From contig NZ_CP165782.1 in assembly GCF_000513895.2 (NCBI RefSeq), positions 2,418,001-2,482,000 on the forward strand: DNA of 64,000 nt, in the 5' to 3' direction. Positions 1-64,000 of this stretch are shown piece by piece. The stretch is from Ensifer sp. WSM1721 (GTDB lineage Bacteria; Pseudomonadota; Alphaproteobacteria; Rhizobiales; Rhizobiaceae). The translations under genes were made by a program, and so were the position numbers. Positions within the stretch are counted from its first letter, which is position 1; the number at the start of each line of letters is the position of its first letter. The notes beneath the pieces were generated by a model. It was not told the origin of the DNA. It was given only the letters and a program-made list of their open reading frames with translations, and ran no database searches.

Positions 1-140
1 AGGCCGGCGAGATCCGCATTCTGCCGACCGAGTTTCCGATCCGCATCAAACCCTATGGGCTGATCACCGCCGAGGGCCGAGCGCTTCCCCCGAGTGCGAA
101 GCTGCTCTACGACCTGATCCTGAAGCAAAGCCGGACATGA
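1..140 (+). CDS. LysR-type regulator, C-terminal end (partial)
   Basis: The reading frame starting at base 3 is open into the window and ends with TGA at 138-140. It gives about 45 residues ending in PSAKLLYDLILKQSRT. This looks like the last part of a LysR-type effector-binding domain, in which a short Pro-rich loop (RALPPSA) precedes a terminal helix. The N-terminal helix-turn-helix lies outside the window, so the target genes cannot be inferred. The family call rests on a short segment and is only moderate. Confidence 0.5.
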   Translation, partial: AGEIRILPTEFPIRIKPYGLITAEGRALPPSAKLLYDLILKQSRT

Positions 141-198
141 TCAGGCCCGCATAATGTTGAGCGGCCAAGATCGGCTGAATTCAGCTTGGAGAGGCTCG

Positions 199-651
199 AT
201 GTTCGGCAAGTCAGTGTTTCAATCGGTGCTCGAGCGCCTGAGAGCCGATGAGGACGAGGACGTGCCGGACGAAAGCGCCGTAGACGGGTCGTGGCGCGCC
301 CCGATCGAGCCCTCTGCCGTTATCATCGAGACACCGGCACGAACGACGACGCCTCTCCGCACCGTTGAATGCGCCTATCGCGAACTGGCACCGGTCGATG
401 AAGTCGAGCCGCCCGTCATGCCCGAACATCTGAAGCGCACGAGCCTCGCCGAGGTTGCCGCCGAGCTTGCGCTCGATGGAAAGGATACCGCTCTGACGCT
501 CGCCGCCAAGCGCCGGCGCTTCGCGGCGGCGAATCATCCGGATCGCCTGCCTGCGGAGTTCCGGCCCAACGCCACACTTCGCATGAAACTCGCCAACATG
601 CTTATCGACGAGGCATCGCGACGGCTGGAATGGACCGGTACGGCGAAATAG
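199..651 (+). CDS. small J-domain-like hypothetical protein
   Basis: This is a protein of about 150 aa. I chose the ATG at 199 because a purine-rich GAGAGG stretch sits just upstream; an in-frame ATG at 154 would add 15 residues. The N-terminal half is acidic and Pro/Glu-rich and probably disordered. The C-terminal half (RRRFAAANHPDRLP, then an Arg-rich helix) contains the HPD tripeptide that defines J-domains, placed between two predicted helices as in DnaJ. I do not recognise a named family. A J-domain-like cochaperone is a reasonable inference, but the domain is short and could be degenerate. Confidence 0.6.
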   Translation: MFGKSVFQSVLERLRADEDEDVPDESAVDGSWRAPIEPSAVIIETPARTTTPLRTVECAYRELAPVDEVEPPVMPEHLKRTSLAEVAAELALDGKDTALTLAAKRRRFAAANHPDRLPAEFRPNATLRMKLANMLIDEASRRLEWTGTAK

Positions 652-654
652 CCG

Positions 655-882
655 TCACTTCATCTCGTCGCTCGTCCCGGCCTTTTCTTCCGGTTGCTTC
701 GGCTTATAAAATATGAGGAGAGTAGCGCCGGCATAGGCGGTGACGATCAGGAAGATCGTCCCCCACATCGTCTGCCCGCCATAAAATTCCACCGCCGTCC
801 ACACCGCACAGAAGCCAACGATCAGCAGCCGGATCCAGAAAGGCCTGTAGAATGGGTGATCCGGGTCGATGAACTTGATCAT
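655..882 (-). CDS. small two-helix membrane protein
   Basis: 75 aa. The N-terminus (MIKFIDPDHPFYRPFWIR) is followed by two hydrophobic stretches, roughly residues 17-33 and 38-58, and a charged C-terminal tail (KPKQPEEKAGTSDEMK). It looks like a two-span inner-membrane protein. It converges with the J-domain-like gene, with only 3 bases between their stop codons. No function is suggested by sequence or context. I accept it as a gene because of its clear membrane-protein composition and because it fills the gap exactly. Confidence 0.6.
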   Translation of the reverse strand: MIKFIDPDHPFYRPFWIRLLIVGFCAVWTAVEFYGGQTMWGTIFLIVTAYAGATLLIFYKPKQPEEKAGTSDEMK

Positions 883-1260
883 TCCAATGCCTCCGACAAA
901 CCTGCGCGGCAGGCTGGAACCTCATCTAATCCCATAATTCCTTAAATCGAAACCGATCCAAGCATAAAATCATGCGGGCGCCGGCGAACACTGCTCTTGC
1001 ATGGCAAAGAGGCACGATCGGGATGCTTGACGGCGTCCCAGCAAATGGAATAAAAATTCCGTAATTATAAAAATTGGCTATTTCATTCCGATGCAAGGTC
1101 GGGTGAATGGCACGGGAGGGAGGCGCCGCAACGGCGCGGGAGGAAGAGCACCACAGTCCTCTCATCTTCCCGCGGACATTCCCTCCGCGACGCCTTTGCG
1201 CGATGAGCGTCATCATCGCGCGTCAACCCGGTCGCAAACCGGAATTAAAGGACGATAGAG
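883..1260. other. intergenic region upstream of idhA
   Basis: This 378-base gap holds divergent promoter space for the small membrane protein (minus) and idhA (plus). Its middle is distinctly AT-rich (about 1040-1090) and carries an IolR-type box at 1047-1060. I see no convincing additional gene in it. Confidence 0.6.
1047..1060 (+). promoter_or_regulatory. IolR-type operator upstream of idhA
   Basis: The 14 bases GGAATAAAAATTCC fit GGAA-N6-TTCC exactly. This is the motif reported for the RpiR-family repressor IolR in S. meliloti inositol genes, including idhA. It lies about 200 bases before the idhA start, in an AT-rich stretch suited to a promoter. The match is seen directly; binding by IolR is inferred. 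Confidence 0.65.
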
Positions 1261-2253
1261 ATGACAGTGAAATTTGGTCTTCTGGGCGCCGGGCGGATCG
1301 GCAAGGTGCACGCGAAAGCCGTCACCGGCAATCCCAACGCGCGCCTCGTCGCCGTTGCCGACGCCTTTCCAGCCGCGGCGGAAGCGATCGCCAACGCCTA
1401 TGGTTGCGAGGTCCGCACGATCGACGAGATCGAGGCGGCGGGCGATATCGATGCCGTGGTGATCTGCACGCCGACGGACACCCATGCAGATCTGATCGAA
1501 CGCTTCGCCCGCGCCGGCAAGGCGATCTTCTGCGAAAAGCCGATCGACCTCGACGTCGATCGCGTCAAGGCCTGCCTGAAGGTGGTTTCCGAAACCAAGG
1601 CGAAGCTGATGGTCGGCTTCAACCGCCGCTTCGACCCGCATTTCATGGCCGTACGCAAGGCGATCGACGATGGCCGGATCGGCGAGGTCGAAATGGTGAC
1701 GATCACCTCGCGCGATCCCGGCGCGCCTCCGGTCGATTACATCAAGCGGTCCGGCGGCATCTTCCGCGACATGACGATCCATGATTTCGACATGGCGCGT
1801 TTCCTGCTCGGCGAAGAGCCGGTTTCCGTCACCGCCACCGCTGCCGTGCTCGTCGACAAGGCGATCGGCGAAGCGGGCGACTACGACAGCGTCTCCGCCA
1901 TCCTGCAGACGGCGTCCGGCAAGCAGGCGATCATCTCGAACTCGCGCCGCGCCACCTATGGCTACGACCAGCGCATCGAGGTGCACGGCTCCAAGGGCGC
2001 CGTCGCCGCGGAGAACCAGCGCCCGGTCTCGATCGAAATCGCCACCGGCGAAGGCTATACGCGCCCGCCGCTGCACGACTTCTTCATGACGCGCTATACG
2101 GAAGCCTATGCCAACGAGATCGAGAACTTCATCGCCGCGATCGAAAAAGGCGCCGAGATCACCCCGTCCGGCAAGGACGGCCTTGCCGCCCTGGCGCTCG
2201 CCGACGCGGCAGTTCGGTCGGTCAAGGAAAAGCGCCAGATCAGCGTCGCTTGA
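1261..2253 (+). CDS. idhA: inositol 2-dehydrogenase
   Basis: 330 aa, normal for the GFO/IDH/MocA family. It oxidises myo-inositol to 2-keto-myo-inositol with NAD+, the first step of inositol catabolism in the cytoplasm. The N-terminal Rossmann fold has GAGRIG at residues 9-14; EKP at 92-94 supplies the catalytic lysine (K93). The GGIFRDMTIHDFD segment supplies the Asp/His pair (D170, H174) expected in inositol dehydrogenases. In rhizobia idhA is often separate from the other iol genes, as here, and is controlled by IolR through the upstream box. A terminator follows the stop. The whole sequence closely resembles Sinorhizobium IdhA as I know it. Confidence 0.92.
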   Translation: MTVKFGLLGAGRIGKVHAKAVTGNPNARLVAVADAFPAAAEAIANAYGCEVRTIDEIEAAGDIDAVVICTPTDTHADLIERFARAGKAIFCEKPIDLDVDRVKACLKVVSETKAKLMVGFNRRFDPHFMAVRKAIDDGRIGEVEMVTITSRDPGAPPVDYIKRSGGIFRDMTIHDFDMARFLLGEEPVSVTATAAVLVDKAIGEAGDYDSVSAILQTASGKQAIISNSRRATYGYDQRIEVHGSKGAVAAENQRPVSIEIATGEGYTRPPLHDFFMTRYTEAYANEIENFIAAIEKGAEITPSGKDGLAALALADAAVRSVKEKRQISVA

Positions 2254-2275
2254 CGCGAGATACCTTATCCGCAGC

Positions 2276-2301
2276 GGAAGGCCGGCATCGCCCGGCCTTC
2301 C
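2276..2301. terminator. bidirectional terminator between idhA and the ROK gene
   Basis: A perfect inverted repeat, GGAAGGCCGG (2276-2285) and CCGGCCTTCC (2292-2301), has a 6-base loop and is followed by TTGTTT. It sits between the convergent idhA and ROK genes and can serve both. Confidence 0.75.
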
Positions 2302-2306
2302 TTGTT

Positions 2307-3518
2307 TCAGGGATGGCCGGCCGCGGCGATATCGGCGTCGATGGCGCTGAGCGCCCGGTCGAGATGGCCGTCGAAGACGAGCCGCTGCTCATCCGCGAGG
2401 ACCGTTATTTCCGGCAGACCCTCCAGCCGCACCTGCAACGATTGCGCAAGCCCCTCCGTGAGCCCCTTGTGCAGAAGGTCGAAATAGCGCGTGCCCTGCC
2501 CCGTGACGAAGATCGGCATCGGTTCATAGAGGCTGAGCACGCGGGAAATGCCATTGCCGAGCGCGATGCCGGCTTGGCGGAAAGCGTAGTCCGCCATGCG
2601 GTGCCCCTGCCGCGCGCTCGCGGCGATCTTGTCCATTTCCGAGAGCGGCACGAATTTCGCGGGGATCGTATTGGACGGCACCTGGAAGGCCGTGCGCAGG
2701 ATGCCGTAAAAACCGGCGGCGGCCTCGATGCAGCCATAGCTGCCGCAGCGACAGAGCCCGGCGGACGTCGCATGCAACATATGGCCGAAGTTCGGCGCCG
2801 AGACGTCGAGCTCGCCGGACCTCCCCTTCCTCGCGAGGCCGAGACCAATGCTGTGTCCGAGCGAGACGACCGCGAGCGACCTGAAGCCCCCCTCCCTCTC
2901 CTCCGCGCGGACCGCAAGCGCCTGCGCCACGAGCAGCGACTCGTTGTTGAGCATGACACTGGCGCGCCATTCCGGCCGGAGCAGCTTCTCGAAGTCGAGC
3001 TGTTCGTCGCCGAAGACCGGCGACCAGACGAGCCGTGCTCCATCTGCGGCCACGAGCCCCTTGCTGCTGATGGAGATGGCAAGCACCTCGTCCTTCGCGA
3101 TATGCGAGCGATTGAGCAAGCGCTCTAGCGCCGCCATAAGCGAGCGCCCGAAAGCCGCCGTGCCGCTCAGGCCGTGATTGCGCGCCTCCTCGAAACGGTC
3201 GAGCAGGACGCCCCCGTAGTCGACGAGCGAGTATTGCACGGTGTCGGAGGAAATGCGCACGACGATCACGTAGCCTGAGCCGCGTCTCGGCGCAAAGAGA
3301 ACCCGCGGTCGGCCGCGGCCACCCTGAACATGCTGCTCGGTCTTGGCGATGATCCCGGCGCGCTCGAGTTCGGCCGTGATGACCGAGATGGTGGCAGACG
3401 CAAGGCCCGTCTGCGCTGCGATTTCCGTGTGCGAGAGGGAGCCTTTGCGGCGAAGGGCTGCAAGGACAAGGCTGCTGTTCTGCTGACGCACAAGCTCTGT
3501 GCTGGACTTGGTCAGCAT
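2307..3518 (-). CDS. ROK-family transcriptional repressor (XylR-like)
   Basis: 403 aa from the ATG at 3518. The open frame extends far upstream into the divergent promoter and binding-protein gene, but only this part is gene-like. Residues 12-65 form a winged helix-turn-helix (SHTEIAAQTGLASATIS). The rest is the ROK sugar-kinase-like domain. The zinc motif is intact: H247 and C256-x-C258-G-x-x-G-C263. It is divergent from a xylose-type ABC transporter, so it is most likely the pentose-responsive repressor of that transporter, acting at the palindrome at 3634-3654. The exact sugar is inferred from the transporter type. Confidence 0.85.
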   Translation of the reverse strand: MLTKSSTELVRQQNSSLVLAALRRKGSLSHTEIAAQTGLASATISVITAELERAGIIAKTEQHVQGGRGRPRVLFAPRRGSGYVIVVRISSDTVQYSLVDYGGVLLDRFEEARNHGLSGTAAFGRSLMAALERLLNRSHIAKDEVLAISISSKGLVAADGARLVWSPVFGDEQLDFEKLLRPEWRASVMLNNESLLVAQALAVRAEEREGGFRSLAVVSLGHSIGLGLARKGRSGELDVSAPNFGHMLHATSAGLCRCGSYGCIEAAAGFYGILRTAFQVPSNTIPAKFVPLSEMDKIAASARQGHRMADYAFRQAGIALGNGISRVLSLYEPMPIFVTGQGTRYFDLLHKGLTEGLAQSLQVRLEGLPEITVLADEQRLVFDGHLDRALSAIDADIAAAGHP

Positions 3519-3604
3519 TGCACGTCCCTGCCGGTGGCGGATTCCTCGAACATGCTCCTCCCAAAGCATCTGCAGAACAGCAACACAAGGAGTGGATAGG
3601 CTTG

Positions 3605-3633
3605 TTGACAGCCTTCTAAAACTCTGACATCTA
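3605..3633 (+). promoter_or_regulatory. sigma70-type promoter of the xylose-type ABC operon
   Basis: TTGACA at 3605-3610 is a consensus -35. A 17-base spacer leads to CATCTA (3628-3633), a weaker -10. The palindrome at 3634-3654 follows directly, which places it over the expected transcription start. Confidence 0.5.
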
Positions 3634-3654
3634 TTTTCTCGACTGTCGAGAAAA
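3634..3654. promoter_or_regulatory. perfect palindromic operator, probably for the ROK repressor
   Basis: TTTTCTCGAC (3634-3643) and GTCGAGAAAA (3645-3654) form a perfect 10-bp inverted repeat around one central base. It lies between the divergent ROK and transporter genes, immediately downstream of the -35/-10 elements, where a bound dimer would block transcription. Confidence 0.7.
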
Positions 3655-3758
3655 AAGCTCCGCGCGCACTGCCGGAGACATTTGCGGCAGCGCTTCACGG
3701 CTCGTCGGGGATGCGTGCGGGAGGTTCGCGCGCGCGGCGGGCCCTTTGGGAGGATAAA

Positions 3759-4799
3759 ATGAAATCCATTTTGAAGCTGATGGCGGGGGCCGCCATCATC
3801 GCGTCCATGCATTCCGCGGCGATCGCCAAGGATCTCGTGATCGGCGTTTCCTGGTCCAACTTCCAGGAAGAGCGCTGGAAAACCGACGAGGCCGCGATCA
3901 AGGCCGCACTCGAAGCCTCCGGCGACAAGTATATTTCCGCCGACGCACAGTCCTCTGCCGCTAAGCAGCTCACCGATATCGAGTCGCTGATTGCTCAGGG
4001 CGCGAACGCGCTGATCGTGCTTGCGCAGGATTCCGACGCCATCGCTCCGGCCATCGAAAAGGCGGCCGCCGAAGGCATCCCGGTCGTCGGCTACGACCGC
4101 CTGATCGAGAACCCGGCCGCCTTCTACATCACCTTCGACAACAAGGAAGTGGGCCGCATGCAGGCTCGCGAGGTCTTCAAGGCGAAGCCCGAAGGCAACT
4201 TCGTCTTCATCAAGGGCTCCTCCTCCGACCCGAACGCCGATTTCCTCTTCTCCGGGCAGATGGAAGTACTGAAGGAGGCGGTGGACGCCGGCAAGGTCAA
4301 GAATGTCGGCGAGGCCTATACGGACGGCTGGAAGCCGGAAACCGCCCAGAAGAACATGGAGCAGTTCCTGACCGCCAACGACAACAAGGTCGACGCGGTC
4401 GTCGCCTCCAACGACGGCACTGCCGGCGGCGCGATCGCGGCGCTCACCGCGCAGGGTCTGGCCGGCTCCGTCCCCGTCTCGGGGCAGGACGGCGACCATG
4501 CCGCGCTCAACCGCGTGGCGCTCGGCACCCAGACTGTTTCCGTCTGGAAGGACGCCCGCGAACTCGGCAAGAAGGCGGCGGAGATCGCCGTGACGCTCGC
4601 CGGTGGCAAGACCATGGACGAGATTGAAGGCGTGCAGACCTTCAACGGCGGACCGAAGGGCGTCGCCATGAAGTCCGTCTTCCTGGCGCCGATGGCGATC
4701 ACCAAGGACAATCTGAACGTCGTCATCGACGCCGGCTGGATTTCCAGGGACGCGGCCTGCCAGGGTGTTGCAGCCGGCTCCGTTGCCGCCTGCAACTGA
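3759..4799 (+). CDS. xylF: xylose-type sugar ABC transporter, periplasmic binding protein
   Basis: 346 aa from the ATG at 3759, which has a good GGGAGG ribosome site; the longer open frame upstream is not needed. An N-terminal signal peptide (Lys, then a hydrophobic stretch ending in AIAKD, cleavage near residue 21) exports it to the periplasm. The mature protein is a type 1 periplasmic binding protein close to XylF ([32 protein letters not shown]). It is first in a three-gene operon with a permease and a single-domain ATPase, the XylFHG arrangement. Xylose is the likely ligand, but other pentoses are possible. Confidence 0.85.
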
Positions 4800-4827
4800 C
4801 GGACGGGCGCTTTGCATTGACTTCGAG

Positions 4828-4855
4828 ACGCCGCAACGGGACCCCGTTGCGGCGT
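4828..4855 (+). terminator. strong hairpin between binding-protein and permease genes
   Basis: Arms ACGCCGCAACGGG (4828-4840) and CCCGTTGCGGCGT (4843-4855) pair perfectly. No U-run follows, so it is more likely an mRNA-stabilising or attenuating hairpin. Such structures commonly keep binding-protein mRNA in excess over permease mRNA. Confidence 0.6.
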
Positions 4856-4958
4856 TCGCATGAGGTCCGAACGGTCCTGCTCGCGCGGTGATATGATTGC
4901 GGCAACACCACGCGGGGTAACCGCATCAACGAATATAAACAGTGGGGGAACGCCGGCC

Positions 4959-6272
4959 ATGGCCGACACGACAGACACCGCACATTTCAACCGCGCGCGC
5001 AACGCCGCCGAAAGCCCGGTAAAGCGCTTCTTTCGCGCCACGGAGATCGACACGCGCCTGCTCGGAATGGTCGGCGCCATGCTGATCATCTGGATCGGCT
5101 TCGATTTCCTGTCGAACGGCCTATTCCTGACGCCGCGCAACCTCTGGAACCTTTCGGTGCAGACCGCCTCGATCGCCGTGATGGCGACCGGCATGGTGCT
5201 GGTCATCGTCACCCGCAATATCGACCTGTCGGTCGGCTCGATCCTCGGCTTCGTCGGCATGATCATGGGCGTGCTGCAGGCCGAGCTGCTGCCGCAGCTC
5301 CTCGGCTTCAATCACCCGGCCACCTGGATCGTCACGCTCCTTGTCGGCCTCGCGCTCGGCGCGTCGATCGGCGCCCTGCACGGCGTGATCATCGCTTTCC
5401 TGAACGTTCCCTCCTTCATCGTGACGCTCGGCGGCCTGCTCGTCTGGCGCGGTGCCACCTGGTTCGTCACGAGCGGCCGCACCGTCGCGCCGATGGACGC
5501 GACCTTCCGCCTGATGGGCGGCGGCACCGAAGGTTCGATCGGCGCCACCGCGAGCTGGATCGTCGGCCTCATCGCCTGCCTCGCCATCGTCGTCAGCATC
5601 CTGAACGCCCGCAAGCAGCGCAAGCGCTTCGGCTTTCCGCGCCGCCCGGTCTGGGCCGAATACCTGCTCTCGGCGGTCGGCTGCCTGCTCGTTCTCGGTG
5701 CCGTGACGATCGCCAACAGCTATCCCTGGCCGACCAATATCGCCCGCAGATACGCCGAGGCGAACGGCATCGCCTGGCCGGAAGGCGGCCTCTTCATCGC
5801 CCACGGCATCGCCATCCCGGTCCTGATCGCGATCGTCATCGGCATCGTCATGACCTTCATCTCGACGCGGCTGCGCTTCGGCCGCTATGTCTTCGCGATC
5901 GGCGGCAATCCGGAAGCGGCCGAACTCGCCGGCATCAAGACGCGTTGGGTGACCGTCCGCATCTTCGCGCTGATGGGCATGCTCTGCGCCGTCGCCGCCG
6001 CGATTTCGACGGCGCGCCTCAACGCCGCCACCAATGCGCAAGGCGAGCTCGACGAACTCTATACGATCGCCGCGGCCGTCATCGGCGGCACCTCGCTTGC
6101 CGGCGGCATGGGCACGATCGCCGGCGCCATGCTCGGCGCGCTCGTCATGCAGTCCCTGCAATCCGGCATGGTGCTGCTCGGCATCGACAGCCCACTGCAG
6201 CGGATCGTCGTCGGCGTCGTTCTCGTCACCGCCGTATGGCTCGATACCGTCTACCGCGCCCGCGCGAAATAA
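4959..6272 (+). CDS. xylH: xylose-type sugar ABC transporter, permease
   Basis: 437 aa. I start at the ATG at 4959 (MADTTDTAH) because GTGGGGGA lies just upstream; the open frame runs about 100 bases further back without a better start. It is a BPD_transp_2 family permease with about ten or more hydrophobic helices. Family motifs include [12 protein letters not shown] and [14 protein letters not shown], the latter being the contact region for the ATPase. The large loop with the [16 protein letters not shown] segment between two helix groups is typical of XylH rather than the shorter RbsC. It forms the transmembrane channel of the importer. The ATPase gene starts 14 bases downstream. Confidence 0.85.
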
Positions 6273-6286
6273 TCAGGAGTTCGAAC

Positions 6287-7072
<786 letters not shown>

Positions 7073-7151
7073 GCGCGGAGCGGGATGGGGAGCGCGGGCG
7101 GTTTCCGCCCACCTCCCCCCTCGGTTCCATCTGGACATCTGCACCTGAATC

Positions 7152-7183
7152 AATGCCGCATCCCGACAGATGCGGCATTTTTC
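7152..7183 (+). terminator. intrinsic terminator of the xylFHG-like operon
   Basis: AATGCCGCATC (7152-7162) pairs perfectly with GATGCGGCATT (7169-7179) and is followed by a T-run. It ends the operon before the tRNA gene. Confidence 0.85.
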
Positions 7184-7341
7184 TTTCGCCGCGAGACGCT
7201 ACGAGCGATGCGCCGTGACCACAGCTCGGCCGAGGAAAGCAAATTTCCCGCACAATCTCCTGCAATTGACCATTGAAGCGGCACGCAAGCTAGGCTAAGA
7301 ACCGCTCACAGCCTGCTTCGGCGGCCCTGCCGCCAACGGAT

Positions 7342-7418
7342 GCACCCGTAGCTCAGCTGGATAGAGTGTTGGATTCCGATTCCAAAGGTCACAGGTTCGA
7401 ATCCTGTCGGGTGCGCCA
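7342..7418 (+). tRNA. tRNA-Arg (anticodon CCG)
   Basis: This is a 77-base cloverleaf including the encoded CCA. The acceptor stem pairs GCACCCG with CGGGTGC, the anticodon loop TTCCGAT gives anticodon CCG, and the T-loop is GGTTCGAATCC. It reads CGG arginine codons, which are frequent in GC-rich genomes. In S. meliloti this tRNA is known as an essential single gene on pSymB. Here its 3' end borders an AT-richer accessory segment, so it probably served as an integration site. Confidence 0.95.
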
Positions 7419-7461
7419 TTTCCCCACGGTCCATACCGAACACATAAGTAACAGAACGTAC

Positions 7462-7670
7462 CTAAGACATGGGTGACAACCTCGTGCCGAACGGGTTGTC
7501 GATGGTTTGCAAAGTTCTCTTCTCCAGGTCGATATATCCCAGATCATAATGCATGAAGGTAACGAGCCAAATGCGGTTGTCGACTTCCTTGAGGCCGAGC
7601 TTCTGGCCTGCGAGCACCGCGATACGTTGATCTCTTGCGGTGGATGCAGATGCCGCCGCAATTAGTCACC
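7462..7670 (-). pseudogene. C-terminal relic of an IS481-type transposase
   Basis: Read on the minus strand, one frame gives VLAGQKLGLKEVDNRIW and on to DLGYID..IDNPFGTRLSPMS, ending at TAG (7462-7464). I recognise this as the conserved end of integrase-core (IS481-like) transposases. The preceding pieces, CGGICIHRK and INVS, lie in the two other frames, so at least two frameshifts separate them. Only about 60 codons remain. The sequence just outside (about 7430-7460, with GTAAC and TACCTAAG elements) resembles the terminal region of such an element. It lies 44 bases past the tRNA and marks the left edge of the accessory segment. Confidence 0.7.
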
Positions 7671-7838
7671 AGCGCATCTCCGTCATGAAAGGGGAAGCGA
7701 TCTCCGGCGGATTACGGAAATAAACAAGCTAGGTCCTAGCTCGATGGCGTTTTAGATGGGAAGAAGCTCAATCTTTTCAATGATGGCATGAGCTGAGCTC
7801 GGAAGCGAGTTAGCATTAGCACCGGTCGCTGTGACAAG
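7671..7838. other. gap between transposase relic and accessory operon
   Basis: I see no gene in these bases. The DNA is AT-richer than the left flank, consistent with decayed mobile sequence. The accessory operon ends at 7839. Confidence 0.5.
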
Positions 7839-8234
7839 TTAACGAAAAGCGGTAATCCTCGTCATGCGGAAAGAATATACTACGCCAACGACGCAAGTGA
7901 GCACTATCCCGGCATAAAACAAGTATAGCGCGTACACAGCACTTTCAGAGATTGGACCTGCGGGACACGCTGTGGCACCGGATCTTAGTAGACCATATGC
8001 GCAAAGATACAGCACTACGTTGCCAATCGCGCCGAGCAGCGTGAGAGTTCCAAAAAATAACGTCCACGACCGATAGGTGTTTAGTCGGTTACGCTCGGCG
8101 ACATTGGGTGTGTCAAATTTCTTCGGGAACGCCATTATAGACTTCCCGAAAGATATGCCTCCCCCCACAGTCACGATTGCCAGCAGTGGTCCCCCGAAGG
8201 ACGAGTTAAGTGCACACCAAATGTCTACCAGCAT
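7839..8234 (-). CDS. small membrane protein, last gene of the RuBisCO-like accessory operon
   Basis: 131 aa, starting with the ATG directly after the TAG stop of the upstream RuBisCO-like gene (no intervening base). Hydrophobic segments near residues 14-34, 55-80 and 100-122 suggest three to four membrane spans. A charged loop (PKKFDTPNVAERNRLNTYRS) lies between the first two. I recognise no family. Immediate coupling to the upstream gene suggests that it works with it, perhaps as a membrane anchor, channel or effector. Base composition is lower in GC than the flanking core genes, as in the rest of the operon. Confidence 0.6.
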   Translation of the reverse strand: MLVDIWCALNSSFGGPLLAIVTVGGGISFGKSIMAFPKKFDTPNVAERNRLNTYRSWTLFFGTLTLLGAIGNVVLYLCAYGLLRSGATACPAGPISESAVYALYLFYAGIVLTCVVGVVYSFRMTRITAFR

Positions 8235-9635
8235 CTACTTGCTCATTTCAAAGGGGGATAATCGCGGAATAGCTAAATTCTCTGACGGGGAAAAATACGT
8301 CAATTCGTTAGAGGACAACTTCGAAGTCCCGACATATGCCTCATCGCATTTTTTTACCAATTTCTTATGAAGATTTTCAGACCACGATCTTCCTGCTTTC
8401 GCTCTTGATTCCGCGGCCGCTTTAGCCACTTCGACACATAATGCGGCGCCAGCTTTTGGGCCGTCCCTATGCAGGGTCACTCCACCTCCCAAAACCCACC
8501 CCACATCGGGGCCTAAAAGCTCATAGTATGCGTGAAGTTGGCCTGCATAAATTCCTCCGGCAATGGTGGGCATCGCCTCATTTCGGCGAACCATATCGCG
8601 GTAACGTTGAACTGCTTGGACGAAACTGTTTTGTGTACTCGAGTCGAGTGATCTTTTCATATGACCAACGTCGGGGCGCCCACCAGGGTATATTACATCA
8701 GCACCCGACAATATAAGTGCTTCTAGTACCTTGTCGGGCGGGACATAGTTCGCCAAAGCCGTCCGCAACAGAGGATAACATGTTATAATTGGAGGTGAGC
8801 CCTGGACATCCACCATTTTTGCTCGACGGACGCTCTGGATAGCATCAATTCCATTTAAGCCTCCATCAATCTTCGATACCACCGGCGTAGGAAGCTGGTC
8901 ACAGAAAGCCTGCAGTTCCTCCAGCAAGACTGACGTAGGAAGTGTGAAGTTTAAGGATAATCGCCCTGAACGCCCGGACCATTGTTTGTCAGCTAAGCGA
9001 GAAGCAATTTCTCTAAGGCTTTCCAAGTGAGCGCGATCTAAGGGTAAAAAACGCGTATCCAGTTCAACGATGTTGAAGCCTGCTGCCATCACGTCAGACG
9101 CGATTGCCTCCAACGCGTCCAGCTTGAAGCCAACTCTCGGCTTAAATGAAAAAGCCAACAGTGGCATGCCATCTTCCAGTGAGAACACCTTTCTTAGATC
9201 GGATATATTTGTGGAGTACGTTCGAAAAAGGCCGGTATGTGCGTCGCGCCAGCTATCGGGTATGGAAATATCTTTGACAACGAAATCACTTACTTTTAGT
9301 GGCGGAAGGACAAATCTAAGCAGATCGCCGGCCAAAATCCCAAAAAGGTGATTGTAGCCCCCTAGCTCCGCCGGAAATAGGTCCGCGGCCAGTTCAAGAG
9401 TAAACTCGAATCGGCCTTTGGCGGGATCAACCACTTCACCAAGCTCAAACCGGGAGAGGCTCTCAAGTGAGCGATCCATCCTGTTCGACCAAAATTCGGT
9501 GTCTATCTCGGCAAACGTTCCAAATAGAGCGTCATCCTTCACTTGCGCGGCTACTGTATAAGCGTCATCCGAGCTGCCTGGCGTGCCATCTGCTTTTTGG
9601 ACAGAGAACTGAATTTTTATCTTAATCCAACTCAA
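8235..9635 (-). CDS. divergent RuBisCO-large-subunit-like protein (form IV-like)
   Basis: 466 aa. It starts with TTG at 9635, whose last two bases overlap the upstream TGA stop; the first internal Met is at residue 53. The order of elements follows the RuBisCO large chain: FPAELGGYN..LAGDLL (87-105), PLLAFSFKPRVGF (158-170, the K175 region), GFNIVELDT (186-194, the K201-D-E region), SGADVIYPGG (310-319), then IAGGIYAG (358-365) and LGGGVTLHRDGPKAGA (382-397), which match the two phosphate-binding glycine loops. The carbamylation triad is replaced (E191, L192, D193, T194), so carboxylase activity is unlikely. K165 is kept. The closest description is a RuBisCO-like protein of unknown reaction, perhaps an enolase or isomerase on a sugar phosphate. 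Confidence 0.72.
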   Translation of the reverse strand: MSWIKIKIQFSVQKADGTPGSSDDAYTVAAQVKDDALFGTFAEIDTEFWSNRMDRSLESLSRFELGEVVDPAKGRFEFTLELAADLFPAELGGYNHLFGILAGDLLRFVLPPLKVSDFVVKDISIPDSWRDAHTGLFRTYSTNISDLRKVFSLEDGMPLLAFSFKPRVGFKLDALEAIASDVMAAGFNIVELDTRFLPLDRAHLESLREIASRLADKQWSGRSGRLSLNFTLPTSVLLEELQAFCDQLPTPVVSKIDGGLNGIDAIQSVRRAKMVDVQGSPPIITCYPLLRTALANYVPPDKVLEALILSGADVIYPGGRPDVGHMKRSLDSSTQNSFVQAVQRYRDMVRRNEAMPTIAGGIYAGQLHAYYELLGPDVGWVLGGGVTLHRDGPKAGAALCVEVAKAAAESRAKAGRSWSENLHKKLVKKCDEAYVGTSKLSSNELTYFSPSENLAIPRLSPFEMSK

Positions 9636-9937
9636 GCGCGGAAAAACCTTACGACCGTTACGGGGCTATTCGATTCAATTTGTGGATAGAACGATTTCAA
9701 TGTACTAACTAGCTGATCCCGATGGCTAAATCCATCCATTCTGGCGTCTTGTTCCGTCAGTTCGCTGAGCCGGCAGAAAAATACCTCTTCGATGACAATC
9801 GGTATTCGGACGTTGCCCGTTATCAGGTCCGCTGGACCGACTTTGTAGTCGCGCTTGCCCATCCGAACGGTGGTGGTTTTCAGCCCAGAGTTAATCAGTG
9901 GAATGAACTGGCTCGCTAGCCGGATCTCTTGCCTCAT
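9632..9937 (-). CDS. ASCH-domain protein 1
   Basis: 101 aa, so essentially one ASCH domain. Features are IRLASQFIPLINSGLKTTTVRMGKRDYKVG near the N-terminus (the SG-K-T-T-x-R substrate-loop motif, residues 17-25), a central beta segment IVIEEVFFCRLSEL, and LTEQDARMDGFSHRDQL before the last strand. ASCH domains belong to the PUA-like fold and bind RNA or nucleosides; E. coli YqfB of this family hydrolyses N4-acetylcytidine. The start overlaps the upstream ASCH gene by 47 bases, and its stop overlaps the RuBisCO-like start. Substrate unknown. Confidence 0.75.
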   Translation of the reverse strand: MRQEIRLASQFIPLINSGLKTTTVRMGKRDYKVGPADLITGNVRIPIVIEEVFFCRLSELTEQDARMDGFSHRDQLVSTLKSFYPQIESNSPVTVVRFFRA

Positions 9938-10289
9938 TAATATCCACCCTAAAGCCGATTACCTTTTGATCGTCATGCCCAATTATCTGCTGCGCTATTT
10001 CAACAGCGTCGCTTAGGCTCTCGGCGATGGGTATAACTTCTGAAAATGGCACTTTTTTAAAGAACTCCGCGATACTTTCTGCAACGACGACCGTGTTCAC
10101 CTCACCCCAAATACTGTCTTTGGTACTGTAACCCCTTCGCAATTCAACTTCTCGGCCAACACACACGCGGGCATCATTGAATTGGCGGCCAAATCGTCTC
10201 AGTTCCCAAAGCTTTTCACCACTTTCAAACCATCTGAAAGGTTCAGATGCGAGAGCGACGAAGAGCCGCTTATGCCGAAACTGGGGCAA
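9891..10289 (-). CDS. ASCH-like protein 2
   Basis: The domain begins at RLFVALASEPFRWFESGEKLWELRRFGRQF, a second ASCH/PUA-like start with the SG-x-K-x-x-E-x-R loop, followed by VGREVELRRGYSTKDSIWG. I place the start at TTG 10289 (132 aa). The frame can also begin at ATG 10418 (175 aa), but those extra codons lie inside the conserved end of the upstream GNAT gene and look non-coding in this frame. Either way it overlaps both neighbours, so translation is probably coupled. It is longer and more diverged than ASCH 1; both may act on related modified bases. Confidence 0.6.
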   Translation of the reverse strand: MPQFRHKRLFVALASEPFRWFESGEKLWELRRFGRQFNDARVCVGREVELRRGYSTKDSIWGEVNTVVVAESIAEFFKKVPFSEVIPIAESLSDAVEIAQQIIGHDDQKVIGFRVDINEARDPASEPVHSTD

Positions 10290-10899
10290 AGTAGTATAGC
10301 ATCCCGGTTCGCTCTCCCCCGCTACGCCTTTCGCTGGATACTGTAGGAGCAACTGTGAATCCTGCGACTTGCAGGAAGTCTCTTTTAAGATATGTTCCTG
10401 CTGTGATCGCTCGGGCATCTCTTATTCTCCTCGTGGTCATAACCTCAACGAATTGAGCGCCAGGGAATAGTCGTGGCGCATATCGACGTGCGACCTTGGC
10501 CAGCGCCGACCCGATACCAAAGCCCTTCAACTCAGGAACAACTGCGACGCGATTAATCATAGTCAGACCCAACTCAGTAACGATCTCGCCTCTTGTCAGT
10601 TCCTCTAGGTCGACATCTAGCTCATGGACTTCGACCAAATGATTCCTTCCGACCGGTGCAGCGTACGCACAACCGCCCCCAAGGACCAGGGCGCCGGCAA
10701 AAGGCCATTTTCCATCCGGCCTACGAAACTTCTGAGGACATAATTGGGAGGTTGGATCGAGATAGCAAGCTATGACTTTCCCACGGGGATTACCCTCACG
10801 GTAATGTTGCTCGCCAATAAAATCTAAAACCGCACCCGAAGCGTTTCGTGGAATTACCCTGAACCCAGCTCCATCCAGTATATCTAAGTGATCAAACAT
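10270..10899 (-). CDS. GNAT-family acetyltransferase, first gene of the accessory operon
   Basis: 209 aa from the ATG at 10899. The acetyl-CoA-binding motif A is clear at about residues 115-130: INRVAVVPELKGFGIGSALAKVARR, with the pyrophosphate loop KGFGIG. An N-terminal part with Cys residues (ACYLDPTSQLCP) precedes it. It likely transfers an acetyl group to an amine, protein or RNA base. Being first in an operon with two ASCH genes suggests an RNA or nucleoside substrate, since GNAT acetylation and ASCH N4-acetylcytidine hydrolysis are opposite reactions. That link is inference. No promoter is obvious; the start faces a gap of about 270 bases. Confidence 0.7.
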   Translation of the reverse strand: MFDHLDILDGAGFRVIPRNASGAVLDFIGEQHYREGNPRGKVIACYLDPTSQLCPQKFRRPDGKWPFAGALVLGGGCAYAAPVGRNHLVEVHELDVDLEELTRGEIVTELGLTMINRVAVVPELKGFGIGSALAKVARRYAPRLFPGAQFVEVMTTRRIRDARAITAGTYLKRDFLQVAGFTVAPTVSSERRSGGERTGMLYYFAPVSA

Positions 10900-11171
10900 C
10901 GCGAATCCCAGCTATATGCTGAAAGCGATATCCAACAATTTTTCCGAAAGCAACGACACCAAAAACCCAGCTGTGGATGGAAGAAACTAGTCGCCCGTCA
11001 ACTCACATTTTTTACGCCATGGATCAACCGGACCAGTTGTCTAGCCAATACCGCACCACCAAATACTTACAATCCGCGCCTTCCCAGCCATCCAATTCCG
11101 ATGAACGTGTCTGGGCCGCTAATTCGGCCCGCTTTTGCTCACGGATACTGAGCTAGTTAGGCGGCGCAATT
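10900..11171. other. right-hand border of the accessory segment
   Basis: I support no gene here. An open frame at 10888-11151 (plus) has unlikely composition and overlaps the GNAT start. A hairpin with GGGCCG/CGGCCC arms (about 11112-11129) is followed by CTTTT. No exact second copy of the tRNA-Arg 3' end is visible, so no attachment site can be defined. Confidence 0.5.
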
Positions 11172-11546
11172 CTAGAGCACCGTTTTTCCGTACTGCCCCT
11201 CCAGCCACGCCTTAAGCGCGACGGCATTGTTCCGCGTCTCATCCCGCGCCGCATAAAGCAGCGTCACCGGCCCCCCTTTCAGCCGCTCACGTAACTCACT
11301 CACCGCCACCTGCGCCGCCTCACCTTCCAACTGCGCCGCATAGGCCTTGCAAAACGCCTCCCAGTCCTCCGGCTTCCCATGAAACCGCTTGCGCAGCGCG
11401 TCGCTCGGGGCGATGTCCTTCAGCCAGAGGTCGATTCGCGCCTTGTCCTTCGCGATACCGCGCGGCCAGAGGCGATCGACGAGAATGCGCGTTCCGTCGG
11501 ACGCTTCCGGCGCCTCGTAGACACGCTTCAACTGGAGTGATGGCAT
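11172..11546 (-). CDS. DUF488 family protein
   Basis: 124 aa, the normal size for the YeaO-type DUF488 family. The pattern is present: LKRVYEAPEASDGTRILVDRLWPRGIAKDKA, then LWLKDIAPSDALRKRFHGKPEDWEAFCKAYAAQL, and the GGPVTLLYAARDETRNNA segment near the C-terminus. Biochemical function is unknown; members are small cytoplasmic proteins. GC content returns to the core level here, so the gene lies outside the accessory segment. It stands alone, with about 80 bases to the next minus-strand gene upstream. Confidence 0.85.
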   Translation of the reverse strand: MPSLQLKRVYEAPEASDGTRILVDRLWPRGIAKDKARIDLWLKDIAPSDALRKRFHGKPEDWEAFCKAYAAQLEGEAAQVAVSELRERLKGGPVTLLYAARDETRNNAVALKAWLEGQYGKTVL

Positions 11547-11627
11547 TGGGCCCCCGCAAGAATTCCCGGGTCGGCCGTCGCCGTCCCCGGGAACGAAACT
11601 GTTTCCATCGAACGTAGCGGACCCTTC

Positions 11628-12050
11628 CTAATTGTGGAAGAAGGTCTGGATCTCGTCCGGCGTGACCTTGCCGTCCCGGTTGACGTCCACCTTGTCGAAA
11701 ATCCGCCGGTGGATGGTGCTGATCTCCTCGAAGGAAAGCGCGCCGTCATTGTCCGCGTCGGTGATGGCGAACATGATCTTCATCGCCTGCCGGTGCATCA
11801 TCATTCCGCGCATCCTGTCGCGGTACCTCATGCGATCGCCCCGCATCCCCTCACCACGCATCATGTCTCCGCGCATCATCTCCATCTGCCTGTCCTGCGC
11901 GGCTTCGTCCTGCGCCGGCGCGTCGTCGGTCGCGGGCGCCTCGTCCGGCGGTGGGGGTGTATCCGGCGCCTGGGCGGCAGCTATGCTCGTTGCGCTGATC
12001 GTCATAAGCGCCGCAAGGGCGGCCGCGACAGGCAATCGCATCGTCAACAT
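11628..12050 (-). CDS. exported EF-hand protein with Met/Arg-rich segment
   Basis: 140 aa from the ATG at 12050, chosen for the strong AGGAGGAGAG ribosome site; the open frame upstream is not coding-like. Residues 1-26 are a signal peptide ending in AAAQ. Residues 27-54 are Pro/Ala/Asp-rich. Residues 56-90 are unusually rich in Met and Arg (12 Met in 35, in repeats such as MMRGDMMRGEGMRGD). Two EF-hands follow: D98-x-D100-x-D102-G...E109 and D122-x-N124-x-D126-G...E133, so calcium binding is expected in the periplasm or outside. The Met-rich stretch might bind copper; that is inference. Confidence 0.8.
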   Translation of the reverse strand: MLTMRLPVAAALAALMTISATSIAAAQAPDTPPPPDEAPATDDAPAQDEAAQDRQMEMMRGDMMRGEGMRGDRMRYRDRMRGMMMHRQAMKIMFAITDADNDGALSFEEISTIHRRIFDKVDVNRDGKVTPDEIQTFFHN

Positions 12051-12296
12051 GTGCTCTCCTCCTCCAGTTGGGTTGAGTGTGATCCAGGTTTTCACCACTT
12101 TGAGATCGGGCGTTTCCCGCTGCCCGCCCGGCGGCGATGATCGCGTCTGCACCGGTCGCAGCCCACGGCAACGCACATCCTTCTCCAGGAAGGCGTAAAG
12201 CGCGTCGCGTTCAATCGAATTCGTGCGATGCGCTTTAGGACCTCGTTTTTGTGCATGTCGTCGCCCCAAACCGCTGCTCACTTTGGGCGACATGCA

Positions 12297-13736
12297 TTAG
12301 GCCGCCCCGCGCTCCTCGATCGGCCGCACATTCTGGTTCATCCGGAAGAGATTGAGCGGATCGTAACGCCTCTTCACCTCGACGAGCCGCCGATAGTTGC
12401 TGCCATAGGCGGCCTCGACCCGGTCGATCTCGTCTTCCGGCATGAAGTTGATGTAAGCGGTGCCTGCGGCATAGGGTTTCGCCGCCTCGAAAAGCCGCCG
12501 TGCCCAGTCGATGCAGGTCCGATCCATCGCCGGATCGCGCCAGCGCGCGTGCACATTCATGACGAAATGCGAGCTGCGCTGCGGGAAGGCGGTTTCCTCC
12601 ACGGCGACGCGACCGGCGGCACCGCCGACGTGGCCAATGAAGATCTCGCACTCCGGTCCCGGCAATTGCCGGACGGCATCGGTGAGCACGCCGATCGTTT
12701 CATCCGAAAGTTCCGTGAAATCATGGCTCTTCCAGTAGTTGCGGGCACCCGGCGTCAGCAGCGGATCAAAGGCCTGCTGCCAGCCGACGAAGGGAATGGG
12801 GCCGACGACGTCGGCGATCGGCTCGCCGATCGAACGCAGCTCCGCGGTTGGCTTCTCGCCTGCTTCGGGATCGCCGCAATAACAGATCGCCAGCAGCAGG
12901 ATCTCCTTGCCGTGCCACTCGGCGGGAAGGAACGGCAAGGGCGGCGCCTGCCGCATCACGGCCCAGCAGGTGAGTTCGTCCGGCGCCGTCTCGAGCGCCT
13001 GCCGGTACTGCTTGAGCACGCTTGGCGCGTCGGCGAAGGGATGCACAACCAGCCCCGCGACAACTTCCGGACCGAGTTCATGCAGCGCGAATTCGAAGGC
13101 CGTGACGACGCCGAAATTGCCGCCGCCGCCCCTGAGCGCCCAGAAGAGGTCGCGGTGTTCCGTCGGGCTCGCACGCACCAGCTCGCCATTCGCCGTCACC
13201 ACGTCGACGGAAAGCAAGTTGTCGACCGTCAATCCGAACTTGCGCGTCGTCCAGCCGAATCCGCCGCCGAGCGTCAGGCCGGCAATCCCCGTTGTCGAGT
13301 TGATGCCGGTCGGCAGCACCAGGCGGAACGCCTGCGTTTCCTTGTCGACGTCGGCAAGCGTCGCGCCCGGCTCCACCCAGGCCCGTTTGGTCGTCTGATC
13401 CACGCGCACCGATTTCATCGGCGTGAGATCGATCATCAGGCCGCCGTCGCAGACGGCATTGCCGGCAATGTTGTGTCCGCCGCCGCGCATAGCGACCAGC
13501 AACTGGTTCTCCGCCGCGAAGCGAACCGCATTGACGACATCCGCAGGCCCGGCGCACTGCACGATCAAGCCGGGCCTGCGATCGATCATTGCGTTCCAGA
13601 TCGTGCGTGCCTCGTCATAGGCGGCGTCGGTCGGCATGAGGACACGGCCACGCAGCCGTCCCGCAAGCGCCTCGATGGCCGCGGCGCTGATCATTGTTGT
13701 TCCTGCTTGCAGATTGGTGAGGCTCATATCGTTCAT
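12297..13736 (-). CDS. FAD-binding oxidoreductase, berberine-bridge-enzyme type
   Basis: 479 aa from the ATG at 13736, with GGAGGAG upstream. It is a PCMH-type FAD protein: residues 50-210 form the FAD domain (LIVQCAGPADVVNAVRFA, MRGGGHNIAGNAVCDGG with the His used for covalent flavin attachment, GLTLGGGFGWTTRKFGL). The C-terminal BBE motif (AYINFMPEDEIDRVEAAYGSNYRRLVEVKRRYDPLNLFRMNQNV) is complete. Relatives oxidise sugars or small alcohols with oxygen. The substrate cannot be told. It stands alone between the EF-hand gene and the divergent sugar cluster. The Met-Asn start region is short and has no signal peptide, so it is cytoplasmic. Confidence 0.85.
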   Translation of the reverse strand: MNDMSLTNLQAGTTMISAAAIEALAGRLRGRVLMPTDAAYDEARTIWNAMIDRRPGLIVQCAGPADVVNAVRFAAENQLLVAMRGGGHNIAGNAVCDGGLMIDLTPMKSVRVDQTTKRAWVEPGATLADVDKETQAFRLVLPTGINSTTGIAGLTLGGGFGWTTRKFGLTVDNLLSVDVVTANGELVRASPTEHRDLFWALRGGGGNFGVVTAFEFALHELGPEVVAGLVVHPFADAPSVLKQYRQALETAPDELTCWAVMRQAPPLPFLPAEWHGKEILLLAICYCGDPEAGEKPTAELRSIGEPIADVVGPIPFVGWQQAFDPLLTPGARNYWKSHDFTELSDETIGVLTDAVRQLPGPECEIFIGHVGGAAGRVAVEETAFPQRSSHFVMNVHARWRDPAMDRTCIDWARRLFEAAKPYAAGTAYINFMPEDEIDRVEAAYGSNYRRLVEVKRRYDPLNLFRMNQNVRPIEERGAA

Positions 13737-13963
13737 GATTCGCTCCTCCCACGGTGAACCATTGCCCCAGCAGCGCGGCATTCTGCGCCTTTGGCGGGCG
13801 CCTCGCAAGGCGCGCCGGGTGCCGCCCGATACACTTATGCGGGAGCGTGGGGAGCGGGGTTCTCGGCGCGCAATTGTTGCAATTGTGCTGAAAATGCTTC
13901 AATGAACCGCGGCGCGCGGAAGCAGCTCTGCAAAAGGCTGGTTTGGAAGAGGCAGGTTTGGGC

Positions 13964-14731
13964 ATGAAGGTCGTCATTCTCGCCGGCGGATACGGCACCC
14001 GCATCTCCGAGGAGAGCCACCTCAGACCCAAGCCGATGATCGAGATCGGCGGGCGCCCGATCCTCTGGCACATCATGAAGATCTATAGCCACCACGGCTT
14101 TTCGGATTTCGTGATCTGCCTCGGCTACCGCGGCTACATGATCAAGGAATATTTCTCCAACTATATCCTGCATTCCTCCGACGTCACCTTCGATATGGCG
14201 ACGGGCGAAACCACCTATCATACGAAAACGGCCGAGCCCTGGCGCGTGACGCTTGTGGATACGGGGCCGGACTCGATGACCGGCGGTCGCCTCAAGCGCG
14301 TGGCTCCCTATCTCGGCGATACATTCTGCCTGACCTATGGCGACGGAGTCGCCGATATCGACATCCGCGCGCTCGCCGATTACCACCGCAGCCACGGCCG
14401 CGAGGCGACGGTGACGAGCGTCGTGCCGCCGGGACGTTACGGTGCACTGGCGATCGAAGCGGGGCAGGTCAACAGTTTCGCGGAGAAGCCGGCGGGCGAC
14501 AATGGCCGTATTAATGGCGGATTTTTCGTGCTCAATCGCTCCGTGCTCGACCGTATCGAGGGGGATCACACCCCGTTCGAAAGCGCGCCGCTCGAGGGCT
14601 TGGCACGTGACGGAGAATTGATGGCCTTCCCGCATGACGGCTTCTGGCGGCCGATGGATACGCTGCGCGACAAGAACCAGCTCGAAGAGCTCTGGCAGCA
14701 AAACCGCGCGCCCTGGAAGATCTGGTCATGA
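13964..14731 (+). CDS. rfbF: glucose-1-phosphate cytidylyltransferase
   Basis: 255 aa from the ATG at 13964. It makes CDP-glucose from CTP and glucose-1-phosphate, the entry to CDP-deoxysugars. The nucleotidyltransferase signature LAGGYGTRISEESHLRPKPMIEIGGRPILWHIM is at the N-terminus. YGDGVADIDI carries the metal-binding Asp, and FWRPMDTLRDKNQLEELW at the end is typical of RfbF/DdhA. Its last four bases overlap the start of rfbG (ATGA), so the two are co-translated. Length matches the family. Confidence 0.92.
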   Translation: MKVVILAGGYGTRISEESHLRPKPMIEIGGRPILWHIMKIYSHHGFSDFVICLGYRGYMIKEYFSNYILHSSDVTFDMATGETTYHTKTAEPWRVTLVDTGPDSMTGGRLKRVAPYLGDTFCLTYGDGVADIDIRALADYHRSHGREATVTSVVPPGRYGALAIEAGQVNSFAEKPAGDNGRINGGFFVLNRSVLDRIEGDHTPFESAPLEGLARDGELMAFPHDGFWRPMDTLRDKNQLEELWQQNRAPWKIWS

Positions 14732-15798
14732 GCCGCCTCACCGATCCGAATTTCTGGGCGGGAAAACGCGTCCTGCTGACCGGCCATACGGGCTTCAAGG
14801 GAAGCTGGGCGGCCCTGTGGCTGAATAAGATGGGCGCCCGCGTCACCGGCTATGCGCTGCCGCCTGCTTCCGACCCGTCGCTCCACGCGCTTCTGAACGG
14901 GGACGGCCTGGCGGAGAGCCAGTTCGGCGACATTCGCGACGGCGAGGCGCTCTCTACGATCACGCGGAAGAGCGAACCGGAGATCATCCTGCACATGGCG
15001 GCGCAGCCGCTGGTGCGCGAAAGCTATGCGACGCCCGCCGAGACCTTCGACGTCAACGTCATGGGCACGGTCCGGCTGCTCGAGGCGGCGCGCGCCACCC
15101 CTTCCGTGAAGGCAGTCCTCGTCGTGACCACCGACAAGGTCTATCGCAATGACGAGACCGGACGGCATTTCCTGGAAACCGACACGCTCGGCGGACACGA
15201 CCCCTATTCCGGCTCGAAGGCCGCCTGCGAGGTGGCGGTCGCGACTTGGCGCAGCGCCTTCCTCGACGAGCGCGGCATCCGCATCGCCACGGCCCGCGGC
15301 GGCAATGTGATCGGCGGCGGCGACTTTTCGGCCGACCGGCTGGTGCCCGACGTCGTCCGCGCCGCCCTTTCCGGCACCAGGCTCAATATTCGCAGCCCAA
15401 TGGCGACGCGCCCCTGGCAGCACGTGCTCGATTGCCTCAACGGCTATTTCCTTTTTGCCGAGGCGCTCTATAAGGGCGCGAGCGATGTCGATGCCCTGAA
15501 CTTCGGCCCCTCGCCCGCCGAGCCGCCGATCGCGGTGCGCGACGTGGCAAACGCGATCCAGACGGCGATGGGGCTCGCTCCCGAATGGGAAGACGTCTCT
15601 TCGCTGAGGCAACCGCGCGAGATGCAGGCGCTCGGCCTCGACCCGGCACTCGCCGGCAAGAGCCTCGCCTGGCAGGCGCGACTCAGGCAAAAAGAGGCGA
15701 TCGAATGGACCGCCCGCTGGTACGACGGCTGGCGCCGGGGCAAGGCTCCGCTCGAGCTCACACTGGACCAGATCGAAGCATTTACGAAAGGCTACTGA
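14728..15798 (+). CDS. rfbG: CDP-glucose 4,6-dehydratase
   Basis: 356 aa. It converts CDP-glucose to CDP-4-keto-6-deoxyglucose using bound NAD+. The SDR fold starts with TGHTGFKGSWAALWL near residues 19-33. The catalytic DPYSGSKAACE (Tyr-x3-Lys) follows TTDKVYRN, and RGGNVIGGGDFSADRLVPD is typical of RfbG/DdhB. Start and stop fit the family length. It lies between rfbF and the C-methyltransferase gene in one operon (5 bases to the next start). Confidence 0.92.
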   Translation: MSRLTDPNFWAGKRVLLTGHTGFKGSWAALWLNKMGARVTGYALPPASDPSLHALLNGDGLAESQFGDIRDGEALSTITRKSEPEIILHMAAQPLVRESYATPAETFDVNVMGTVRLLEAARATPSVKAVLVVTTDKVYRNDETGRHFLETDTLGGHDPYSGSKAACEVAVATWRSAFLDERGIRIATARGGNVIGGGDFSADRLVPDVVRAALSGTRLNIRSPMATRPWQHVLDCLNGYFLFAEALYKGASDVDALNFGPSPAEPPIAVRDVANAIQTAMGLAPEWEDVSSLRQPREMQALGLDPALAGKSLAWQARLRQKEAIEWTARWYDGWRRGKAPLELTLDQIEAFTKGY

Positions 15799-15803
15799 CC
15801 ACG

Positions 15804-17036
15804 ATGTCTCATACCTGCCGCTTCTGCTCGACCCCGCTTGAAACCGCTGTTGCGGATCTTGGAGCGACGCCCTGGTCCAACTCGTTCCTCGAGCCGACCG
15901 AGGAGGCGATCGCCCGAGAGAAGATTTTTCCGCTGAAAGTGATGTTCTGTTCGGAATGCCTGCTCGTGCAGACCACCGAAACGGCGCCGGCCGACGAGAT
16001 CTTCAACGCCGAGTACCATTATCTCTCGTCGTTTTCGACGAGCTGGCTCGACCATGCGCGGCGCTATGCCGAGACGATGACCGAGCGCCTCGGTCTCGAT
16101 GGCACGTCGCAAGTCGTGGAGGTCGCGTCGAACGACGGCTATCTGCTGCAATATTTCGTCGAAAAGCAGATCCCCGTGCTCGGCGTCGAGCCAGCGGCCA
16201 ACGCCGCCAAGATCGCCGAAGGCCGCAACGTGCCGACGCACGTCGCCTTCTTCGGCCGCGACACGGCCAATGAGTTGGTCCGCCGCGGAATCCGGGCCGA
16301 TCTCACTGCGGCCAACAACGTGCTCGGGCATGTGCCCGACATCGCCGATTTCGTCAGCGGCTTTGCGATTCTCTTGAAACCGGACGGTGTCGCGACCTTC
16401 GAGTTCCCGCACCTCCTGCGCCTGATCGAAGGCATCCAGTTCGACACGATCTATCATGAGCATTATTCCTATCTCTCCCTCGTCGCCGTCGAGCGCATCT
16501 TCGCCGCCTGCGGGCTCAAGGTCTTCGACGTCGAGGAGCTGCCGACCCATGGCGGTTCGTTGCGCGTTTACGCACAACCGTTGACGGGCACGAGGCCGGC
16601 AACGGAGGGGCTTGCGAAAGTGCGTGCCGACGAGGCCAAGGCGAAGCTCACGGAGAGGGCAACCTATGTCGCCTTTGGTGAAAAGATCGCCGCCGTCTGC
16701 GAAGGCTTCCGCGCCTTCCTGCGAGAAGCCAAAAGCGAGGGCAAGCGGATCGCGGCCTATGGCGCAGCGGCCAAGGGCAACACCTTCCTGAATGTCTGCG
16801 GCGTGACCGCCGACGATATCGATTTCATCGTCGACCGCAACGACCTGAAGCAGGGCAAGCTCACGCCCGGCAGCTACATCCCGATCCACGCGCCGGCCAA
16901 GCTCGAGGCCGCCAAGCCCGACTATGTCGTCATCCTGCCGTGGAATCTCACGGACGAGATTGTCGAGGCGAACAGCCATGTCCGTTCCTGGGGCGGTCGC
17001 TTCATGGTTGCCATCCCGGAAGTGAAGGTGATTTGA
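15804..17036 (+). CDS. NDP-sugar C-methyltransferase (TylCIII/NovU type)
   Basis: 410 aa from the ATG at 15804. Residues 5-52 hold a zinc-binding knuckle (C5, C8, C49, C52) typical of sugar C-methyltransferases. The SAM-binding middle domain has VVEVASNDGYLLQYF and ANNVLGHVPDIADF. The conserved FEFPHLLRLIEGIQFDTIYHEHYSYLSL segment and a C-terminal Rossmann-like domain (IAAYGAAAKGNTFLNVCG) complete the family architecture. Following rfbF and rfbG, it most likely methylates carbon 3 of the CDP-4-keto-6-deoxyhexose. A terminator shared with the convergent operon follows. Confidence 0.85.
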   Translation: MSHTCRFCSTPLETAVADLGATPWSNSFLEPTEEAIAREKIFPLKVMFCSECLLVQTTETAPADEIFNAEYHYLSSFSTSWLDHARRYAETMTERLGLDGTSQVVEVASNDGYLLQYFVEKQIPVLGVEPAANAAKIAEGRNVPTHVAFFGRDTANELVRRGIRADLTAANNVLGHVPDIADFVSGFAILLKPDGVATFEFPHLLRLIEGIQFDTIYHEHYSYLSLVAVERIFAACGLKVFDVEELPTHGGSLRVYAQPLTGTRPATEGLAKVRADEAKAKLTERATYVAFGEKIAAVCEGFRAFLREAKSEGKRIAAYGAAAKGNTFLNVCGVTADDIDFIVDRNDLKQGKLTPGSYIPIHAPAKLEAAKPDYVVILPWNLTDEIVEANSHVRSWGGRFMVAIPEVKVI

Positions 17037-17067
17037 CGCCGGCGCAGAGCGACTGGAACGACAATGG

Positions 17068-17099
17068 AAAAGGGGCCGTTGCAACCGCGGCCCCTTTTT
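17068..17099. terminator. bidirectional terminator in the sugar cluster
   Basis: AAAAGGGGCCG (17068-17078) pairs with CGGCCCCTTTT (17088-17098) and has A- and T-runs on the two sides. It serves the rfbF-rfbG-methyltransferase operon and the convergent SDR operon. Confidence 0.85.
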
Positions 17100-17133
17100 C
17101 TATTCCGATAATCCAGACTCGACCGGAATCCGA

Positions 17134-17916
17134 TCAGCTTTCCAGCCGCTTCAGGAAGCCGTGGGGAGCAACAGTGACCATCAGCTTGTTTTGAACCGAC
17201 TGGTCGATCTCGAATTCGGGATGGGATTTCAGGTACTCATGCACTGCGGTCTTCGGATTGTCGCCGACGTCCCATGGCCGGTCGCTGAAGAAACCGGCCG
17301 GCAGATCCTCGACCAGCGTGTCGAACACGACGCAATAGCAGCCGGGCGTGACCAGCGGCGCATAGGCTTCGAGTTCCGCAAGCACATGCGCGTGGGTATG
17401 CATGGAGTCGAGCGCGACCATCACGCGCCGGTAGCCCGCAGACGCCTCGCGCACCTTCGCGACGATCTCCTGATCGATGGATGACCCCTCGAACATCTGG
17501 ATGCGGCTTGCCATCGGGTGGCTTTCGATCGCCGCGCGGTTATGCGCGCGGATATCGATGTCGATGCCGATCACCTTGCGCTTGGCCTGGCTGGGGTCGA
17601 AGGAAACGCCCGCTTCGATCGCGTCGCACATGTCGAGCATGGCAAGCAGCGAGGCGCTCAGGATCAGTGATCCGCCATGGGCGATCCCGGTCTCGATCAC
17701 CAGATCGGGACGTGTCGCCCAGATGAGTTCCTGCATCGCCACGATATCCTGCGGATATTGGATGATCGGACGGCCGAGCCAGTCGAAATTATAGACGTAG
17801 CGCTTCGCCATCGTGACTTCGCGCCACTGGTTCGAGAGCGTCTGAAAATCGCCGTCGCGACCATAGTCGTCGACGGCTGCCGCCCGCTCGGCGCGGAATT
17901 GTTCGATAGGGTCCAT
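17134..17916 (-). CDS. CmcI-like (cephalosporin hydroxylase family) methyltransferase
   Basis: 260 aa from the ATG at 17916, preceded by GAGGACAGGA; an ATG at 17934 overlapping the upstream stop is also possible. The CmcI family comprises SAM-dependent O-methyltransferases, many acting on sugars such as rhamnosyl groups. Seen here: PDLVIETGIAHGGSLILSASLL (SAM site), KVIGIDIDIRAHN, GSSIDQEI and VMVALDSMHTHAHVLAELEAYAPLV (metal/catalytic region). It is the last of three minus-strand genes in the sugar cluster and may O-methylate the finished deoxysugar. Acceptor unknown. Confidence 0.8.
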   Translation of the reverse strand: MDPIEQFRAERAAAVDDYGRDGDFQTLSNQWREVTMAKRYVYNFDWLGRPIIQYPQDIVAMQELIWATRPDLVIETGIAHGGSLILSASLLAMLDMCDAIEAGVSFDPSQAKRKVIGIDIDIRAHNRAAIESHPMASRIQMFEGSSIDQEIVAKVREASAGYRRVMVALDSMHTHAHVLAELEAYAPLVTPGCYCVVFDTLVEDLPAGFFSDRPWDVGDNPKTAVHEYLKSHPEFEIDQSVQNKLMVTVAPHGFLKRLES

Positions 17917-17930
17917 ATCGGGTCCTGTCC

Positions 17931-18761
17931 TCATGTGGAGGGCCGCGGATCGGAATCGTGCTCCGATTCGGCGTTGCCCAGAATTTCAGGGATGCGCTCT
18001 AGCACAGGTGTCGCAGCAAAAGCGAATTCGTCCGTCACTCGATCGACAGCAATCGGCGGGAATGAAGCGGTCGGCGCGCCGTCGTTCACCCCAACGGAAC
18101 ACTTCGCCCGGGATTGAATTGCGGCGCACCAGTCGGCGTGACTGGTCTGCCTGCCGCTTGCGACGTTGTAGACGGAATGGCGCCCTTCCTTTGCGATACG
18201 GAGAAGCAACTCCACCGCATCGTCGATCCAGATATAGTCCTTGCTGGATTCGAGCGCGGTCTGAAGCTGAATATGTCCGCCTCTCGCCTCCCGGCACAGC
18301 GCCCCGAGGAACGTGTCCGAACGCGCCTCGTCCGGTCCGACAACGTTCGACAGCCTGGCGACCCGTACGTTCTCGCGCCCAGAGTTAAGGCAGATCGCCT
18401 CACCGGTGAGCTTCGACAGATTGTAGAGGTCCGACGGATTGAGCGGCGACGCCGAGAGCAGAGCGCCTTCGTGCGTGTCGCGGTTGTTGGCGTAAACCCT
18501 CGTGGACGAAAGGTAGAGGAAGGAAGAGAACGCGTTCTCACGCAGGATTTTCGCCGCGAGCGAAACATGCGCCTCGATCGTATCGAAGGGCCGTGTGCGA
18601 AAGTCGGCCGTCAGGCCAATGGCATAGATGACATGACCGAGGTCCTGCCCCGCGAGAGGCATGTCGGTGCGAGAAGGAGCGCTGACGTCGTGGCCGAGAT
18701 CGCGCAGCCGGCGCACGAGATTGCCCCCGATGAAGCCCGACTCGCCGAGAACGGTAAACAT
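17931..18761 (-). CDS. NAD-dependent epimerase/dehydratase family sugar reductase
   Basis: 276 aa from the ATG at 18761, which overlaps the upstream stop (TGATG). The extended-SDR fold has TVLGESGFIGGNLVRRLRDLG at the N-terminus, YLSSTRVYANN, the catalytic SDLYNLSKLTGEAI (Tyr-x3-Lys) and DYIWIDDAVELLLRIA. It is short for a dehydratase and fits a 4-ketoreductase that finishes a deoxysugar. Given the neighbours, reduction of the 4-keto group of a CDP-3-C-methyl sugar is the most likely step. This is inferred, not proven. Confidence 0.78.
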   Translation of the reverse strand: MFTVLGESGFIGGNLVRRLRDLGHDVSAPSRTDMPLAGQDLGHVIYAIGLTADFRTRPFDTIEAHVSLAAKILRENAFSSFLYLSSTRVYANNRDTHEGALLSASPLNPSDLYNLSKLTGEAICLNSGRENVRVARLSNVVGPDEARSDTFLGALCREARGGHIQLQTALESSKDYIWIDDAVELLLRIAKEGRHSVYNVASGRQTSHADWCAAIQSRAKCSVGVNDGAPTASFPPIAVDRVTDEFAFAATPVLERIPEILGNAESEHDSDPRPST

Positions 18762-19249
18762 CACGACCTCTCGCCGAGCCGCCGCAGCGGATTGCCGCCG
18801 CAGATGCTATAGGCCTCCACTTCGCCGCGCACGATCGAGCCTGCCGCAATGACAGAGCCTTTCCGGAGGATGGCGCCGTCCAGGATCACCGAATTCGCTC
18901 CGATCCAGACGTCCTCCTCGACGACGATGCCGCCGCGGCTCGGCTGAAAGCCCTGCTCGCGGATTAGGCGATTTTTGTCGCTATAGGCGTGATTGACGGG
19001 AGCGAAGGTGCAGTTGGCGGCGATCAGCACATTGTCGGCGATGCGTATTCCGTTCCCGGTATAAAAGACACAGCCGCTATTGACGTAGCAGAAGCGGCCA
19101 ATCTCGAGATGCCCTGAACCGCCGGCGGGCTTGACCTTCACGAAGCTGTCGATGACGGAGGCCTCGCCGACGACGATCCGCGTGCCGCGGACCGAATCCT
19201 CAATGTCGCTGAGCGGGCTGATCTTCGCCGTCGGATGCACCTCGATCAT
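18761..19249 (-). CDS. left-handed beta-helix (hexapeptide) acyltransferase
   Basis: 162 aa from the ATG at 19249; the open frame further upstream is not coding-like. Imperfect hexapeptide turns run through the protein (IGRFCYVNSGCVFYTGNGIRIADNVLIAANC, IVVEEDVWIGANSVILDGAILRKGSVIAAGSIV), the pattern of trimeric acetyltransferases. The loop with FAPVNHAYSD supplies the likely catalytic His. It ends with YSICGGNPLRRLGER, typical of WbbJ/maltose-O-acetyltransferase relatives. First gene of a three-gene operon with the SDR and the CmcI-like enzyme; it probably O-acetylates the sugar. Confidence 0.82.
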   Translation of the reverse strand: MIEVHPTAKISPLSDIEDSVRGTRIVVGEASVIDSFVKVKPAGGSGHLEIGRFCYVNSGCVFYTGNGIRIADNVLIAANCTFAPVNHAYSDKNRLIREQGFQPSRGGIVVEEDVWIGANSVILDGAILRKGSVIAAGSIVRGEVEAYSICGGNPLRRLGERS

Positions 19250-19373
19250 TATGGCTCCAATTTTTCTCCGCCGCTTAATTTCATTTCGGCACTCTTTTCC
19301 AGTTACCGCTTGCCGCGTCAACGCCTGATCGTGCAAGAAGCGCTCACAGGAAATGCCATCGGTCGAGGAATTC

Positions 19374-19901
19374 ATGTCGCGGTTCAATCGCCTTCCCACT
19401 CCCCTTGCGGGCCTCACGATCATCGAGCGCAAGCAGATAGGCGACGAGCGCGGCTTCTTCTCGCGCTTCTTCTGCGGCGACGAATTACCCGAGTTCGGGG
19501 GCGTGATCGCGCAGATCAATCATACCTTGACACGCAGCAAGGGTGCGATCCGCGGCATGCACTTCCAGCGGCCGCCGCACGACGAGACGAAGTTCGTGTC
19601 CTGCATAAGCGGCGCCGTTTTCGATGTCGCGGTCGACATAAGGCCGGACTCGCCGACCTACCTGCAATGGCACGGCGAAATCCTGAGCGCCGAAAATGCA
19701 CGCTCAATGATGATCCCGGGCGGCTTTGCGCATGGGCTCCAGACGCTGACGGAGGACTGCGAGATGCTCTATCTGCATGACAAGCCCTATGCGCCGGAGG
19801 CGGAAGGCGGGCTCAACCCGCTCGATCCGCGCCTGGCTATCGCTTGGCCGCTCGAAGTCAGCCAGATGTCGGAGCGCGACCGCGCCTTGAGCTTCCTGTA
19901 A
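19374..19901 (+). CDS. dTDP-4-dehydrorhamnose 3,5-epimerase-like (RmlC family)
   Basis: 175 aa from the ATG at 19374, with CGAGGAA upstream. It is a cupin-fold sugar epimerase. The motifs are DERGFFSRFFC, AQINHTLTRSKGAIRGMHFQRPPHDETKFVSC (catalytic His in RGMHFQ), AVDIRPDSPTYLQWHGEILSAENARSMMIPGGFAHGLQTL, and LYLHDKPYAPEAEGGLNPLDPRLAI. With CDP-sugar enzymes next door, it probably inverts carbon 3 and/or 5 of a CDP-4-keto sugar rather than making dTDP-rhamnose; no rmlA, rmlB or rmlD is in the window. It converges with the peptide-transporter operon. Confidence 0.85.
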   Translation: MSRFNRLPTPLAGLTIIERKQIGDERGFFSRFFCGDELPEFGGVIAQINHTLTRSKGAIRGMHFQRPPHDETKFVSCISGAVFDVAVDIRPDSPTYLQWHGEILSAENARSMMIPGGFAHGLQTLTEDCEMLYLHDKPYAPEAEGGLNPLDPRLAIAWPLEVSQMSERDRALSFL

Positions 19902-19915
19902 GCCTTTTCGGCTTA
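19899..19915. terminator. hairpin made from two convergent stop codons
   Basis: TAAGCC (19899-19904) and GGCTTA (19910-19915) pair around TTTTC. Each arm contains the stop codon of one of the convergent genes (RmlC-like, plus; dppF-like, minus). It is a small hairpin, possibly a weak bidirectional terminator. Confidence 0.4.
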
Positions 19916-20674
19916 TGCCGTCTGCGCCTCGCGACGAAAGCCCTTGCTCGCCACCATCAGGCTGCGCGTATAGTCCTCGGCAATGCGGCCGGCCACAAGG
20001 TCGGCCGACGATAGACGCTCGACGACGCGGCCCCCCTGCATCACCGCCAGGCGGTCGCACATATGGGTGACGACGCCCAGATCATGGCTGACCATGATGA
20101 AGGTGAGCTTGCGATCGCGGCGCACCTGTTCGAGAAGGTTCAAAACCTCCGCCTGTACGGAGGCATCGAGCGCCGAGGTCGGCTCGTCGAGCAACAGGAT
20201 CGACGGCTCGAGGATGAGAGCGCGCGCGATCGCAATCCGCTGCCGCTGGCCTCCGGAAAGCTGGTGCGGGTAGCGGAAGCGGAAGCCGGAGCCCAAGCCG
20301 ACCTCGTCCAAAGCCTTGAGGATCCGGCGCTCGCCGTCGCCGATGCCGTGGATCGCGAGCGGTTCCATCAGCTGCCGGTCGACCGTCTGGCGCGGGTGCA
20401 GCGAGCCGTACGGATCCTGGAACACCATTTGCACCGCGCGGTAGAAGGCCTTGTCGCGACGCGTGCCTTTGACTTCTCGCCCCCCCACGCGAATCGTGCC
20501 TTCAGTCGCCGGAGCGAGCCCGGCGATCGCCCTCAAAAGCGTCGATTTGCCCGAGCCGGACTCGCCGACAAGGCCGAAGGATTCGCCCGAAGCGACCTCG
20601 ACGCTAACGTCATCCAAGGCTTTGAAGTCATCGAAGACGACGCTGAGATTCTCGACGGCAACGGCCTCGGTCAT
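19913..20674 (-). CDS. peptide ABC transporter ATP-binding protein (DppF/OppF type)
   Basis: 253 aa from the ATG at 20674, overlapping the upstream stop (ATGA). Walker A is GESGSGKST, the signature [15 protein letters not shown], and Walker B ILLLDEPTSALD. The length and absence of a C-terminal iron-sulfur tail fit a short OppF-type subunit. It is last in an operon with a second ATPase, two permeases, a binding protein and a dipeptidase. Together they import and cleave short peptides. Substrate range cannot be deduced. Confidence 0.88.
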   Translation of the reverse strand: MTEAVAVENLSVVFDDFKALDDVSVEVASGESFGLVGESGSGKSTLLRAIAGLAPATEGTIRVGGREVKGTRRDKAFYRAVQMVFQDPYGSLHPRQTVDRQLMEPLAIHGIGDGERRILKALDEVGLGSGFRFRYPHQLSGGQRQRIAIARALILEPSILLLDEPTSALDASVQAEVLNLLEQVRRDRKLTFIMVSHDLGVVTHMCDRLAVMQGGRVVERLSSADLVAGRIAEDYTRSLMVASKGFRREAQTA

Positions 20675-21504
20675 AGCGCCCACTCCGGTTTACGGTCGAG
20701 CACGGGCAAGGGGTGGCGATCCGCACCGATGACCGGCATGCAGTTCAAGAGGCCGCGCGTATAAGGATGCTTCGCGTTAGCGAGGTCCGATGCAGCGATC
20801 TCCTCGACGATCTTGCCCGCATACATCACGAGCACACGATCGCAGAAGGACGAAACGAGCCTGAGGTCATGCGAGACGAAGATCAGTCCCATACCGCGCT
20901 CGGTCACCAGCTTGTCGAGGATCGATAGGACCTCGAGCTGCACCGTCACGTCCAAAGCCGATGTCGGCTCGTCGGCGATGAGCAATTCCGGCCCGGCAAC
21001 CAGCATCATGGCGATCATCGCCCGCTGGCCCATTCCGCCCGAGACCTCATGCGGATAGAGATCGAAGACACGGGCCGGATCGCGGATCTGCACCGCCGCC
21101 AGCATGTCGAGCGCCCGCTGCCGCGCCTCGCCGCGGCCGACCCTTTCGTGCCGCCTCAGCGTCTCGACGATCTGCCGGCCGATGCTCATCACCGGGTTCA
21201 GCGAATATTTCGGGTCCTGCAGGATCATGGCGATCCGCTTGCCGCGCAAATCCCGCCGCACCTTCGGGGAAGCCGCGATGAGATCGATGCCGTCGAAAGC
21301 GAGCCGCTTCGCCGTCACCTGCGCGTGCAGCGGCGTAAGCCCCATGATCGCCCGGCCCGTCTGCGACTTGCCGGAGCCGCTCTCGCCGACGATGCCGAGA
21401 CGTTCGCGCCCGAGGGTAAAGGAGACGCCGCGCACCGCCTCGACGACGCCGGTGCGGGTCGGGAATCGGACCCTCAGGTCTTCGACCGTCAGGAGCGCGC
21501 TCAT
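20671..21504 (-). CDS. peptide ABC transporter ATP-binding protein (DppD/OppD type)
   Basis: 277 aa. Walker A is GESGSGKSQ (Gln where Thr or Ser is usual, as in many DppD proteins), the signature SGGMGQRAMIAMML, Walker B LLIADEPTSALD, and the switch VSHDLRL. It overlaps its neighbours by four bases on both sides (ATGA), showing tight coupling. It forms the heterodimeric motor with the next gene product. Confidence 0.88.
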   Translation of the reverse strand: MSALLTVEDLRVRFPTRTGVVEAVRGVSFTLGRERLGIVGESGSGKSQTGRAIMGLTPLHAQVTAKRLAFDGIDLIAASPKVRRDLRGKRIAMILQDPKYSLNPVMSIGRQIVETLRRHERVGRGEARQRALDMLAAVQIRDPARVFDLYPHEVSGGMGQRAMIAMMLVAGPELLIADEPTSALDVTVQLEVLSILDKLVTERGMGLIFVSHDLRLVSSFCDRVLVMYAGKIVEEIAASDLANAKHPYTRGLLNCMPVIGADRHPLPVLDRKPEWAL

Positions 21505-22433
21505 TGACCGCTCTCCCGTGGATCGAGCGCGTCGCGCAGACCGTCACCGAGCAGGTTGAAGCCGAGACTGACAATCAGGATAGCGATGCCGGGCATGGTG
21601 GCGACCCACCATTGATCGAGGATGAAGCGGCGGCCGGAGGCGATCATCGCGCCCCATTCGGGAAGCGGCGGCTGCGCCCCGAGGCCGAGGAAGCCGAGCC
21701 CGGCAGCCGTCAGGATGATCCCGGCCATGTCGAGCGTCACGCGGACGATCAGCGACGACATGCACATAGGCATGACATGGCGAAAGACGATGCGCGCCGG
21801 CGAGGCTCCCATCAGACGAACGGCGGCAATGTAGTCGGAATTGCGCACCGTCAGCGTCTCGGCGCGCGCGATGCGCGCATAGGGCGGCCAGGAGGTGATC
21901 GCAATGGCGATGACGGCGTTTTCAATGCCGGGTCCGAGCGCCGCGACGAAGGCGAGCGCCAAAACGAGCTTCGGGAAAGCGAGAAAAATGTCGGTGACGC
22001 GCATCAGCACCGCGTCGATCCAGCCGCCGGCATAGCCGGCGACCGCACCGACGATCAGCCCCACCGGTGCCGCGATGATCGCGACGAGAACGACCACGAC
22101 GAACGTCAACTGCGAGCCGTAGATCAGTCGCGACAGGATATCGCGGCCCTGGTCGTCGGTGCCGAGCAGATACCCCTCGCTGCCCGGCGGCAGCAGCCGC
22201 GCCCCGGCCAGATTGCCGACGAACGACGAATGCGGCGCGAGGAGATCGGCGAAGGCGGCGACAAGGACGAGCGCCAGCAAGATGAGGAGGCCGAGCACGG
22301 CGAGGCGATTGGCCGAGAACCGGCGCCAGGTCATATAGGCGCGGCCCAGCCGCGCCTGCAGGCGCGACTGCGGGCGATCGGAAAGCAGCCATTCGCGGCG
22401 CGTCATCGGGCGTGTTTCACCGGCAAGACTCAT
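21501..22433 (-). CDS. peptide ABC transporter permease (DppC type)
   Basis: 310 aa. The N-terminal cytoplasmic part ends in RRFSANRLAVLGLLILLALVLVAAF, typical of DppC/OppC. GTDDQGRDILSRLIYG is the family hallmark, and the EAA-like loop near SDYIAAVRLMGASPARIVFRHVMP contacts the ATPase. About six membrane helices. It overlaps both neighbours by four bases. Confidence 0.88.
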   Translation of the reverse strand: MSLAGETRPMTRREWLLSDRPQSRLQARLGRAYMTWRRFSANRLAVLGLLILLALVLVAAFADLLAPHSSFVGNLAGARLLPPGSEGYLLGTDDQGRDILSRLIYGSQLTFVVVVLVAIIAAPVGLIVGAVAGYAGGWIDAVLMRVTDIFLAFPKLVLALAFVAALGPGIENAVIAIAITSWPPYARIARAETLTVRNSDYIAAVRLMGASPARIVFRHVMPMCMSSLIVRVTLDMAGIILTAAGLGFLGLGAQPPLPEWGAMIASGRRFILDQWWVATMPGIAILIVSLGFNLLGDGLRDALDPRESGQ

Positions 22434-23491
22434 CGCGCGCGCGTCCTCGGGTCAAGCGTCCGGTAGAGCAGATCGGACAGGAGATTGATGCCGACGAAGA
22501 CCGATCCGATGATGATCGTGCCCCCGAGGACGGCGTTCATGTCGGCATTCTGCAGCGAGTTGGTGATGTAAAGGCCGAGACCCGGCCAGGAAAAGACCGT
22601 CTCGGTCAGCACCGAGCCTTCGAGCAGGCCGGCATAGGAAAGCGCGATAACCGTCACCAACGGTACGGCCGCATTACGCAGCGCATGGCCCCAGATGATC
22701 CGCGCCTCCGAGAGCCCCTTGGCGCGCGCGGCGACGATATATTCCTGCTGCAGTTCATTCAGCATGAAGCTTCGCGTCATGCGGCTGATATAGGCGAGCG
22801 AGAAATAGCCGAGCAGCGAGGCCGGCAGGATGATGTGCCGGAAGACGTCGCGGAAGACGTCCCATTGCCCCTGCCAGAGCGTGTCGACGAGATAGAGACC
22901 GGTGATCGGCGAGAACGTGTATTCGTAGACGATGTCGATGCGTCCCGGATAGGCGACCCATTGCAGCCGCGCATAGAAGACGAGGAGCGCCAGCAGCGCC
23001 AGCCAGAAGATCGGCACGGAATAGCCGACGAGGCCGATGACGCGCACGATCTGGTCAGCGATGCTGCCGCGTTTGACCGCCGCGAGCACCCCAAGCGGCA
23101 CGCCGATGAACGCACCGATCAGCGTTCCGAGCGTCGCAAGTTCCACGGTCGCGGGGAAAGCGCGGCGAATATCCGTCATGACCGGATTGGTGGTCAGCAC
23201 CGAGGTTCCGAAGTCGCCCGAAAGCGCCTGGCGGCAATAGATGAAGAACTGCTGGTAAAGAGGTAGGTTGAGACCCATCGCCTCGCGCGTCCGTTCGACG
23301 ACATGCTCAGGCGCCCGGTCGCCGAGAACGGCGAGAACCGGATCGATGGGGATCACCCTGCCGATGAAGAAGGTGACGGCGAGAAGGCCGAGATAGGTGG
23401 TCGCCACGACGACAAGGAATTGCAGCACCGTGGCGAACGCCTTGCGGGAACGGGCGCGCCGGCGCCCGCTCATTCGCACTGTATCGATCAT
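22430..23491 (-). CDS. peptide ABC transporter permease (DppB type)
   Basis: 353 aa from the ATG at 23491; the open frame extends back into the binding-protein gene but is non-coding there. DppB features: an N-terminal helix, LPLYQQFFIYCRQALSGDFGTSV, and the EAA loop YIVAARAKGLSEARIIWGHALRNA. About six helices. It pairs with DppC to form the channel. It lies 23 bases after the binding-protein gene. Confidence 0.88.
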   Translation of the reverse strand: MIDTVRMSGRRRARSRKAFATVLQFLVVVATTYLGLLAVTFFIGRVIPIDPVLAVLGDRAPEHVVERTREAMGLNLPLYQQFFIYCRQALSGDFGTSVLTTNPVMTDIRRAFPATVELATLGTLIGAFIGVPLGVLAAVKRGSIADQIVRVIGLVGYSVPIFWLALLALLVFYARLQWVAYPGRIDIVYEYTFSPITGLYLVDTLWQGQWDVFRDVFRHIILPASLLGYFSLAYISRMTRSFMLNELQQEYIVAARAKGLSEARIIWGHALRNAAVPLVTVIALSYAGLLEGSVLTETVFSWPGLGLYITNSLQNADMNAVLGGTIIIGSVFVGINLLSDLLYRTLDPRTRAR

Positions 23492-23514
23492 GCTCAAGGA
23501 ACCGGTCCTCTCGA

Positions 23515-25155
23515 CTATTCCTTGGAGACGTTCCAAACGTAGTTGGTGTCGAAGCTCGGTCCGAGCTTGAAGCCCTTCAGATTCCCCGCAAGTCCGGCGA
23601 CCTCGACCTGCTGGAAGATAATGATGAAGGGACTGTCTTCCAGCACGCTCTTCTGGAGTTCCTTGTAGGTCTCCGCACGCTTGGCGCTGTCGCGCTCGAG
23701 AAGCGCTTCCTTGGTCTTCTTGCTGAGCTCCGGAACGTCCCAGGCGTTGCGCCAGGCGAGCGTCTTGTTCGTACCCTCGTCGGAATTGTCCGGATTGTTG
23801 GTGAAGGTATCGGCGTTCGAATGCGGGTCGAAATAATCCATGCCCCATTGGCCGATATACATATCATGGTTGCGGGCGCGGTATTTCGTCAGCGTCTGCT
23901 TGCCGTCACCTGGGATGATTTCAAGCTTCACACCCGCCTGGCCCAGCGTCTGCTGGAAGGATTCGGCAACGCCCGTGACCGGTTGAGTGTTGCGCACGTC
24001 CATGGTGACCGTGAAGCCATCGGGATAGCCGGCCTTCGCCAGCAGCTCCTTCGCCTTTGCGACGTCGAATGTGTAGGGGTTTTCGTTCAATGCACCGAGC
24101 ACGTCCTTCGGCAGGAAGCTCTGGTGGATCTCGCCAATGCCTTTGATCAGGGTCGCGCCGATCGCGTCGTAATCGACAAGATATTTGAAAGCCTTCTGTA
24201 CCTCGGGCTTCGCCAGCTTCTCGTTCTTTTGATTGAGGCTGATGTAATAAACCGTGCCCTTGGGCGCGCTGGTCGTCGAAAGGTCCCCATTCTTGGAAAC
24301 CGCCTCATAGTCACCCGGTTCGAGATTGCGCGCGACGTCGATATCGCCGGCTTCGAGCGCCAGCCGCTGGCCGGAGCTCTCCTTCATGTGGCGGTAGATG
24401 ACGCGGGCAAGCTTTGCCGGTTCGCCGTAAAAATTGTCGTTGCGCTCCAGCACCACGACTTCGTTCGCCCGCCATTCGCGCAGCTTGAACGGCCCGGAGC
24501 CCGCATAGCCGGTCTTCAGCCATTCATTGCCGAAATCGTTGTCGTATTTGTATTCGTTGCTCGGTGTCATGGGCTTCGCATGTTCGAGCACGAGCTTCTT
24601 GTCCACGACGGAAGCAACCGTCGCGGTCAGGCAGTTCAGGACGAAGCTCGGTGCATAGGGCTGGTCGACGGTGAAGGCAAAAGTCTGCTCGTCAACGGCC
24701 TTGGCCTTTTCGGTGACGTTGTCGCCGGTAAGGCCGAACTGCGTGAGAATGAAGGCCGGGCTCTTGTCGAGCTTGACGGCCCGTTCGAAAGAATAGGCGA
24801 CGTCCTCGGCCGTGATCGGATTGCCGGAGGCGAACTTCATGCCCTGCTTCAGCTTGAACGTATAGGTCAGGCCGTCATCGGAAACTGTCCAGCTTTCGGC
24901 GAGATCGCCGACGACCTTGGACGTGTCGTTGAGATCGAGCCGGACGAGCAGGCTGTAGGTGTTGCTGGTCATCTCGGCGGTCGAAAGCTCGAAAGCTTCG
25001 CCCGGATCCATCGTGATGATGTCGTCGAACGCGAAGCCCTCGACCAGTGTGTCCTTCGGCGTTTCCGCGAAAGCCGGCTGCGCCGCACCCATTGCAAGCG
25101 CGAGCGCCGCAGTTGCAGTCAGAAGTCGAAAACGTCCATGGAGCTTATGCATCAT
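23515..25155 (-). CDS. peptide ABC transporter, periplasmic substrate-binding protein
   Basis: 546 aa from the ATG pair at 25155, with GAGGGAAG upstream. Signal peptide residues 1-30 (RFRLLTATAALALAMGAAQPAFAE). It belongs to the SBP_bac_5 (DppA/OppA) family: LVEGFAFDDIITMDPGEAFE, LAESWTVSDDGLTYTFKLKQGMKFASGNPITAEDVAYSFER are diagnostic. It captures peptides in the periplasm for the permeases encoded downstream. Its position right after a dipeptidase gene supports di- or oligopeptide uptake rather than nickel or sugars. Confidence 0.88.
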   Translation of the reverse strand: MMHKLHGRFRLLTATAALALAMGAAQPAFAETPKDTLVEGFAFDDIITMDPGEAFELSTAEMTSNTYSLLVRLDLNDTSKVVGDLAESWTVSDDGLTYTFKLKQGMKFASGNPITAEDVAYSFERAVKLDKSPAFILTQFGLTGDNVTEKAKAVDEQTFAFTVDQPYAPSFVLNCLTATVASVVDKKLVLEHAKPMTPSNEYKYDNDFGNEWLKTGYAGSGPFKLREWRANEVVVLERNDNFYGEPAKLARVIYRHMKESSGQRLALEAGDIDVARNLEPGDYEAVSKNGDLSTTSAPKGTVYYISLNQKNEKLAKPEVQKAFKYLVDYDAIGATLIKGIGEIHQSFLPKDVLGALNENPYTFDVAKAKELLAKAGYPDGFTVTMDVRNTQPVTGVAESFQQTLGQAGVKLEIIPGDGKQTLTKYRARNHDMYIGQWGMDYFDPHSNADTFTNNPDNSDEGTNKTLAWRNAWDVPELSKKTKEALLERDSAKRAETYKELQKSVLEDSPFIIIFQQVEVAGLAGNLKGFKLGPSFDTNYVWNVSKE

Positions 25156-25205
25156 TTTGCGCTTCCCTCTTTTTTGCACCCTTTGCGGGCTCTTCTTCAT
25201 GGGGA

Positions 25206-26261
25206 TCAGGCAGGCTCGTGCCACGCCTGCCCCAGAACTCTCAGCCAATTCTCCCGGCATATCTTCGCCAGGTCGCGGTCACCATATCCGGCGTCTTTCA
25301 GCGCGGCAACGAGCTTCTGATTGCCCGCTGCATCGCCGATTTCCTCCGGGATCGTCGCGCCGTCAAAGTCCGATCCAAGTGCGACGCAGTCGATGCCCAT
25401 GCGCTCGACCAGGTGGTCGAGGTGGCGCACCATGTCGGAAAGCGGCGTCGCCGCACTCTCCTGCCCGTCGGCGCGCAGCATGGTCGTCGCATAGTTGAGA
25501 CCGACGAGACCGCGGCTTTCGCGGATCGCGTCAAGCTGACGGTCAGTCAGGTTGCGCGCGACGGGCGTCAGCGCGTGAACATTGGAATGGCTGGCGATGA
25601 GCGGCTGATCGGTCGTCTTCGCCACGTCCCAGAAGCCTTTCTCGGTGATGTGGGCGAGGTCGATCAAGATGCCCATCCGATTGCAGGCGCGCACGAGCTC
25701 GAAGCCGGCCTCCGTGAGGCCCAGGCCCGTGTCCGGCGACCGCGGATAGGCAAAAGGCACGCCATGAGCGAAGACGTTGGGACGGCTCCAGACCGGGCCG
25801 AGCGAGCGCAATCCGGCGGCATAGAAGGTTTCGAGCGCGGCAAGATCCGGCCCGATCGCCTCGCAGCCCTCCATATGCAGCACAGCGGCGAAGACGCCAT
25901 CCTCGATCGCCCCCCGAATCTCGCCGGTCGAACGGCAGAGCCGCCATGCTCCGGCCCGGTCGAGCTTGAACGCGATGTCGGCGATCTCCATCGCCGTTGC
26001 AAGCGACGGCAGATGGTCGAGCGGTGCGGCGAGCGGCGTCGCGTAGTGGCCGTTCTCGTCCGGCGTCCTCAGCACGAGATCGCCGGACGGAACGTAGATC
26101 GCGCAAAGGCCGCCGACGAGCCCACCCGCCCTGGCACGCGGTCCGTCGATATGGCCCTTGTCGGTTCCGCCGATGAATTCCGTGACCGGATCGCTACCTC
26201 CGCGCGCGCGCTGCCAAAGCCGCAAAAGCACATCGTTATGGCCGTCGAAAACCGCCTGCAT
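25206..26261 (-). CDS. membrane-dipeptidase family (peptidase M19) enzyme
   Basis: 351 aa from the ATG at 26261. It is a zinc dipeptidase related to renal dipeptidase. The N-terminal MQAVFDGHNDVLLRL contains the metal ligands His8 and Asp10; HMEGCEAIG supplies the bridging Glu; MGILIDLAHITEKGFWDV and ASHSNVHAL supply His ligands; GSDFDG is the C-terminal family motif. No signal peptide is seen, so it acts in the cytoplasm on imported dipeptides. It is the first gene of the six-gene uptake operon, 50 bases before the binding-protein gene. Confidence 0.88.
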   Translation of the reverse strand: MQAVFDGHNDVLLRLWQRARGGSDPVTEFIGGTDKGHIDGPRARAGGLVGGLCAIYVPSGDLVLRTPDENGHYATPLAAPLDHLPSLATAMEIADIAFKLDRAGAWRLCRSTGEIRGAIEDGVFAAVLHMEGCEAIGPDLAALETFYAAGLRSLGPVWSRPNVFAHGVPFAYPRSPDTGLGLTEAGFELVRACNRMGILIDLAHITEKGFWDVAKTTDQPLIASHSNVHALTPVARNLTDRQLDAIRESRGLVGLNYATTMLRADGQESAATPLSDMVRHLDHLVERMGIDCVALGSDFDGATIPEEIGDAAGNQKLVAALKDAGYGDRDLAKICRENWLRVLGQAWHEPA

Positions 26262-26610
26262 TCCGAAAATTCCTTTGCTATATCAGGGAGATCGGATGGA
26301 AACCGCCATCCCGCATCCGGAAAGGACAAGGGGTGATGCTATTGAAACGCATCGCTGATTTCAATGAATATCCCCGGCGTTGACGGCGTATGCTGTGGCG
26401 AAAAGTTGCAAGCGGACGCAAGCCATGGCCGTGGGCTCAGGGCGCGCGAAACTTTCGGGAGATGTGCAGACGCGATAATCTTCAATCGTAAGCAGCATGG
26501 TGCGATTGCATTCGATCGCGCGGTGCGTCGAAAGGCTGCTCTTAAGAGTTGCCACAGATTCGATTCGCGCCTGGGAAAGCGGATCGGGTTTCACGCCTTG
26601 AGGAGGTCCC
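26262..26610. other. intergenic region upstream of the peptide operon
   Basis: This gap of about 350 bases contains overlapping open frames on both strands (about 26361-26867), but neither has the composition or a ribosome site of a real gene. Promoter space for the divergent dipeptidase and the small membrane-protein gene is the likely content. I see no clear repeat or RNA. Confidence 0.45.
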
Positions 26611-26964
26611 ATGAACAGCGGCTTGGAACCGGAAAACGAACCCCTGATCGAGATGCTGTTCCGCAACGGCACGCTGACCGTCGTCGGTATCGTCCTATCG
26701 TTCTCGCTCGGCTTCGTATCGCACTGGGCTGCCAATCCCTTGCCGTGGGAAGTGATCGACCTTCCGACGATCCTCCTTCTCGCCGGCGGCATCGCCTGCC
26801 AGATCAATGCGCTGCGCATCCTGATCGAGCCGGACTCTGTCAGGCAACGTGTGTATGACCGCGCCAAGCGTTCGTTTCTTCGTGGCGTGATCGCCGTCAG
26901 CGCGGGTGTCGTTCTTGCGGTTGCGATCGACTTCCTGCAACTCGCGAAACTGCCGTTGCTTTAG
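26611..26964 (+). CDS. small membrane protein, unknown function
   Basis: 117 aa with a strong ribosome site (GAGGAGGT). It has three hydrophobic stretches: about residues 20-38, 50-68 (TILLLAGGIACQINAL) and 88-110 (GVIAVSAGVVLAVAIDFLQL). The middle loop is basic (DRAKRSF). It stands alone. No family is recognised. The ribosome site and membrane topology support a real gene. Confidence 0.65.
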   Translation: MNSGLEPENEPLIEMLFRNGTLTVVGIVLSFSLGFVSHWAANPLPWEVIDLPTILLLAGGIACQINALRILIEPDSVRQRVYDRAKRSFLRGVIAVSAGVVLAVAIDFLQLAKLPLL

Positions 26965-27025
26965 AGCCTCGTCGGCGATTCTGTCGAGAGCCGCCGAAGC
27001 TCCACAACTCCCGCACAGCACCGCA

Positions 27026-27367
27026 TCAGTGAAATGTCGATTTGGAGAAGAGGTTGAGGACCAGCACTCCGGCGATGATGAGCACAAGGCCAAGAATCGC
27101 CGGCAGATCGAGCTTCTGGTCGAAGGTCACGTAGCCGACGGCCGAGATCAACACGATTCCGAGACCGCTCCAAAGCGCATAGGCAATGCCGACGGGGATA
27201 TAACGCAGCGTATAGGACAGGAAGAAGAAAGCGACGGCGTAACACACGACCATGAGCACCGTGGGCGTCAGCCGGGTGAAATGCTGCGCCGCCTGCATGG
27301 CCGAGGTGCCGAGCACTTCGAAGACGATGGCGATCACCAAAACGGTATAAAGCATGGCGGGGTTCAC
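27026..27367 (-). CDS. small multidrug resistance (SMR/EmrE-type) transporter
   Basis: 113 aa with four helices, the SMR architecture. The essential membrane glutamate is E17 in VLVIAIVFEVLGTSAMQA. YAVAFFFLSYTLRYIPVGIAYALWSGLGIVLI is the family core with the conserved Trp. Related proteins exchange protons for cationic drugs, guanidinium or polyamines. The next minus-strand gene upstream is a TetR regulator, which probably controls it. Confidence 0.88.
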   Translation of the reverse strand: MNPAMLYTVLVIAIVFEVLGTSAMQAAQHFTRLTPTVLMVVCYAVAFFFLSYTLRYIPVGIAYALWSGLGIVLISAVGYVTFDQKLDLPAILGLVLIIAGVLVLNLFSKSTFH

Positions 27368-27438
27368 GGGACGTCTCCGGGGTGATTCGAATAAAATGAC
27401 GGGTATGATGGCTCGCGCTCATATCTTTCGCCGTCGTG

Positions 27439-27999
27439 CTACTCCAGCGACAGCGCCTTGAGCTTCTGGAGCAGCGCCGTCCGAATTGACGCATCGATGT
27501 CATGGCTCTGCATCAGATCGGCGAGCCATACGCCATCGGCGGCAAATCGGGCGAGGAGGCAATTGGGCGAGGAGTCGGTCGCTGCGAACTCCGCCGCCCG
27601 TCGCGCCACCCAATCACGCCAGCGTGCCTTGAGATGCGGCTCGGCGAGGAGCGCGACGGTGAGGACCTGCCACCCCTGCGCCTCCGCTTCCCGATCGAGC
27701 GCAAAGCAGACGGTGAGATAGGCACGCGTAAACCGTCCCTTCTCGATATCGTCCGCCGCCATCGCTTCCTCGATCGACCTGTCGAAGCGCGCGACAAGCT
27801 CGTCGAAGAGCCCGTCGAGCAGCGCAACCTTGTTGGGGAAGTGATGCAGCAGGCCGCCCTTGCTGACACCGGCCGCCTGCGAAACCGCATCCAGCGTCAC
27901 GGCGGCGATCCCCTGCTCCAGCGACAGACGCGCGGCGACATCCAGCAACTGCCGGCGTACCAGCTCCGGCTGCTTTTTTCTTTGATAAGCATTCTTCAT
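27439..27999 (-). CDS. TetR-family repressor
   Basis: 186 aa. The N-terminal helix-turn-helix spans about residues 15-60 (LLDVAARLSLEQGIAAVTLDAVSQAAGVSKGGLLHHFPNKVALLDGLFD). The C-terminal part resembles the TetR_C_37-type effector domain. It is transcribed toward the SMR gene 71 bases downstream, so it likely controls that pump, and itself, through the palindrome just upstream of its start. Confidence 0.85.
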   Translation of the reverse strand: MKNAYQRKKQPELVRRQLLDVAARLSLEQGIAAVTLDAVSQAAGVSKGGLLHHFPNKVALLDGLFDELVARFDRSIEEAMAADDIEKGRFTRAYLTVCFALDREAEAQGWQVLTVALLAEPHLKARWRDWVARRAAEFAATDSSPNCLLARFAADGVWLADLMQSHDIDASIRTALLQKLKALSLE

Positions 28000-28013
28000 G
28001 GCCCACTAAAGAT

Positions 28014-28027
28014 ACCGTCTGGACGGT
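28014..28027. promoter_or_regulatory. palindromic operator of the TetR regulator
   Basis: ACCGTC (28014-28019) and GACGGT (28022-28027) form an inverted repeat with a 2-base spacer, 15 bases upstream of the TetR start. This size and position fit TetR autoregulation. Confidence 0.6.
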
Positions 28028-28196
28028 TTGTCAAGAGATTGAACTCGGAATTGCTCTGCCGCGATGAAACGCCGCAAGCGGTCAGCCGCCATTGTCCGTA
28101 GCTGTCGGCCGCGATACGAAGGCGCAAGCCGAGCGGATGAGGAAAAGCATGTGCGGTTTTCCGCCGGCATTCCGCTCCAACCCTTGAGAGCCGATC

Positions 28197-28583
28197 ATGA
28201 CGGAAACGACGACGCTCTATGAGGCGATCGGTGGCGATGCTACCGTCCGCGCGCTGACGCGACGCTTCTATGAGCTCATGGATAGCCTCCCGGAAGCGGC
28301 CCGCTGCCGCGCCATTCACCCGCCGGATCTCTCGGGCAGCGAGGAGAAGCTCTATGAATATCTGACCGGCTGGCTTGGTGGTCCCCCGATCTATGTCGAA
28401 AAGCGCGGCCATCCGATGCTGCGCCGCAGGCATTTCATCGCGGAAATCGGTCCCGCCGAGCGTGACGAATGGCTCCTCTGCTTCACGCGCGCACTCGAGG
28501 AAACCGTTTCCCATCAAAAGCTCCGGGAAGTCATTCTCGAGCCGATCACACGGCTCGCCTTTCACATGCAGAATAAGGAGTAG
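28197..28583 (+). CDS. truncated haemoglobin, group II
   Basis: 128 aa. It is a 2/2 globin of the trHbO type. Tyr25 sits at helix position B10, the GHPMLRRRHF segment carries the proximal haem His (H79), and Trp92 fits the group II signature at G8. Roles proposed for the group include oxygen or NO chemistry and redox protection. It is followed after 7 bases by a DUF423 gene. The nearby haem-uptake region may be relevant but not operonic. Confidence 0.88.
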   Translation: MTETTTLYEAIGGDATVRALTRRFYELMDSLPEAARCRAIHPPDLSGSEEKLYEYLTGWLGGPPIYVEKRGHPMLRRRHFIAEIGPAERDEWLLCFTRALEETVSHQKLREVILEPITRLAFHMQNKE

Positions 28584-28590
28584 CCCGCCA

Positions 28591-28965
28591 ATGTCGAACA
28601 GCGGACTGCGCGCGACCATGCTTTTCGTCGCTGGACTCATGGGCATTTTCGGCGTCGCGAGTGCCGCTGCGGCCTCGCATGGCGCCGACCCGAGACTCCT
28701 CGGCGGCGCCTCCGCGATGTGTCTTGCCCATGCGCCGGCGCTCGTGGCGCTCCACGCGGGCTGGGCGCATTTCCGGACGGCCGGCTTCGCCGCCCTGCTG
28801 CTCGCGGCCGGTACCGCGCTCTTTGCCGCGGATCTCACGATGCGCCATTTCTCAGGCCACGGCCTCTTCCCGATGTCGGCACCCCTTGGCGGCATGACGA
28901 TGATGGCCGGGTGGCTGGCGGTGGCGCTCGGGGCCTTCATGCCCCGGAAGGCTAGCGCAGGATGA
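28591..28965 (+). CDS. DUF423-like small membrane protein
   Basis: 124 aa from the ATG at 28591, just 7 bases after the globin gene. Four hydrophobic segments with small residues are present: about residues 8-30, 45-58, 63-80 and 98-116, with a conserved-looking LHAGWAHFRTAG loop. This fits the DUF423 family of inner-membrane proteins of unknown function. The start ATG follows AAGGAG. Confidence 0.7.
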   Translation: MSNSGLRATMLFVAGLMGIFGVASAAAASHGADPRLLGGASAMCLAHAPALVALHAGWAHFRTAGFAALLLAAGTALFAADLTMRHFSGHGLFPMSAPLGGMTMMAGWLAVALGAFMPRKASAG

Positions 28966-28995
28966 GAAAAGTGTGCGCGGCTTTCCGCTCCAGCG

Positions 28996-29310
28996 TCACG
29001 CGCCCTCGACGGCGGTGAAGCCCTCGAATTTCGGCGGCCCGAGATACATCGACCTGTTTTCGCCGGCGCTCCTGTGCGCCGCCCGGAAGTTTTCCGATTT
29101 GGTCCAGTCGATGAATGCGTCCTTGCTCTCCCATGTCGATTTCGAGATGTATGGCGTATAGCCCTCTTCCGGCACGCTATCGCCGCGCAGCAGCTGAAAA
29201 TCGATGAAACCGGGCATCTCAGCGAGAGCGGAGTCGCGTCCCTTCCAGACAGCCTCGAAGGCTTCCTCCTGCCCGATCGCGACACGGAAACGGTTCATGG
29301 CGAAATACAT
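28996..29310 (-). CDS. hmuQ: haem-degrading monooxygenase (HmuQ/IsdG type)
   Basis: 104 aa, one ABM-fold domain. Relatives (rhizobial HmuQ, staphylococcal IsdG) cleave haem to release iron in the cytoplasm. The Asn-Trp-His catalytic triad of the family appears as N6, W69 and H79, with the hallmark MPGFIDFQLLRG and DAFIDWTKSENFRAAH segments. It is the last of three minus-strand genes adjacent to tonB and hmu genes, and the operon is preceded by a candidate RirA box at 30195-30209. Confidence 0.85.
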   Translation of the reverse strand: MYFAMNRFRVAIGQEEAFEAVWKGRDSALAEMPGFIDFQLLRGDSVPEEGYTPYISKSTWESKDAFIDWTKSENFRAAHRSAGENRSMYLGPPKFEGFTAVEGA

Positions 29311-29313
29311 GGC

Positions 29314-29589
29314 CTACTTCTCCAGCGCTTTCTTTTCCGGTGCGGCTTCCGCGGCCGCGCGCGGAAACGGCAGGATAGCGCCCTCCATGGGCGCCGCAAG
29401 CCCAAGCGGGTCCCGGCCCGTCGGACGGGCCTGCCAAGTGGGGAACTCGGTGACATTCGCGTTTTCTTCGATCATCCGGGCGCGGCGCGTCAACAGTTCG
29501 TAAAGTTCGGGAACCAGTCCGTCGCCGAATTGCGCGGCGAGTTTGTGCAGGCCGATCATCATCATCTGATCGGGACGTTCGTCATGCAT
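29314..29589 (-). CDS. small hypothetical protein in the haem operon
   Basis: 91 aa from the ATG at 29589; a start at 29643 abutting the upstream stop is possible. No membrane segment is seen. It contains HKLAAQFGDGLVPELYELLTRRARMIEENANVTEFPTWQARPTGRDPLG and an Ala-rich end. It lies 3 bases before hmuQ and is likely co-translated. I do not recognise the family. Confidence 0.65.
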   Translation of the reverse strand: MHDERPDQMMMIGLHKLAAQFGDGLVPELYELLTRRARMIEENANVTEFPTWQARPTGRDPLGLAAPMEGAILPFPRAAAEAAPEKKALEK

Positions 29590-29643
29590 TGATGGAACTC
29601 CAAGTGGCCGGCGGCGAGATAGGTCCCGCCGTCGTTTTCTCAT

Positions 29644-30060
29644 TCAGCCATCGCGGCCGTTGCCGGTGGTCAGGTCCTGAAGCGCCCGCTCGAGGCTCGA
29701 CTTCGAACCATTGCGCAGCGGCACGAAGGCCTTGCCCCACTTCTTGCAGCCGGTCTTCACGCGAAGACACGCATCATGGCTGATGCAGTCGATCGGGCAG
29801 AATACGCAGTCGACCGAGGGAAGGACGCGGTCGATGCGCGATACCGCTTCTCGTAAACCGCCATCGTGATGGATGAGTTCCGCGCCGAAAGCGCTGGCGA
29901 TCTCCCGCAAATGGGCGACCTGGCAATCCCGTCCGCCGACATAGAGAAAGCTGCGGCCCTCGAGCGTCGCCTTGCCGGCACCGGGTGGGGGCGCGCTCGG
30001 TTCATCCTTCGTCCTGCCCTTACCACCCTTGCCTGCGTTCTGGTGCCGCTTGCCGCGCAT
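29644..30060 (-). CDS. DUF2325 family protein
   Basis: 138 aa from the ATG at 30060, with GGAGAC upstream. A basic N-terminus (KRHQNAGKGGKGRTKDE) precedes the DUF2325 domain: LEGRSFLYVGGRDCQVAHLREIASAFGAELIHHDGG, then VDCVFCPIDCISHDACLRVKTGCKKWGKAFVPLRNGS. The four-plus Cys cluster is typical and suggests metal binding or redox chemistry. It is the first gene of the hmuQ operon. Function unknown, but iron-linked regulation is suggested. Confidence 0.8.
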   Translation of the reverse strand: MRGKRHQNAGKGGKGRTKDEPSAPPPGAGKATLEGRSFLYVGGRDCQVAHLREIASAFGAELIHHDGGLREAVSRIDRVLPSVDCVFCPIDCISHDACLRVKTGCKKWGKAFVPLRNGSKSSLERALQDLTTGNGRDG

Positions 30061-30194
30061 CCATCGTCTCCATTTTGCTCCGCGACGTCGGCATGGCCGT
30101 CGATCGCCAATCAGAACTGCCTTTGGGCACACACCGAACGGTTGCGTGACGGCGGCAACTTATTAAACTTGATAACCGGAGTAAAGTATAAACA

Positions 30195-30209
30195 TGAGTT
30201 TTTTAATCA
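30195..30209. promoter_or_regulatory. RirA-type iron-responsive box (IRO)
   Basis: TGAGTTTTTTAATCA is an exact TGA-N9-TCA match, the half-palindrome described for RirA in Rhizobium. It lies 135 bases before the DUF2325-hmuQ operon start, in an AT-rich stretch suited to a promoter. Confidence 0.55.
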
Positions 30210-30315
30210 TATTAATTCACCCAAGAAGCGCTCGACAATGCATGCCTCAAACCATTGGAATTAATCGCATTCGCGATCCAGATTCGGCGCGAGATCAGAT
30301 CCGAATGGGAGTAAT

Positions 30316-31233
30316 TCAGCGGTTGAAGGCCAGCGGAATGGTAAAGACCCAACTGTCGCGGCCAGCACCCGCCGGGATAGCGGGGAACGGGGCGGCACGC
30401 TGGACGGCTGCCAATGCGGCTTCGTCAAGAATCGGCGAACCGGCGCTCTTCGCCAGACTGACGCTCGCAACGCCACCACCGGAGGTTACGGTGAAGCGGA
30501 CATGGGCGACACCGCGTAGCCGTTGCCGTTTGGCCTCGGCGGGGTAGCGAAAGGCCCTGTTCAGTTTGTTTCTCACCTTGCCGGGATAGTTGGAGACGGC
30601 GGCATTGCCCGCTTGCTGCGCGACACTCCCTTTTCCGCTAGCCGCGGCCGCAGCCGCGTTTTCCACGCCGTCCGCCTGCCCCTTGTTCTGCGATTTCGCC
30701 TGCTCGCCCCCATCTCCGGCCTTCTTGCGGGCAACCTTCTTTTTCTTCGCCGGTTCCTTTTTCGGTTCCGACTTCTCGACCTTGGCCGGCTCGATCTTTT
30801 TGGGTTCCGGCTTCTCTTTCGGAACGACGGTTTCGACCGGAGCGACGCTGGCGGTAACCGGGGCTTCGGTGACCTGGGCCACCGGCACCTCCTCAGCGGG
30901 GAGAACGACATCCGCCTCGACGGGCGTCACGTCCTGAGGCTGAGTAGCGGCGACATCGGTCGCGGATGGTTCGACCGCCTCGGCCGCCTCTTCCGTCGGC
31001 TCGATCTCGGTCGGCTTCAGTTCCTCGGGTGCCTCTTCCGTCGGCTCGACGACGTCGGAAGGGTCGCCTGCCTGCAGCGTCTCGTCGAAGGCGTTGCCAA
31101 GCAGCGTCACTTCCATTGCGGCACCGCCGGCAAGCTGAACCTCTTCTTCCGCGGGCGCAAACAGCATAGCGCCGCTCGCATGCGCCAGCAGGGAGAGGCC
31201 GATCGCCGCGGCCCATTTTGCGAAATGCTTCAT
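30316..31233 (-). CDS. tonB: TonB-type energy transducer for haem uptake
   Basis: 305 aa from the ATG at 31233. One N-terminal membrane helix (KWAAAIGLSLLAHASGAMLF) is followed by an acidic Glu/Pro-rich segment (about 60-150) and a basic Lys/Pro-rich segment (EKPEPKKIEPAKVEKSEPKKEP), as in TonB periplasmic linkers. A C-terminal TonB domain follows (AEAKRQRLRGVAHVRFTVTSGGGVASVSLAKSAGSPILDEAALAAVQRAAPFP). It transmits proton-motive force to outer-membrane haem receptors. Divergent from hmuPSTUV. The receptor itself is not in the window. Confidence 0.88.
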   Translation of the reverse strand: MKHFAKWAAAIGLSLLAHASGAMLFAPAEEEVQLAGGAAMEVTLLGNAFDETLQAGDPSDVVEPTEEAPEELKPTEIEPTEEAAEAVEPSATDVAATQPQDVTPVEADVVLPAEEVPVAQVTEAPVTASVAPVETVVPKEKPEPKKIEPAKVEKSEPKKEPAKKKKVARKKAGDGGEQAKSQNKGQADGVENAAAAAASGKGSVAQQAGNAAVSNYPGKVRNKLNRAFRYPAEAKRQRLRGVAHVRFTVTSGGGVASVSLAKSAGSPILDEAALAAVQRAAPFPAIPAGAGRDSWVFTIPLAFNR

Positions 31234-31268
31234 TATGCCTTGCCTTCCGTCGGCAATCTCAGGCCGCC

Positions 31269-31706
31269 TCAGCCCTTGAGTTCTACCGCCGACCTGGAGC
31301 CGGTCTTCAGGCCCGCCATGCAGGCAGCCTTGTCGACACCCTCGCCGACGCAGGTCGGCGCATCGTTGATAAGAAGGCTCTTCACGGCCTCGCACTTCGT
31401 GCCCGGCAGGTCAAACTGCCGGACCTTTGTCTTACCTGCCGGCAGGTCGCGGAAATCGAGCACGGCCATGCGCTCGACCCGCCCCTCCTGGTCGAAGAGG
31501 ACGAATTCGAACGAGACCTTTGAAAGCGATTGGGCCAGCGCACTGCCGGCGACGAAGGTGAGCTTGCAGCCCTTTTCCGAAGGCGCGATCTCGTTGAGTT
31601 CGATCGTGAGCCCCGCGGGAGCGGCGTCCTGCGCTGCGACCGCTCCGGCGGTCAGGAGAACCGCGACTGCCGACGAAAGAGCAAAACGGAAAAGATGCGT
31701 CGTCAT
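31269..31706 (-). CDS. exported conserved hypothetical protein upstream of tonB
   Basis: 145 aa with signal peptide (RFALSSAVAVLLTAGAVAAQD, cleavage near residue 25). The mature part has three or four Cys (GCKLTF, GTKCEAV, APTCVGEGVDKAACM), so disulfides are likely in the periplasm. It precedes tonB by 35 bases in the same operon. I do not recognise a named family with certainty; it may relate to the invasion-associated locus B fold. Confidence 0.7.
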   Translation of the reverse strand: MTTHLFRFALSSAVAVLLTAGAVAAQDAAPAGLTIELNEIAPSEKGCKLTFVAGSALAQSLSKVSFEFVLFDQEGRVERMAVLDFRDLPAGKTKVRQFDLPGTKCEAVKSLLINDAPTCVGEGVDKAACMAGLKTGSRSAVELKG

Positions 31707-31809
31707 AACACCACTCGCTGCGCGTATTTCGGGATTTCGCCCGTCGCCGCGCGGTCCCGATCGGTTTAACTTGACTGTATTAATCCGGTATTGCGTCCTT
31801 AAAGAAATA

Positions 31810-31824
31810 TGAGTAATGAAGTCA
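31810..31824. promoter_or_regulatory. RirA-type iron-responsive box between tonB operon and hmuP
   Basis: TGAGTAATGAAGTCA matches TGA-N9-TCA exactly. It sits in the divergent promoter region of the tonB operon and hmuPSTUV, so one RirA site could control both sides under iron sufficiency. Confidence 0.6.
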
Positions 31825-31897
31825 AGATACTAAATGGGATAGGCGGCAGGAACGCGAGGGAAACGCCTCGTTTCCTGCTCGCAAGCTGGCCGAAACC

Positions 31898-32080
31898 GTG
31901 ACACCGAACGAAACCGATACTCAGCGATCCCCGCAGACGGCAAGCCCGGTCAACCGAACGCAGCGGGTCGTCGAGAGTCACGATCTTTTCCTTGGCGATA
32001 ACGAGATCCTCATTTCCCACGAGGGCGCGATCTACCGGATGAAGATCACCCGCCAGGGCAAATTGATTCTGAACAAATAG
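31898..32080 (+). CDS. hmuP: HmuP, regulator of haem uptake genes
   Basis: 60 aa from GTG at 31898; no in-frame ATG exists between the upstream stop at 31817 and here. The C-terminal core SHDLFLGDNEILISHEGAIYRMKITRQGKLILNK is the HmuP family pattern. In Bradyrhizobium and Sinorhizobium HmuP is needed to activate haem-receptor genes under iron limitation. It precedes hmuS by 10 bases in one operon. Confidence 0.88.
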   Translation: MTPNETDTQRSPQTASPVNRTQRVVESHDLFLGDNEILISHEGAIYRMKITRQGKLILNK

Positions 32081-32090
32081 CGAGACGACG

Positions 32091-33152
32091 ATGAGCGAGA
32101 GCATGCGCCCCACCCCCTCCGAAATACGCGCCTACCGCGCTGCCAATCCGAAGCTGCGCGAGCGGGACGTCGCCGCGCAACTCGGCATTTCGGAGGCCGC
32201 TCTCGTCGCCGCCGAGTGCGGCCTCGGTGCGATCCGCATCGACAGCGACGCCAATCGCTTCCTTGAGCGCGTACAGGAGCTCGGCGAAGTACTCGCCCTG
32301 ACCCGCAACGAGAGTGCCGTGCACGAGAAGATCGGCGCCTACGAGAACATCAAGGCAGGACATGCGGCGGCCCTGGTGCTCGGCTCCGAGATCGACCTGC
32401 GCATTTTCCCCGGCGCCTGGGCGCACGGCTTTGCCGTGACCAGGACCGACGCCAAGGGAGAGGTCCGCCGCAGCCTGCAATTCTTCGACAAGCGGGGCAA
32501 CGCCGTCCACAAGGTCCACCTGCGCCCCGCGTCGAACACGACCGCCTATGAAAAGATCGTCGAGGGCCTTCGTCTCGACGATCAGTCGCAGGATTTCGTG
32601 GTCGACGCCGGCAACCCCCCCAGCGACGATACGCCCGATGTCGCAGTTGACGCCGCGGAACTGCGCGATCGCTGGTCGAAGCTCACCGATACGCACCAGT
32701 TCCCGGGTATGCTGCGAAAGCTGAATATCGGCCGACGCCGGGCCCTGCACTCGGTCGGCGACGACTTCGCCTGGCGGCTCGACAAGGCCGGCGTCGAACT
32801 GATGATGCGAACCGCCGCAGAAACGGCGCTGCCCATCATGTGCTTCGTCGGAAACCACGGCGTCATCCAGATCCACTCCGGTCCGGTCGCAAAGATCGGA
32901 ACGATGGGGCCGTGGCTCAACGTCATGGACGATACCTTCCACCTGCATCTGCGCACCGACCACATTGTCGAACTCTGGGCGGTGCGCAAGCCTACGGCCG
33001 ACGGACATGTGACTTCGCTCGAAGCGCTCGACGCTAAGGGCGAGATGATCATCCAGTTCTTCGGCAAGCGTAAGGAAGGCTCCTCCGAAAGGGCCGAGTG
33101 GCGCGGTCTGGTCGAGAGCCTGCCGCGGCTGAACACCGTCGTTGCCGCCTGA
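32091..33152 (+). CDS. hmuS: haem-transport/degrading factor HmuS
   Basis: 353 aa, two tandem repeats of the HemS/ChuX fold. The first has AVHEKIGAYENIKAGHAAALVLGSEIDLRIFPGAWAHGFAV, the second the matching CFVGNHGVIQIHSGPVAKIGTMGPWLNVMDDTFHLHLR. It binds haem in the cytoplasm, either as a chaperone to HmuQ or for anaerobic breakdown. It starts 10 bases after hmuP. Confidence 0.9.
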   Translation: MSESMRPTPSEIRAYRAANPKLRERDVAAQLGISEAALVAAECGLGAIRIDSDANRFLERVQELGEVLALTRNESAVHEKIGAYENIKAGHAAALVLGSEIDLRIFPGAWAHGFAVTRTDAKGEVRRSLQFFDKRGNAVHKVHLRPASNTTAYEKIVEGLRLDDQSQDFVVDAGNPPSDDTPDVAVDAAELRDRWSKLTDTHQFPGMLRKLNIGRRRALHSVGDDFAWRLDKAGVELMMRTAAETALPIMCFVGNHGVIQIHSGPVAKIGTMGPWLNVMDDTFHLHLRTDHIVELWAVRKPTADGHVTSLEALDAKGEMIIQFFGKRKEGSSERAEWRGLVESLPRLNTVVAA

Positions 33153-33161
33153 GGATAGCTG

Positions 33162-34112
33162 ATGATGAACGGCCTCGATTTTCGACGTCTACGTCGCTGG
33201 GAGCTGGCGCTCGCGGCCTTCGCCCTGTCGGCGCCCCTCGCGCTGCCCCTGCTCGCGCCCGGAACGCCATCGCTCATGCGGCCTGCGATGGCGCAAGGCC
33301 TCGAGCAGCCGGACGTCTCCCGTATCGTTTCGGTCGGCGGCGCGATTACCGAGATCATCTACGCGCTCGGAGAAGAGAGCCGCCTCGTCGGCCGCGATTC
33401 GACCAGCACCTATCCCGAAGCGGCGAGAAAGCTGCCGGATGTGGGTTACATGCGGCAATTGGCTCCGGAGGGCATCATCGCCGTCAACCCGACCGCGATC
33501 GTGGCGATCGAAGGCAGCGGTCCGCCCGAGGCGCTCGCGGTATTGAAAGAGGCGAACATCCCCTTCACCAGCATCGCCGAGACCTACGACCGCGACGGCA
33601 TCCTCGCCAAAATACGCGAGGTCGGGGCTTTCCTCGGGGTGCAGGATAAGGCCGAAGCCCTCGCGCAGACGGTGGAAAAGGACCTCGACTCCGCGGTCGC
33701 CGACAGCGCCAGCCGTCCCGAAGGTGAGCGCAAGCGTATCCTCTTCATCCTCAGCACGCAGGGCGGCAAGATCATGGCCTCGGGCACCGGCACGGCCGCC
33801 AACGGCATCATTGAACTTGCCGGCGCGGTCAATGCCGCCAGCACTTTTCCCGGCTACAAGGCGCTGACCGAGGAAGCGATCGTCGAGGCCAAGCCGGACG
33901 TGATCCTGATGATGGACCGAGGCGGAAGCCACGCGGCAAGCCCGGACGAGCTCTTCGCCCTTCCGGCACTCAGCCTGACGCCGGCGGCGAAGAGCAAGGC
34001 GCTGATCCGCATGGACGGGTTGCACCTCCTTGGTTTTGGCCCGCGGACGGCAAGTGCGATCCGGGAACTGAACGCAGCAATCTACGGAAAGAAGCCCAAT
34101 GCCTCGCAGTGA
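33162..34112 (+). CDS. hmuT: haem ABC transporter, periplasmic binding protein
   Basis: 316 aa. The N-terminal signal region (WELALAAFALSAPLALPLLAPG, followed by PAMAQG) exports it. The periplasmic_binding_2 fold has VSRIVSVGGAITEIIYALGEESRLVGRDSTSTYPEAA and ERKRILFILSTQGGKIMASGTGTAANGII. It delivers haem from the periplasm to HmuU. Its last 14 bases overlap hmuU. Confidence 0.9.
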   Translation: MMNGLDFRRLRRWELALAAFALSAPLALPLLAPGTPSLMRPAMAQGLEQPDVSRIVSVGGAITEIIYALGEESRLVGRDSTSTYPEAARKLPDVGYMRQLAPEGIIAVNPTAIVAIEGSGPPEALAVLKEANIPFTSIAETYDRDGILAKIREVGAFLGVQDKAEALAQTVEKDLDSAVADSASRPEGERKRILFILSTQGGKIMASGTGTAANGIIELAGAVNAASTFPGYKALTEEAIVEAKPDVILMMDRGGSHAASPDELFALPALSLTPAAKSKALIRMDGLHLLGFGPRTASAIRELNAAIYGKKPNASQ

Positions 34113-35217
34113 GGCCATGGAAGGCGCCATGCGCGCACCCTCCTTCGCCACAAGGATCGCCCGCGAATGGCGCGGCGGAAACCGCGCGGGCCTGGCACGC
34201 CTAGTGATTGGCGTGCTGGTGGTACTCGCTGCCGCCACGTTTGCGACCTCGATCATGACGGGCGCAGCGGACGCTTCGCTTGCGAATGTCTTCCGCTGGC
34301 TTGCCGGCGGAGCCGATGAGGCATTGAGTGCGCGCGATCGCATCATCATTCTCGATATCCGCCTGCCGCGCGCCGTACTTGGCATGCTGGTCGGCGCATC
34401 GCTCGCGGTTTCCGGCGTCGTGATGCAGGGACTCTTCCGCAATCCGCTCGCCGATCCCGGCCTTGTCGGCGTTTCGGCGGGGGCAAGCCTCGGCGCGGTG
34501 CTGCTGATCGTGCTCGGCGGCGCTGCGTTCGCCCCCCTGTTTGCGCTCTTCGGTTTCTATGCGCTGCCGCTCGGCGCTTTCCTCGGCGGCCTTGCCACGA
34601 CGCTCCTTCTCTACCGGATCGCGACACGCGGCGGCCAGACCTCCGTGGCGACAATGCTGCTCGCCGGGATCGCGCTCGGCGCCCTCGCAGGGGCCGTAAC
34701 CGGCGTTCTCGTCTTTCTCGCCGACGACAAACAGTTGCGCGATCTCACCTTCTGGGGTCTCGGATCGCTCGCCGGCGCCAACTGGACGAAAATCGCTGCC
34801 GCCGGCCCGATCATCCTCTTGTCGCTCGCGGTCGTTCCGTTCCTTGCGCGCGGGCTTAACTCGATCACGCTCGGTGAGGCCGCAGCCTTCCACATGGGCA
34901 TCCCGGTGCAGCGCCTGAAGAATATTGCGATCTTCAGCGTCGCCGGGGCGACCGGCGCGTCAGTCGCCGTCAGCGGCGGCATCGGCTTCGTCGGCATCAT
35001 TGTCCCGCATCTTCTGCGATTGGTCATCGGTCCCGATCACCGCTACCTGTTGCCGGCCTCGGCCTTGCTGGGCGGCACGATGCTGATCTTTGCCGACATG
35101 CTCGCCCGCACGATCGTCTCGCCGGCCGAACTGCCGATCGGCATCATCACCGCCTTCGTCGGGGCGCCGTTCTTCTTATGGGTTCTGCTGCGCGGCCGTT
35201 CGAACATGGGATTTTGA
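34099..35217 (+). CDS. hmuU: haem ABC transporter permease (FecCD family)
   Basis: 372 aa with about ten helices. FecCD hallmarks are LDIRLPRAVLGMLVGASLAVSGVVMQGLFRNPLADPGLVGVSAGASLGAV and the C-terminal ATPase-contact and export region SGGIGFVGIIVPHLLRLVIGPDHRYLLPASALLGG. An internal start at 34117 would shorten it by six residues. It overlaps hmuT by 14 bases, indicating co-translation. Confidence 0.9.
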   Translation: MPRSEAMEGAMRAPSFATRIAREWRGGNRAGLARLVIGVLVVLAAATFATSIMTGAADASLANVFRWLAGGADEALSARDRIIILDIRLPRAVLGMLVGASLAVSGVVMQGLFRNPLADPGLVGVSAGASLGAVLLIVLGGAAFAPLFALFGFYALPLGAFLGGLATTLLLYRIATRGGQTSVATMLLAGIALGALAGAVTGVLVFLADDKQLRDLTFWGLGSLAGANWTKIAAAGPIILLSLAVVPFLARGLNSITLGEAAAFHMGIPVQRLKNIAIFSVAGATGASVAVSGGIGFVGIIVPHLLRLVIGPDHRYLLPASALLGGTMLIFADMLARTIVSPAELPIGIITAFVGAPFFLWVLLRGRSNMGF

Positions 35218-35226
35218 TTTTCGAAA

Positions 35227-36018
35227 ATGATCAGGGCATCCGACATTTCCGTCCGCCTTGCCGGCAGGCAGGTGCTGCACGGTATTTCTTTCGAAGCCGT
35301 GCCCGGCGCCATGACGGCCATCGTCGGGCCGAACGGGTCCGGCAAGACGACGACCCTGAAGGTGGCCTCGGGCGAACTTGTCCCGTCCGCCGGCAAGGTC
35401 ACCATCAACGGTCGCGATATCGCAAGCTTCAGGCCGTGGGAACTCGCGCTGAAACGCGGAGTCCTGCCGCAATCGACAGTGATTTCCTTTCCGTTCACGG
35501 TCCGCGAGATCGTGCGCCTCGGCCTTCCGGCAGGCGGTGGCGCCGACGCCCCCAGTCATGACCGGGTCGCCGACGAGGCGCTCGAGGCGGTCGACCTCGC
35601 CGGTTTTTCAGGACGCTTCTATCAGGAGCTGTCTGGCGGCGAACAGCAGCGCGTCCAGCTTGCGCGCGTCCTCTGCCAGATTTCCGCGCCCGCTACCGAC
35701 GGCGAGCCGCGCTACCTCCTGCTCGACGAGCCCGTATCGAGCCTCGACATCCGCCACCAGCTCACGATCATGCGGCTCGCACGGCAATTCTGCACCGAAG
35801 GCGGCGGCGTCATCGCGGTGATGCACGATCTCAACCTTACGGCGATGTTTGCCGATCAGATCGTGATGATGAAGGCGGGCCGCATCCGCGCGCGCGGAGC
35901 GCCAAGGGACGTCCTGACCGACGAGACCATGGAAGCCGTATTCGGGTGCCGGATGCGGGTGAGCGTAGCCCCTGCACGCGATATGCCCTTCGTGTTGCCG
36001 CAGTCCGCGGTCGTTTGA
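35227..36018 (+). CDS. hmuV: haem ABC transporter ATP-binding protein
   Basis: 263 aa. Walker A GPNGSGKTT, signature LSGGEQQRVQLARVL, Walker B YLLLDEPVSSLD, and switch MHDLNL fit HmuV. It is last in the hmuPSTUV operon, 9 bases after hmuU, and powers haem import. Confidence 0.9.
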   Translation: MIRASDISVRLAGRQVLHGISFEAVPGAMTAIVGPNGSGKTTTLKVASGELVPSAGKVTINGRDIASFRPWELALKRGVLPQSTVISFPFTVREIVRLGLPAGGGADAPSHDRVADEALEAVDLAGFSGRFYQELSGGEQQRVQLARVLCQISAPATDGEPRYLLLDEPVSSLDIRHQLTIMRLARQFCTEGGGVIAVMHDLNLTAMFADQIVMMKAGRIRARGAPRDVLTDETMEAVFGCRMRVSVAPARDMPFVLPQSAVV

Positions 36019-36203
36019 ATTCGGGCGGCGCGCCCCCGGCAACGTCAAGATTTATCGAAACAAATTCCGTCTTGACGCGTTGTTCCCCAACGCCGGTGCG
36101 GGCACCGCATCGGCGAGACATGGGCGTTTGCCTCATGCCGACTTGCACGCCTCGATCACGCGCCGGCCGACGTGGCCGGCGTGCCAGCAAAGGGAGTAGA
36201 CAG

Positions 36204-36557
36204 ATGGCGACAGGCCTCTTCTCAAGCTCGAGCACCAGGAGACGCAACGGTGGCGCGAGCGACACGTCGATCGAAGACCAGCTCCAGCAGGTTCGCGAGG
36301 ACATCGCAAAGCTCGCCACACTGATCGCCGACCGCGGCGTTGCGGACGTCAAGACCAGGGCGAGAGGCGCTCGGGAGCAGGCCGAAGCCGACCTGCAGGA
36401 TCTACTGGCAAGCGGCGAGCAGATGCTTTCCGATCTCCGCAGCCGCTACGCCGATACCGAGAGGGAAATCCGCAGAGCGATGCGCGAACATCCGATCGCC
36501 ACTGTCGGTGCCGCCGCCGCAATCGGGCTTATCGCTGCAGCGCTCCTGCGCCGATGA
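36204..36557 (+). CDS. DUF883 (ElaB/YgaM-like) family protein
   Basis: 117 aa from the ATG at 36204, with GGGAG upstream. A long amphipathic helical region (about residues 22-92) ends with a Gly-rich transmembrane helix (REHPIATVGAAAAIGLIAAALLRR). ElaB-type proteins anchor to the inner membrane and are associated with stationary phase or ribosomes. Neighbours are general-stress genes, in keeping with a stress role. Confidence 0.78.
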   Translation: MATGLFSSSSTRRRNGGASDTSIEDQLQQVREDIAKLATLIADRGVADVKTRARGAREQAEADLQDLLASGEQMLSDLRSRYADTEREIRRAMREHPIATVGAAAAIGLIAAALLRR

Positions 36558-36620
36558 GCGGACAGCTAAGATCTCGGGCGGATACCCGAAAATCGCTGAC
36601 GGAAATGAAACGGAACCGGC

Positions 36621-36726
36621 TACAGCGCCGTGCGTCTTTTCAGACGCACAAAGGACGCTGTGGCACTTTGAATTGCTGCATGTTTTTGTCCTTAAATCGG
36701 GTACGATTTAAGGAAACATGCAGTAA
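36621..36726. repeat. double-hairpin repeat element, copy 1
   Basis: About 106 bases almost identical to 40675-40779. It contains two stem-loops. The first pairs GTGCGTCT with AGACGCAC inside an outer ACAGCG/CGCTGT stem. The second pairs CCTTAAATCG with CGATTTAAGG, extended by TGCATG/CATGCA arms. It looks like a palindromic intergenic element of the kind common in Sinorhizobium genomes. Confidence 0.8.
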
Positions 36727-36816
36727 GAAAGATGCGCCGGCGTCCGCCCGCGGTCCCGCGCTTTCACGTCGGCGGATGCAAAGTCGTCGTGATCTGGTGT
36801 GATCGGGAGTAATTCC

Positions 36817-37248
36817 ATGGGAACGCTCGGGACTGCCTTGTCTGCCTTGCTCGCGGTCGACGTCGCCGCCGCCACCTCACGCTACAAACGCAACGCCGTC
36901 TTGTGGATCATCATCGCCATTTTGCTCGGCACCGCCTATGTTTTCGCCCTCGTGGCCGTCGCGCTGTTCCTGGCCGAGCGCTATTCGCCGGTCGCCGCTA
37001 CCGTCTCGATCGCGCTCGCACTCGTGGTAGCAGCATTGATCCTCTTCGCCATCATGGCGGGCCTTTCCGCCCGCGACCGCCGGCTTGCCGAGGAACGCCG
37101 CCGTCGCTCAGCGCTGCAGGCGAATCTGGCGCTGATCGCGACTACAAGCATCCTGCGCAGGCAGCCCCTACTCGGCGTCGCTACCGCCATTGCCGTCGGC
37201 GCCTTCCTCGGGCTCGGGAAGGGACGGCGGCGCCGGGAAAGGCGGTGA
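36817..37248 (+). CDS. holin-superfamily-III-like membrane protein
   Basis: 143 aa from the ATG at 36817, with CGGGAG upstream. Two adjacent hydrophobic hairpins (about 28-50 and 60-85) are followed by an Arg-rich stretch (SARDRRLAEERRRRS) and a final Gly-rich helix ending in KGRRRRERR. This resembles phage-holin-like/nutrient-deprivation proteins found next to DUF883 genes. The pair probably functions together in envelope stress. Confidence 0.7.
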   Translation: MGTLGTALSALLAVDVAAATSRYKRNAVLWIIIAILLGTAYVFALVAVALFLAERYSPVAATVSIALALVVAALILFAIMAGLSARDRRLAEERRRRSALQANLALIATTSILRRQPLLGVATAIAVGAFLGLGKGRRRRERR

Positions 37249-37261
37249 ACGCGTTGACGTG

Positions 37262-38767
37262 CTACAGCGGCAGCCGGATGAGCGCCGTGACGCCCGCGGG
37301 CAAATATTCGACCTTCACCGAGCTGCCGATAACCTTGTCCAGGCTGCGCTCGATCAGGATCGAGCCGAAGCCGCGTCGCCGCGGCTCGCGGACCGCTGGC
37401 CCGCCCACCTCGGTCCATGTCAGATGCAGCACGGACTCACCATCCTCGACGACGCGGCGCGCAGTCAGCACGACCTTGCCCTTCGGCACCGAGAGGGCGC
37501 CGTACTTCACCGCGTTCGTGGCCAGCTCATGCAACACCAGTCCAAGCCCTACCGCCTGGTCCGGACCCAGTGATATCTCGTCCTTATGAAGTTCGACCTG
37601 CTGGTCATAGTCGCTGACATAGGGCAGCAACTGCTTCGAGATCAGTTCCGACAGACGAATCGTACCCCATTCATAATCGGACAGGAGGCCGTGCGCCTCG
37701 GAAATGGCCTGAAGCCGGCCGGCAAAAGCGGTCATGAATTCTGCGGGGTCGCTGGTCTGGCGAAGCGTCTGGCGCGCAAGCGACTGCAGCATCGCCAGGG
37801 TGTTCTTGACACGGTGGTTCAGCTCCTTGAGCAGGAGCCGTGTTCGTTGAACGGCGGCCTGCTGCTCGGAGACGTCGACCGTCATGCCGAGAAAGGTCAA
37901 TGGTGCGCCCTTGCTGTCGCGGTCGTGCACGCGGCCGCGACCGAGCAGCCACCGCCCGTTCGCGCCGATGCGAAACATGCCGTCATATTCCTCGTTGGCG
38001 GCCATTGCCTGCCGCAGCTTCGAGAAGGTCGGGATGCGATCCTCGGGATGGATGGCGGAGAAAACGGCCTTGGCGCCGATCGTCCGCTCCGGCGGGAGCC
38101 CGAACATACGCATCATCGCACCATTGCCGGCGACCGTGCCTGAGCGAATGTCCCAGAGCCAGCTCCCGACATTGGCGGCGTCAAGCGCCATGGCAAGCCG
38201 CTGCTCCTCGCGTGAGAGTGCGGCTTCCTTGAGCGCTCGCCGGCGCGCTTCGTCCTTCAGCTTGAGCAGCGAGGCGGCGATGCCGGCGATCTTTTTGAGG
38301 TCGTCCTGCTGTTTTGCCGTGACCTCAAGGCGCGGCGCGACATCGAGAACCGAGACCGTGCCCACTGCCTGGCCTTCCAGAACGATCGCGACGCCCGCAT
38401 AAAACCGCAGGAACGGCGCTCCCGCGACCTTTCGCCAGGAGCGGAACGCCGGATGGCGCGAGGCGTCGAGCACGACAAACGCATGCTCGTAGGCCCCTGC
38501 GATCGTGCGCACGCAGAAGGATTCCTCCGAGCGAAAGCGCGTTTCCGTGGTGCCGACCGCCGCCTTGACCCATTGCCATTCACGATCGACCAGGCTGACC
38601 AAGGCGATCGGAGCGTCGAACAGGCTCGCCGCAAGCCGCGCGAGCCCTTCGAAATCGCTATCCGGTATCGCCATGTCCGGAACGGCAGCGTAAAGAGCGC
38701 CAAGCCGTTCCGGGGCGTCGAGCACCTCGGTCACCGCGGGAAGCATCGCCTCTATCTTTTCATGCAT
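37262..38767 (-). CDS. HWE-family sensor histidine kinase of the general stress response
   Basis: 501 aa from the ATG at 38767. No membrane helix. Domains: GAF about residues 25-170; PAS about 190-305; HWE/HisKA_2 dimerisation with the phospho-acceptor His in ELNHRVKNTL (H318); and HATPase with HELATNAVKYG (N418) and the W-x-E motif (W451, E453). It is the local sensor kinase expected to phosphorylate PhyR. The N-terminal GAF with a conserved FCV-R-T-I segment suggests a small-ligand or redox signal. Corresponds to the RsiC-type kinase next to rpoE2 in S. meliloti. Confidence 0.85.
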   Translation of the reverse strand: MHEKIEAMLPAVTEVLDAPERLGALYAAVPDMAIPDSDFEGLARLAASLFDAPIALVSLVDREWQWVKAAVGTTETRFRSEESFCVRTIAGAYEHAFVVLDASRHPAFRSWRKVAGAPFLRFYAGVAIVLEGQAVGTVSVLDVAPRLEVTAKQQDDLKKIAGIAASLLKLKDEARRRALKEAALSREEQRLAMALDAANVGSWLWDIRSGTVAGNGAMMRMFGLPPERTIGAKAVFSAIHPEDRIPTFSKLRQAMAANEEYDGMFRIGANGRWLLGRGRVHDRDSKGAPLTFLGMTVDVSEQQAAVQRTRLLLKELNHRVKNTLAMLQSLARQTLRQTSDPAEFMTAFAGRLQAISEAHGLLSDYEWGTIRLSELISKQLLPYVSDYDQQVELHKDEISLGPDQAVGLGLVLHELATNAVKYGALSVPKGKVVLTARRVVEDGESVLHLTWTEVGGPAVREPRRRGFGSILIERSLDKVIGSSVKVEYLPAGVTALIRLPL

Positions 38768-38961
38768 GCGATCTGAACCCAAGAAAATCCGATTGCGGCA
38801 CAGGATTACCCGGCCAAGCCGCGGAGGCGGCCGGAACTCCGGCCGGATCACTAGATCGGCACCGATTTAAGGGCAAATTATGCAGCAATTGCGGATACCG
38901 CAGCAACTCTCCGTATCCGAACGCCAGCCAGACATGGCTCGGAGCGGAAGGCACGACGAAA

Positions 38962-39516
38962 TCAGGAAACGAAGGCACGCGACGTGATCGGGGCGGAGGT
39001 TTCGTCCGGCCCATAGTCGTTCTCGCCCTTGACTTGAAGAATTTCCTGCAGGCGCTGGCGGGCGCGATTGACGCGGCTCTTGATCGTACCGAGCGCGCAG
39101 CCGCAAATCGTGGCCGCCTCTTCATAGGAAAAGCCCGATGCGCCGACAAGGATGATCGCCTCGCGCTGGTCCGGCGGCAACTGGTCGAGCGCCCGTCGGA
39201 AATCCTGCAGATCGAGCGAACCATATTGCTCGGGGTGATGGGCAAGTGTCTCCGTCAGATGGCCGTCGCTGTCCTGGACCTCGCGGCCGCGCTTGCGCAT
39301 CTGGCTATAGAGCTCGTTGCGCAGGATGGTGAAGAGCCATGCCTTCATGTTGGTGCCCATCTCGAAGTGGTCCTGCTTGGCCCAGGCCTTCATGATGGTG
39401 TCCTGCACGAGATCGTCGGCGCGGTCATGGCGCCCTATCAGCGACATGGCGAAGGCGCGCAGGCTCGGCAGCGCGGCAAGCATTTCACGCTTGAACTCTT
39501 GGTTTTCGGATGGCAT
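38962..39516 (-). CDS. rpoE2: ECF sigma factor EcfG (RpoE2)
   Basis: 184 aa. Region 2 is RHDRADDLVQDTIMKAWAKQDHFEMGTNMKAWLFTILRNE. Region 4 is LPPDQREAIILVGASGFSYEEAATICGCALGTIKSRVNRARQRL. It is the EcfG-type sigma of the alphaproteobacterial general stress response, directing transcription from GGAAC-N16/17-CGTT promoters. It follows nepR by 7 bases on the minus strand, so both are made together under the autoregulated promoter at 39757-39782. Confidence 0.92.
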   Translation of the reverse strand: MPSENQEFKREMLAALPSLRAFAMSLIGRHDRADDLVQDTIMKAWAKQDHFEMGTNMKAWLFTILRNELYSQMRKRGREVQDSDGHLTETLAHHPEQYGSLDLQDFRRALDQLPPDQREAIILVGASGFSYEEAATICGCALGTIKSRVNRARQRLQEILQVKGENDYGPDETSAPITSRAFVS

Positions 39517-39523
39517 CCGGCGC

Positions 39524-39718
39524 CTACTCCTTGCCGTGCGGAACCGATTTCCGCTCCGCGGCTTCCAGCTTTTCCAGAAGATCGAGAAAGCGGGCCGGTA
39601 TCGCTTCCTCCTGCACCGACTGATAGAGGGCTTTCAATTTCACCGCAATCTGAACATTCGGATCGTCGCCCGATGGACTTTGGCCGATCGTCCGCCCTGC
39701 CCCTGAAGTATATCTCAT
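39524..39718 (-). CDS. nepR: anti-sigma factor NepR
   Basis: 64 aa from the ATG at 39718, the normal NepR length; the longer open frame runs through the promoter. The core VQIAVKLKALYQSVQEEAIPARFLDLLEKLEAAE is the NepR two-helix motif that grips EcfG and is captured by phospho-PhyR. It is the first gene of the nepR-rpoE2 operon. Confidence 0.88.
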   Translation of the reverse strand: MRYTSGAGRTIGQSPSGDDPNVQIAVKLKALYQSVQEEAIPARFLDLLEKLEAAERKSVPHGKE

Positions 39719-39756
39719 TGTTGTAGCTGTCGCCCTTGAAAGTTCGCCTGCACCAT

Positions 39757-39782
39757 AACGCAGCAGAAAATTGAAATGTTCC
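39757..39782 (-). promoter_or_regulatory. EcfG promoter for nepR-rpoE2
   Basis: On the minus strand GGAAC (bases 39778-39782) and CGTT (39757-39760) are separated by 17 bases. This fits the general-stress consensus and lies just upstream of nepR, giving positive autoregulation. Confidence 0.75.
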
Positions 39783-39787
39783 GCGGC

Positions 39788-39812
39788 GGAACCTTTTTTT
39801 CGGCGGAACGTT
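39788..39812 (+). promoter_or_regulatory. EcfG promoter for phyR
   Basis: GGAAC (39788-39792) and CGTT (39809-39812) are separated by 16 bases on the plus strand. It lies 58 bases before phyR and 5 bases from the divergent nepR promoter. Confidence 0.75.
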
Positions 39813-39869
39813 TCCGCGAGGCACCAGCATAAATACCAGCATTGATACATGAATTGAGGGACACCCTGC

Positions 39870-40664
39870 ATGACACTGTCCACGCGGATTGCTCCATTCC
39901 TTCCTTACCTTCGCCGCTATTCACGCGCCCTGACCGGTTCTCAGACCTCGGGCGATGCCTATGTCGCGGCGGTGCTGGAGGCCCTGATAGCCGACACGTC
40001 GATCTTTCCCGGCGCCAGCAGCGACAGGGTCGCCCTGTTCCGGCTTTTCACATCGCTCTTCGGGTCGTCATCCGTGCTGATCCCCGAACCGGTTTCTCCC
40101 TTCGCCTGGGAACAGCGGGCATCCGTCAACCTGGCTGCAGTATCGCCGCTTGCCCGGCAGGCGTTCCTCCTCGTCTCGGTAGAGGGCTTCAGCCCGCAAG
40201 AGGCTGCCGAAGTGCTCGACGTCGATATTGCAAAGCTCACCGATCTCCTCGACCGCGCATCTCAGGAAATCTCCCGCCAGGTTGCAACCGACATCATGAT
40301 CATCGAGGACGAACCGCTGATTGCGATCGACATCGAACAGATGGTCGAAAGCCTCGGCCACCGTGTGACCGGCATTGCGCGCACCAAGGACGAAGCCGTT
40401 GCGCTCTTCAAGTCGACAAAGCCGAGCATGGTCCTCGCTGACATCCAGCTCGCCGACGGCAGCTCCGGCATCGATGCGGTGAACGAGATCCTGAAGAGCC
40501 ACGCGGTCCCGGTGATCTTCATCACTGCCTTCCCGGAGCGGCTTCTGACCGGCGAGAGGCCCGAGCCCACTTTCCTGGTCACCAAGCCCTTCAATCCGGA
40601 AATGGTGAAAGCCCTGATCAGCCAAGCGCTGTTCTTCAATGAGGCAACTAGGGCTGCTGCCTAA
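39870..40664 (+). CDS. phyR: anti-anti-sigma response regulator PhyR
   Basis: 264 aa. Residues 1-135 form the sigma-like domain (IAPFLPYLRRYSRALTGSQTSGDAYVAAVLEAL; LARQAFLLVSVEGFSPQEAAEVLDVD). Residues 141-255 form the receiver: IIEDEPLIAIDIEQM, phospho-acceptor D191 in MVLADIQLADG, and K239 in VTKPF. On phosphorylation it binds NepR and frees RpoE2. Divergent from nepR-rpoE2, as in S. meliloti. Confidence 0.92.
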   Translation: MTLSTRIAPFLPYLRRYSRALTGSQTSGDAYVAAVLEALIADTSIFPGASSDRVALFRLFTSLFGSSSVLIPEPVSPFAWEQRASVNLAAVSPLARQAFLLVSVEGFSPQEAAEVLDVDIAKLTDLLDRASQEISRQVATDIMIIEDEPLIAIDIEQMVESLGHRVTGIARTKDEAVALFKSTKPSMVLADIQLADGSSGIDAVNEILKSHAVPVIFITAFPERLLTGERPEPTFLVTKPFNPEMVKALISQALFFNEATRAAA

Positions 40665-40674
40665 ACGCCTTCTC

Positions 40675-40779
40675 TACAGCGCCGTGCGTTTTTTCAGACG
40701 CACAAAGGACGCTGTAGCACTTTGAATAGCTGCATCTTTTTGTCCTCAAATCGGTACGATTTAAGGACAAATGCAGTAG
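40675..40779. repeat. double-hairpin repeat element, copy 2
   Basis: It is a direct-orientation copy of 36621-36726, differing by only a few substitutions and indels (for example CTCAAATCGGTACG versus CTTAAATCGGGTACG). Both stem-loops are conserved. It begins 11 bases after phyR, so the two copies bracket the stress module. Confidence 0.8.
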
Positions 40780-41084
40780 CGCGCCGCATTCTACGACCTT
40801 CATGCGTTGCGGTTCAGGCGTCTGCGCGCTGTTATCCAACCGCCGCATATTTCCGGGATGACACGATTAGCCCATCCTGACGCAAAACAGCCAGTGCCGA
40901 GGGAAAGGGCACTGGCTGAGCTTAAGCAACTCACTGAGGGGGGATGTGAGTTGGCAACCGGCGGTATGCCTCCGACGTCACATTGGGGGCCATGTGCGTC
41001 ACCGTCCGGTTATCGCCAATAATTCACGAGGAAGAAAAAAGTTCCGAAAAAAATGAAGTGGCGAATGGCTGTTGACGGGCCAGT
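40780..41084. other. gap between repeat copy 2 and the polyol operon
   Basis: Apart from the hairpin at 40889-40917 I see no gene in these 305 bases. Short open frames lack ribosome sites. A small RNA cannot be excluded. Confidence 0.45.
40889..40917 (-). terminator. intrinsic terminator of the polyol operon (minus strand)
   Basis: AGCCAGTGCC (40889-40898) pairs perfectly with GGCACTGGCT (40908-40917). On the minus strand the stem is followed by GTTTTGC, a short U-run. It lies about 170 bases beyond the last gene of the smo operon. Confidence 0.65.
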
Positions 41085-42668
41085 CTATTCGATCGACTCA
41101 AGCTCGGCGCGGTGCCGGTAAAGCGCAAGGAATCGCCGGTAGTCCCGGTCGTAGACGCGACGCAGCGCAGGATTCGGAAGCCGTTCCTTTCCGCCCGAGG
41201 ACATCGCGCCACCGGCCCCCGCCAGGTCACGATAGAGATTGCCCGCGACGGCCGCCGTCATTGCCGTGCCGAGCAGGACGGCATCGGGGGTCTCGGGCGC
41301 GACCACGCGGCAGCCCGTGGCGTCACAATAGAGTTCCATCAACAGGGGGTTGCGCACGTGACCACCGGTAACGTGCAGCGTATCGAGCTGATAGCCCGCC
41401 TCCTTCATCATCTCGAGGATATGGCGAATGCCGAGCGCGATCGCGACGCAGGTCCGCCAGTACAGACGGCAGAGACCGTCGAAGGAGGAGTCGAGGGCAA
41501 GGCCGCTGATGACGCCGAGCGCGTGTGGATCGGCAAGCGGCGAACGGTTGCCGTGAAAATCGGGAAGGACATGGAGGCGTTCGGCAAAGTCGACGCCATG
41601 AAGGGCGCGCAGTTCCTGCACGCGGTCGATGATTTGTCTGTGGGTATCGGCCGAAGGAACGAGCCCGCCCCCGTGCACGCGCACGATGTGGTCGAGCAGC
41701 GCTCCCGTCGCCGATTGACCGCCCTCGATTAGCCACAGCCCGGACAGCACCGCCTCGAAATAGGGGCCCCACATGCCGAAGCCCGGCTTCAACTCCTTCG
41801 AGAAGGCGACGATGCAGCTCGATGTTCCCGCGATCAGAGCAAGCTGACGTTCGAGCTTTTCCGGATCGCCCGCAAATCCGCCAAGCACACCAAGCGCGCC
41901 CGCATAGGCGTCAATCAACCCCGGCGCGACCCGGCATTCGGTATCGAGCCCAAGTTCCGCCGCCGCATGAGCCGTCAGGTTCCCGACGGCGCGTTCCACC
42001 GGCAGCGTCTCTTCGGGCAATCCGCCGCGGTCTAGAAGGTCTTCAAGGCCGATGCGCTCGAGATAGTCCTGCTGCCAGCCGCGCTCCTTGTGGGCGAGAT
42101 AGTTCCATTTCGCCGTCAGCGTGCAGCGCGAGCGGGCCGTACTCCCTGTTGTCCGCCAGGACATATAGTCCGCGAGGTCGAAGAAATAGCCCGCCTTCTG
42201 CCATTGCTGCGGAAGGTTCCGCTTCAGCCACATCAGCTTCGGCATTTCCATCTCCGGCGACATCACCCGACCGGAATGGTCGAGCACCGGATGCTGCGTC
42301 GCCGTACAGAAGTCCGCTTCCGCCAAGGCTCTGTGGTCGAGCCAGACGATGGTGTCCCAACGCGCCTCACCCTGGCGATTGACCGAAAGCGGCGCACCGT
42401 CACGGTCGCGCGCGACCAGCGAGCAGGTGGCATCGAAGCCGATCGCCGCAATGCTCGCGGCGGACACTTCGGCCCTCTCGCGCGCCTCCCTCACCGCTGC
42501 GCATACCGCCGCCCAGATGTCTTCGGAATCATGTTCGGCGTGGTTTTCTTCCGGCCGGTTCATCGCGATCGGCCGGTCGGCACGCGCCAGAAGCGTGCCG
42601 CGCCGGTCGAAGACGCCGGCTCGCGCGCTGCCGGTTCCGATATCGACCGCCACGACATGTTCGCGCAT
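41085..42668 (-). CDS. FGGY-family carbohydrate kinase
   Basis: 527 aa from the ATG at 42668. N-terminal VVAVDIGTGSARAGVFDRRG is the FGGY phosphate-binding loop; AIGFDATCSLV and DTIVWLDHRA are typical of the ribulokinase/YDR109C subgroup. The C-terminal LDTLHVTGGHVRNPLLMELYCDATG binds ATP. This subgroup includes D-ribulose kinase-type enzymes. As the last gene of the sorbitol/mannitol operon it probably phosphorylates the ketose formed by the dehydrogenases (fructose or a pentulose). Substrate is inferred. Confidence 0.82.
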   Translation of the reverse strand: MREHVVAVDIGTGSARAGVFDRRGTLLARADRPIAMNRPEENHAEHDSEDIWAAVCAAVREARERAEVSAASIAAIGFDATCSLVARDRDGAPLSVNRQGEARWDTIVWLDHRALAEADFCTATQHPVLDHSGRVMSPEMEMPKLMWLKRNLPQQWQKAGYFFDLADYMSWRTTGSTARSRCTLTAKWNYLAHKERGWQQDYLERIGLEDLLDRGGLPEETLPVERAVGNLTAHAAAELGLDTECRVAPGLIDAYAGALGVLGGFAGDPEKLERQLALIAGTSSCIVAFSKELKPGFGMWGPYFEAVLSGLWLIEGGQSATGALLDHIVRVHGGGLVPSADTHRQIIDRVQELRALHGVDFAERLHVLPDFHGNRSPLADPHALGVISGLALDSSFDGLCRLYWRTCVAIALGIRHILEMMKEAGYQLDTLHVTGGHVRNPLLMELYCDATGCRVVAPETPDAVLLGTAMTAAVAGNLYRDLAGAGGAMSSGGKERLPNPALRRVYDRDYRRFLALYRHRAELESIE

Positions 42669-42751
42669 CAATGGAGTCCCCGTCCCGAGATGGTGTTGAA
42701 TCTTGCGTTCGCCAGGACGGCGCGGCCGGAAGTCGCCTCGTCCCGCTCTCC

Positions 42752-43420
42752 CTATTGCCGGACAAACTGTATCAATTCGCCCATATCGTCAAACAGAGCG
42801 TCGGGATTAAGACTTGCGAGCGCCCGCCGGTGGCGCTCGTTTCGGGCGTGGCTGGCCCCCGCGAAGGCGAAGACGCGCATGCCCGCGGCTTTGGCTGCCT
42901 CGATTCCGGCCGGACTGTCCTCGACAACGATGCAGTCGGACGGCTTATAACCCATCTCAGCGCTCGCATGCAGAAAGAGGTCGGGGGCCGGCTTGCCGCG
43001 CGCCACCATGCTGGCGCTGAAGATATTTGGCTCGAACAGATCGAGGAGTCCCGTCACCGTCAGCGAAAGCCGAATGCGTTCCGGCTGGCTCGATGAAGCG
43101 ACGCAGCAGGCGATATCCAGCCCCTCGACCGCCTGGCGTATGCCGTCAACCGGCCTCAGCTCCTCGCGGAAGCGAGCATAGAGCCGGGTCCGCATGCCTT
43201 CGAGGAAAACTTCGTCGGTTGCAAGGCCGTGTTCGTCGTGCAGGATTGCCGACATGCTCTTCAGGCTACGGCCGAGGAAGCGCTCGCTCGCCTCTTCCGT
43301 CGTCATCGAGACACCGGCGGCATCCAACGCCTCGACGAGCACTTCGAGCGAGATTGGTTCGCTGTCCACCAGCACGCCGTCGCAGTCGAATATCACCAAC
43401 CTGGAGGCGTGCTCCGCCAT
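42752..43420 (-). CDS. HAD-superfamily phosphatase/phosphoglucomutase-like
   Basis: 222 aa. HAD motif I is VIFDCDGVLVDSEPIS (nucleophile Asp and acid Asp), motif II CVASSSQ, motif III with KPAPDLFLHA, motif IV CIVVEDSPAGIEAAKAAG. The cap domain is of the beta-phosphoglucomutase/YniC type. It starts 4 bases after the mtlK stop, so it is part of the polyol operon and may dephosphorylate sugar or polyol phosphates there. Confidence 0.85.
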   Translation of the reverse strand: MAEHASRLVIFDCDGVLVDSEPISLEVLVEALDAAGVSMTTEEASERFLGRSLKSMSAILHDEHGLATDEVFLEGMRTRLYARFREELRPVDGIRQAVEGLDIACCVASSSQPERIRLSLTVTGLLDLFEPNIFSASMVARGKPAPDLFLHASAEMGYKPSDCIVVEDSPAGIEAAKAAGMRVFAFAGASHARNERHRRALASLNPDALFDDMGELIQFVRQ

Positions 43421-43424
43421 CGCG

Positions 43425-44909
43425 CTAATCCCCGAGTTTGCCGTCCAGATAAAGCTGCAGCGTGGCGCGCGTACCCTGTTCCCAAAGAGTTTTCAAGGCA
43501 TGGGCGAAGCGACGGCGGAATAGATCGGATTGCGCGACCTCCCCGAAAATGTCGGAAAGCGCGAGGAAGGCCAACGGATCATCCTTGGCCGCAAGTGCCG
43601 CCGCATGCAGCCGGTCGGCGCTCGCATCGTTGAAGACGATATCCTTGCCGCTGTCGGACTTGCCGGCGAAGTAGCGACACCAGAGCGCCGAGACCAGCGA
43701 TAATCCGGTGACGTCCTCGCCGCGGCGCAGGCGATCGGCCGTCGACGGCAGGATGAATTTCGGCTGCCTGTTCGAACCGTCCTGCGCCAGCCGTGCGATC
43801 GTATCGCCGATCTTCGGATTGGCGAAGCGCGTCTCGATGAGCTTGTAGTAGTCTTTCAGATCCGTATTCGGCACCGGCGGAATGACCGGGATGATCTCGT
43901 CGTGCTCCAGCTTCGCCAGGAAGGCGCGGATCAGCGGCTCCTCCATCGCCTCGTGCACGAAATGAATGTCGAGCAGTGCGGCCGGATAGGCGATCGCCGC
44001 ATGGCCGCCGTTCAGGATGCGGATCTTCATGTGCTCGTAGGGTGCGACATCGGGTACGAACTGCACTCCGACCTCCTCAAGCGCGGGGCGGCCTTGGGGG
44101 AAATTGTCCTCCAGCACCCATTGCTTGAACTCCTCGCAGAAGACCGGCCAGGCGTCGTCGATGCCGTAGTCCGAAGCGACGATGCCGATCTCGCGTGGCC
44201 CCGTCGCCGGCGTGATGCGGTCGACCATGCCGTTCGGAAAGGCGACATTGGCATCGATCCAGTCGGCGAAAGCCGGGTCGGCGAGGCGCGCGAGGCCGGA
44301 AACGGCCGCATGGGTCACCTCGCCATTGCCCGGAATATTGTCGCAGGACATGACGGTGAACGGCGGGAGCCCCCGGGCTCTGCGTTCGGCAAGACCCGCC
44401 AGGATGAGCCCGAAGACTGTCTTCGGTGCAGCCGGGTTCTGCGCATCCTCGACGATCGCCGGATGGGTGGGATTGAACACGCCCGAGGCCGGATCGATGA
44501 AATAGCCGCCTTCGGTGATCGTCAGCGACACGATGCGGATGAACGGGCTTGCGAGCTGGGCAACGATTGCCGGCGTGTCGCCGGGTTTCAGATAGGCAAT
44601 CATCGCGCCGGTGACATGTGCGCCGGTCCGGTTGTTGTCCTGCTCCACCACTGTTGTCAGCAAATCCTGCGCCTCGAGCTTGGCGCGCATGATCTCGTCC
44701 GACGGCAGCACGCCCGCCCCGATGATCGCCCAGTCATGGTCGCGGCCCAGGTTGAAGAGATCGTCGAGATAGACGGCCTGATGCGCGCGATGAAAGTTGC
44801 CGACGCCGAAATGGACGATGCCGGCTCGAAGATCATGCCGATCGTAATTCGGAACGCCGGCCCTGGCCTTGATCGCATCGAGCGTGGCAAGCGAGAGTTT
44901 GGTCGTCAT
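43425..44909 (-). CDS. mtlK: mannitol 2-dehydrogenase
   Basis: 494 aa, the length of long-chain polyol dehydrogenases. GIVHFGVGNFHRAHQAVYLD is the N-terminal nucleotide-binding motif. The catalytic Lys-x5-Asn-x2-His motif is present in MKIRILNGGHAAIAYPAAL. It oxidises mannitol (and arabitol or sorbitol in relatives) to the ketose with NAD+. It lies downstream of smoS in one operon. Confidence 0.9.
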   Translation of the reverse strand: MTTKLSLATLDAIKARAGVPNYDRHDLRAGIVHFGVGNFHRAHQAVYLDDLFNLGRDHDWAIIGAGVLPSDEIMRAKLEAQDLLTTVVEQDNNRTGAHVTGAMIAYLKPGDTPAIVAQLASPFIRIVSLTITEGGYFIDPASGVFNPTHPAIVEDAQNPAAPKTVFGLILAGLAERRARGLPPFTVMSCDNIPGNGEVTHAAVSGLARLADPAFADWIDANVAFPNGMVDRITPATGPREIGIVASDYGIDDAWPVFCEEFKQWVLEDNFPQGRPALEEVGVQFVPDVAPYEHMKIRILNGGHAAIAYPAALLDIHFVHEAMEEPLIRAFLAKLEHDEIIPVIPPVPNTDLKDYYKLIETRFANPKIGDTIARLAQDGSNRQPKFILPSTADRLRRGEDVTGLSLVSALWCRYFAGKSDSGKDIVFNDASADRLHAAALAAKDDPLAFLALSDIFGEVAQSDLFRRRFAHALKTLWEQGTRATLQLYLDGKLGD

Positions 44910-44945
44910 CCTATCGTTCCTTTCGAGAACGTCTTTCGACGTATC

Positions 44946-45719
44946 TCAGCTCATCCATTGGCCGCCGTCGACGTTATAGGTCTGCGCCACGACGTAGTCG
45001 CTTTCCGACGAGGCGAGGAAGATCGCCATGCCGGTCAAATCCGCGGCAGTGCCCATACGGCCATAGGGAACGGCCTCGCCCACGAGCCGCTTCTTTTCGC
45101 CGAGCGGTCGGTTTTCATACTTTGCGAAGAGCGCATCGACGCCTTCCCAGTGCTCACCCTCGACAACGCCGGGAGCGATCGCGTTCACGTTGATGCGGTG
45201 CTTGATGAGGTCGAGCCCGGCCGACTGGGTGAGGCTGATGACCGCCGCCTTGGTGGCGCAGTAAACGGCGACCAGGGCCTCACCCCGCCGGCCCGCTTGG
45301 CTTGCCATGTTGATGATCTTGCCGCCCCGCCCTTGCGCGATCATCTGCTTCGCTGCCGCCTGCAATGTGAACAGCGTGCCGGCGACATTGATCGAGAACA
45401 GTCTCTCGAAACTCTCGCGGGTGATCTCGACGATCGGCGCGAGATCGAAGAGCGCCGCATTGTTGACGAGGATGTCGAGCCCGCCGGCGCGCTGAGTGAC
45501 AGCGGCGATCGCCGCATCGATCGACTCCTGCCGGGTCACGTCCAGCTCGACCGCGTAGGCCGCAGCTCCGATTTCCGCGGCCGTCTGTTTCGCACGCTCG
45601 ATGTTGATGTCGGCTATCGCGACCGTGGCGCCTTCGCGCACATAGGCTTCCGCAAAGGCGCGGCCGATACCCCGCGCCGATCCGGTGATCAGCGCGTTCT
45701 TTCCTTCAAGACGTTTCAT
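44946..45719 (-). CDS. smoS: sorbitol dehydrogenase (SDR family)
   Basis: 257 aa. NAD-binding [19 protein letters not shown] at the N-terminus; NNAAL; catalytic Ser in NMASQ and YCATKAAV (Tyr-x3-Lys). It closely resembles rhizobial/Rhodobacter SmoS, which oxidises D-sorbitol to fructose and galactitol to tagatose. It overlaps smoK by four bases (ATGA). Confidence 0.9.
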
Positions 45720-46717
45720 CGAATTGCCATTCCCTTTTCATCAAACCGGTGCAGACGCTGCGGGTCCGGCGTGAGGAAGACCCGATCGCCATGGGTAACG
45801 GCGAAGTCGCCGCTGACGCGCGCCGTCAGTGTGCCGATGCCGTCGGCATTCACGTGCAGGAACGTATCGGAGCCGAGATGCTCTGCCACGCCTACCGTGC
45901 CCTGCCATGTGCCATGGTCTTTCGAAAGCACTAGGTGCTCCGGACGAATGCCGATCGTGTGAGCTTGATGGTTTGCCGCTTGCGCGCCCGAAATGAAGTT
46001 CATCTTCGGCGAGCCGATGAAGCCTGCAACGAAGAGGTTGTCGGGCCTGCGATAGAGCTCAAGCGGCGAGCCAACCTGCTCGATACGGCCGCGGTTCAGG
46101 ACGACGATCTTGTCGGCCATGGTCATGGCCTCCACCTGGTCGTGGGTGACGTAGATCATCGTCGTCTTCAACTGCTGGTGAAGCTGGCTGATCTCGAGCC
46201 GCATGTTTACGCGCAGCGCTGCGTCGAGGTTCGAGAGCGGCTCGTCGAACAGGAAGGCTTCCGGCTGACGTACGATCGCCCGGCCGATCGCCACGCGCTG
46301 GCGCTGGCCGCCCGACAATTGGCGTGGTTTGCGGTCGAGATAGTCGGTAAGGTTCAGCACGCGGGCCGCGTCCTCTACCTTCTTGTCGACCGTCGCCTTG
46401 TCCTCGCCCGCCATCTTCAAGGGAAAGGCGATGTTCGAGCGCACGCTCATATGCGGATAGAGCGCGTAGGACTGGAACACCATCGAAAGACCGCGCTTTG
46501 CCGGCGGCAGCTCTGTGGCATTCCGGCCGTCGATGATGATCTCGCCGTCGCTGACGTCCTCCAGCCCGGCAATCAGCCGTAGAAGCGTGGACTTGCCGCA
46601 GCCGGACGGGCCGACGAAGACGACGAACTCGCCGTCGGTGATATCGAGGTCGATCGACGGGATGACGGCGTGGGCGCCGAAGACCTTCGATACGTTCTTG
46701 AGTGTGATGCTTCCCAT
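45716..46717 (-). CDS. smoK: polyol ABC transporter ATP-binding protein
   Basis: 333 aa, a MalK-type ATPase with C-terminal regulatory (TOBE) domain. Walker A is GPSGCGKST, signature [15 protein letters not shown], Walker [13 protein letters not shown], switch VTHDQVEAM. The TOBE part includes [11 protein letters not shown]. It energises uptake of sorbitol/mannitol through SmoF/SmoG. Confidence 0.9.
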
Positions 46718-46747
46718 GGTCGTATCCTTATTTGAGCCGCGCCGCCC

Positions 46748-47578
46748 TTATTTGACCGCACCGAAAGTGAGGCCGCGTACGAGCTGCTTCTGCGAGAACC
46801 AGCCGAGAATGAGGATGGGGGCGATGGCCATCGTCGAGGCCGCCGACAGCTTCGCGTAGAAGAGGCCCTCCGGGCTCGAATAGGAGGCGATGAAGGCCGT
46901 CAGCGGCGCAGCCTTCGCGGCGCTGAGGTTCAAGGTCCAGAACGCCTCGTTCCACGCGAGGATGATGTTCAGGAGCAGCGTCGAGGCGATGCCGGGGATC
47001 GCCATCGGCGTCAGCACATAGATGATCTCCTTGGCAAGCGAAGCACCATCCATGCGCGCCGCTTCGAGGATCTCACCGGGGATCTCCTTGAAATAGGTGT
47101 AGAGCATCCAGATGATGATCGGCAGGTTGATCAGCGTTAGCACGATCACGAGCCCCGTCCGCGTGTCGAGCAGGCCCCAATTGCGGAACATCAGATACAT
47201 CGGCACCAGCACGCCGACCGGCGGCATCATCTTGGTGGAGAGCATCCACATCAAGACGTCCTTGGTGCGCTTGGTCGGCGCAAAGGCCATGGCCCACGCC
47301 GAGGGAATGGCGATCAGCAGCCCAAGCAGCGTCGAGCCGAAGGAAACGACCACCGAGTTCATGAAGTGCTTCAAGTAGTCGGAGCGGCTCTGCACTTCGG
47401 AATAGTTCTCCGTCGTCCAGTCGAAGAACAGGAAGACCGGCGGCGAGGCGATCGCCTGGGCTTCCGTCTTGAAGCTCGTCAGGAAGGTCCAGAGGATCGG
47501 AAAGAATATCAGGATGGCGATCGTCCAGGCGACGACCGTGGTGATGAGCTTGCGCCCTGTCGAGACGTTACGTGCCAT
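46748..47578 (-). CDS. smoG: polyol ABC transporter permease (MalG type)
   Basis: 276 aa from the ATG at 47578; the open frame further upstream is in smoF. Six helices, with the EAA loop LEAARMDGASLAKEIIYVLTPMAIPG near the C-terminal third. It starts 5 bases after smoF. Confidence 0.88.
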   Translation of the reverse strand: MARNVSTGRKLITTVVAWTIAILIFFPILWTFLTSFKTEAQAIASPPVFLFFDWTTENYSEVQSRSDYLKHFMNSVVVSFGSTLLGLLIAIPSAWAMAFAPTKRTKDVLMWMLSTKMMPPVGVLVPMYLMFRNWGLLDTRTGLVIVLTLINLPIIIWMLYTYFKEIPGEILEAARMDGASLAKEIIYVLTPMAIPGIASTLLLNIILAWNEAFWTLNLSAAKAAPLTAFIASYSSPEGLFYAKLSAASTMAIAPILILGWFSQKQLVRGLTFGAVK

Positions 47579-47583
47579 CGGTA

Positions 47584-48456
47584 TCAGGCCTCCAGAGTCT
47601 TGCCGATCATGCGCATCAGGAAGAATGCGACGATATTGGCGAGGATGACCGCGATGATGCCGCCGGCCGAGGCGCCGCCCACGTCGAACTGCAGGAGAGC
47701 CTGGGCATAGACGAGGAACGTCAGGTTCGTGCTCTGCGTGCCCGGACCGCCATTCGTGGTGACGAGGATTTCCGCGAAGACCGAAAGCAGGAAGATCGTC
47801 TGGATCAGGATGACCACGGTGATCGCGCGCGAAAGGTGCGGCAGGATGAGATAGATGAAGCGGCTCCAGGGACCGGCGCCGTCCATCTGAGCGGCCTCCT
47901 TCTGCTCCTCGTCGAGCGACTGCAACGCCGTCAGCAGGATGAGCGTCGCGAAAGGCAGCCATTGCCAGGCGACGATGAGAATGATCGAGAGGAGCGGCGC
48001 GTTGGCGAGAAAGTCGAAGGGCTGCAGCCCCACGAGCTTGGCGAGCCAGGCGAAGAGCCCGTTCACGGGATTCATGAACATGTTCTTCCAGACGAGCGCC
48101 GCAACGGTCGGCATGATCAGGAAAGGCGCGATGACGAGGATGCGCACGATCCCCTGCCCGAACATCTGCTGGTCGAGCAGAAGCGCCAGACCGATGCCGC
48201 CCGCTACAGTGATGAAGAGCACCCCGAGGACGATCGCGAGCGTGTTGAAGATGGCCTGGAAGAAGGCCGGGTCGGTGAGGAAATAGGTATAGTTCGAAAG
48301 ACCCGCGAACTCCTCCATTCCCGGCATCAGCAAGTTATAGCGCAGGAGAGAGAAGTAGATCGTCAGCGCCAGCGGCACGATCATCCAGGCCAGGAGCAGA
48401 AGCACCGACGGTGCGATCATCAGCCGTGCGGCGGAGCGGGTATGCAAGGTCGCCAT
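47584..48456 (-). CDS. smoF: polyol ABC transporter permease (MalF type)
   Basis: 290 aa with six helices. EAA loop KEAAQMDGAGPWSRFIYLILPHLSRA. The N-terminus ARLMIAPSVLLLLAWMIVPLALTIYFSLLRYNLL is typical of sugar permeases. It follows smoE after a gap of 187 bases. Confidence 0.88.
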   Translation of the reverse strand: MATLHTRSAARLMIAPSVLLLLAWMIVPLALTIYFSLLRYNLLMPGMEEFAGLSNYTYFLTDPAFFQAIFNTLAIVLGVLFITVAGGIGLALLLDQQMFGQGIVRILVIAPFLIMPTVAALVWKNMFMNPVNGLFAWLAKLVGLQPFDFLANAPLLSIILIVAWQWLPFATLILLTALQSLDEEQKEAAQMDGAGPWSRFIYLILPHLSRAITVVILIQTIFLLSVFAEILVTTNGGPGTQSTNLTFLVYAQALLQFDVGGASAGGIIAVILANIVAFFLMRMIGKTLEA

Positions 48457-48643
48457 GGCGTCCCCCGTGTGATGTCAACGCTGTTCCAAGGAAAGGCAAG
48501 CGCCTGGCGCCTGCCGGACGCGTGAAGCATCCGAAAAAGCAGAGCGGGACGGGGGCGGAAGGTGATGTCCCCCTTGCCTCGTCCCGCTCCGAGGTTGCCG
48601 GAGCACCGGCCGTTGCCGGCCGGCACTCCAGCCCTTGGGAGCC

Positions 48644-49954
48644 TCATTTGATGTAGCCGGCCTTGGTCATCTCACGGGTCGTGAGCTGCTGTGCACTGGC
48701 AAGTGCCTGGTCGACGCTCATCTGACCGGCGAGTGCCGCCGAGAACACCTGGCCGACCGCCGTGCCGAGACCCTGAAACTCGGGAATCGCCACGAACTGC
48801 ACGCCGACATAGGGCACCGGCTTCACTGCCGGGTTCTTCGGATCGGCGGCATTGATCGAGTCCAGCGTCATCTTCGCGAACGGTGCCGCCTTCTGGTACT
48901 CCGGGTTCTCATAGAGCGAGGTGCGGGTGCCGGGAGGCACGTTCGCCCAGCCTTCCTTCTCGGCCACGAGCTTCAGATAGTCCTTGCCGGTGGCCCAGGC
49001 GATGAACTTTTGCGCCGCATCCGCCTTCTGGGAACCCGCGGGGATTGCGAGAGTCCAGGCCCAGAGCCAGTTGCCGCGCTTGCCGAGGCCGGTGTCGGGC
49101 GCAAGCGCGAAGCCGACCTTGTCGGCAACCGTCGATTCCTTCGGGTTGGTCACGAAAGAAGCGGCCACCGTCGCATCGATCCACATGCCGCACTTGCCCG
49201 TCTGGAACAGCGACAGGTTTTCGTTGAAGCCGTTGGACGAAGCGCCGGGCGGGCCGGCGTCGTTCATCAGCTTCACGTAGAAGTCGAGCGTGTTCTTCCA
49301 CTCGGGCTGGTCGAATTGCGGCTTCCAGTTCTCGTCGAACCAGCGCGCGCCGAACGCGTTCGCCGTCGCCGTCAGGAAGGCCATGTTCTCGCCCCAGCCG
49401 GCCTTGCCACGCAGGCAGATGCCATAGATTTCATTGTCCTTGTCGGTGATCTTGCGGGCTGCCTCCGCAACGAAATCCCAGGTCGGCGCGTCCGGCATGG
49501 TGAGCCCTGCCTTCTCGAACAGGTCCTTGCGGTACATGACCATCGAGCTCTCGCCATAGAACGGCGCCGCATAAAGCTTGCCGTCGATGGTGAGGCCGCT
49601 GCGGATCGCCGGCAGAAGGTCGTCGACGTCGTACTCCGGGCCGAGCTTGTCGAGCGGCAGGAGCCAGCCCTGCTTCGCCCAGATCGGCACTTCATAGGTG
49701 CCGATCGTCATGATGTCGTACTGCCCGCCCTTGGTCGCGATGTCCGTCGTCACGCGCTGACGCAGCACGTTTTCCTCGAGCGTCACCCATTCGAGCTGAA
49801 TGTCCGGATTTTTTGATGTGAAATCGTCCGTCAGCTTCTGCATGCGGATCATGTCGGCGTTGTTCACGGTCGCGATGATCAGGGTTTCTGCTTGGGCCAG
49901 ACCTGCTAGAGCGACTGCCGAGCACGTGCCCAGCAGGAAAGTTCTCAAATTCAT
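48644..49954 (-). CDS. smoE: polyol ABC transporter, periplasmic binding protein
   Basis: 436 aa. Signal peptide residues 1-22 (RTFLLGTCSAVALAGLAQAE). It is an extracellular binding protein family 1 member: ETLIIATVNNADMIRMQKLTDDFTSKNPDIQLEWVTLEENVLRQRVTTDIATKGGQYDIMTIGTYEVPIWAKQGWLLPLD is typical of SmoE/MtlE. It captures sorbitol/mannitol. It is first of the transport genes and has an inverted repeat just upstream of its promoter region. Confidence 0.9.
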   Translation of the reverse strand: MNLRTFLLGTCSAVALAGLAQAETLIIATVNNADMIRMQKLTDDFTSKNPDIQLEWVTLEENVLRQRVTTDIATKGGQYDIMTIGTYEVPIWAKQGWLLPLDKLGPEYDVDDLLPAIRSGLTIDGKLYAAPFYGESSMVMYRKDLFEKAGLTMPDAPTWDFVAEAARKITDKDNEIYGICLRGKAGWGENMAFLTATANAFGARWFDENWKPQFDQPEWKNTLDFYVKLMNDAGPPGASSNGFNENLSLFQTGKCGMWIDATVAASFVTNPKESTVADKVGFALAPDTGLGKRGNWLWAWTLAIPAGSQKADAAQKFIAWATGKDYLKLVAEKEGWANVPPGTRTSLYENPEYQKAAPFAKMTLDSINAADPKNPAVKPVPYVGVQFVAIPEFQGLGTAVGQVFSAALAGQMSVDQALASAQQLTTREMTKAGYIK

Positions 49955-49990
49955 CGACTTCCTCCCAGAAGAAAAGAGTGAGCATTTGCT

Positions 49991-50004
49991 TTGCTCGTGA
50001 GCAA
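49991..50004. promoter_or_regulatory. palindromic operator upstream of smoE
   Basis: TTGCTC (49991-49996) and GAGCAA (49999-50004) form a perfect inverted repeat with a 2-base centre. The element GTGAGCA occurs twice nearby (49978-49984 and 49997-50003), 19 bases apart. The site lies between smoC and smoE and is a candidate for SmoC binding. Confidence 0.55.
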
Positions 50005-50165
50005 TTACTCACTCGTTGCCGAAAAATGTCAATCCGCAATCGTTGCTGCAACGCAGCGGATGCGCTAACCCGTGGTTTTCACTCGCGATTTTTTGCTTAG
50101 GAAAAGGTCGCCAAAGGCGGCGATCATGCGGGACGCGGCGCTCGTCCGGGTCGGCACGCCGCAAT

Positions 50166-51119
50166 TCAGACGCTCAGGAGGTACTCGGCCGTGGTTTCGT
50201 CGGTGATGAGACCATTGATGATCCGGCCCTTCAAGGCGGCGCGCAGGGCCTCGTATTTGCGGCTGCCCTTGGCGATGCCGATGACCGACGCCCGCTCGCG
50301 GGACGGCAGCGGTACAGAGGCGACGCGCTCATTGATGCTGCCGGCGAGCAGCGTACCGTCGTGGCCGAACATCCAGCCGCAGATCTCGCCGGCCGCACCC
50401 GCCGCCATCAGGCGGGCCATTTCCTCCCGGGCGAGGAAGCCATCCTCGCAGAGCGGCGCGTCCGGCCCGAGCTCGCCGACGCCGACGAAGGCGGCATTGG
50501 CCTGCGCCCCGAGTTCGAGCGCGATTTTCACCAGGCTTTGATTGTGGAGCACTTCCCGCTCCTCGGCCGAGGAGACGAGAACCGGCAAGGGCATCGGAAA
50601 ATGGCGCGCGTTGATCGTGTCGGCCATGCTGAAGATGACATTGTAATAGGCAGCCGAACCATCGAGCCGGATATTGCCGGTAAGCGAGACGATGCGGTGC
50701 TGCGGGCAGTCCATGACCGGTAGCTGGTCGATGGTCGCCTTCAGCGTCCGCCCCGTGCCGATCGCCAGGACGACCGGATCGGGCGATTTCAGCCAGCGCT
50801 CGATTTCTGCCGCACCGGCCTCCGCTATGCCGACTGTCGCCGAGGCCGATCCCGGATCGCTCGGCACGACATCGATGTAGGACAACTCGTACTTGTCCTT
50901 TAGCCGCGCCGCCGTCTCCAGACACGCGGCAATCGGATGGTCGAGGCGCACCTTGATCAGCCGCTCGGCCATGGCCAGAGACACGAGGCGCTGCGCCGAT
51001 TGCCGCGAAATCCCCATGATCGACGCAATCTCGTCCTGCGTCCGGCCGGCAACATAATAGAGCCAGCCAGCGCGGGCAGCATCGTCCAGCCTGTTGTTGC
51101 TTTCCGCCTTGCGTGCCAT
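50166..51119 (-). CDS. smoC: SorC-family regulator of the polyol operon
   Basis: 317 aa. N-terminal helix-turn-helix (YYVAGRTQDEIASIMGISRQSAQRLVSLA, about residues 20-50) is followed by the SorC sugar-binding domain with VLAIGTGRTLKATIDQL and the C-terminal RASVIGIAKGSRKYEALRAALKGRIINGLITDETTAEYLL. Such regulators sense phosphorylated sugars or polyols. It precedes smoE and is the likely controller of the nine-gene unit. Confidence 0.9.
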   Translation of the reverse strand: MARKAESNNRLDDAARAGWLYYVAGRTQDEIASIMGISRQSAQRLVSLAMAERLIKVRLDHPIAACLETAARLKDKYELSYIDVVPSDPGSASATVGIAEAGAAEIERWLKSPDPVVLAIGTGRTLKATIDQLPVMDCPQHRIVSLTGNIRLDGSAAYYNVIFSMADTINARHFPMPLPVLVSSAEEREVLHNQSLVKIALELGAQANAAFVGVGELGPDAPLCEDGFLAREEMARLMAAGAAGEICGWMFGHDGTLLAGSINERVASVPLPSRERASVIGIAKGSRKYEALRAALKGRIINGLITDETTAEYLLSV

Positions 51120-51249
51120 AGATCGCCTCCTTCCCTTTGATTTGCTGCCACTATTTGCCGTGCGCTGTCAAACGAGAGGTGCGATCGAGCGGCGATGCAT
51201 GCGGCAAGAACCGTTTTTCCCGGCATTTACGCTGGATGCGAAAGAAATT

Positions 51250-51286
51250 TTACCGTTTGATAAAAAAATAAAGCGTGTTACCGTTT
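51250..51286 (+). repeat. TTACCGTTT direct repeats upstream of preTA
   Basis: TTACCGTTT occurs at 51250-51258 and 51278-51286, 28 bases apart, within an AT-rich promoter stretch before the preT start at 51319. It may be a regulator site; no known factor is identified. Confidence 0.4.
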
Positions 51287-51318
51287 CCTGATCCTGAGAA
51301 AACATTGGGAGCCAAAAA

Positions 51319-52680
51319 ATGGGAACGACGCAATCTGGGATTCTCGGCGGGCGGTTGCCGCTTGCCGAGTACGAAGCCAATTTCTCCGACCTTCATCCGC
51401 CGCTCGACAAGCACGAGGCGCTGGTCGCTGCGGACCGCTGCTATTTCTGTCATGACGCGCCCTGCATGACGGCCTGTCCCACCTCCATCGACATCCCGCT
51501 GTTCATCCGCCAGATTGCAACCGGCAATCCCATCGGCTCGGCGAAAACAATCTTCGACCAGAACATCCTGGGCGGCATATGCGCCCGCGTCTGTCCCACC
51601 GAGACGCTCTGCGAACAGGCCTGCGTGCGCAACACGGCGGAGGAGCGGCCGGTCGAGATCGGCCGGCTGCAGCGTTACGCGACCGACATCGCGATCAAGG
51701 AGAATAAGCAGTTCTACACGCGCGCCGCCCGATCCGGCCACAAGATTGCCGTCGTTGGCGCCGGCCCCGCGGGGCTTGCCTGCGCCCATCGCCTCGCCGT
51801 CAAAGGCCACGACGTGGTGATCTACGACGCGCGTGAAAAATCCGGCGGCCTCAACGAATACGGCATCGCCGCCTACAAGACCGTGGAGGATTTCGCGCAG
51901 AAGGAAGTCGACTATGTGCTTTCGATCGGCGGTATCGAGGTGCGCCACGGTCAGGCACTCGGCCGCGACGTCTCGCTCGCCGATCTGACCGAGCAATATG
52001 ATGCCGTCTTCCTCGGCCTCGGCCTTGCCGGCGTCAATGCGCTGCGGATCGAAGGCGAGAATGCCGAAGGGGTCGAGGACGCGGTCGATTTCATCGCCGC
52101 ACTTCGCCAGTCGAAAACCAAGGCCGACATTCCGGTCGGGCGCCGCGTGGTGGTGCTCGGCGGCGGCATGACCGCGATCGACGCCGCCGTCCAGGCGAAG
52201 CTGCTCGGCGCGGAGGAAGTGACGATCTGCTATCGCCGTGGCAAGGAGCACATGAACGCCTCCGAATTCGAGCAGGACCTTGCGGCATCGAAGGGCGTCA
52301 CCATCCGCCACTGGCTGCAGCCGAAGCGCATTGCCGTGAAGGACGGCAAGGTGGCCGGCATCGAACTCGAATACACCACGCTCATCGACGGCAGGCTGAC
52401 GGCGACCGGGGAAACCGGTATCATTGCCGCCGACCAGATCTTCAAGGCCATAGGCCAGACCTTCGAAGCCTCCGGGCTCAGTGCCATGCGGATGGAGGGT
52501 GGACGCATCGTCACCGATGCAGAGGGCCGCACCTCCCTCGCCAAGGTTTGGGCCGGCGGCGACTGCGTGCTTGGCGGCGAGGACCTCACCGTTTCCGCCG
52601 TCGCCATGGGCCGCGATGCTGCCGAATCGATCAACCGGGCTTTCGCCATGGCACAGCCGCTGGCGAGCGCCGTCGCGTAA
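51319..52680 (+). CDS. preT: NAD-dependent dihydropyrimidine dehydrogenase, subunit PreT
   Basis: 453 aa. It is a GltD-like flavoprotein that passes electrons between NADH and PreA. N-terminal Cys clusters fit two 4Fe-4S sites (C41, C44, C49, C53 and C88, C92, C98, C102). The FAD-binding motif VVGAGPAGLACAHRLA is at about residue 142, and a second nucleotide motif is VVVLGGGMTAIDAA. With PreA it reduces uracil and thymine to dihydro forms. It starts 30 bases before preA ends the spacer, and both belong to one operon. Confidence 0.9.
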   Translation: MGTTQSGILGGRLPLAEYEANFSDLHPPLDKHEALVAADRCYFCHDAPCMTACPTSIDIPLFIRQIATGNPIGSAKTIFDQNILGGICARVCPTETLCEQACVRNTAEERPVEIGRLQRYATDIAIKENKQFYTRAARSGHKIAVVGAGPAGLACAHRLAVKGHDVVIYDAREKSGGLNEYGIAAYKTVEDFAQKEVDYVLSIGGIEVRHGQALGRDVSLADLTEQYDAVFLGLGLAGVNALRIEGENAEGVEDAVDFIAALRQSKTKADIPVGRRVVVLGGGMTAIDAAVQAKLLGAEEVTICYRRGKEHMNASEFEQDLAASKGVTIRHWLQPKRIAVKDGKVAGIELEYTTLIDGRLTATGETGIIAADQIFKAIGQTFEASGLSAMRMEGGRIVTDAEGRTSLAKVWAGGDCVLGGEDLTVSAVAMGRDAAESINRAFAMAQPLASAVA

Positions 52681-52710
52681 GAAGCGGAACAGGATCGAGA
52701 GGACGAAACA

Positions 52711-54024
52711 ATGGCTGATCTCCGCAACAATTTTGTCGGCATCAAATCCCCGAACCCGTTCTGGCTCGCCTCGGCGCCGCCGACGGACAAAGCCTATAAC
52801 GTCGAGCGCGCCTTCAAGGCGGGCTGGGGCGGCGTCGTCTGGAAGACGCTCGGCGAGGAAGGGCCGCCGGTCGTCAACGTCAACGGCCCACGCTACGGCG
52901 CGATCTGGGGCGCCGACCGGCGTCTGCTGGGCCTGAACAATATCGAACTCATCACCGACCGCGATCTCTATGTGAACCTGCGCGAGATGAAGCAGGTGAA
53001 GATGAACTGGCCGGATCGCGCGCTGATCGCCTCGATCATGGTGCCTTGCGAGGAGAACGCGTGGAAGGCGATCCTGCCGCTCGTTGAGGAAACCGGAGCC
53101 GACGGCATCGAGCTCAACTTCGGCTGTCCGCACGGCATGTCCGAGCGTGGCATGGGCTCTGCGGTCGGGCAGGTGCCGGAATATATCGAAATGGTGGTGC
53201 GCTGGTGCAAGCAGTACACGCGCATGCCGGTGATCACCAAGCTGACGCCGAACATCACCGATATCCGCAAGCCCGCCCGCGCCGCCAAGGCCGGCGGCAC
53301 CGACGCCGTGTCGCTGATCAATACGATCAACTCGATTACTGCGGTCAACCTCGACACCTTCTCGCCGGAGCCTTCGATCGACGGTCGCGGCAGCCACGGC
53401 GGCTATTGCGGCCCGGCGGTGAAACCGATCGCGCTCAACATGGTTGCCGAGATCGCCCGCGATCCGGAAACCTATGGCCTGCCGATCTCCGGCATCGGCG
53501 GCATCACCACCTGGCGGGACGCGGCCGAATTCCTGGCGCTCGGCGCCGGCAACGTGCAGGTCTGCACGGCGGCGATGACCTACGGCTTCAAGATCGTCCA
53601 GGAAATGATCACCGGTCTCTCGGACTGGATGGACGCCAAAGGCCACAGGACGCTCGACGATATTTGCGGTCGCGCAGTGCCGAACGTCACCGATTGGCAG
53701 TACCTCAACCTCAACTACGTCAGCAAGGCGAAGATCGATCAGGACGCCTGCATCAAATGCGGCCGCTGCCACATCGCCTGCGAGGACACCTCTCACCAGG
53801 CGATAACGCAATTCGTCAATGGCGTTCGCCATTTCGAGGTGATCGAGGAGGAATGCGTCGGCTGCAATCTCTGCGTAAACGTTTGTCCGGTCGAGAACTG
53901 CATCACCATGGAGCCGCTGCCCGCCGGCGCACTCGACAAGCGCACCGGCAAGCCGGTCGATCCGAACTACGCCAACTGGACGACCCATCCGAACAACCCG
54001 ATGGCCCGCCAGGCCGCCGAGTAA
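52711..54024 (+). CDS. preA: NAD-dependent dihydropyrimidine dehydrogenase, subunit PreA
   Basis: 437 aa. An FMN-binding dihydroorotate-dehydrogenase-like barrel (residues about 1-330: NPFWLASAPPTDKAYNVERAFKAGWGGVVWKTLG; GIELNFGCPHGMSERGMGSA; ISGIGGITTWRDAAEFL) is followed by a C-terminal ferredoxin part with two 4Fe-4S motifs (CIKCGRCHIACEDTSHQ and CVGCNLCVNVCPVENCI). It catalyses the first step of reductive pyrimidine breakdown. Ribosome site GAGAGGA. Confidence 0.92.
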   Translation: MADLRNNFVGIKSPNPFWLASAPPTDKAYNVERAFKAGWGGVVWKTLGEEGPPVVNVNGPRYGAIWGADRRLLGLNNIELITDRDLYVNLREMKQVKMNWPDRALIASIMVPCEENAWKAILPLVEETGADGIELNFGCPHGMSERGMGSAVGQVPEYIEMVVRWCKQYTRMPVITKLTPNITDIRKPARAAKAGGTDAVSLINTINSITAVNLDTFSPEPSIDGRGSHGGYCGPAVKPIALNMVAEIARDPETYGLPISGIGGITTWRDAAEFLALGAGNVQVCTAAMTYGFKIVQEMITGLSDWMDAKGHRTLDDICGRAVPNVTDWQYLNLNYVSKAKIDQDACIKCGRCHIACEDTSHQAITQFVNGVRHFEVIEEECVGCNLCVNVCPVENCITMEPLPAGALDKRTGKPVDPNYANWTTHPNNPMARQAAE

Positions 54025-54044
54025 GGAAGGTCGACGAGACAGTG

Positions 54045-54070
54045 AGGCCGCCGAAGAACATCGGCGGCCT
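54045..54070 (+). terminator. terminator after preTA
   Basis: AGGCCGCCGA (54045-54054) pairs with TCGGCGGCCT (54061-54070), with a 6-base loop and a TC-rich tail. It separates preA from the convergent alcohol dehydrogenase gene. Confidence 0.65.
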
Positions 54071-54085
54071 TCTGCATTAATATGG

Positions 54086-55108
54086 TCAGAACTCGATCAC
54101 CAGCTTGCCGAAGGGACCGCGATCGAGATGCGCGAAAGCCTCCCGGAACTCCGTGAACTTGTACCGTTTGTCGATCACCGGCTTCAGCCCGATACGATCG
54201 ACGGCACCGACCAGATCTTCAAGCGCTCTCCGGTGACCAACGCTGATACCTTGGACCACCGGCGACTTCAAAAGCAGTGGAGCGACCGGACCGGAAACTT
54301 CGAAACCTTCGAGCACCCCGATCACCGAGATGCGCCCGTCCGGCGCAACCGCCTTCAGCGACTGACCTAGTCCCGCGCCGCCTGCGATCTCCAGAATGTG
54401 GTCGGCGCCATGATCGCCGGTCAGTGCATAGACGCGCTCCACCCAGTCCTCCGTCAACCGGTTGACGCCATGATCGGCACCAAGCGCAAGCGCGCGTTCG
54501 AGCTTTTCCGGGCTGCCCGAAGTGACGATGACCTCGGCACCGGTCGCCTTGGCGATCTGCAGGCCGAAGAGCGCGACGCCGCCCGTCCCCTGCACCACCA
54601 CGCGGTCACCGGGTCTCAACTGCCCCTTCTCTATGAGGGCGAACCAGGCCGTCAGCCCCGCGCATGGCAAAGTGCTCGCCTCCGCGGCATCGAGGCTTTT
54701 CGGCGCCGCGACGAACCAGCCTTCCGGGAAGGCGACGTATTCCGACATGACGCCCGGATGCACGCCGCCGAGGGTCGCATAGGATGGCGTTCTGCCGTTG
54801 CCCGGACGCAGGCCGTCGAGCCAGCCGGGCGCAAAGGTCGAGATTACGCGGTCGCCCGGCCGGAAACGCGTCACGCTCTTGCCGACGGCCTCGACGACAC
54901 CGCTCATGTCCGAGGCCGGCACGAAAGGAAACGTCAGGTCGAGACCCATGCCGGTTTCGAGCACCAGCTTGTCGCGATAGTTGAGCGACACTGCCAGCGT
55001 TCGCACAAGGACTTCATGATCTCCGATTTGGGGCATCGGGCGCTCGGTGATTTTGAGATCATGCGGACCGACCGTCTCTGTGCTCCATTGCTGCATCCAT
55101 TTCGACAT
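54086..55108 (-). CDS. zinc-independent MDR-type alcohol dehydrogenase/quinone oxidoreductase
   Basis: 340 aa from the ATG at 55108, with AAAGGAACG upstream. It is a medium-chain dehydrogenase/reductase. The GroES-like N-terminal half contains VPASDMSGVVEAVGKSVTRFRPGDRV, and the Rossmann half VVVQGTGGVALFGLQIAKATGAEVIVTSGS. The Cys/His zinc ligands of classical alcohol dehydrogenases are not evident; SLNYRDKLV replaces the usual catalytic Cys region. NAD(P)-dependent reduction of an enone or aldehyde is likely. A LysR gene is divergent and probably controls it. Confidence 0.82.
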   Translation of the reverse strand: MSKWMQQWSTETVGPHDLKITERPMPQIGDHEVLVRTLAVSLNYRDKLVLETGMGLDLTFPFVPASDMSGVVEAVGKSVTRFRPGDRVISTFAPGWLDGLRPGNGRTPSYATLGGVHPGVMSEYVAFPEGWFVAAPKSLDAAEASTLPCAGLTAWFALIEKGQLRPGDRVVVQGTGGVALFGLQIAKATGAEVIVTSGSPEKLERALALGADHGVNRLTEDWVERVYALTGDHGADHILEIAGGAGLGQSLKAVAPDGRISVIGVLEGFEVSGPVAPLLLKSPVVQGISVGHRRALEDLVGAVDRIGLKPVIDKRYKFTEFREAFAHLDRGPFGKLVIEF

Positions 55109-55171
55109 GCTCGTTCCTTTCATCAATCGTTATTGGACGAGCATACTGTTGAACAAGGGTCGCCAGTTGCG

Positions 55172-55188
55172 ATAAGATTTCCCCTTAT
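55172..55188. promoter_or_regulatory. candidate LysR binding site
   Basis: ATAAG (55172-55176) and CTTAT (55184-55188) form an inverted repeat around seven bases, in the gap between the divergent MDR dehydrogenase and LysR genes. The layout suits LysR regulators, but the match is short. Confidence 0.35.
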
Positions 55189-55202
55189 TGTTTCCTGACG
55201 GG

Positions 55203-56111
55203 ATGCAATCGATGGAGCGACTGAACGGCATTTCCGTGTTCGTGGAAGTGGCGGAAGTGGGAGGATTCTCAGCCGCCGCCGAGCGCCTGCATCTCTCGCG
55301 CTCCGCCGTAGGCAAGACGATCGCGCGGCTCGAGCAAAGGCTCGGCGTACGCCTCTTCCATCGCACCACACGGGCGCAGAGCCTCACCGAAGAAGGTCAG
55401 CTCTTCTACGAGAGCTGCCAGCGGGCACTCGGCGAGATCAAGACGGCAGAAGATCTCCTCGAATCCGGCAGGCGGGAAATTCGCGGCCGTCTGCGCATCT
55501 CGATGCCGGTTCTCTTCGGTCGCCAATGCGTAGCTCCGTTGCTTCGTGACCTCCTGCGCGCGCATCCTCGGCTGGAGCTCGATCTTTCCTTCAACGACCG
55601 CGTCATCGACCTGCTCGACGAGGGCTTCGATCTCGCCATCCGCAACGGCTCGGTCGGCAATGACAGCAACCTCATGACCCGCACGGTCGCGGAACAGCGC
55701 ATGACCGTCTGCGCCTCCCCCGCCTACCTCGAGGCGCATGGCACACCCAACACCGTCTCGGATCTAGCTGCCCATGACGGCGTGGTCTATGCGCGCGGCA
55801 GTGAGCCGCGGCCCTGGTCCTTTCCCGCCGAAGACAGAGCGAGCGAGACCATCCTGCCGAGAACGCGACTCAGACTCGACGACCTCGCAGCAATCGCCGA
55901 TGCCGCCGCGGAGGGCCTCGGTCTCGCCTGGCTGCCCTGCTGGCTGGTGCGCGAGCGGGTGCAGCGTGGCGAACTCGTGCGCGTGCTCACCGATCAGCCG
56001 GGCATTATCTTCAAGGCGTATGCTGTTTGGCCGCGAACACAGCACATGTTGCCGAAATTGCGTGTGGTGATCGATAAGCTCGCCGCGGGCTTGCCGCGCA
56101 TCATGGAGTAG
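55203..56111 (+). CDS. LysR-family regulator
   Basis: 302 aa from the ATG at 55203 (an ATG at 55212 is also possible). Helix-turn-helix residues 7-66 (LNGISVFVEVAEVGGFSAAAERLHLSRSAVGKTIARLEQRLGVRLFHRTTR). The effector domain belongs to the CrgA-like subgroup (RLRISMPVLFGRQCVAPLLRDLL, DLAIRNGSV). Divergent from the dehydrogenase gene with a 94-base gap, so it likely controls that gene. Confidence 0.85.
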   Translation: MQSMERLNGISVFVEVAEVGGFSAAAERLHLSRSAVGKTIARLEQRLGVRLFHRTTRAQSLTEEGQLFYESCQRALGEIKTAEDLLESGRREIRGRLRISMPVLFGRQCVAPLLRDLLRAHPRLELDLSFNDRVIDLLDEGFDLAIRNGSVGNDSNLMTRTVAEQRMTVCASPAYLEAHGTPNTVSDLAAHDGVVYARGSEPRPWSFPAEDRASETILPRTRLRLDDLAAIADAAAEGLGLAWLPCWLVRERVQRGELVRVLTDQPGIIFKAYAVWPRTQHMLPKLRVVIDKLAAGLPRIME

Positions 56112-56291
56112 AAAAGCGTCTTAACTCGTTCACGCCACTGCATATTCCCTGAAATTGAGGGGAGTTCTGGGAGCGATCATAAAAGCGAAACAGTCTGTGT
56201 CCGAAACGTAAGTTGTCGGCACTGGCGATCTGGTTAATAAGGAAGCAAATCAAACCGGCCGGGCCTCGGCCGGCAGACCCGGGCAGCCCGT

Positions 56292-57965
56292 TTGACAATT
56301 CTTTCCACCAGCAGACGCAAACAGATACACTTGATCTCCGGCGGCGTACTCGGAGTGTTCGTGCTCTGCCATTTTCTCAATCATTCGCTCGGCCTCGTTT
56401 CCATCGGAGCCATGGAAGCGGGCCGGCATGTGTTCACGCTTGTCTGGCAAAGCTTGCCCGGAACCGTCGTGCTTTATGGCGCCTTGCTCACGCACTTCCT
56501 GATGGCGCTCGACAGCCTCTATCGCCGCCAGACGCTGAGGATGCCGGTCGGCGAAGCCTTGAAGATCATCTTCGGCCTGAGCCTGCCCTTTCTGCTGATA
56601 CCCCATGTGGTCGCCACCCGAGTGGAGCCGCTCCTGACCGGCATCGGCGGCGATTATCCGACCATTCTGCGGGCGCTCTGGTCGAGCTCCGCCAATACGA
56701 CGCGCCAGACGATCGCTCTTCTCTTCGTGTGGAGCCATGTGTGCCTCGGCGCCTGGTTCTGGATGCGGGGGCGAGACTGGTTTCCGCGTTATGAGACACT
56801 GCTCTATACGATCGCTTTGCTCGTCCCGATCTTCGCGTTGCTCGGGTTCGTAAGTGGCGCACGCTCGCTCGGGCGCGAATATTCCGAACATGGAGGTTAT
56901 GGCGACAAGGCCTATGCAAGCCTGCAACTGCGCGCCGACCCGGCTCTCCTCGAAAATATCCGCCTCGCCTTTTATGGCGGCTTTGCAGGACTGATCGGCG
57001 GAACCCTGGCGCTTCGCGACTTGCCGTCGCGCGGTCGTATCCGCATTCGTTATCCCGACGGGCGCGTCGCTGCCGTCAGCCTCGGCTTCAGCGTGCTCGA
57101 GGCGAGCCGCGCCGCCGGCATATCGCATGTTTCCGTTTGCGGCGGCCGCGGCCGCTGTTCGACGTGCCGCGTGCGGATAATCCAGGGCCTCGAAGGCCAG
57201 CCAGTGCCCGAAGCAGCAGAACGCGCAACGCTCGCCCGCATCGGCGCTCCCGACAATGTGCGCCTCGCCTGCCAGTTCCGGCCCGTGCACGACGTCAGCG
57301 TGGTTCCCATCCTTGATACCGACAGTCTCGGCATCAAGACGCAGCTCGCCCGGCAGAACGGCGGCGGCCGGGAGCGGCGGGTCGCGGTGCTCTTCTGCGA
57401 CCTGCGCGATTTCACTCGCATCGCCGAGCACAGGCTGCCCTATGACACGGTCTTCCTGCTCAACCGCTATTTCGAAATGGTCGGCGAAGCCGTCGAAAGC
57501 TCCGGCGGCGTGATAGACAAGTTCATCGGCGACGGGGCGCTTGCGATCTTCGGGCTGAAAACTCCTCTCCCGCAAGCCTGCCGCCAGGCGCTGAATGCCG
57601 CCGCCCGACTGTCCCAAGGCATCCGAGCGCTAAACCAGACTTTCGAAGGCGAACTCAACCAACCGCTGAGGCTCGCCATCGGCCTGCATGCCGGCCCGGC
57701 GATCATCGGCGAGATGGGCTATGGCCAGGCGACGTCGCTGACCGCCGTCGGCGATACGATCAATACCGCGAGCCGGCTGGAGGGCCTGGCAAAGGAACAT
57801 GACGCCGAGCTTGCCGTTTCCGTCGAGCTGGTACGGCACGCAGGCTTCGACCTTCAGGGCCACGGACGGCTTGATATCGGCCTGCGCGGCCGCCAAGCGC
57901 GCCTTGAGACCTGTATCGTCGATAATGCTTCGGAGATTTCCGAGTTGCTGCCGGCGCAAGGTTAG
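56292..57965 (+). CDS. cyaX: membrane adenylate cyclase with 2Fe-2S domain (CyaX type)
   Basis: 557 aa starting with TTG at 56292. Residues 10-240 have about six membrane helices with histidines (H27, H31, H68, H105, H149) placed like the haem ligands of succinate-dehydrogenase anchor subunits. Residues 248-340 form a plant-type 2Fe-2S ferredoxin domain (C283, C289, C292, C327). Residues 362-550 are a class III cyclase: AVLFCDLRDFTRIAEH (metal Asp370), VIDKFIGDGALAIFG (Asp414) and GDTINTASRLEGLA. It likely makes cAMP in response to membrane redox state. S. meliloti has a matching gene beside pyrimidine catabolism genes. Confidence 0.85.
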   Translation: MTILSTSRRKQIHLISGGVLGVFVLCHFLNHSLGLVSIGAMEAGRHVFTLVWQSLPGTVVLYGALLTHFLMALDSLYRRQTLRMPVGEALKIIFGLSLPFLLIPHVVATRVEPLLTGIGGDYPTILRALWSSSANTTRQTIALLFVWSHVCLGAWFWMRGRDWFPRYETLLYTIALLVPIFALLGFVSGARSLGREYSEHGGYGDKAYASLQLRADPALLENIRLAFYGGFAGLIGGTLALRDLPSRGRIRIRYPDGRVAAVSLGFSVLEASRAAGISHVSVCGGRGRCSTCRVRIIQGLEGQPVPEAAERATLARIGAPDNVRLACQFRPVHDVSVVPILDTDSLGIKTQLARQNGGGRERRVAVLFCDLRDFTRIAEHRLPYDTVFLLNRYFEMVGEAVESSGGVIDKFIGDGALAIFGLKTPLPQACRQALNAAARLSQGIRALNQTFEGELNQPLRLAIGLHAGPAIIGEMGYGQATSLTAVGDTINTASRLEGLAKEHDAELAVSVELVRHAGFDLQGHGRLDIGLRGRQARLETCIVDNASEISELLPAQG

Positions 57966-58017
57966 TCGCTGAAAGGGAACGAAGCCTAGCTTTCCCACTC
58001 GCGCTGTGCGCGCCCAG

Positions 58018-58659
58018 CTATTCCCGCACCTGCAGACCATCCACGAACAGCCGTTCCAGGAAGCGCGCGGCGTCTTCGAAACGTCCGTCACCGGCGTTTT
58101 CCTGACCCAGCACGGCGCGCACCTGCACGTCAAAGTCGGCATAGTGCTGGGTCGTCGACCAGATCGCGAAGATCAGGTGGTAGGGATCGCACTTGGCGAT
58201 CTTGCCGGCCTTGGCCCAGGCGCGAATGACTTCGGCCTTCTCGTCGACCAGTTGCTTCAGCGGCCCTTTGAGCTCGTCCTCGATGTGGGGAGCACCCTGC
58301 AGAATCTCGTTGGCGAACAACCGGCTTTCGCGCGGGAACTCGCGCGCCATCTCGAGCTTGCGGCGAATATAGCTGCGGATTTCCGCCACCGGGTTACCCT
58401 CGGCATCGAGCTCGCGGAGCGGATCGAGCCAGGTATCGAGCACGCGGTCGATCAGCGCCCGGTGCATCGCTTCCTTGGTGCGGAAATAGTAGAGCAGGTT
58501 GGGCTTCGACATGCCGGCTACCTCGGCGATCTGGTCGATGGTCGAGCCGCGAAAACCGTTGGCTGAAAAGACTTCAAGCGCCGCTTCGAGTATCCGCTCC
58601 TCTTTTTCCTCCTGGATGCGTGTGCGCCTTTGCGTTCTGGCCGCTCTTGGAAGTACCAT
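58018..58659 (-). CDS. rutR: RutR-like TetR regulator of pyrimidine use
   Basis: 213 aa from the ATG at 58659. Helix-turn-helix EERILEAALEVFSANGFRGSTIDQIAEVAGMSKPNLLYYFRTKEAMHRALIDR. The effector domain RESRLFANEILQGAPHIEDELKGPLKQLVDEKAEVIRAWAKAGKIAKCDPYHLIFAIWSTTQHYADFDVQVRAV is the RutR pattern, which binds uracil. It is divergent from hyuC-hydA, with a RutR-type operator between them. Confidence 0.87.
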   Translation of the reverse strand: MVLPRAARTQRRTRIQEEKEERILEAALEVFSANGFRGSTIDQIAEVAGMSKPNLLYYFRTKEAMHRALIDRVLDTWLDPLRELDAEGNPVAEIRSYIRRKLEMAREFPRESRLFANEILQGAPHIEDELKGPLKQLVDEKAEVIRAWAKAGKIAKCDPYHLIFAIWSTTQHYADFDVQVRAVLGQENAGDGRFEDAARFLERLFVDGLQVRE

Positions 58660-58772
58660 CTCGCCCCCTACGATGCCCGCCCCGATGCCCAAATTTCGGA
58701 CGCGCCATATTTTTGGGCAACAGCTCCGTTTTTTGTTTTTCCGGCTTGAGTGCCGCCACGGAAGTTGTAATG

Positions 58773-58788
58773 TTTACCAACCGGTCAA
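58773..58788. promoter_or_regulatory. RutR-type operator upstream of hyuC
   Basis: TTTACCAACCGGTCAA matches 12 of the 14 fixed positions of TTGACCA-N2-TGGTCAA, the consensus known for E. coli RutR. It lies between rutR and hyuC, 127 bases before hyuC. Confidence 0.7.
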
Positions 58789-58914
58789 ATTATCAGCCAG
58801 ATTACCGACAAAGGCAACGGCTGATCGAAGGGCAACAAACAAGGCCCCGATTTGGCCAACGGGAACGTGAGGGCTATCCCCGGGGGGGATCGGCCGCCAA
58901 AAGAGGAGAGCGCC

Positions 58915-60165
58915 ATGGCAGCACCTGGCGAGAATAGGCGCGTCAATGCTGACCGCCTGTGGGATTCCTTAATGGATATGGCGAAGATCGGCCCCGGCGT
59001 CGCCGGCGGCAATAACCGCCAGACGCTCACGGACGCGGACGGCGAAGGCCGCCGGCTTTTCCAGTCCTGGTGCGAAAAGGCCGGGCTCTCGATGGGTGTC
59101 GACAAGATGGGAACCATGTTCATGACCCGTCCCGGAACCGACCCCGATGCTCTCCCCGTCCATATCGGCTCCCACCTCGATACGCAGCCTACCGGCGGCA
59201 AGTTCGACGGTGTGCTCGGCGTCTTGAGCGGTCTTGAGGTCGTGCGCACGATGAACGACCTCGGCATGAAGACAAAACACCCGATCGTGGTGACCAACTG
59301 GACCAACGAGGAAGGCGCACGCTTTGCGCCGGCGATGCTTGCTTCCGGCGTTTTCGCCGGCGTCCACACGCTGGAATATGCCTATGCCCGCAAGGACCCG
59401 GAAGGAAAGGCATTTGGCGATGAACTGAAGCGCATCGGCTGGGTGGGCGACGAGGAAGTCGGCGCCCGCAAGATGCACGCCTATTTCGAGTACCACATCG
59501 AACAGGGGCCGATCCTCGAGGCCGAGAACAAGCAGATCGGCGTCGTCACACACTGTCAGGGCCTCTGGTGGCTGGAATTCACTCTGACTGGCAAGGAGGC
59601 GCATACGGGCTCGACGCCGATGAACATGCGCGTCAATGCCGGCCTTGCCATGGCTCGCATCCTTGAGATGGTGCAGACCGTCGCGATCGAAAACCAGCCG
59701 GGGGCCGTCGGCGGCGTCGGCCAGATGTTCTTCTCGCCGAATTCCCGTAACGTGCTGCCGGGCAAGGTCGTTTTCACGGTCGACATTCGCTCGCCCGACC
59801 GGGCAAAGCTCGACGGCATGCGCGCGCGCATCGAGGCTGAGGCGCCGAAGATCGCCGAGGCGCTCGGCGTCGGCTGTTCGATCGAGGCAGTCGGTCACTT
59901 CGATCCTGTCACCTTCGATCCGAAACTGGTCTCGACCGTCCGCGGCGCCGCCGAGAAACTTGGCTACAGCCACATGGACCTCATCTCCGGTGCCGGCCAC
60001 GACGCCTGCTGGGCGGCAAAGGTCGCGCCGACCACGATGATCATGTGTCCCTGCGTCGACGGGTTGAGCCACAACGAGGCGGAGGACATCTCCAAGGAAT
60101 GGGCCGCCGCGGGCGCAGACGTCCTCTTCCACGCCGTGCTCGAAACGGCGGAAGTCGTCGAGTGA
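58915..60165 (+). CDS. hyuC: N-carbamoyl-beta-alanine amidohydrolase (HyuC/AmaB family)
   Basis: 416 aa from the ATG at 58915, with AGAGGAGAG upstream. It is a metal-dependent M20-type amidase: HIGSHLDTQPTGGKFDGVLGVL (metal His and Asp), VTNWTNEEGARFAPAMLASG (Glu pair), EYHIEQGPILE and SGAGHDACW (His). It releases beta-alanine, CO2 and ammonia from the ring-opened pyrimidine, the third step of the reductive pathway. A terminator-like hairpin separates it from hydA. Confidence 0.9.
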   Translation: MAAPGENRRVNADRLWDSLMDMAKIGPGVAGGNNRQTLTDADGEGRRLFQSWCEKAGLSMGVDKMGTMFMTRPGTDPDALPVHIGSHLDTQPTGGKFDGVLGVLSGLEVVRTMNDLGMKTKHPIVVTNWTNEEGARFAPAMLASGVFAGVHTLEYAYARKDPEGKAFGDELKRIGWVGDEEVGARKMHAYFEYHIEQGPILEAENKQIGVVTHCQGLWWLEFTLTGKEAHTGSTPMNMRVNAGLAMARILEMVQTVAIENQPGAVGGVGQMFFSPNSRNVLPGKVVFTVDIRSPDRAKLDGMRARIEAEAPKIAEALGVGCSIEAVGHFDPVTFDPKLVSTVRGAAEKLGYSHMDLISGAGHDACWAAKVAPTTMIMCPCVDGLSHNEAEDISKEWAAAGADVLFHAVLETAEVVE

Positions 60166-60173
60166 GATTTTGC

Positions 60174-60200
60174 GGGCGGGACGAATGTTCCGCCCTTTTT
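60174..60200 (+). terminator. hairpin with T-run between hyuC and hydA
   Basis: GGGCGG (60174-60179) and CCGCCC (60190-60195) pair around an imperfect middle and are followed by five T. It may attenuate read-through into hydA. Confidence 0.6.
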
Positions 60201-60246
60201 CCTGGCGGCACCCGATCCGCCGAAGCACCATTGCGAGGGAAGAACA

Positions 60247-61701
60247 ATGAGCACCGTCATCAAGGGTGGAACCATCGTTACCGCCGACCTGACCTACAAG
60301 GCCGATGTCAAGGTCGAAGACGGCAAGATCATCGAGATCGGGCCTAACCTCTCCGGCACAGAGACGCTGGACGCGACCGGCTGCTATGTCATGCCAGGCG
60401 GCATCGATCCGCACACGCATCTCGAAATGCCCTTCATGGGCACCTATTCCTCCGACGATTTCGAAAGCGGCACGCGCGCGGCCCTTGCCGGCGGCACGAC
60501 CATGGTCGTCGATTTCGCGCTGCCCTCGCCCGGTCAGTCGCTGCTCGAAGCGCTCACCATGTGGGACAACAAGTCGACGCGCGCCAATTGCGATTATTCC
60601 TTCCACATGGCGATCACCTGGTGGGGCGAGCAGGTCTTCAACGAGATGGAGACCATCGTCAAGGACAAGGGCATCAACACCTTCAAGCACTTCATGGCCT
60701 ATAAGGGCGCGCTGATGGTGGACGATGACGAGATGTTCTCCTCGTTCCAGCGCTGCGCTGCACTTGGCGCCCTGCCTCTGGTCCATGCCGAAAACGGCGA
60801 CGTGGTGGCGCAACTCCAGGCGAAGCTGCTTGCGGAAGGCAACAACGGCCCCGAGGCGCACGCCTATTCGCGCCCGGCGGAAGTCGAAGGCGAGGCCACC
60901 AACCGCGCTATCATGATCGCCGACATGGCCGGCTGTCCCGTCTATATCGTCCACACCTCGTGCGAACAGGCGCACGAGGCGATCCGGCGTGCCCGCGCCA
61001 AGGGCATGCGCGTCTTCGGCGAGCCCTTGATCCAGCACTTGACGCTGGACGAAAGCGAGTATTTCAACAAGGACTGGGACCACGCCGCCCGGCGGGTGAT
61101 GTCGCCGCCCTTCCGCAACAAGCTGCACCAGGACAGCCTTTGGGCGGGGCTTGCCTCCGGCTCGCTGCAGGTGGTCGCGACCGACCATTGCGCCTTCACG
61201 ACGGCGCAGAAGCGCTTCGGTGTCGGCGATTTCACCAAGATCCCGAACGGTACCGGCGGGCTTGAAGACCGCATGCCTATGCTCTGGACCTACGGCGTCG
61301 CGACCGGCCGCATCACCATGAACGAATTCGTGGCGGTGACCTCCACCAACATCGCCAAGATCCTCAACATCTATCCGAAAAAGGGCGCGATCCTCGTGGG
61401 TAGCGACGCCGACCTCGTCGTCTGGGACCCGAAACGCTCGAAGACGATCTCGGCGAACACCCAGCAATCGGCGATCGACTACAACGTCTTCGAGGGCAAG
61501 ACCGTCACCGGCCTACCGCGCTTCACGCTGACGCGCGGCGTCGTTGCGATCGAGGAAGCGACGGTCAAGACGCAGGAGGGCCATGGCGAATTCGTCCGGC
61601 GCGACCCGTTCCCGGCGGTCAGCACCGCACTTACGACCTGGAAGGAAGTGACGGCGCCGCGGGCGGTGCAACGTACCGGCATCCCGGCGACCGGGGTGTG
61701 A
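60247..61701 (+). CDS. hydA: dihydropyrimidinase
   Basis: 484 aa, normal for D-hydantoinase/dihydropyrimidinase. Metal ligands: His-x-His in GGIDPHTHLEMPFMG, the carbamylated Lys in FKHFMAYKGALMVDDDEM, His in PLVHAENGD and YIVHTSCEQAHEA, and Asp in VVATDHCAFT. It opens the dihydrouracil/dihydrothymine ring, the second step between PreTA and HyuC. Confidence 0.92.
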   Translation: MSTVIKGGTIVTADLTYKADVKVEDGKIIEIGPNLSGTETLDATGCYVMPGGIDPHTHLEMPFMGTYSSDDFESGTRAALAGGTTMVVDFALPSPGQSLLEALTMWDNKSTRANCDYSFHMAITWWGEQVFNEMETIVKDKGINTFKHFMAYKGALMVDDDEMFSSFQRCAALGALPLVHAENGDVVAQLQAKLLAEGNNGPEAHAYSRPAEVEGEATNRAIMIADMAGCPVYIVHTSCEQAHEAIRRARAKGMRVFGEPLIQHLTLDESEYFNKDWDHAARRVMSPPFRNKLHQDSLWAGLASGSLQVVATDHCAFTTAQKRFGVGDFTKIPNGTGGLEDRMPMLWTYGVATGRITMNEFVAVTSTNIAKILNIYPKKGAILVGSDADLVVWDPKRSKTISANTQQSAIDYNVFEGKTVTGLPRFTLTRGVVAIEEATVKTQEGHGEFVRRDPFPAVSTALTTWKEVTAPRAVQRTGIPATGV

Positions 61702-61729
61702 TCTAGGTGACCGGGATAGGCTGCTAGCG

Positions 61730-62242
61730 ATGTATGCTCATGAGCGGGAGAACTGGTTTCCACGGCTACACGCGGCGGCCGTCCTCGGGGGCACCTACAC
61801 GGCCTTCGTGATGTTAATATTCGCCGAGCCTCAGTCGATTTCCGGTGTCTCTTTCCTGGTTCTCATTCCGGCCGGCATTCTGTTGCCGTTCTTCGCATCT
61901 CTGGTCGCATTCGCTGTCTTCGCTCCGGTAAGTTTCGGACTTTACCGGCTCATGGAGCGGTTTGGCCGACGAAATCTGAGCGACCATTGCCTTGCTGGTG
62001 TCGTGTGCGTCACGCTGACATTCGCGTTCATTTGTCTGGCGGCATATGTGGCCTCTCTTGTCGAAAATGCCCCTGAGCCACCGGAGGATATCGGCCTCTA
62101 TGGCCAGCCATTCGGACGGCAGGATCAATTATTTTTCGTGGCCTGCGCGATCAGTGGCGCGGCAGGTGGAGCCGCCTTTTATCTCGCACGGAAGACTGGA
62201 AGCTCAGGAGACCCGGCGAAGGCAAACGGAGAGCGTTCATAG
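61730..62242 (+). CDS. membrane protein of unknown function
   Basis: 170 aa. Four hydrophobic segments: about residues 12-32, 38-62, 88-108 and 132-152. The loop between 3 and 4 is acidic (ENAPEPPEDIG). It follows hydA by 28 bases and may be co-transcribed, but GC content and codon use look slightly different. No family recognised. Confidence 0.6.
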   Translation: MYAHERENWFPRLHAAAVLGGTYTAFVMLIFAEPQSISGVSFLVLIPAGILLPFFASLVAFAVFAPVSFGLYRLMERFGRRNLSDHCLAGVVCVTLTFAFICLAAYVASLVENAPEPPEDIGLYGQPFGRQDQLFFVACAISGAAGGAAFYLARKTGSSGDPAKANGERS

Positions 62243-62356
62243 ATGGTTCAAGTGCTGTCAACTCAGTCATTGCCGCCCGCCTCTGCCAACTCGATTGATT
62301 TTACCTCCGCAAAGGCGGAGATGGAGGACTTGCGGCAAATAGCGGCAATCTCCGCC

Positions 62357-62767
62357 TCAGGACACCAGCCCATCCAGTTCGGGAAGCAGCACGACGCTCT
62401 CCTGCTCGTTCGGATCTGTCCGGGCGATCACCGCCGTGCAGGGACTGTCGGAGAGGTTTGCCGGCAGGTGCGGCACGCCGGCAGGGATGTAGAACATCTC
62501 GCCGGTCTTGACGATGACATGCTCTTCGAGCCGCTCGCCGAACCAGGTGTGCGCCTCGCCGGAAAGAACGTAAATGGCCGTCTCGTGGCTCTCGTGGAGG
62601 TGCGCCTTGGCGCGCGCACCGGGCGGCATCGTCAGGAGATGCATGCATATGCCGGTGGAGCCTACCGTCTCCGCGGCAATGCCTTCGAAATAGTCGAGTC
62701 CCTGCTTGCCGGCATAGGCATCGCCGGGGCGAACCACGCGACAGCCAGGATTGGGTGATCGAGCCAT
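62357..62767 (-). CDS. cupin-domain protein
   Basis: 136 aa from the ATG at 62767. A single double-stranded beta-helix: motif 1 ARAKAHLHESHETAIYVLSGEAHTWFG (metal His-x-His...Glu) and motif 2 TGEMFYIPAGVPHLPANLS (His). Such small cupins are isomerases, dioxygenases or binding proteins. It is divergent from the ABC ATPase gene. Possible role in metabolising the transported substrate; unproven. Confidence 0.82.
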   Translation of the reverse strand: MARSPNPGCRVVRPGDAYAGKQGLDYFEGIAAETVGSTGICMHLLTMPPGARAKAHLHESHETAIYVLSGEAHTWFGERLEEHVIVKTGEMFYIPAGVPHLPANLSDSPCTAVIARTDPNEQESVVLLPELDGLVS

Positions 62768-62888
62768 GAGTGTTCTCCAGAATTCGCTGAAAAACCAGCA
62801 ACAGAAGTCGTCAGCGGCAAATCCCCGATTGCATGTTGCGGGTGCGGATAGCAGTCTGACACAGACAAGCCATGATGAGAATCCACTG

Positions 62889-63680
62889 ATGACATCCAAT
62901 CCCGCCTCCGTGGTCACGGCCCGGAATCTCGGCCTGACGTTTGAGACCAGCGACGGGCCGGTCAACGCACTTACCGGCGTGAACCTCGATGTGGCGAAGG
63001 GCGATTTCGTCTCCTTTATCGGCCCGTCCGGCTGCGGCAAGACCACGTTCCTTCGCGTCATCGCCGATCTTGAAAAACCCACCGCCGGCACGATCGCCGT
63101 CAACGGCATGACCCCGGAGGAAGCCCGCCGGCGGCGCGCCTATGGCTATGTCTTCCAGGCGCCCGCCCTTTATCCTTGGCGCACGATCGAGAAGAACATC
63201 GCGCTGCCGCTCGAAATCATGGGCCATTCCAGGCAAGAGCAGAAAGCGCGCATCGAGCGCACGCTGGAGCTCGTCAACCTCTCGGGCTTCGGCAAGAAAT
63301 ATCCGTGGCAGCTCTCCGGCGGCATGCAGCAGCGCGCGTCGATCGCCCGCGCTCTCGCTTTCGACGCCGATCTTCTTCTGATGGACGAGCCCTTCGGCGC
63401 TCTCGACGAGATCGTCCGCGACCACTTGAACGAGCAGCTTCTGAAGCTCTGGGCCCGCACCGACAGGACGATCTGCTTCGTCACCCACTCCATCCCGGAG
63501 GCCGTCTATCTCTCGACAAAGATCGTCGTCATGAGCCCGCGCCCCGGGCGCGTGACGGATATCATCGAATCGACGCTGCCGAAGGAACGGCCGCTCGGCA
63601 TCCGCGAGACGCCGGAGTTCCTGGAGATTGCGCACCGCGTGCGCGAGGGTTTGAGGGCGGGACATAGTTATGATGAGTAG
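62889..63680 (+). CDS. ABC transporter ATP-binding protein (NitT/TauT type)
   Basis: 263 aa from the ATG at 62889; the open frame upstream overlaps the cupin gene and is not coding-like. Walker A GPSGCGKTT, signature LSGGMQQRASIARAL, Walker B LLMDEPFGALDE, switch VTHSIPEAVYL. This is the NitT/TauT/SsuB/ThiZ subfamily, which imports nitrate, sulfonates or pyrimidine precursors. Lying next to pyrimidine breakdown genes, uptake of a pyrimidine-like compound is a fair guess. Confidence 0.85.
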   Translation: MTSNPASVVTARNLGLTFETSDGPVNALTGVNLDVAKGDFVSFIGPSGCGKTTFLRVIADLEKPTAGTIAVNGMTPEEARRRRAYGYVFQAPALYPWRTIEKNIALPLEIMGHSRQEQKARIERTLELVNLSGFGKKYPWQLSGGMQQRASIARALAFDADLLLMDEPFGALDEIVRDHLNEQLLKLWARTDRTICFVTHSIPEAVYLSTKIVVMSPRPGRVTDIIESTLPKERPLGIRETPEFLEIAHRVREGLRAGHSYDE

Positions 63681-63775
63681 CTGTCGAGTGGGACTGACAC
63701 CTCCTCCGCGACCCCTCTCCACAAGGCGGCCATGCGCCTCGAACAACGCACCGCTTGCGACCGGAGGAGGCGGCC

Positions 63776-64000
63776 ATGATGCATAAGCCGAGTTTCATCC
63801 GAGACAAACTCCTCCCTATCAGCACCGTCGTCCTCCTGCTGATCGCCATCTGGTACATCGCCGCCGTCTTCCTGAACGCCCCTTTCGAGCGCGATACGGC
63901 AGCGCGTGCCGGAACCGAGATCGCGTTCTCCGATCTTGTCCGCAACACGATGGCGCAGGAACGGCCCGTGCTGCCCGCCCCGCACCAGGTCATTGCCGAA
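63776..64000 (+). CDS. ABC transporter permease, N-terminal part (cut by window end)
   Basis: 75 codons are visible from the ATG at 63776, with GGAGGAGG upstream. One membrane helix (LLPISTVVLLLIAIWYIAAVFLN) is followed by a periplasmic segment and PVLPAPHQVIAE. The PAPHQV segment is typical of NitT/TauT permeases just before the first conserved core helix. It is the partner of the ATPase 95 bases upstream. Confidence 0.75.
   Translation, partial: MMHKPSFIRDKLLPISTVVLLLIAIWYIAAVFLNAPFERDTAARAGTEIAFSDLVRNTMAQERPVLPAPHQVIAE

What the first reader, a model, noticed from the sequence alone, without database searches (positions are those of the whole stretch)
7839..10899. Five-gene overlapping operon GNAT-ASCH-ASCH-RuBisCO-like-membrane protein: candidate undescribed system
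Seen: five minus-strand genes with no intergenic space (19, 47 and 4 base overlaps with the starts chosen here, then direct abutment), so translation is coupled throughout. DNA is AT-richer than the surroundings; hand-counted 60-base lines give about 42-55% GC here against over 70% in idhA. Known: ASCH domains are PUA-like RNA/nucleoside binders, one being an N4-acetylcytidine hydrolase; GNATs acetylate. RuBisCO-like proteins act on sugar-phosphate enolates. Inference: the set may make, mark or destroy a modified nucleoside or sugar phosphate, perhaps as a defence or conflict system with the membrane protein as effector. I recall no system with this composition.
Basis: partly seen in the sequence, partly recalled or inferred. 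Interest (0 to 1): 0.88.

Follow-up and report, generated by a model that had tools for sequence, protein, structure and literature searches.

The report
Mobile RuBisCO-like five-gene module, undescribed
Five overlapping genes in a soil bacterium, including one shaped like the plant CO2-fixing enzyme but with a different active site, recur together in other bacteria, an archaeon and a virus of microbes, and look like an undescribed, possibly defensive, molecular system.

Summary
Five gapless minus-strand genes lie in a 50% GC patch (rest 63%) beside tRNA-Arg: a GNAT-like acetyltransferase, two ASCH-fold proteins, a RuBisCO-like protein (RLP) and a 3-TM membrane protein. They form one conserved module. 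All five recur in Salinibacter (plasmid, same order), Haladaptatus (an archaeon) and a Myxococcales MAG; a temperate phage carries four (no ASCH2) beside an Mrr nuclease; Actinomadura has a GNAT-ASCH fusion before RLP. 17 of 120 RLP hits share a contig length with ASCH1 hits (control about 1), and RLP and ASCH1 diverge in step (r = 0.79). No PADLOC model matches the module proteins tested. The RLP has the full RuBisCO fold but lacks the carboxylase residues (K201 is Glu; K334, S379 gone) and carries its own invariant set. ASCH2 keeps the Lys-Thr-Arg core of the ac4C amidohydrolase YqfB; ASCH1 has Lys-Glu-Arg. I read it as a rare mobile conflict module: acetyl writer, reader, eraser, a new RLP enzyme and a membrane effector. 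That it is one unit is well supported; function and chemistry are inferred, and a metabolic role stays open.

The parts
10270..10899 (-). GNAT-like N-acetyltransferase, 209 aa, acetyl-CoA-loop-like motif GFGIGSALA
   Evidence: PF00583 E 0.0083, below cut-off; related to L009 (E 6e-6) and L006 (E 5e-7) proteins, and through L009 to the phage GNAT (E 3e-15), which passes Pfam cut-offs
9891..10418 (-). ASCH1: ASCH-fold protein with K69-x-x-E72-x-R74 motif (38 of 38 rows), proposed reader; ASCH domain from about residue 50, an in-frame TTG at 10289 may be the real start
   Evidence: no Pfam hit; AF2 model, folds; conservation
9632..9937 (-). ASCH2: ASCH protein with YqfB-type K20, T23, R25, proposed amidohydrolase (eraser)
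   Evidence: PF04266 E 1.2e-10; K 25/26, T 26/26, R 26/26
8235..9635 (-). RuBisCO-like protein (RLP), 466 aa, new active-site set
7839..8234 (-). MEM: small membrane protein, 3 predicted TM helices, proposed effector
   Evidence: hydropathy; position after RLP conserved
7725..7743 (-). terminator-like hairpin after the operon (7 such sites found in the region, 4.6 expected by chance)
7490..11196 (.). low-GC inserted segment between tRNA-Arg and DUF488; no match in relative G024, which has about 0.64 kb there
7342..7418 (+). tRNA-Arg(CCG), edge of the variable spot (not part of the module)
   Evidence: spot variability

Best explanation
The five genes are one horizontally moving functional unit (shown by comparative evidence). 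Most likely it is a conflict or defence module against mobile elements (inferred). Proposed working: GNAT acetylates a nucleobase, nucleotide or nucleotide-derived small molecule. ASCH2, with the Lys-Thr-Arg core of the N4-acetylcytidine hydrolase YqfB, removes the mark and so restrains the system. ASCH1, with the same pocket but Glu in place of the nucleophile Thr, binds the mark without cutting it. The RLP, a RuBisCO-fold enzyme with its own invariant residue set, makes or consumes a phosphorylated sugar ligand. The 3-TM protein carries out the response at the membrane. Shown: the components, their co-occurrence, co-divergence, mobility, predicted folds and residue conservation. Inferred: substrates, order of events, effector role and the defence outcome.
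For: A GNAT-like protein plus ASCH is present in 6 of 6 loci whose side beyond RLP could be read in full (window, L004, L005, L006, L009, phage G515); L007 shows the ASCH half of the L005 fusion (63% identical), its GNAT half lying beyond the contig end. A 3-TM protein follows RLP in 8 of 9 loci, including a fragment in L083; none seen in L005. 17 of 120 listed RLP hits have the same longest-contig length as listed ASCH1 hits (control mean 0.98, max 3; one of the 17 is Haladaptatus, already read). 9 of 16 GNAT hits lie on contigs of RLP or ASCH1 hits (control mean 0.22, max 1; three of the nine are loci already read). RLP and ASCH1 distances: Mantel r 0.793, 0 of 9999 permutations reach it, 21 taxa. 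Mobility: cargo of a temperate phage with terminase, head-tail adaptor, major head protein, tail protein, endolysin and integrase, next to an Mrr nuclease; plasmid pSR67; archaeal copy with a phage-type integrase upstream and a type IV restriction-like HNH nuclease downstream; variable tRNA-Arg spot in the window's genus. Rarity: no further full-length member. ASCH2 residues.
Against: No PADLOC model matches any module protein tested. ORFs in the same tRNA spot of relatives are mixed, many metabolic or regulatory; 18 PADLOC models matched, one by 3 ORFs and 17 by one ORF each, so at most 20 of 84 and probably fewer than 10. ASCH2 is absent from the phage copy and not seen as a separate gene in the actinobacterial form, so the eraser is not essential. 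The window's ASCH2 has Gln where YqfB has the acid Glu74. GNAT labels of three relatives rest on pairwise homology only (no Pfam hit), so acetyl transfer is not certain. MEM proteins share position, size and topology but little sequence (14-23% outside Rhizobium). No regulator was identified and no promoter stands out. Co-occurrence rests on equal contig lengths, not on reading each contig. The Mantel correlation would also arise from plain vertical descent. There are no functional data.
Confidence: 0.5

Rival explanations
1. Metabolic module: the genes salvage or degrade an unusual acylated nucleoside or sugar phosphate; RLP does an enolase, isomerase or decarboxylase step, GNAT and ASCH add and remove an acyl group, and the membrane protein is a small transporter.
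For: Known RLPs act on sugar-phosphate enolates (own knowledge; papers seen as listing only); YqfB-type ASCH enzymes act on free ac4C rather than RNA (PMC9599836 passages); residues of RLP and both ASCH proteins are strictly conserved.
Against: Rarity and patchiness, carriage by a phage near its integrase, no kinase, phosphatase or dehydrogenase in the module; 3-TM proteins of ~130 aa are unusual as solute carriers (own knowledge).
Confidence: 0.25
2. Addiction (toxin-antitoxin-like) module that stabilises the mobile element carrying it: GNAT, with or without RLP, is a toxin and ASCH2 or ASCH1 the antidote.
For: GNAT toxins of TA systems acetylate aminoacyl-tRNA (PMC9177977, abstract start); GNAT-EVE plus ASCH operons were proposed as TA-like (PMC7641849 passages); plasmid and phage carriage.
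Against: Four to five genes is large for TA; no DUF1778-type antitoxin (Pfam); the would-be antidote ASCH2 is missing in the phage copy.
Confidence: 0.17
3. Chance or loosely shared neighbourhood of genes of unrelated function in mobile islands.
For: Orders differ between lineages (RLP-MEM-GNAT-ASCH in Haladaptatus; two facing groups in Myxococcales).
Against: All five members in three bacterial phyla and an archaeon, GNAT-ASCH and ASCH1-ASCH2 fusions, co-occurrence and co-divergence far above controls.
Confidence: 0.03

Closest known systems
RuBisCO forms I-III and RuBisCO-like proteins (MtnW / DK-MTP-1-P enolase, OiaX)
   Different: K201 is Glu, E204 is Thr/Ala/Ser, K334 and S379 are lost; new invariant N229, K255, D257, Y287, Y316; at most 53 bits against curated cut-offs of 409-700.
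YqfB, N4-acetylcytidine amidohydrolase (ASCH)
   Same: ASCH2 keeps the Lys, Thr and Arg whose Ala mutants are inactive in YqfB (PMC6972931 passages).
   Different: The acid Glu74 is Gln in the window and mixed (E15, D5, Q3, A2, S1 of 26) in the alignment; NCBIfam YqfB model 13.6 bits against a cut-off of 93. ASCH1 has Glu instead of Thr24.
(PIN)-GNAT-EVE plus ASCH systems
   Same: GNAT together with PUA-like ASCH domains in prophages and near restriction systems (PMC7641849 passages).
   Different: No EVE or PIN domain found here; RLP and a membrane protein are added; the word RuBisCO does not occur in that paper's text.
CBASS / Pycsar / type III CRISPR signalling (works-like only)
   Same: Proposed logic of enzyme-made ligand, binding domain and membrane effector (own knowledge).
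   Different: No nucleotide cyclase or CARF domain in the module; no PADLOC hit.

Membership tests
RuBisCO (carboxylating forms I-III) | RuBisCO large-subunit fold | tested here: met
RuBisCO (carboxylating forms I-III) | carbamylated Lys201 with Asp203 and Glu204 as metal ligands | tested here: not met
   Lys201 -> E191 in 32/32 rows, Asp203 -> D193 32/32, Glu204 -> T/A/S; residue names recalled
RuBisCO (carboxylating forms I-III) | loop-6 Lys334 and Ser379 | tested here: not met
   K334 position not conserved (residue 325: G7 K5 T5 S5 N4 H2 are the six commonest of 32; His in the window), S379 -> Ala 32/32
MtnW (DK-MTP-1-P enolase) RLP | scores above the curated model cut-off | tested here: not met
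   22.5 bits against a cut-off of 409
YqfB-type amidohydrolase (for ASCH2) | Lys21, Thr24, Arg26 | tested here: met
   K20 25/26, T23 26/26, R25 26/26; residues from PMC6972931 passages, matched by motif spacing (YqfB spacing recalled, not aligned in a call)
YqfB-type amidohydrolase (for ASCH2) | catalytic acid Glu74 | tested here: not met
   Gln75 in the window; E 15, D 5, Q 3, A 2, S 1 of 26; position matched by spacing to Tyr-Pro, YqfB spacing recalled
YqfB-type amidohydrolase (for ASCH2) | hydrolysis of ac4C | not testable with these tools
   needs enzyme assay
(PIN)-GNAT-EVE/ASCH system | EVE domain fused to GNAT | tested here: not met
   no EVE among Pfam hits of the five window proteins or of the GNAT-like proteins of L009, L005, L048, L004, L006
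Known anti-phage defence system (PADLOC-DB 2.0.0) | match to any PADLOC model | tested here: not met
   0 hits for the 5 window proteins and for 7 module proteins of relatives
Anti-phage defence (function) | reduces phage infection | not testable with these tools
   needs plaque assays
GNAT-DUF1778 type II toxin-antitoxin | DUF1778 (RHH) antitoxin partner | tested here: not met
   no such Pfam hit among the five proteins

The most novel reading that the evidence does not exclude
A RuBisCO-fold enzyme has been recruited into prokaryotic immunity. GNAT and the RLP together make an acetylated, sugar-phosphate-derived second messenger (or a nucleic-acid mark) that ASCH1 reads, ASCH2 erases and a 3-TM protein converts into membrane damage: a signalling defence system built on a chemistry that I know from no other.
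Probability: 0.2. Interest if true: 0.95.

Novelty: categorically new. Interest (0 to 1): 0.75.

Why it matters
If it is one system, it adds a RuBisCO-fold enzyme family with its own invariant active site to a setting (mobile, phage-borne cargo) where my paper searches found none, and gives a concrete operon for testing whether acetylated nucleosides act as signals or targets in microbe-virus conflict. It would also give ASCH domains, most of which have no assigned function (abstract start of PMC6972931), a writer-reader-eraser setting.

Tried and rejected
Looked for known defence models: none for the module. Looked for att-like repeats in 7000-11600: only short, imperfect pairs; no integrase among the six ORFs of the segment scanned. 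Sampled relatives for further copies: one search reported 59 of 200 genomes with a match at E <= 0.001, but only the window's genome matched full-length; the other 58 were weak (about 2e-6 to 6e-9) and confined to the last ~100 residues, so I dropped them as other RuBisCO-fold proteins (not checked one by one); 1 of 397, 1 of 396 and 1 of 294, each the seed genome itself; 0 of 265, with no positive control (I had guessed that genus to be Bradyrhizobium; the tool names nothing). Tested whether the tRNA-Arg spot is a dedicated defence hotspot: 84 ORFs chosen from 182 called (flank genes, many small ORFs and most repeated genes left out); few PADLOC matches, mixed content: not a defence hotspot. 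Phage records: no match. Profile search of ASCH1 against PDB sequences gave only chance hits, of ASCH2 none; only the fold search placed ASCH1. The best PDB matches of the GNAT profile were GNAT enzymes but weak (E 0.056 and above). The large phage ORFs just before the module looked like tail-fibre genes to me, but PHROGs gives them no function. Promoter scan: no more than chance. An ASCH protein with RNase activity is known (PMC5615036, listing); I did not test that reading for ASCH1 or ASCH2. Paper searches found nothing linking RuBisCO-like proteins with ASCH or phage defence; the library holds open-licence papers only, and one 2013 paper on base-modification systems that I asked for by DOI from memory is not held.
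Full report

ONE MODULE. A search of about 5.8 billion proteins gave 137 RLP relatives, 120 listed. DNA around relatives could be read for nine loci, the window included. Salinibacter ruber plasmid pSR67 (L009): GNAT-like 343 aa, ASCH1-ASCH2 in one open frame of 240 aa (annotated only from its ASCH2 half), RLP, MEM 141 aa, in the window's order. Haladaptatus halobius (archaeon, L004): RLP, MEM 141 aa, GNAT-like 329 aa, ASCH1-ASCH2 fusion 221 aa. Myxococcales MAG (L006): RLP and MEM 151 aa facing ASCH2, ASCH1 and a GNAT-like protein of 398 aa. Phage contig G515 (46.9 kb; the RLP gene runs across the end of the record): GNAT 265 aa, ASCH1 142 aa, RLP, MEM 140 aa, no ASCH2. Actinomadura (L005): one 467-aa protein with GNAT and ASCH domains, then RLP; no 3-TM ORF of 100-190 aa on the contig, only a 2-TM one elsewhere on the other strand. 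Thermomonosporaceae MAG (L007): the ASCH half of the same fusion (63% identical; PF04266) at the contig start, its GNAT half cut off, then RLP and MEM 139 aa. Rhizobium hidalgonense (L003): RLP and MEM at a contig end. Piscirickettsia salmonis plasmid (L083): an RLP fragment, a 3-TM protein of 172 aa and a site-specific integrase among IS elements. So a GNAT-like protein plus ASCH is present in 6 of 6 loci fully readable on that side, and a 3-TM protein follows RLP in 8 of 9.

HOW SURE ARE THE LABELS. The phage and Actinomadura GNATs pass Pfam cut-offs; the Salinibacter, Haladaptatus and Myxococcales proteins have no Pfam hit. They are linked by pairwise matches: Haladaptatus-Salinibacter 41% identity, E 8e-82; Salinibacter-phage 23%, E 3e-15; window-Salinibacter 26%, E 6e-6; window-Myxococcales 28%, E 5e-7. 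Hydropathy puts three TM segments at matching places in MEM of six of the seven loci measured; the Myxococcales protein shows a fourth at its start. MEM sequences are only 14-23% identical to the window's outside Rhizobium, so their kinship rests on position, size and topology.

CO-OCCURRENCE WITHOUT READING CONTIGS. Of 120 listed RLP hits, 17 have a longest contig of exactly the same length as a listed ASCH1 hit (271 found, 120 listed, 118 with a length); shifting the lengths by 1-25 in either direction gives a mean of 0.98 and at most 3. One of the 17 is Haladaptatus, already read. Of 16 GNAT hits, 9 share a contig length with RLP or ASCH1 hits (control mean 0.22, max 1); three of these (own genome, phage, Haladaptatus) were already read and had served in the query alignment. 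Equal length is a proxy for the same contig, and the correlation alone cannot tell common descent from co-transfer.

MOBILITY AND RARITY. The phage record has terminase, head-tail adaptor, major head protein, tail protein, endolysin, integrase, RecT-like annealing protein and an exonuclease VIII match. The module lies after the structural genes and large ORFs without assigned function, and before an Mrr-type nuclease and the integrase, a usual place for cargo genes (own knowledge). In Haladaptatus a phage-type integrase lies 3.6 kb upstream of RLP and an HNH nuclease matching type IV restriction models lies downstream; the phage Mrr also matches type IV models. Two cases are few, but both neighbours are modification-dependent nuclease types, which would suit a module built around modified bases. 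In the window's genus the distance from tRNA-Arg to DUF488 runs from 0.7 to 79.5 kb in the 30 of 33 genomes with both on one contig (worked out by hand; the window has 3.75 kb), and G024, the genome most alike here, holds about 0.64 kb of unrelated sequence where the module lies. The family is rare: 5 loci from a pattern-limited scan of 84,980 species genomes, 1 of 72,556 plasmid records with the window RLP as query and a second, partial one with other queries, 1 viral contig (none), none of 50,697 phage records, and no further full-length member in the whole-genome samples.

THE ASCH PAIR. YqfB needs Lys21, Thr24, Arg26 and, less strictly, Glu74 (PMC6972931, passages). ASCH2 and 25 relatives keep Lys (25 of 26), Thr (26 of 26) and Arg (26 of 26); at the Glu74 position there are E 15, D 5, Q 3 (window Gln), A 2, S 1. 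The match to YqfB positions uses motif spacing recalled from memory. ASCH1 has Lys-x-x-Glu-x-Arg in 38 of 38. I infer that ASCH2 is a candidate N-acyl-nucleoside amidohydrolase and ASCH1 a binder that lacks the nucleophile. In the YqfB analogues no nucleic acid binding or RNase activity was seen and free ac4C is held the likely substrate (PMC9599836 passages), so the mark could be on a free nucleotide.

HOW IT MAY WORK. An acetyl mark or acetylated ligand made by GNAT, read by ASCH1, removed by ASCH2 where present, with RLP supplying or consuming a phosphorylated sugar ligand and MEM acting at the membrane. That this serves conflict with mobile elements is inferred from rarity, mobility, phage cargo position and neighbours; against it stand the lack of any known defence model, the mixed content of the tRNA spot and the lack of functional data. 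A metabolic module and an addiction module remain open.

KNOWN OR NEW. Closest by logic are the (PIN)-GNAT-EVE plus ASCH operons (PMC7641849, passages), described there without RLP. Searches for papers with RuBisCO-like plus ASCH domain, RuBisCO-like plus phage defense plus acetyltransferase, and RuBisCO-like plus anti-phage returned none; ten papers hold 'rubisco' and 'antiphage', none by title or abstract start on such a system (listing only). Preprints and closed papers were not searched, so prior description cannot be excluded.

Noticed in passing
window 7419-11171 and the same spot in relatives (G024 0.7 kb, G022 79.5 kb): The interval between tRNA-Arg(CCG) and a DUF488 gene is a highly variable insertion spot in this genus; among 84 ORFs scanned there, one matches a Pycsar cyclase model (E 1.1e-23) and single ORFs match SIR2 or CARF models weakly; the content is mixed.
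   Followed up: partly
G021 C47:40039-40272 and G015 C1:2783931-2784014: Partial extra DUF488 copies lie inside the variable spot of two relatives, perhaps left by repeated insertions.
   Followed up: no
L083 5106-6696: A plasmid of Piscirickettsia salmonis carries an RLP fragment followed by a 172-aa 3-TM protein and an integrase, among IS elements: a decayed relative.
   Followed up: partly
L007 6629-10897: A 1422-aa protein with a CHAT domain lies about 4 kb from the actinobacterial RLP-MEM pair.
   Followed up: no
L009 5110-6738 and 10910-11963: A short HsdM_N-DUF4357 ORF and a second gene annotated DUF4357 follow the Salinibacter module, and a DUF2779/Cas4-like gene precedes it, which suggests a decayed restriction-modification neighbourhood.
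   Followed up: no
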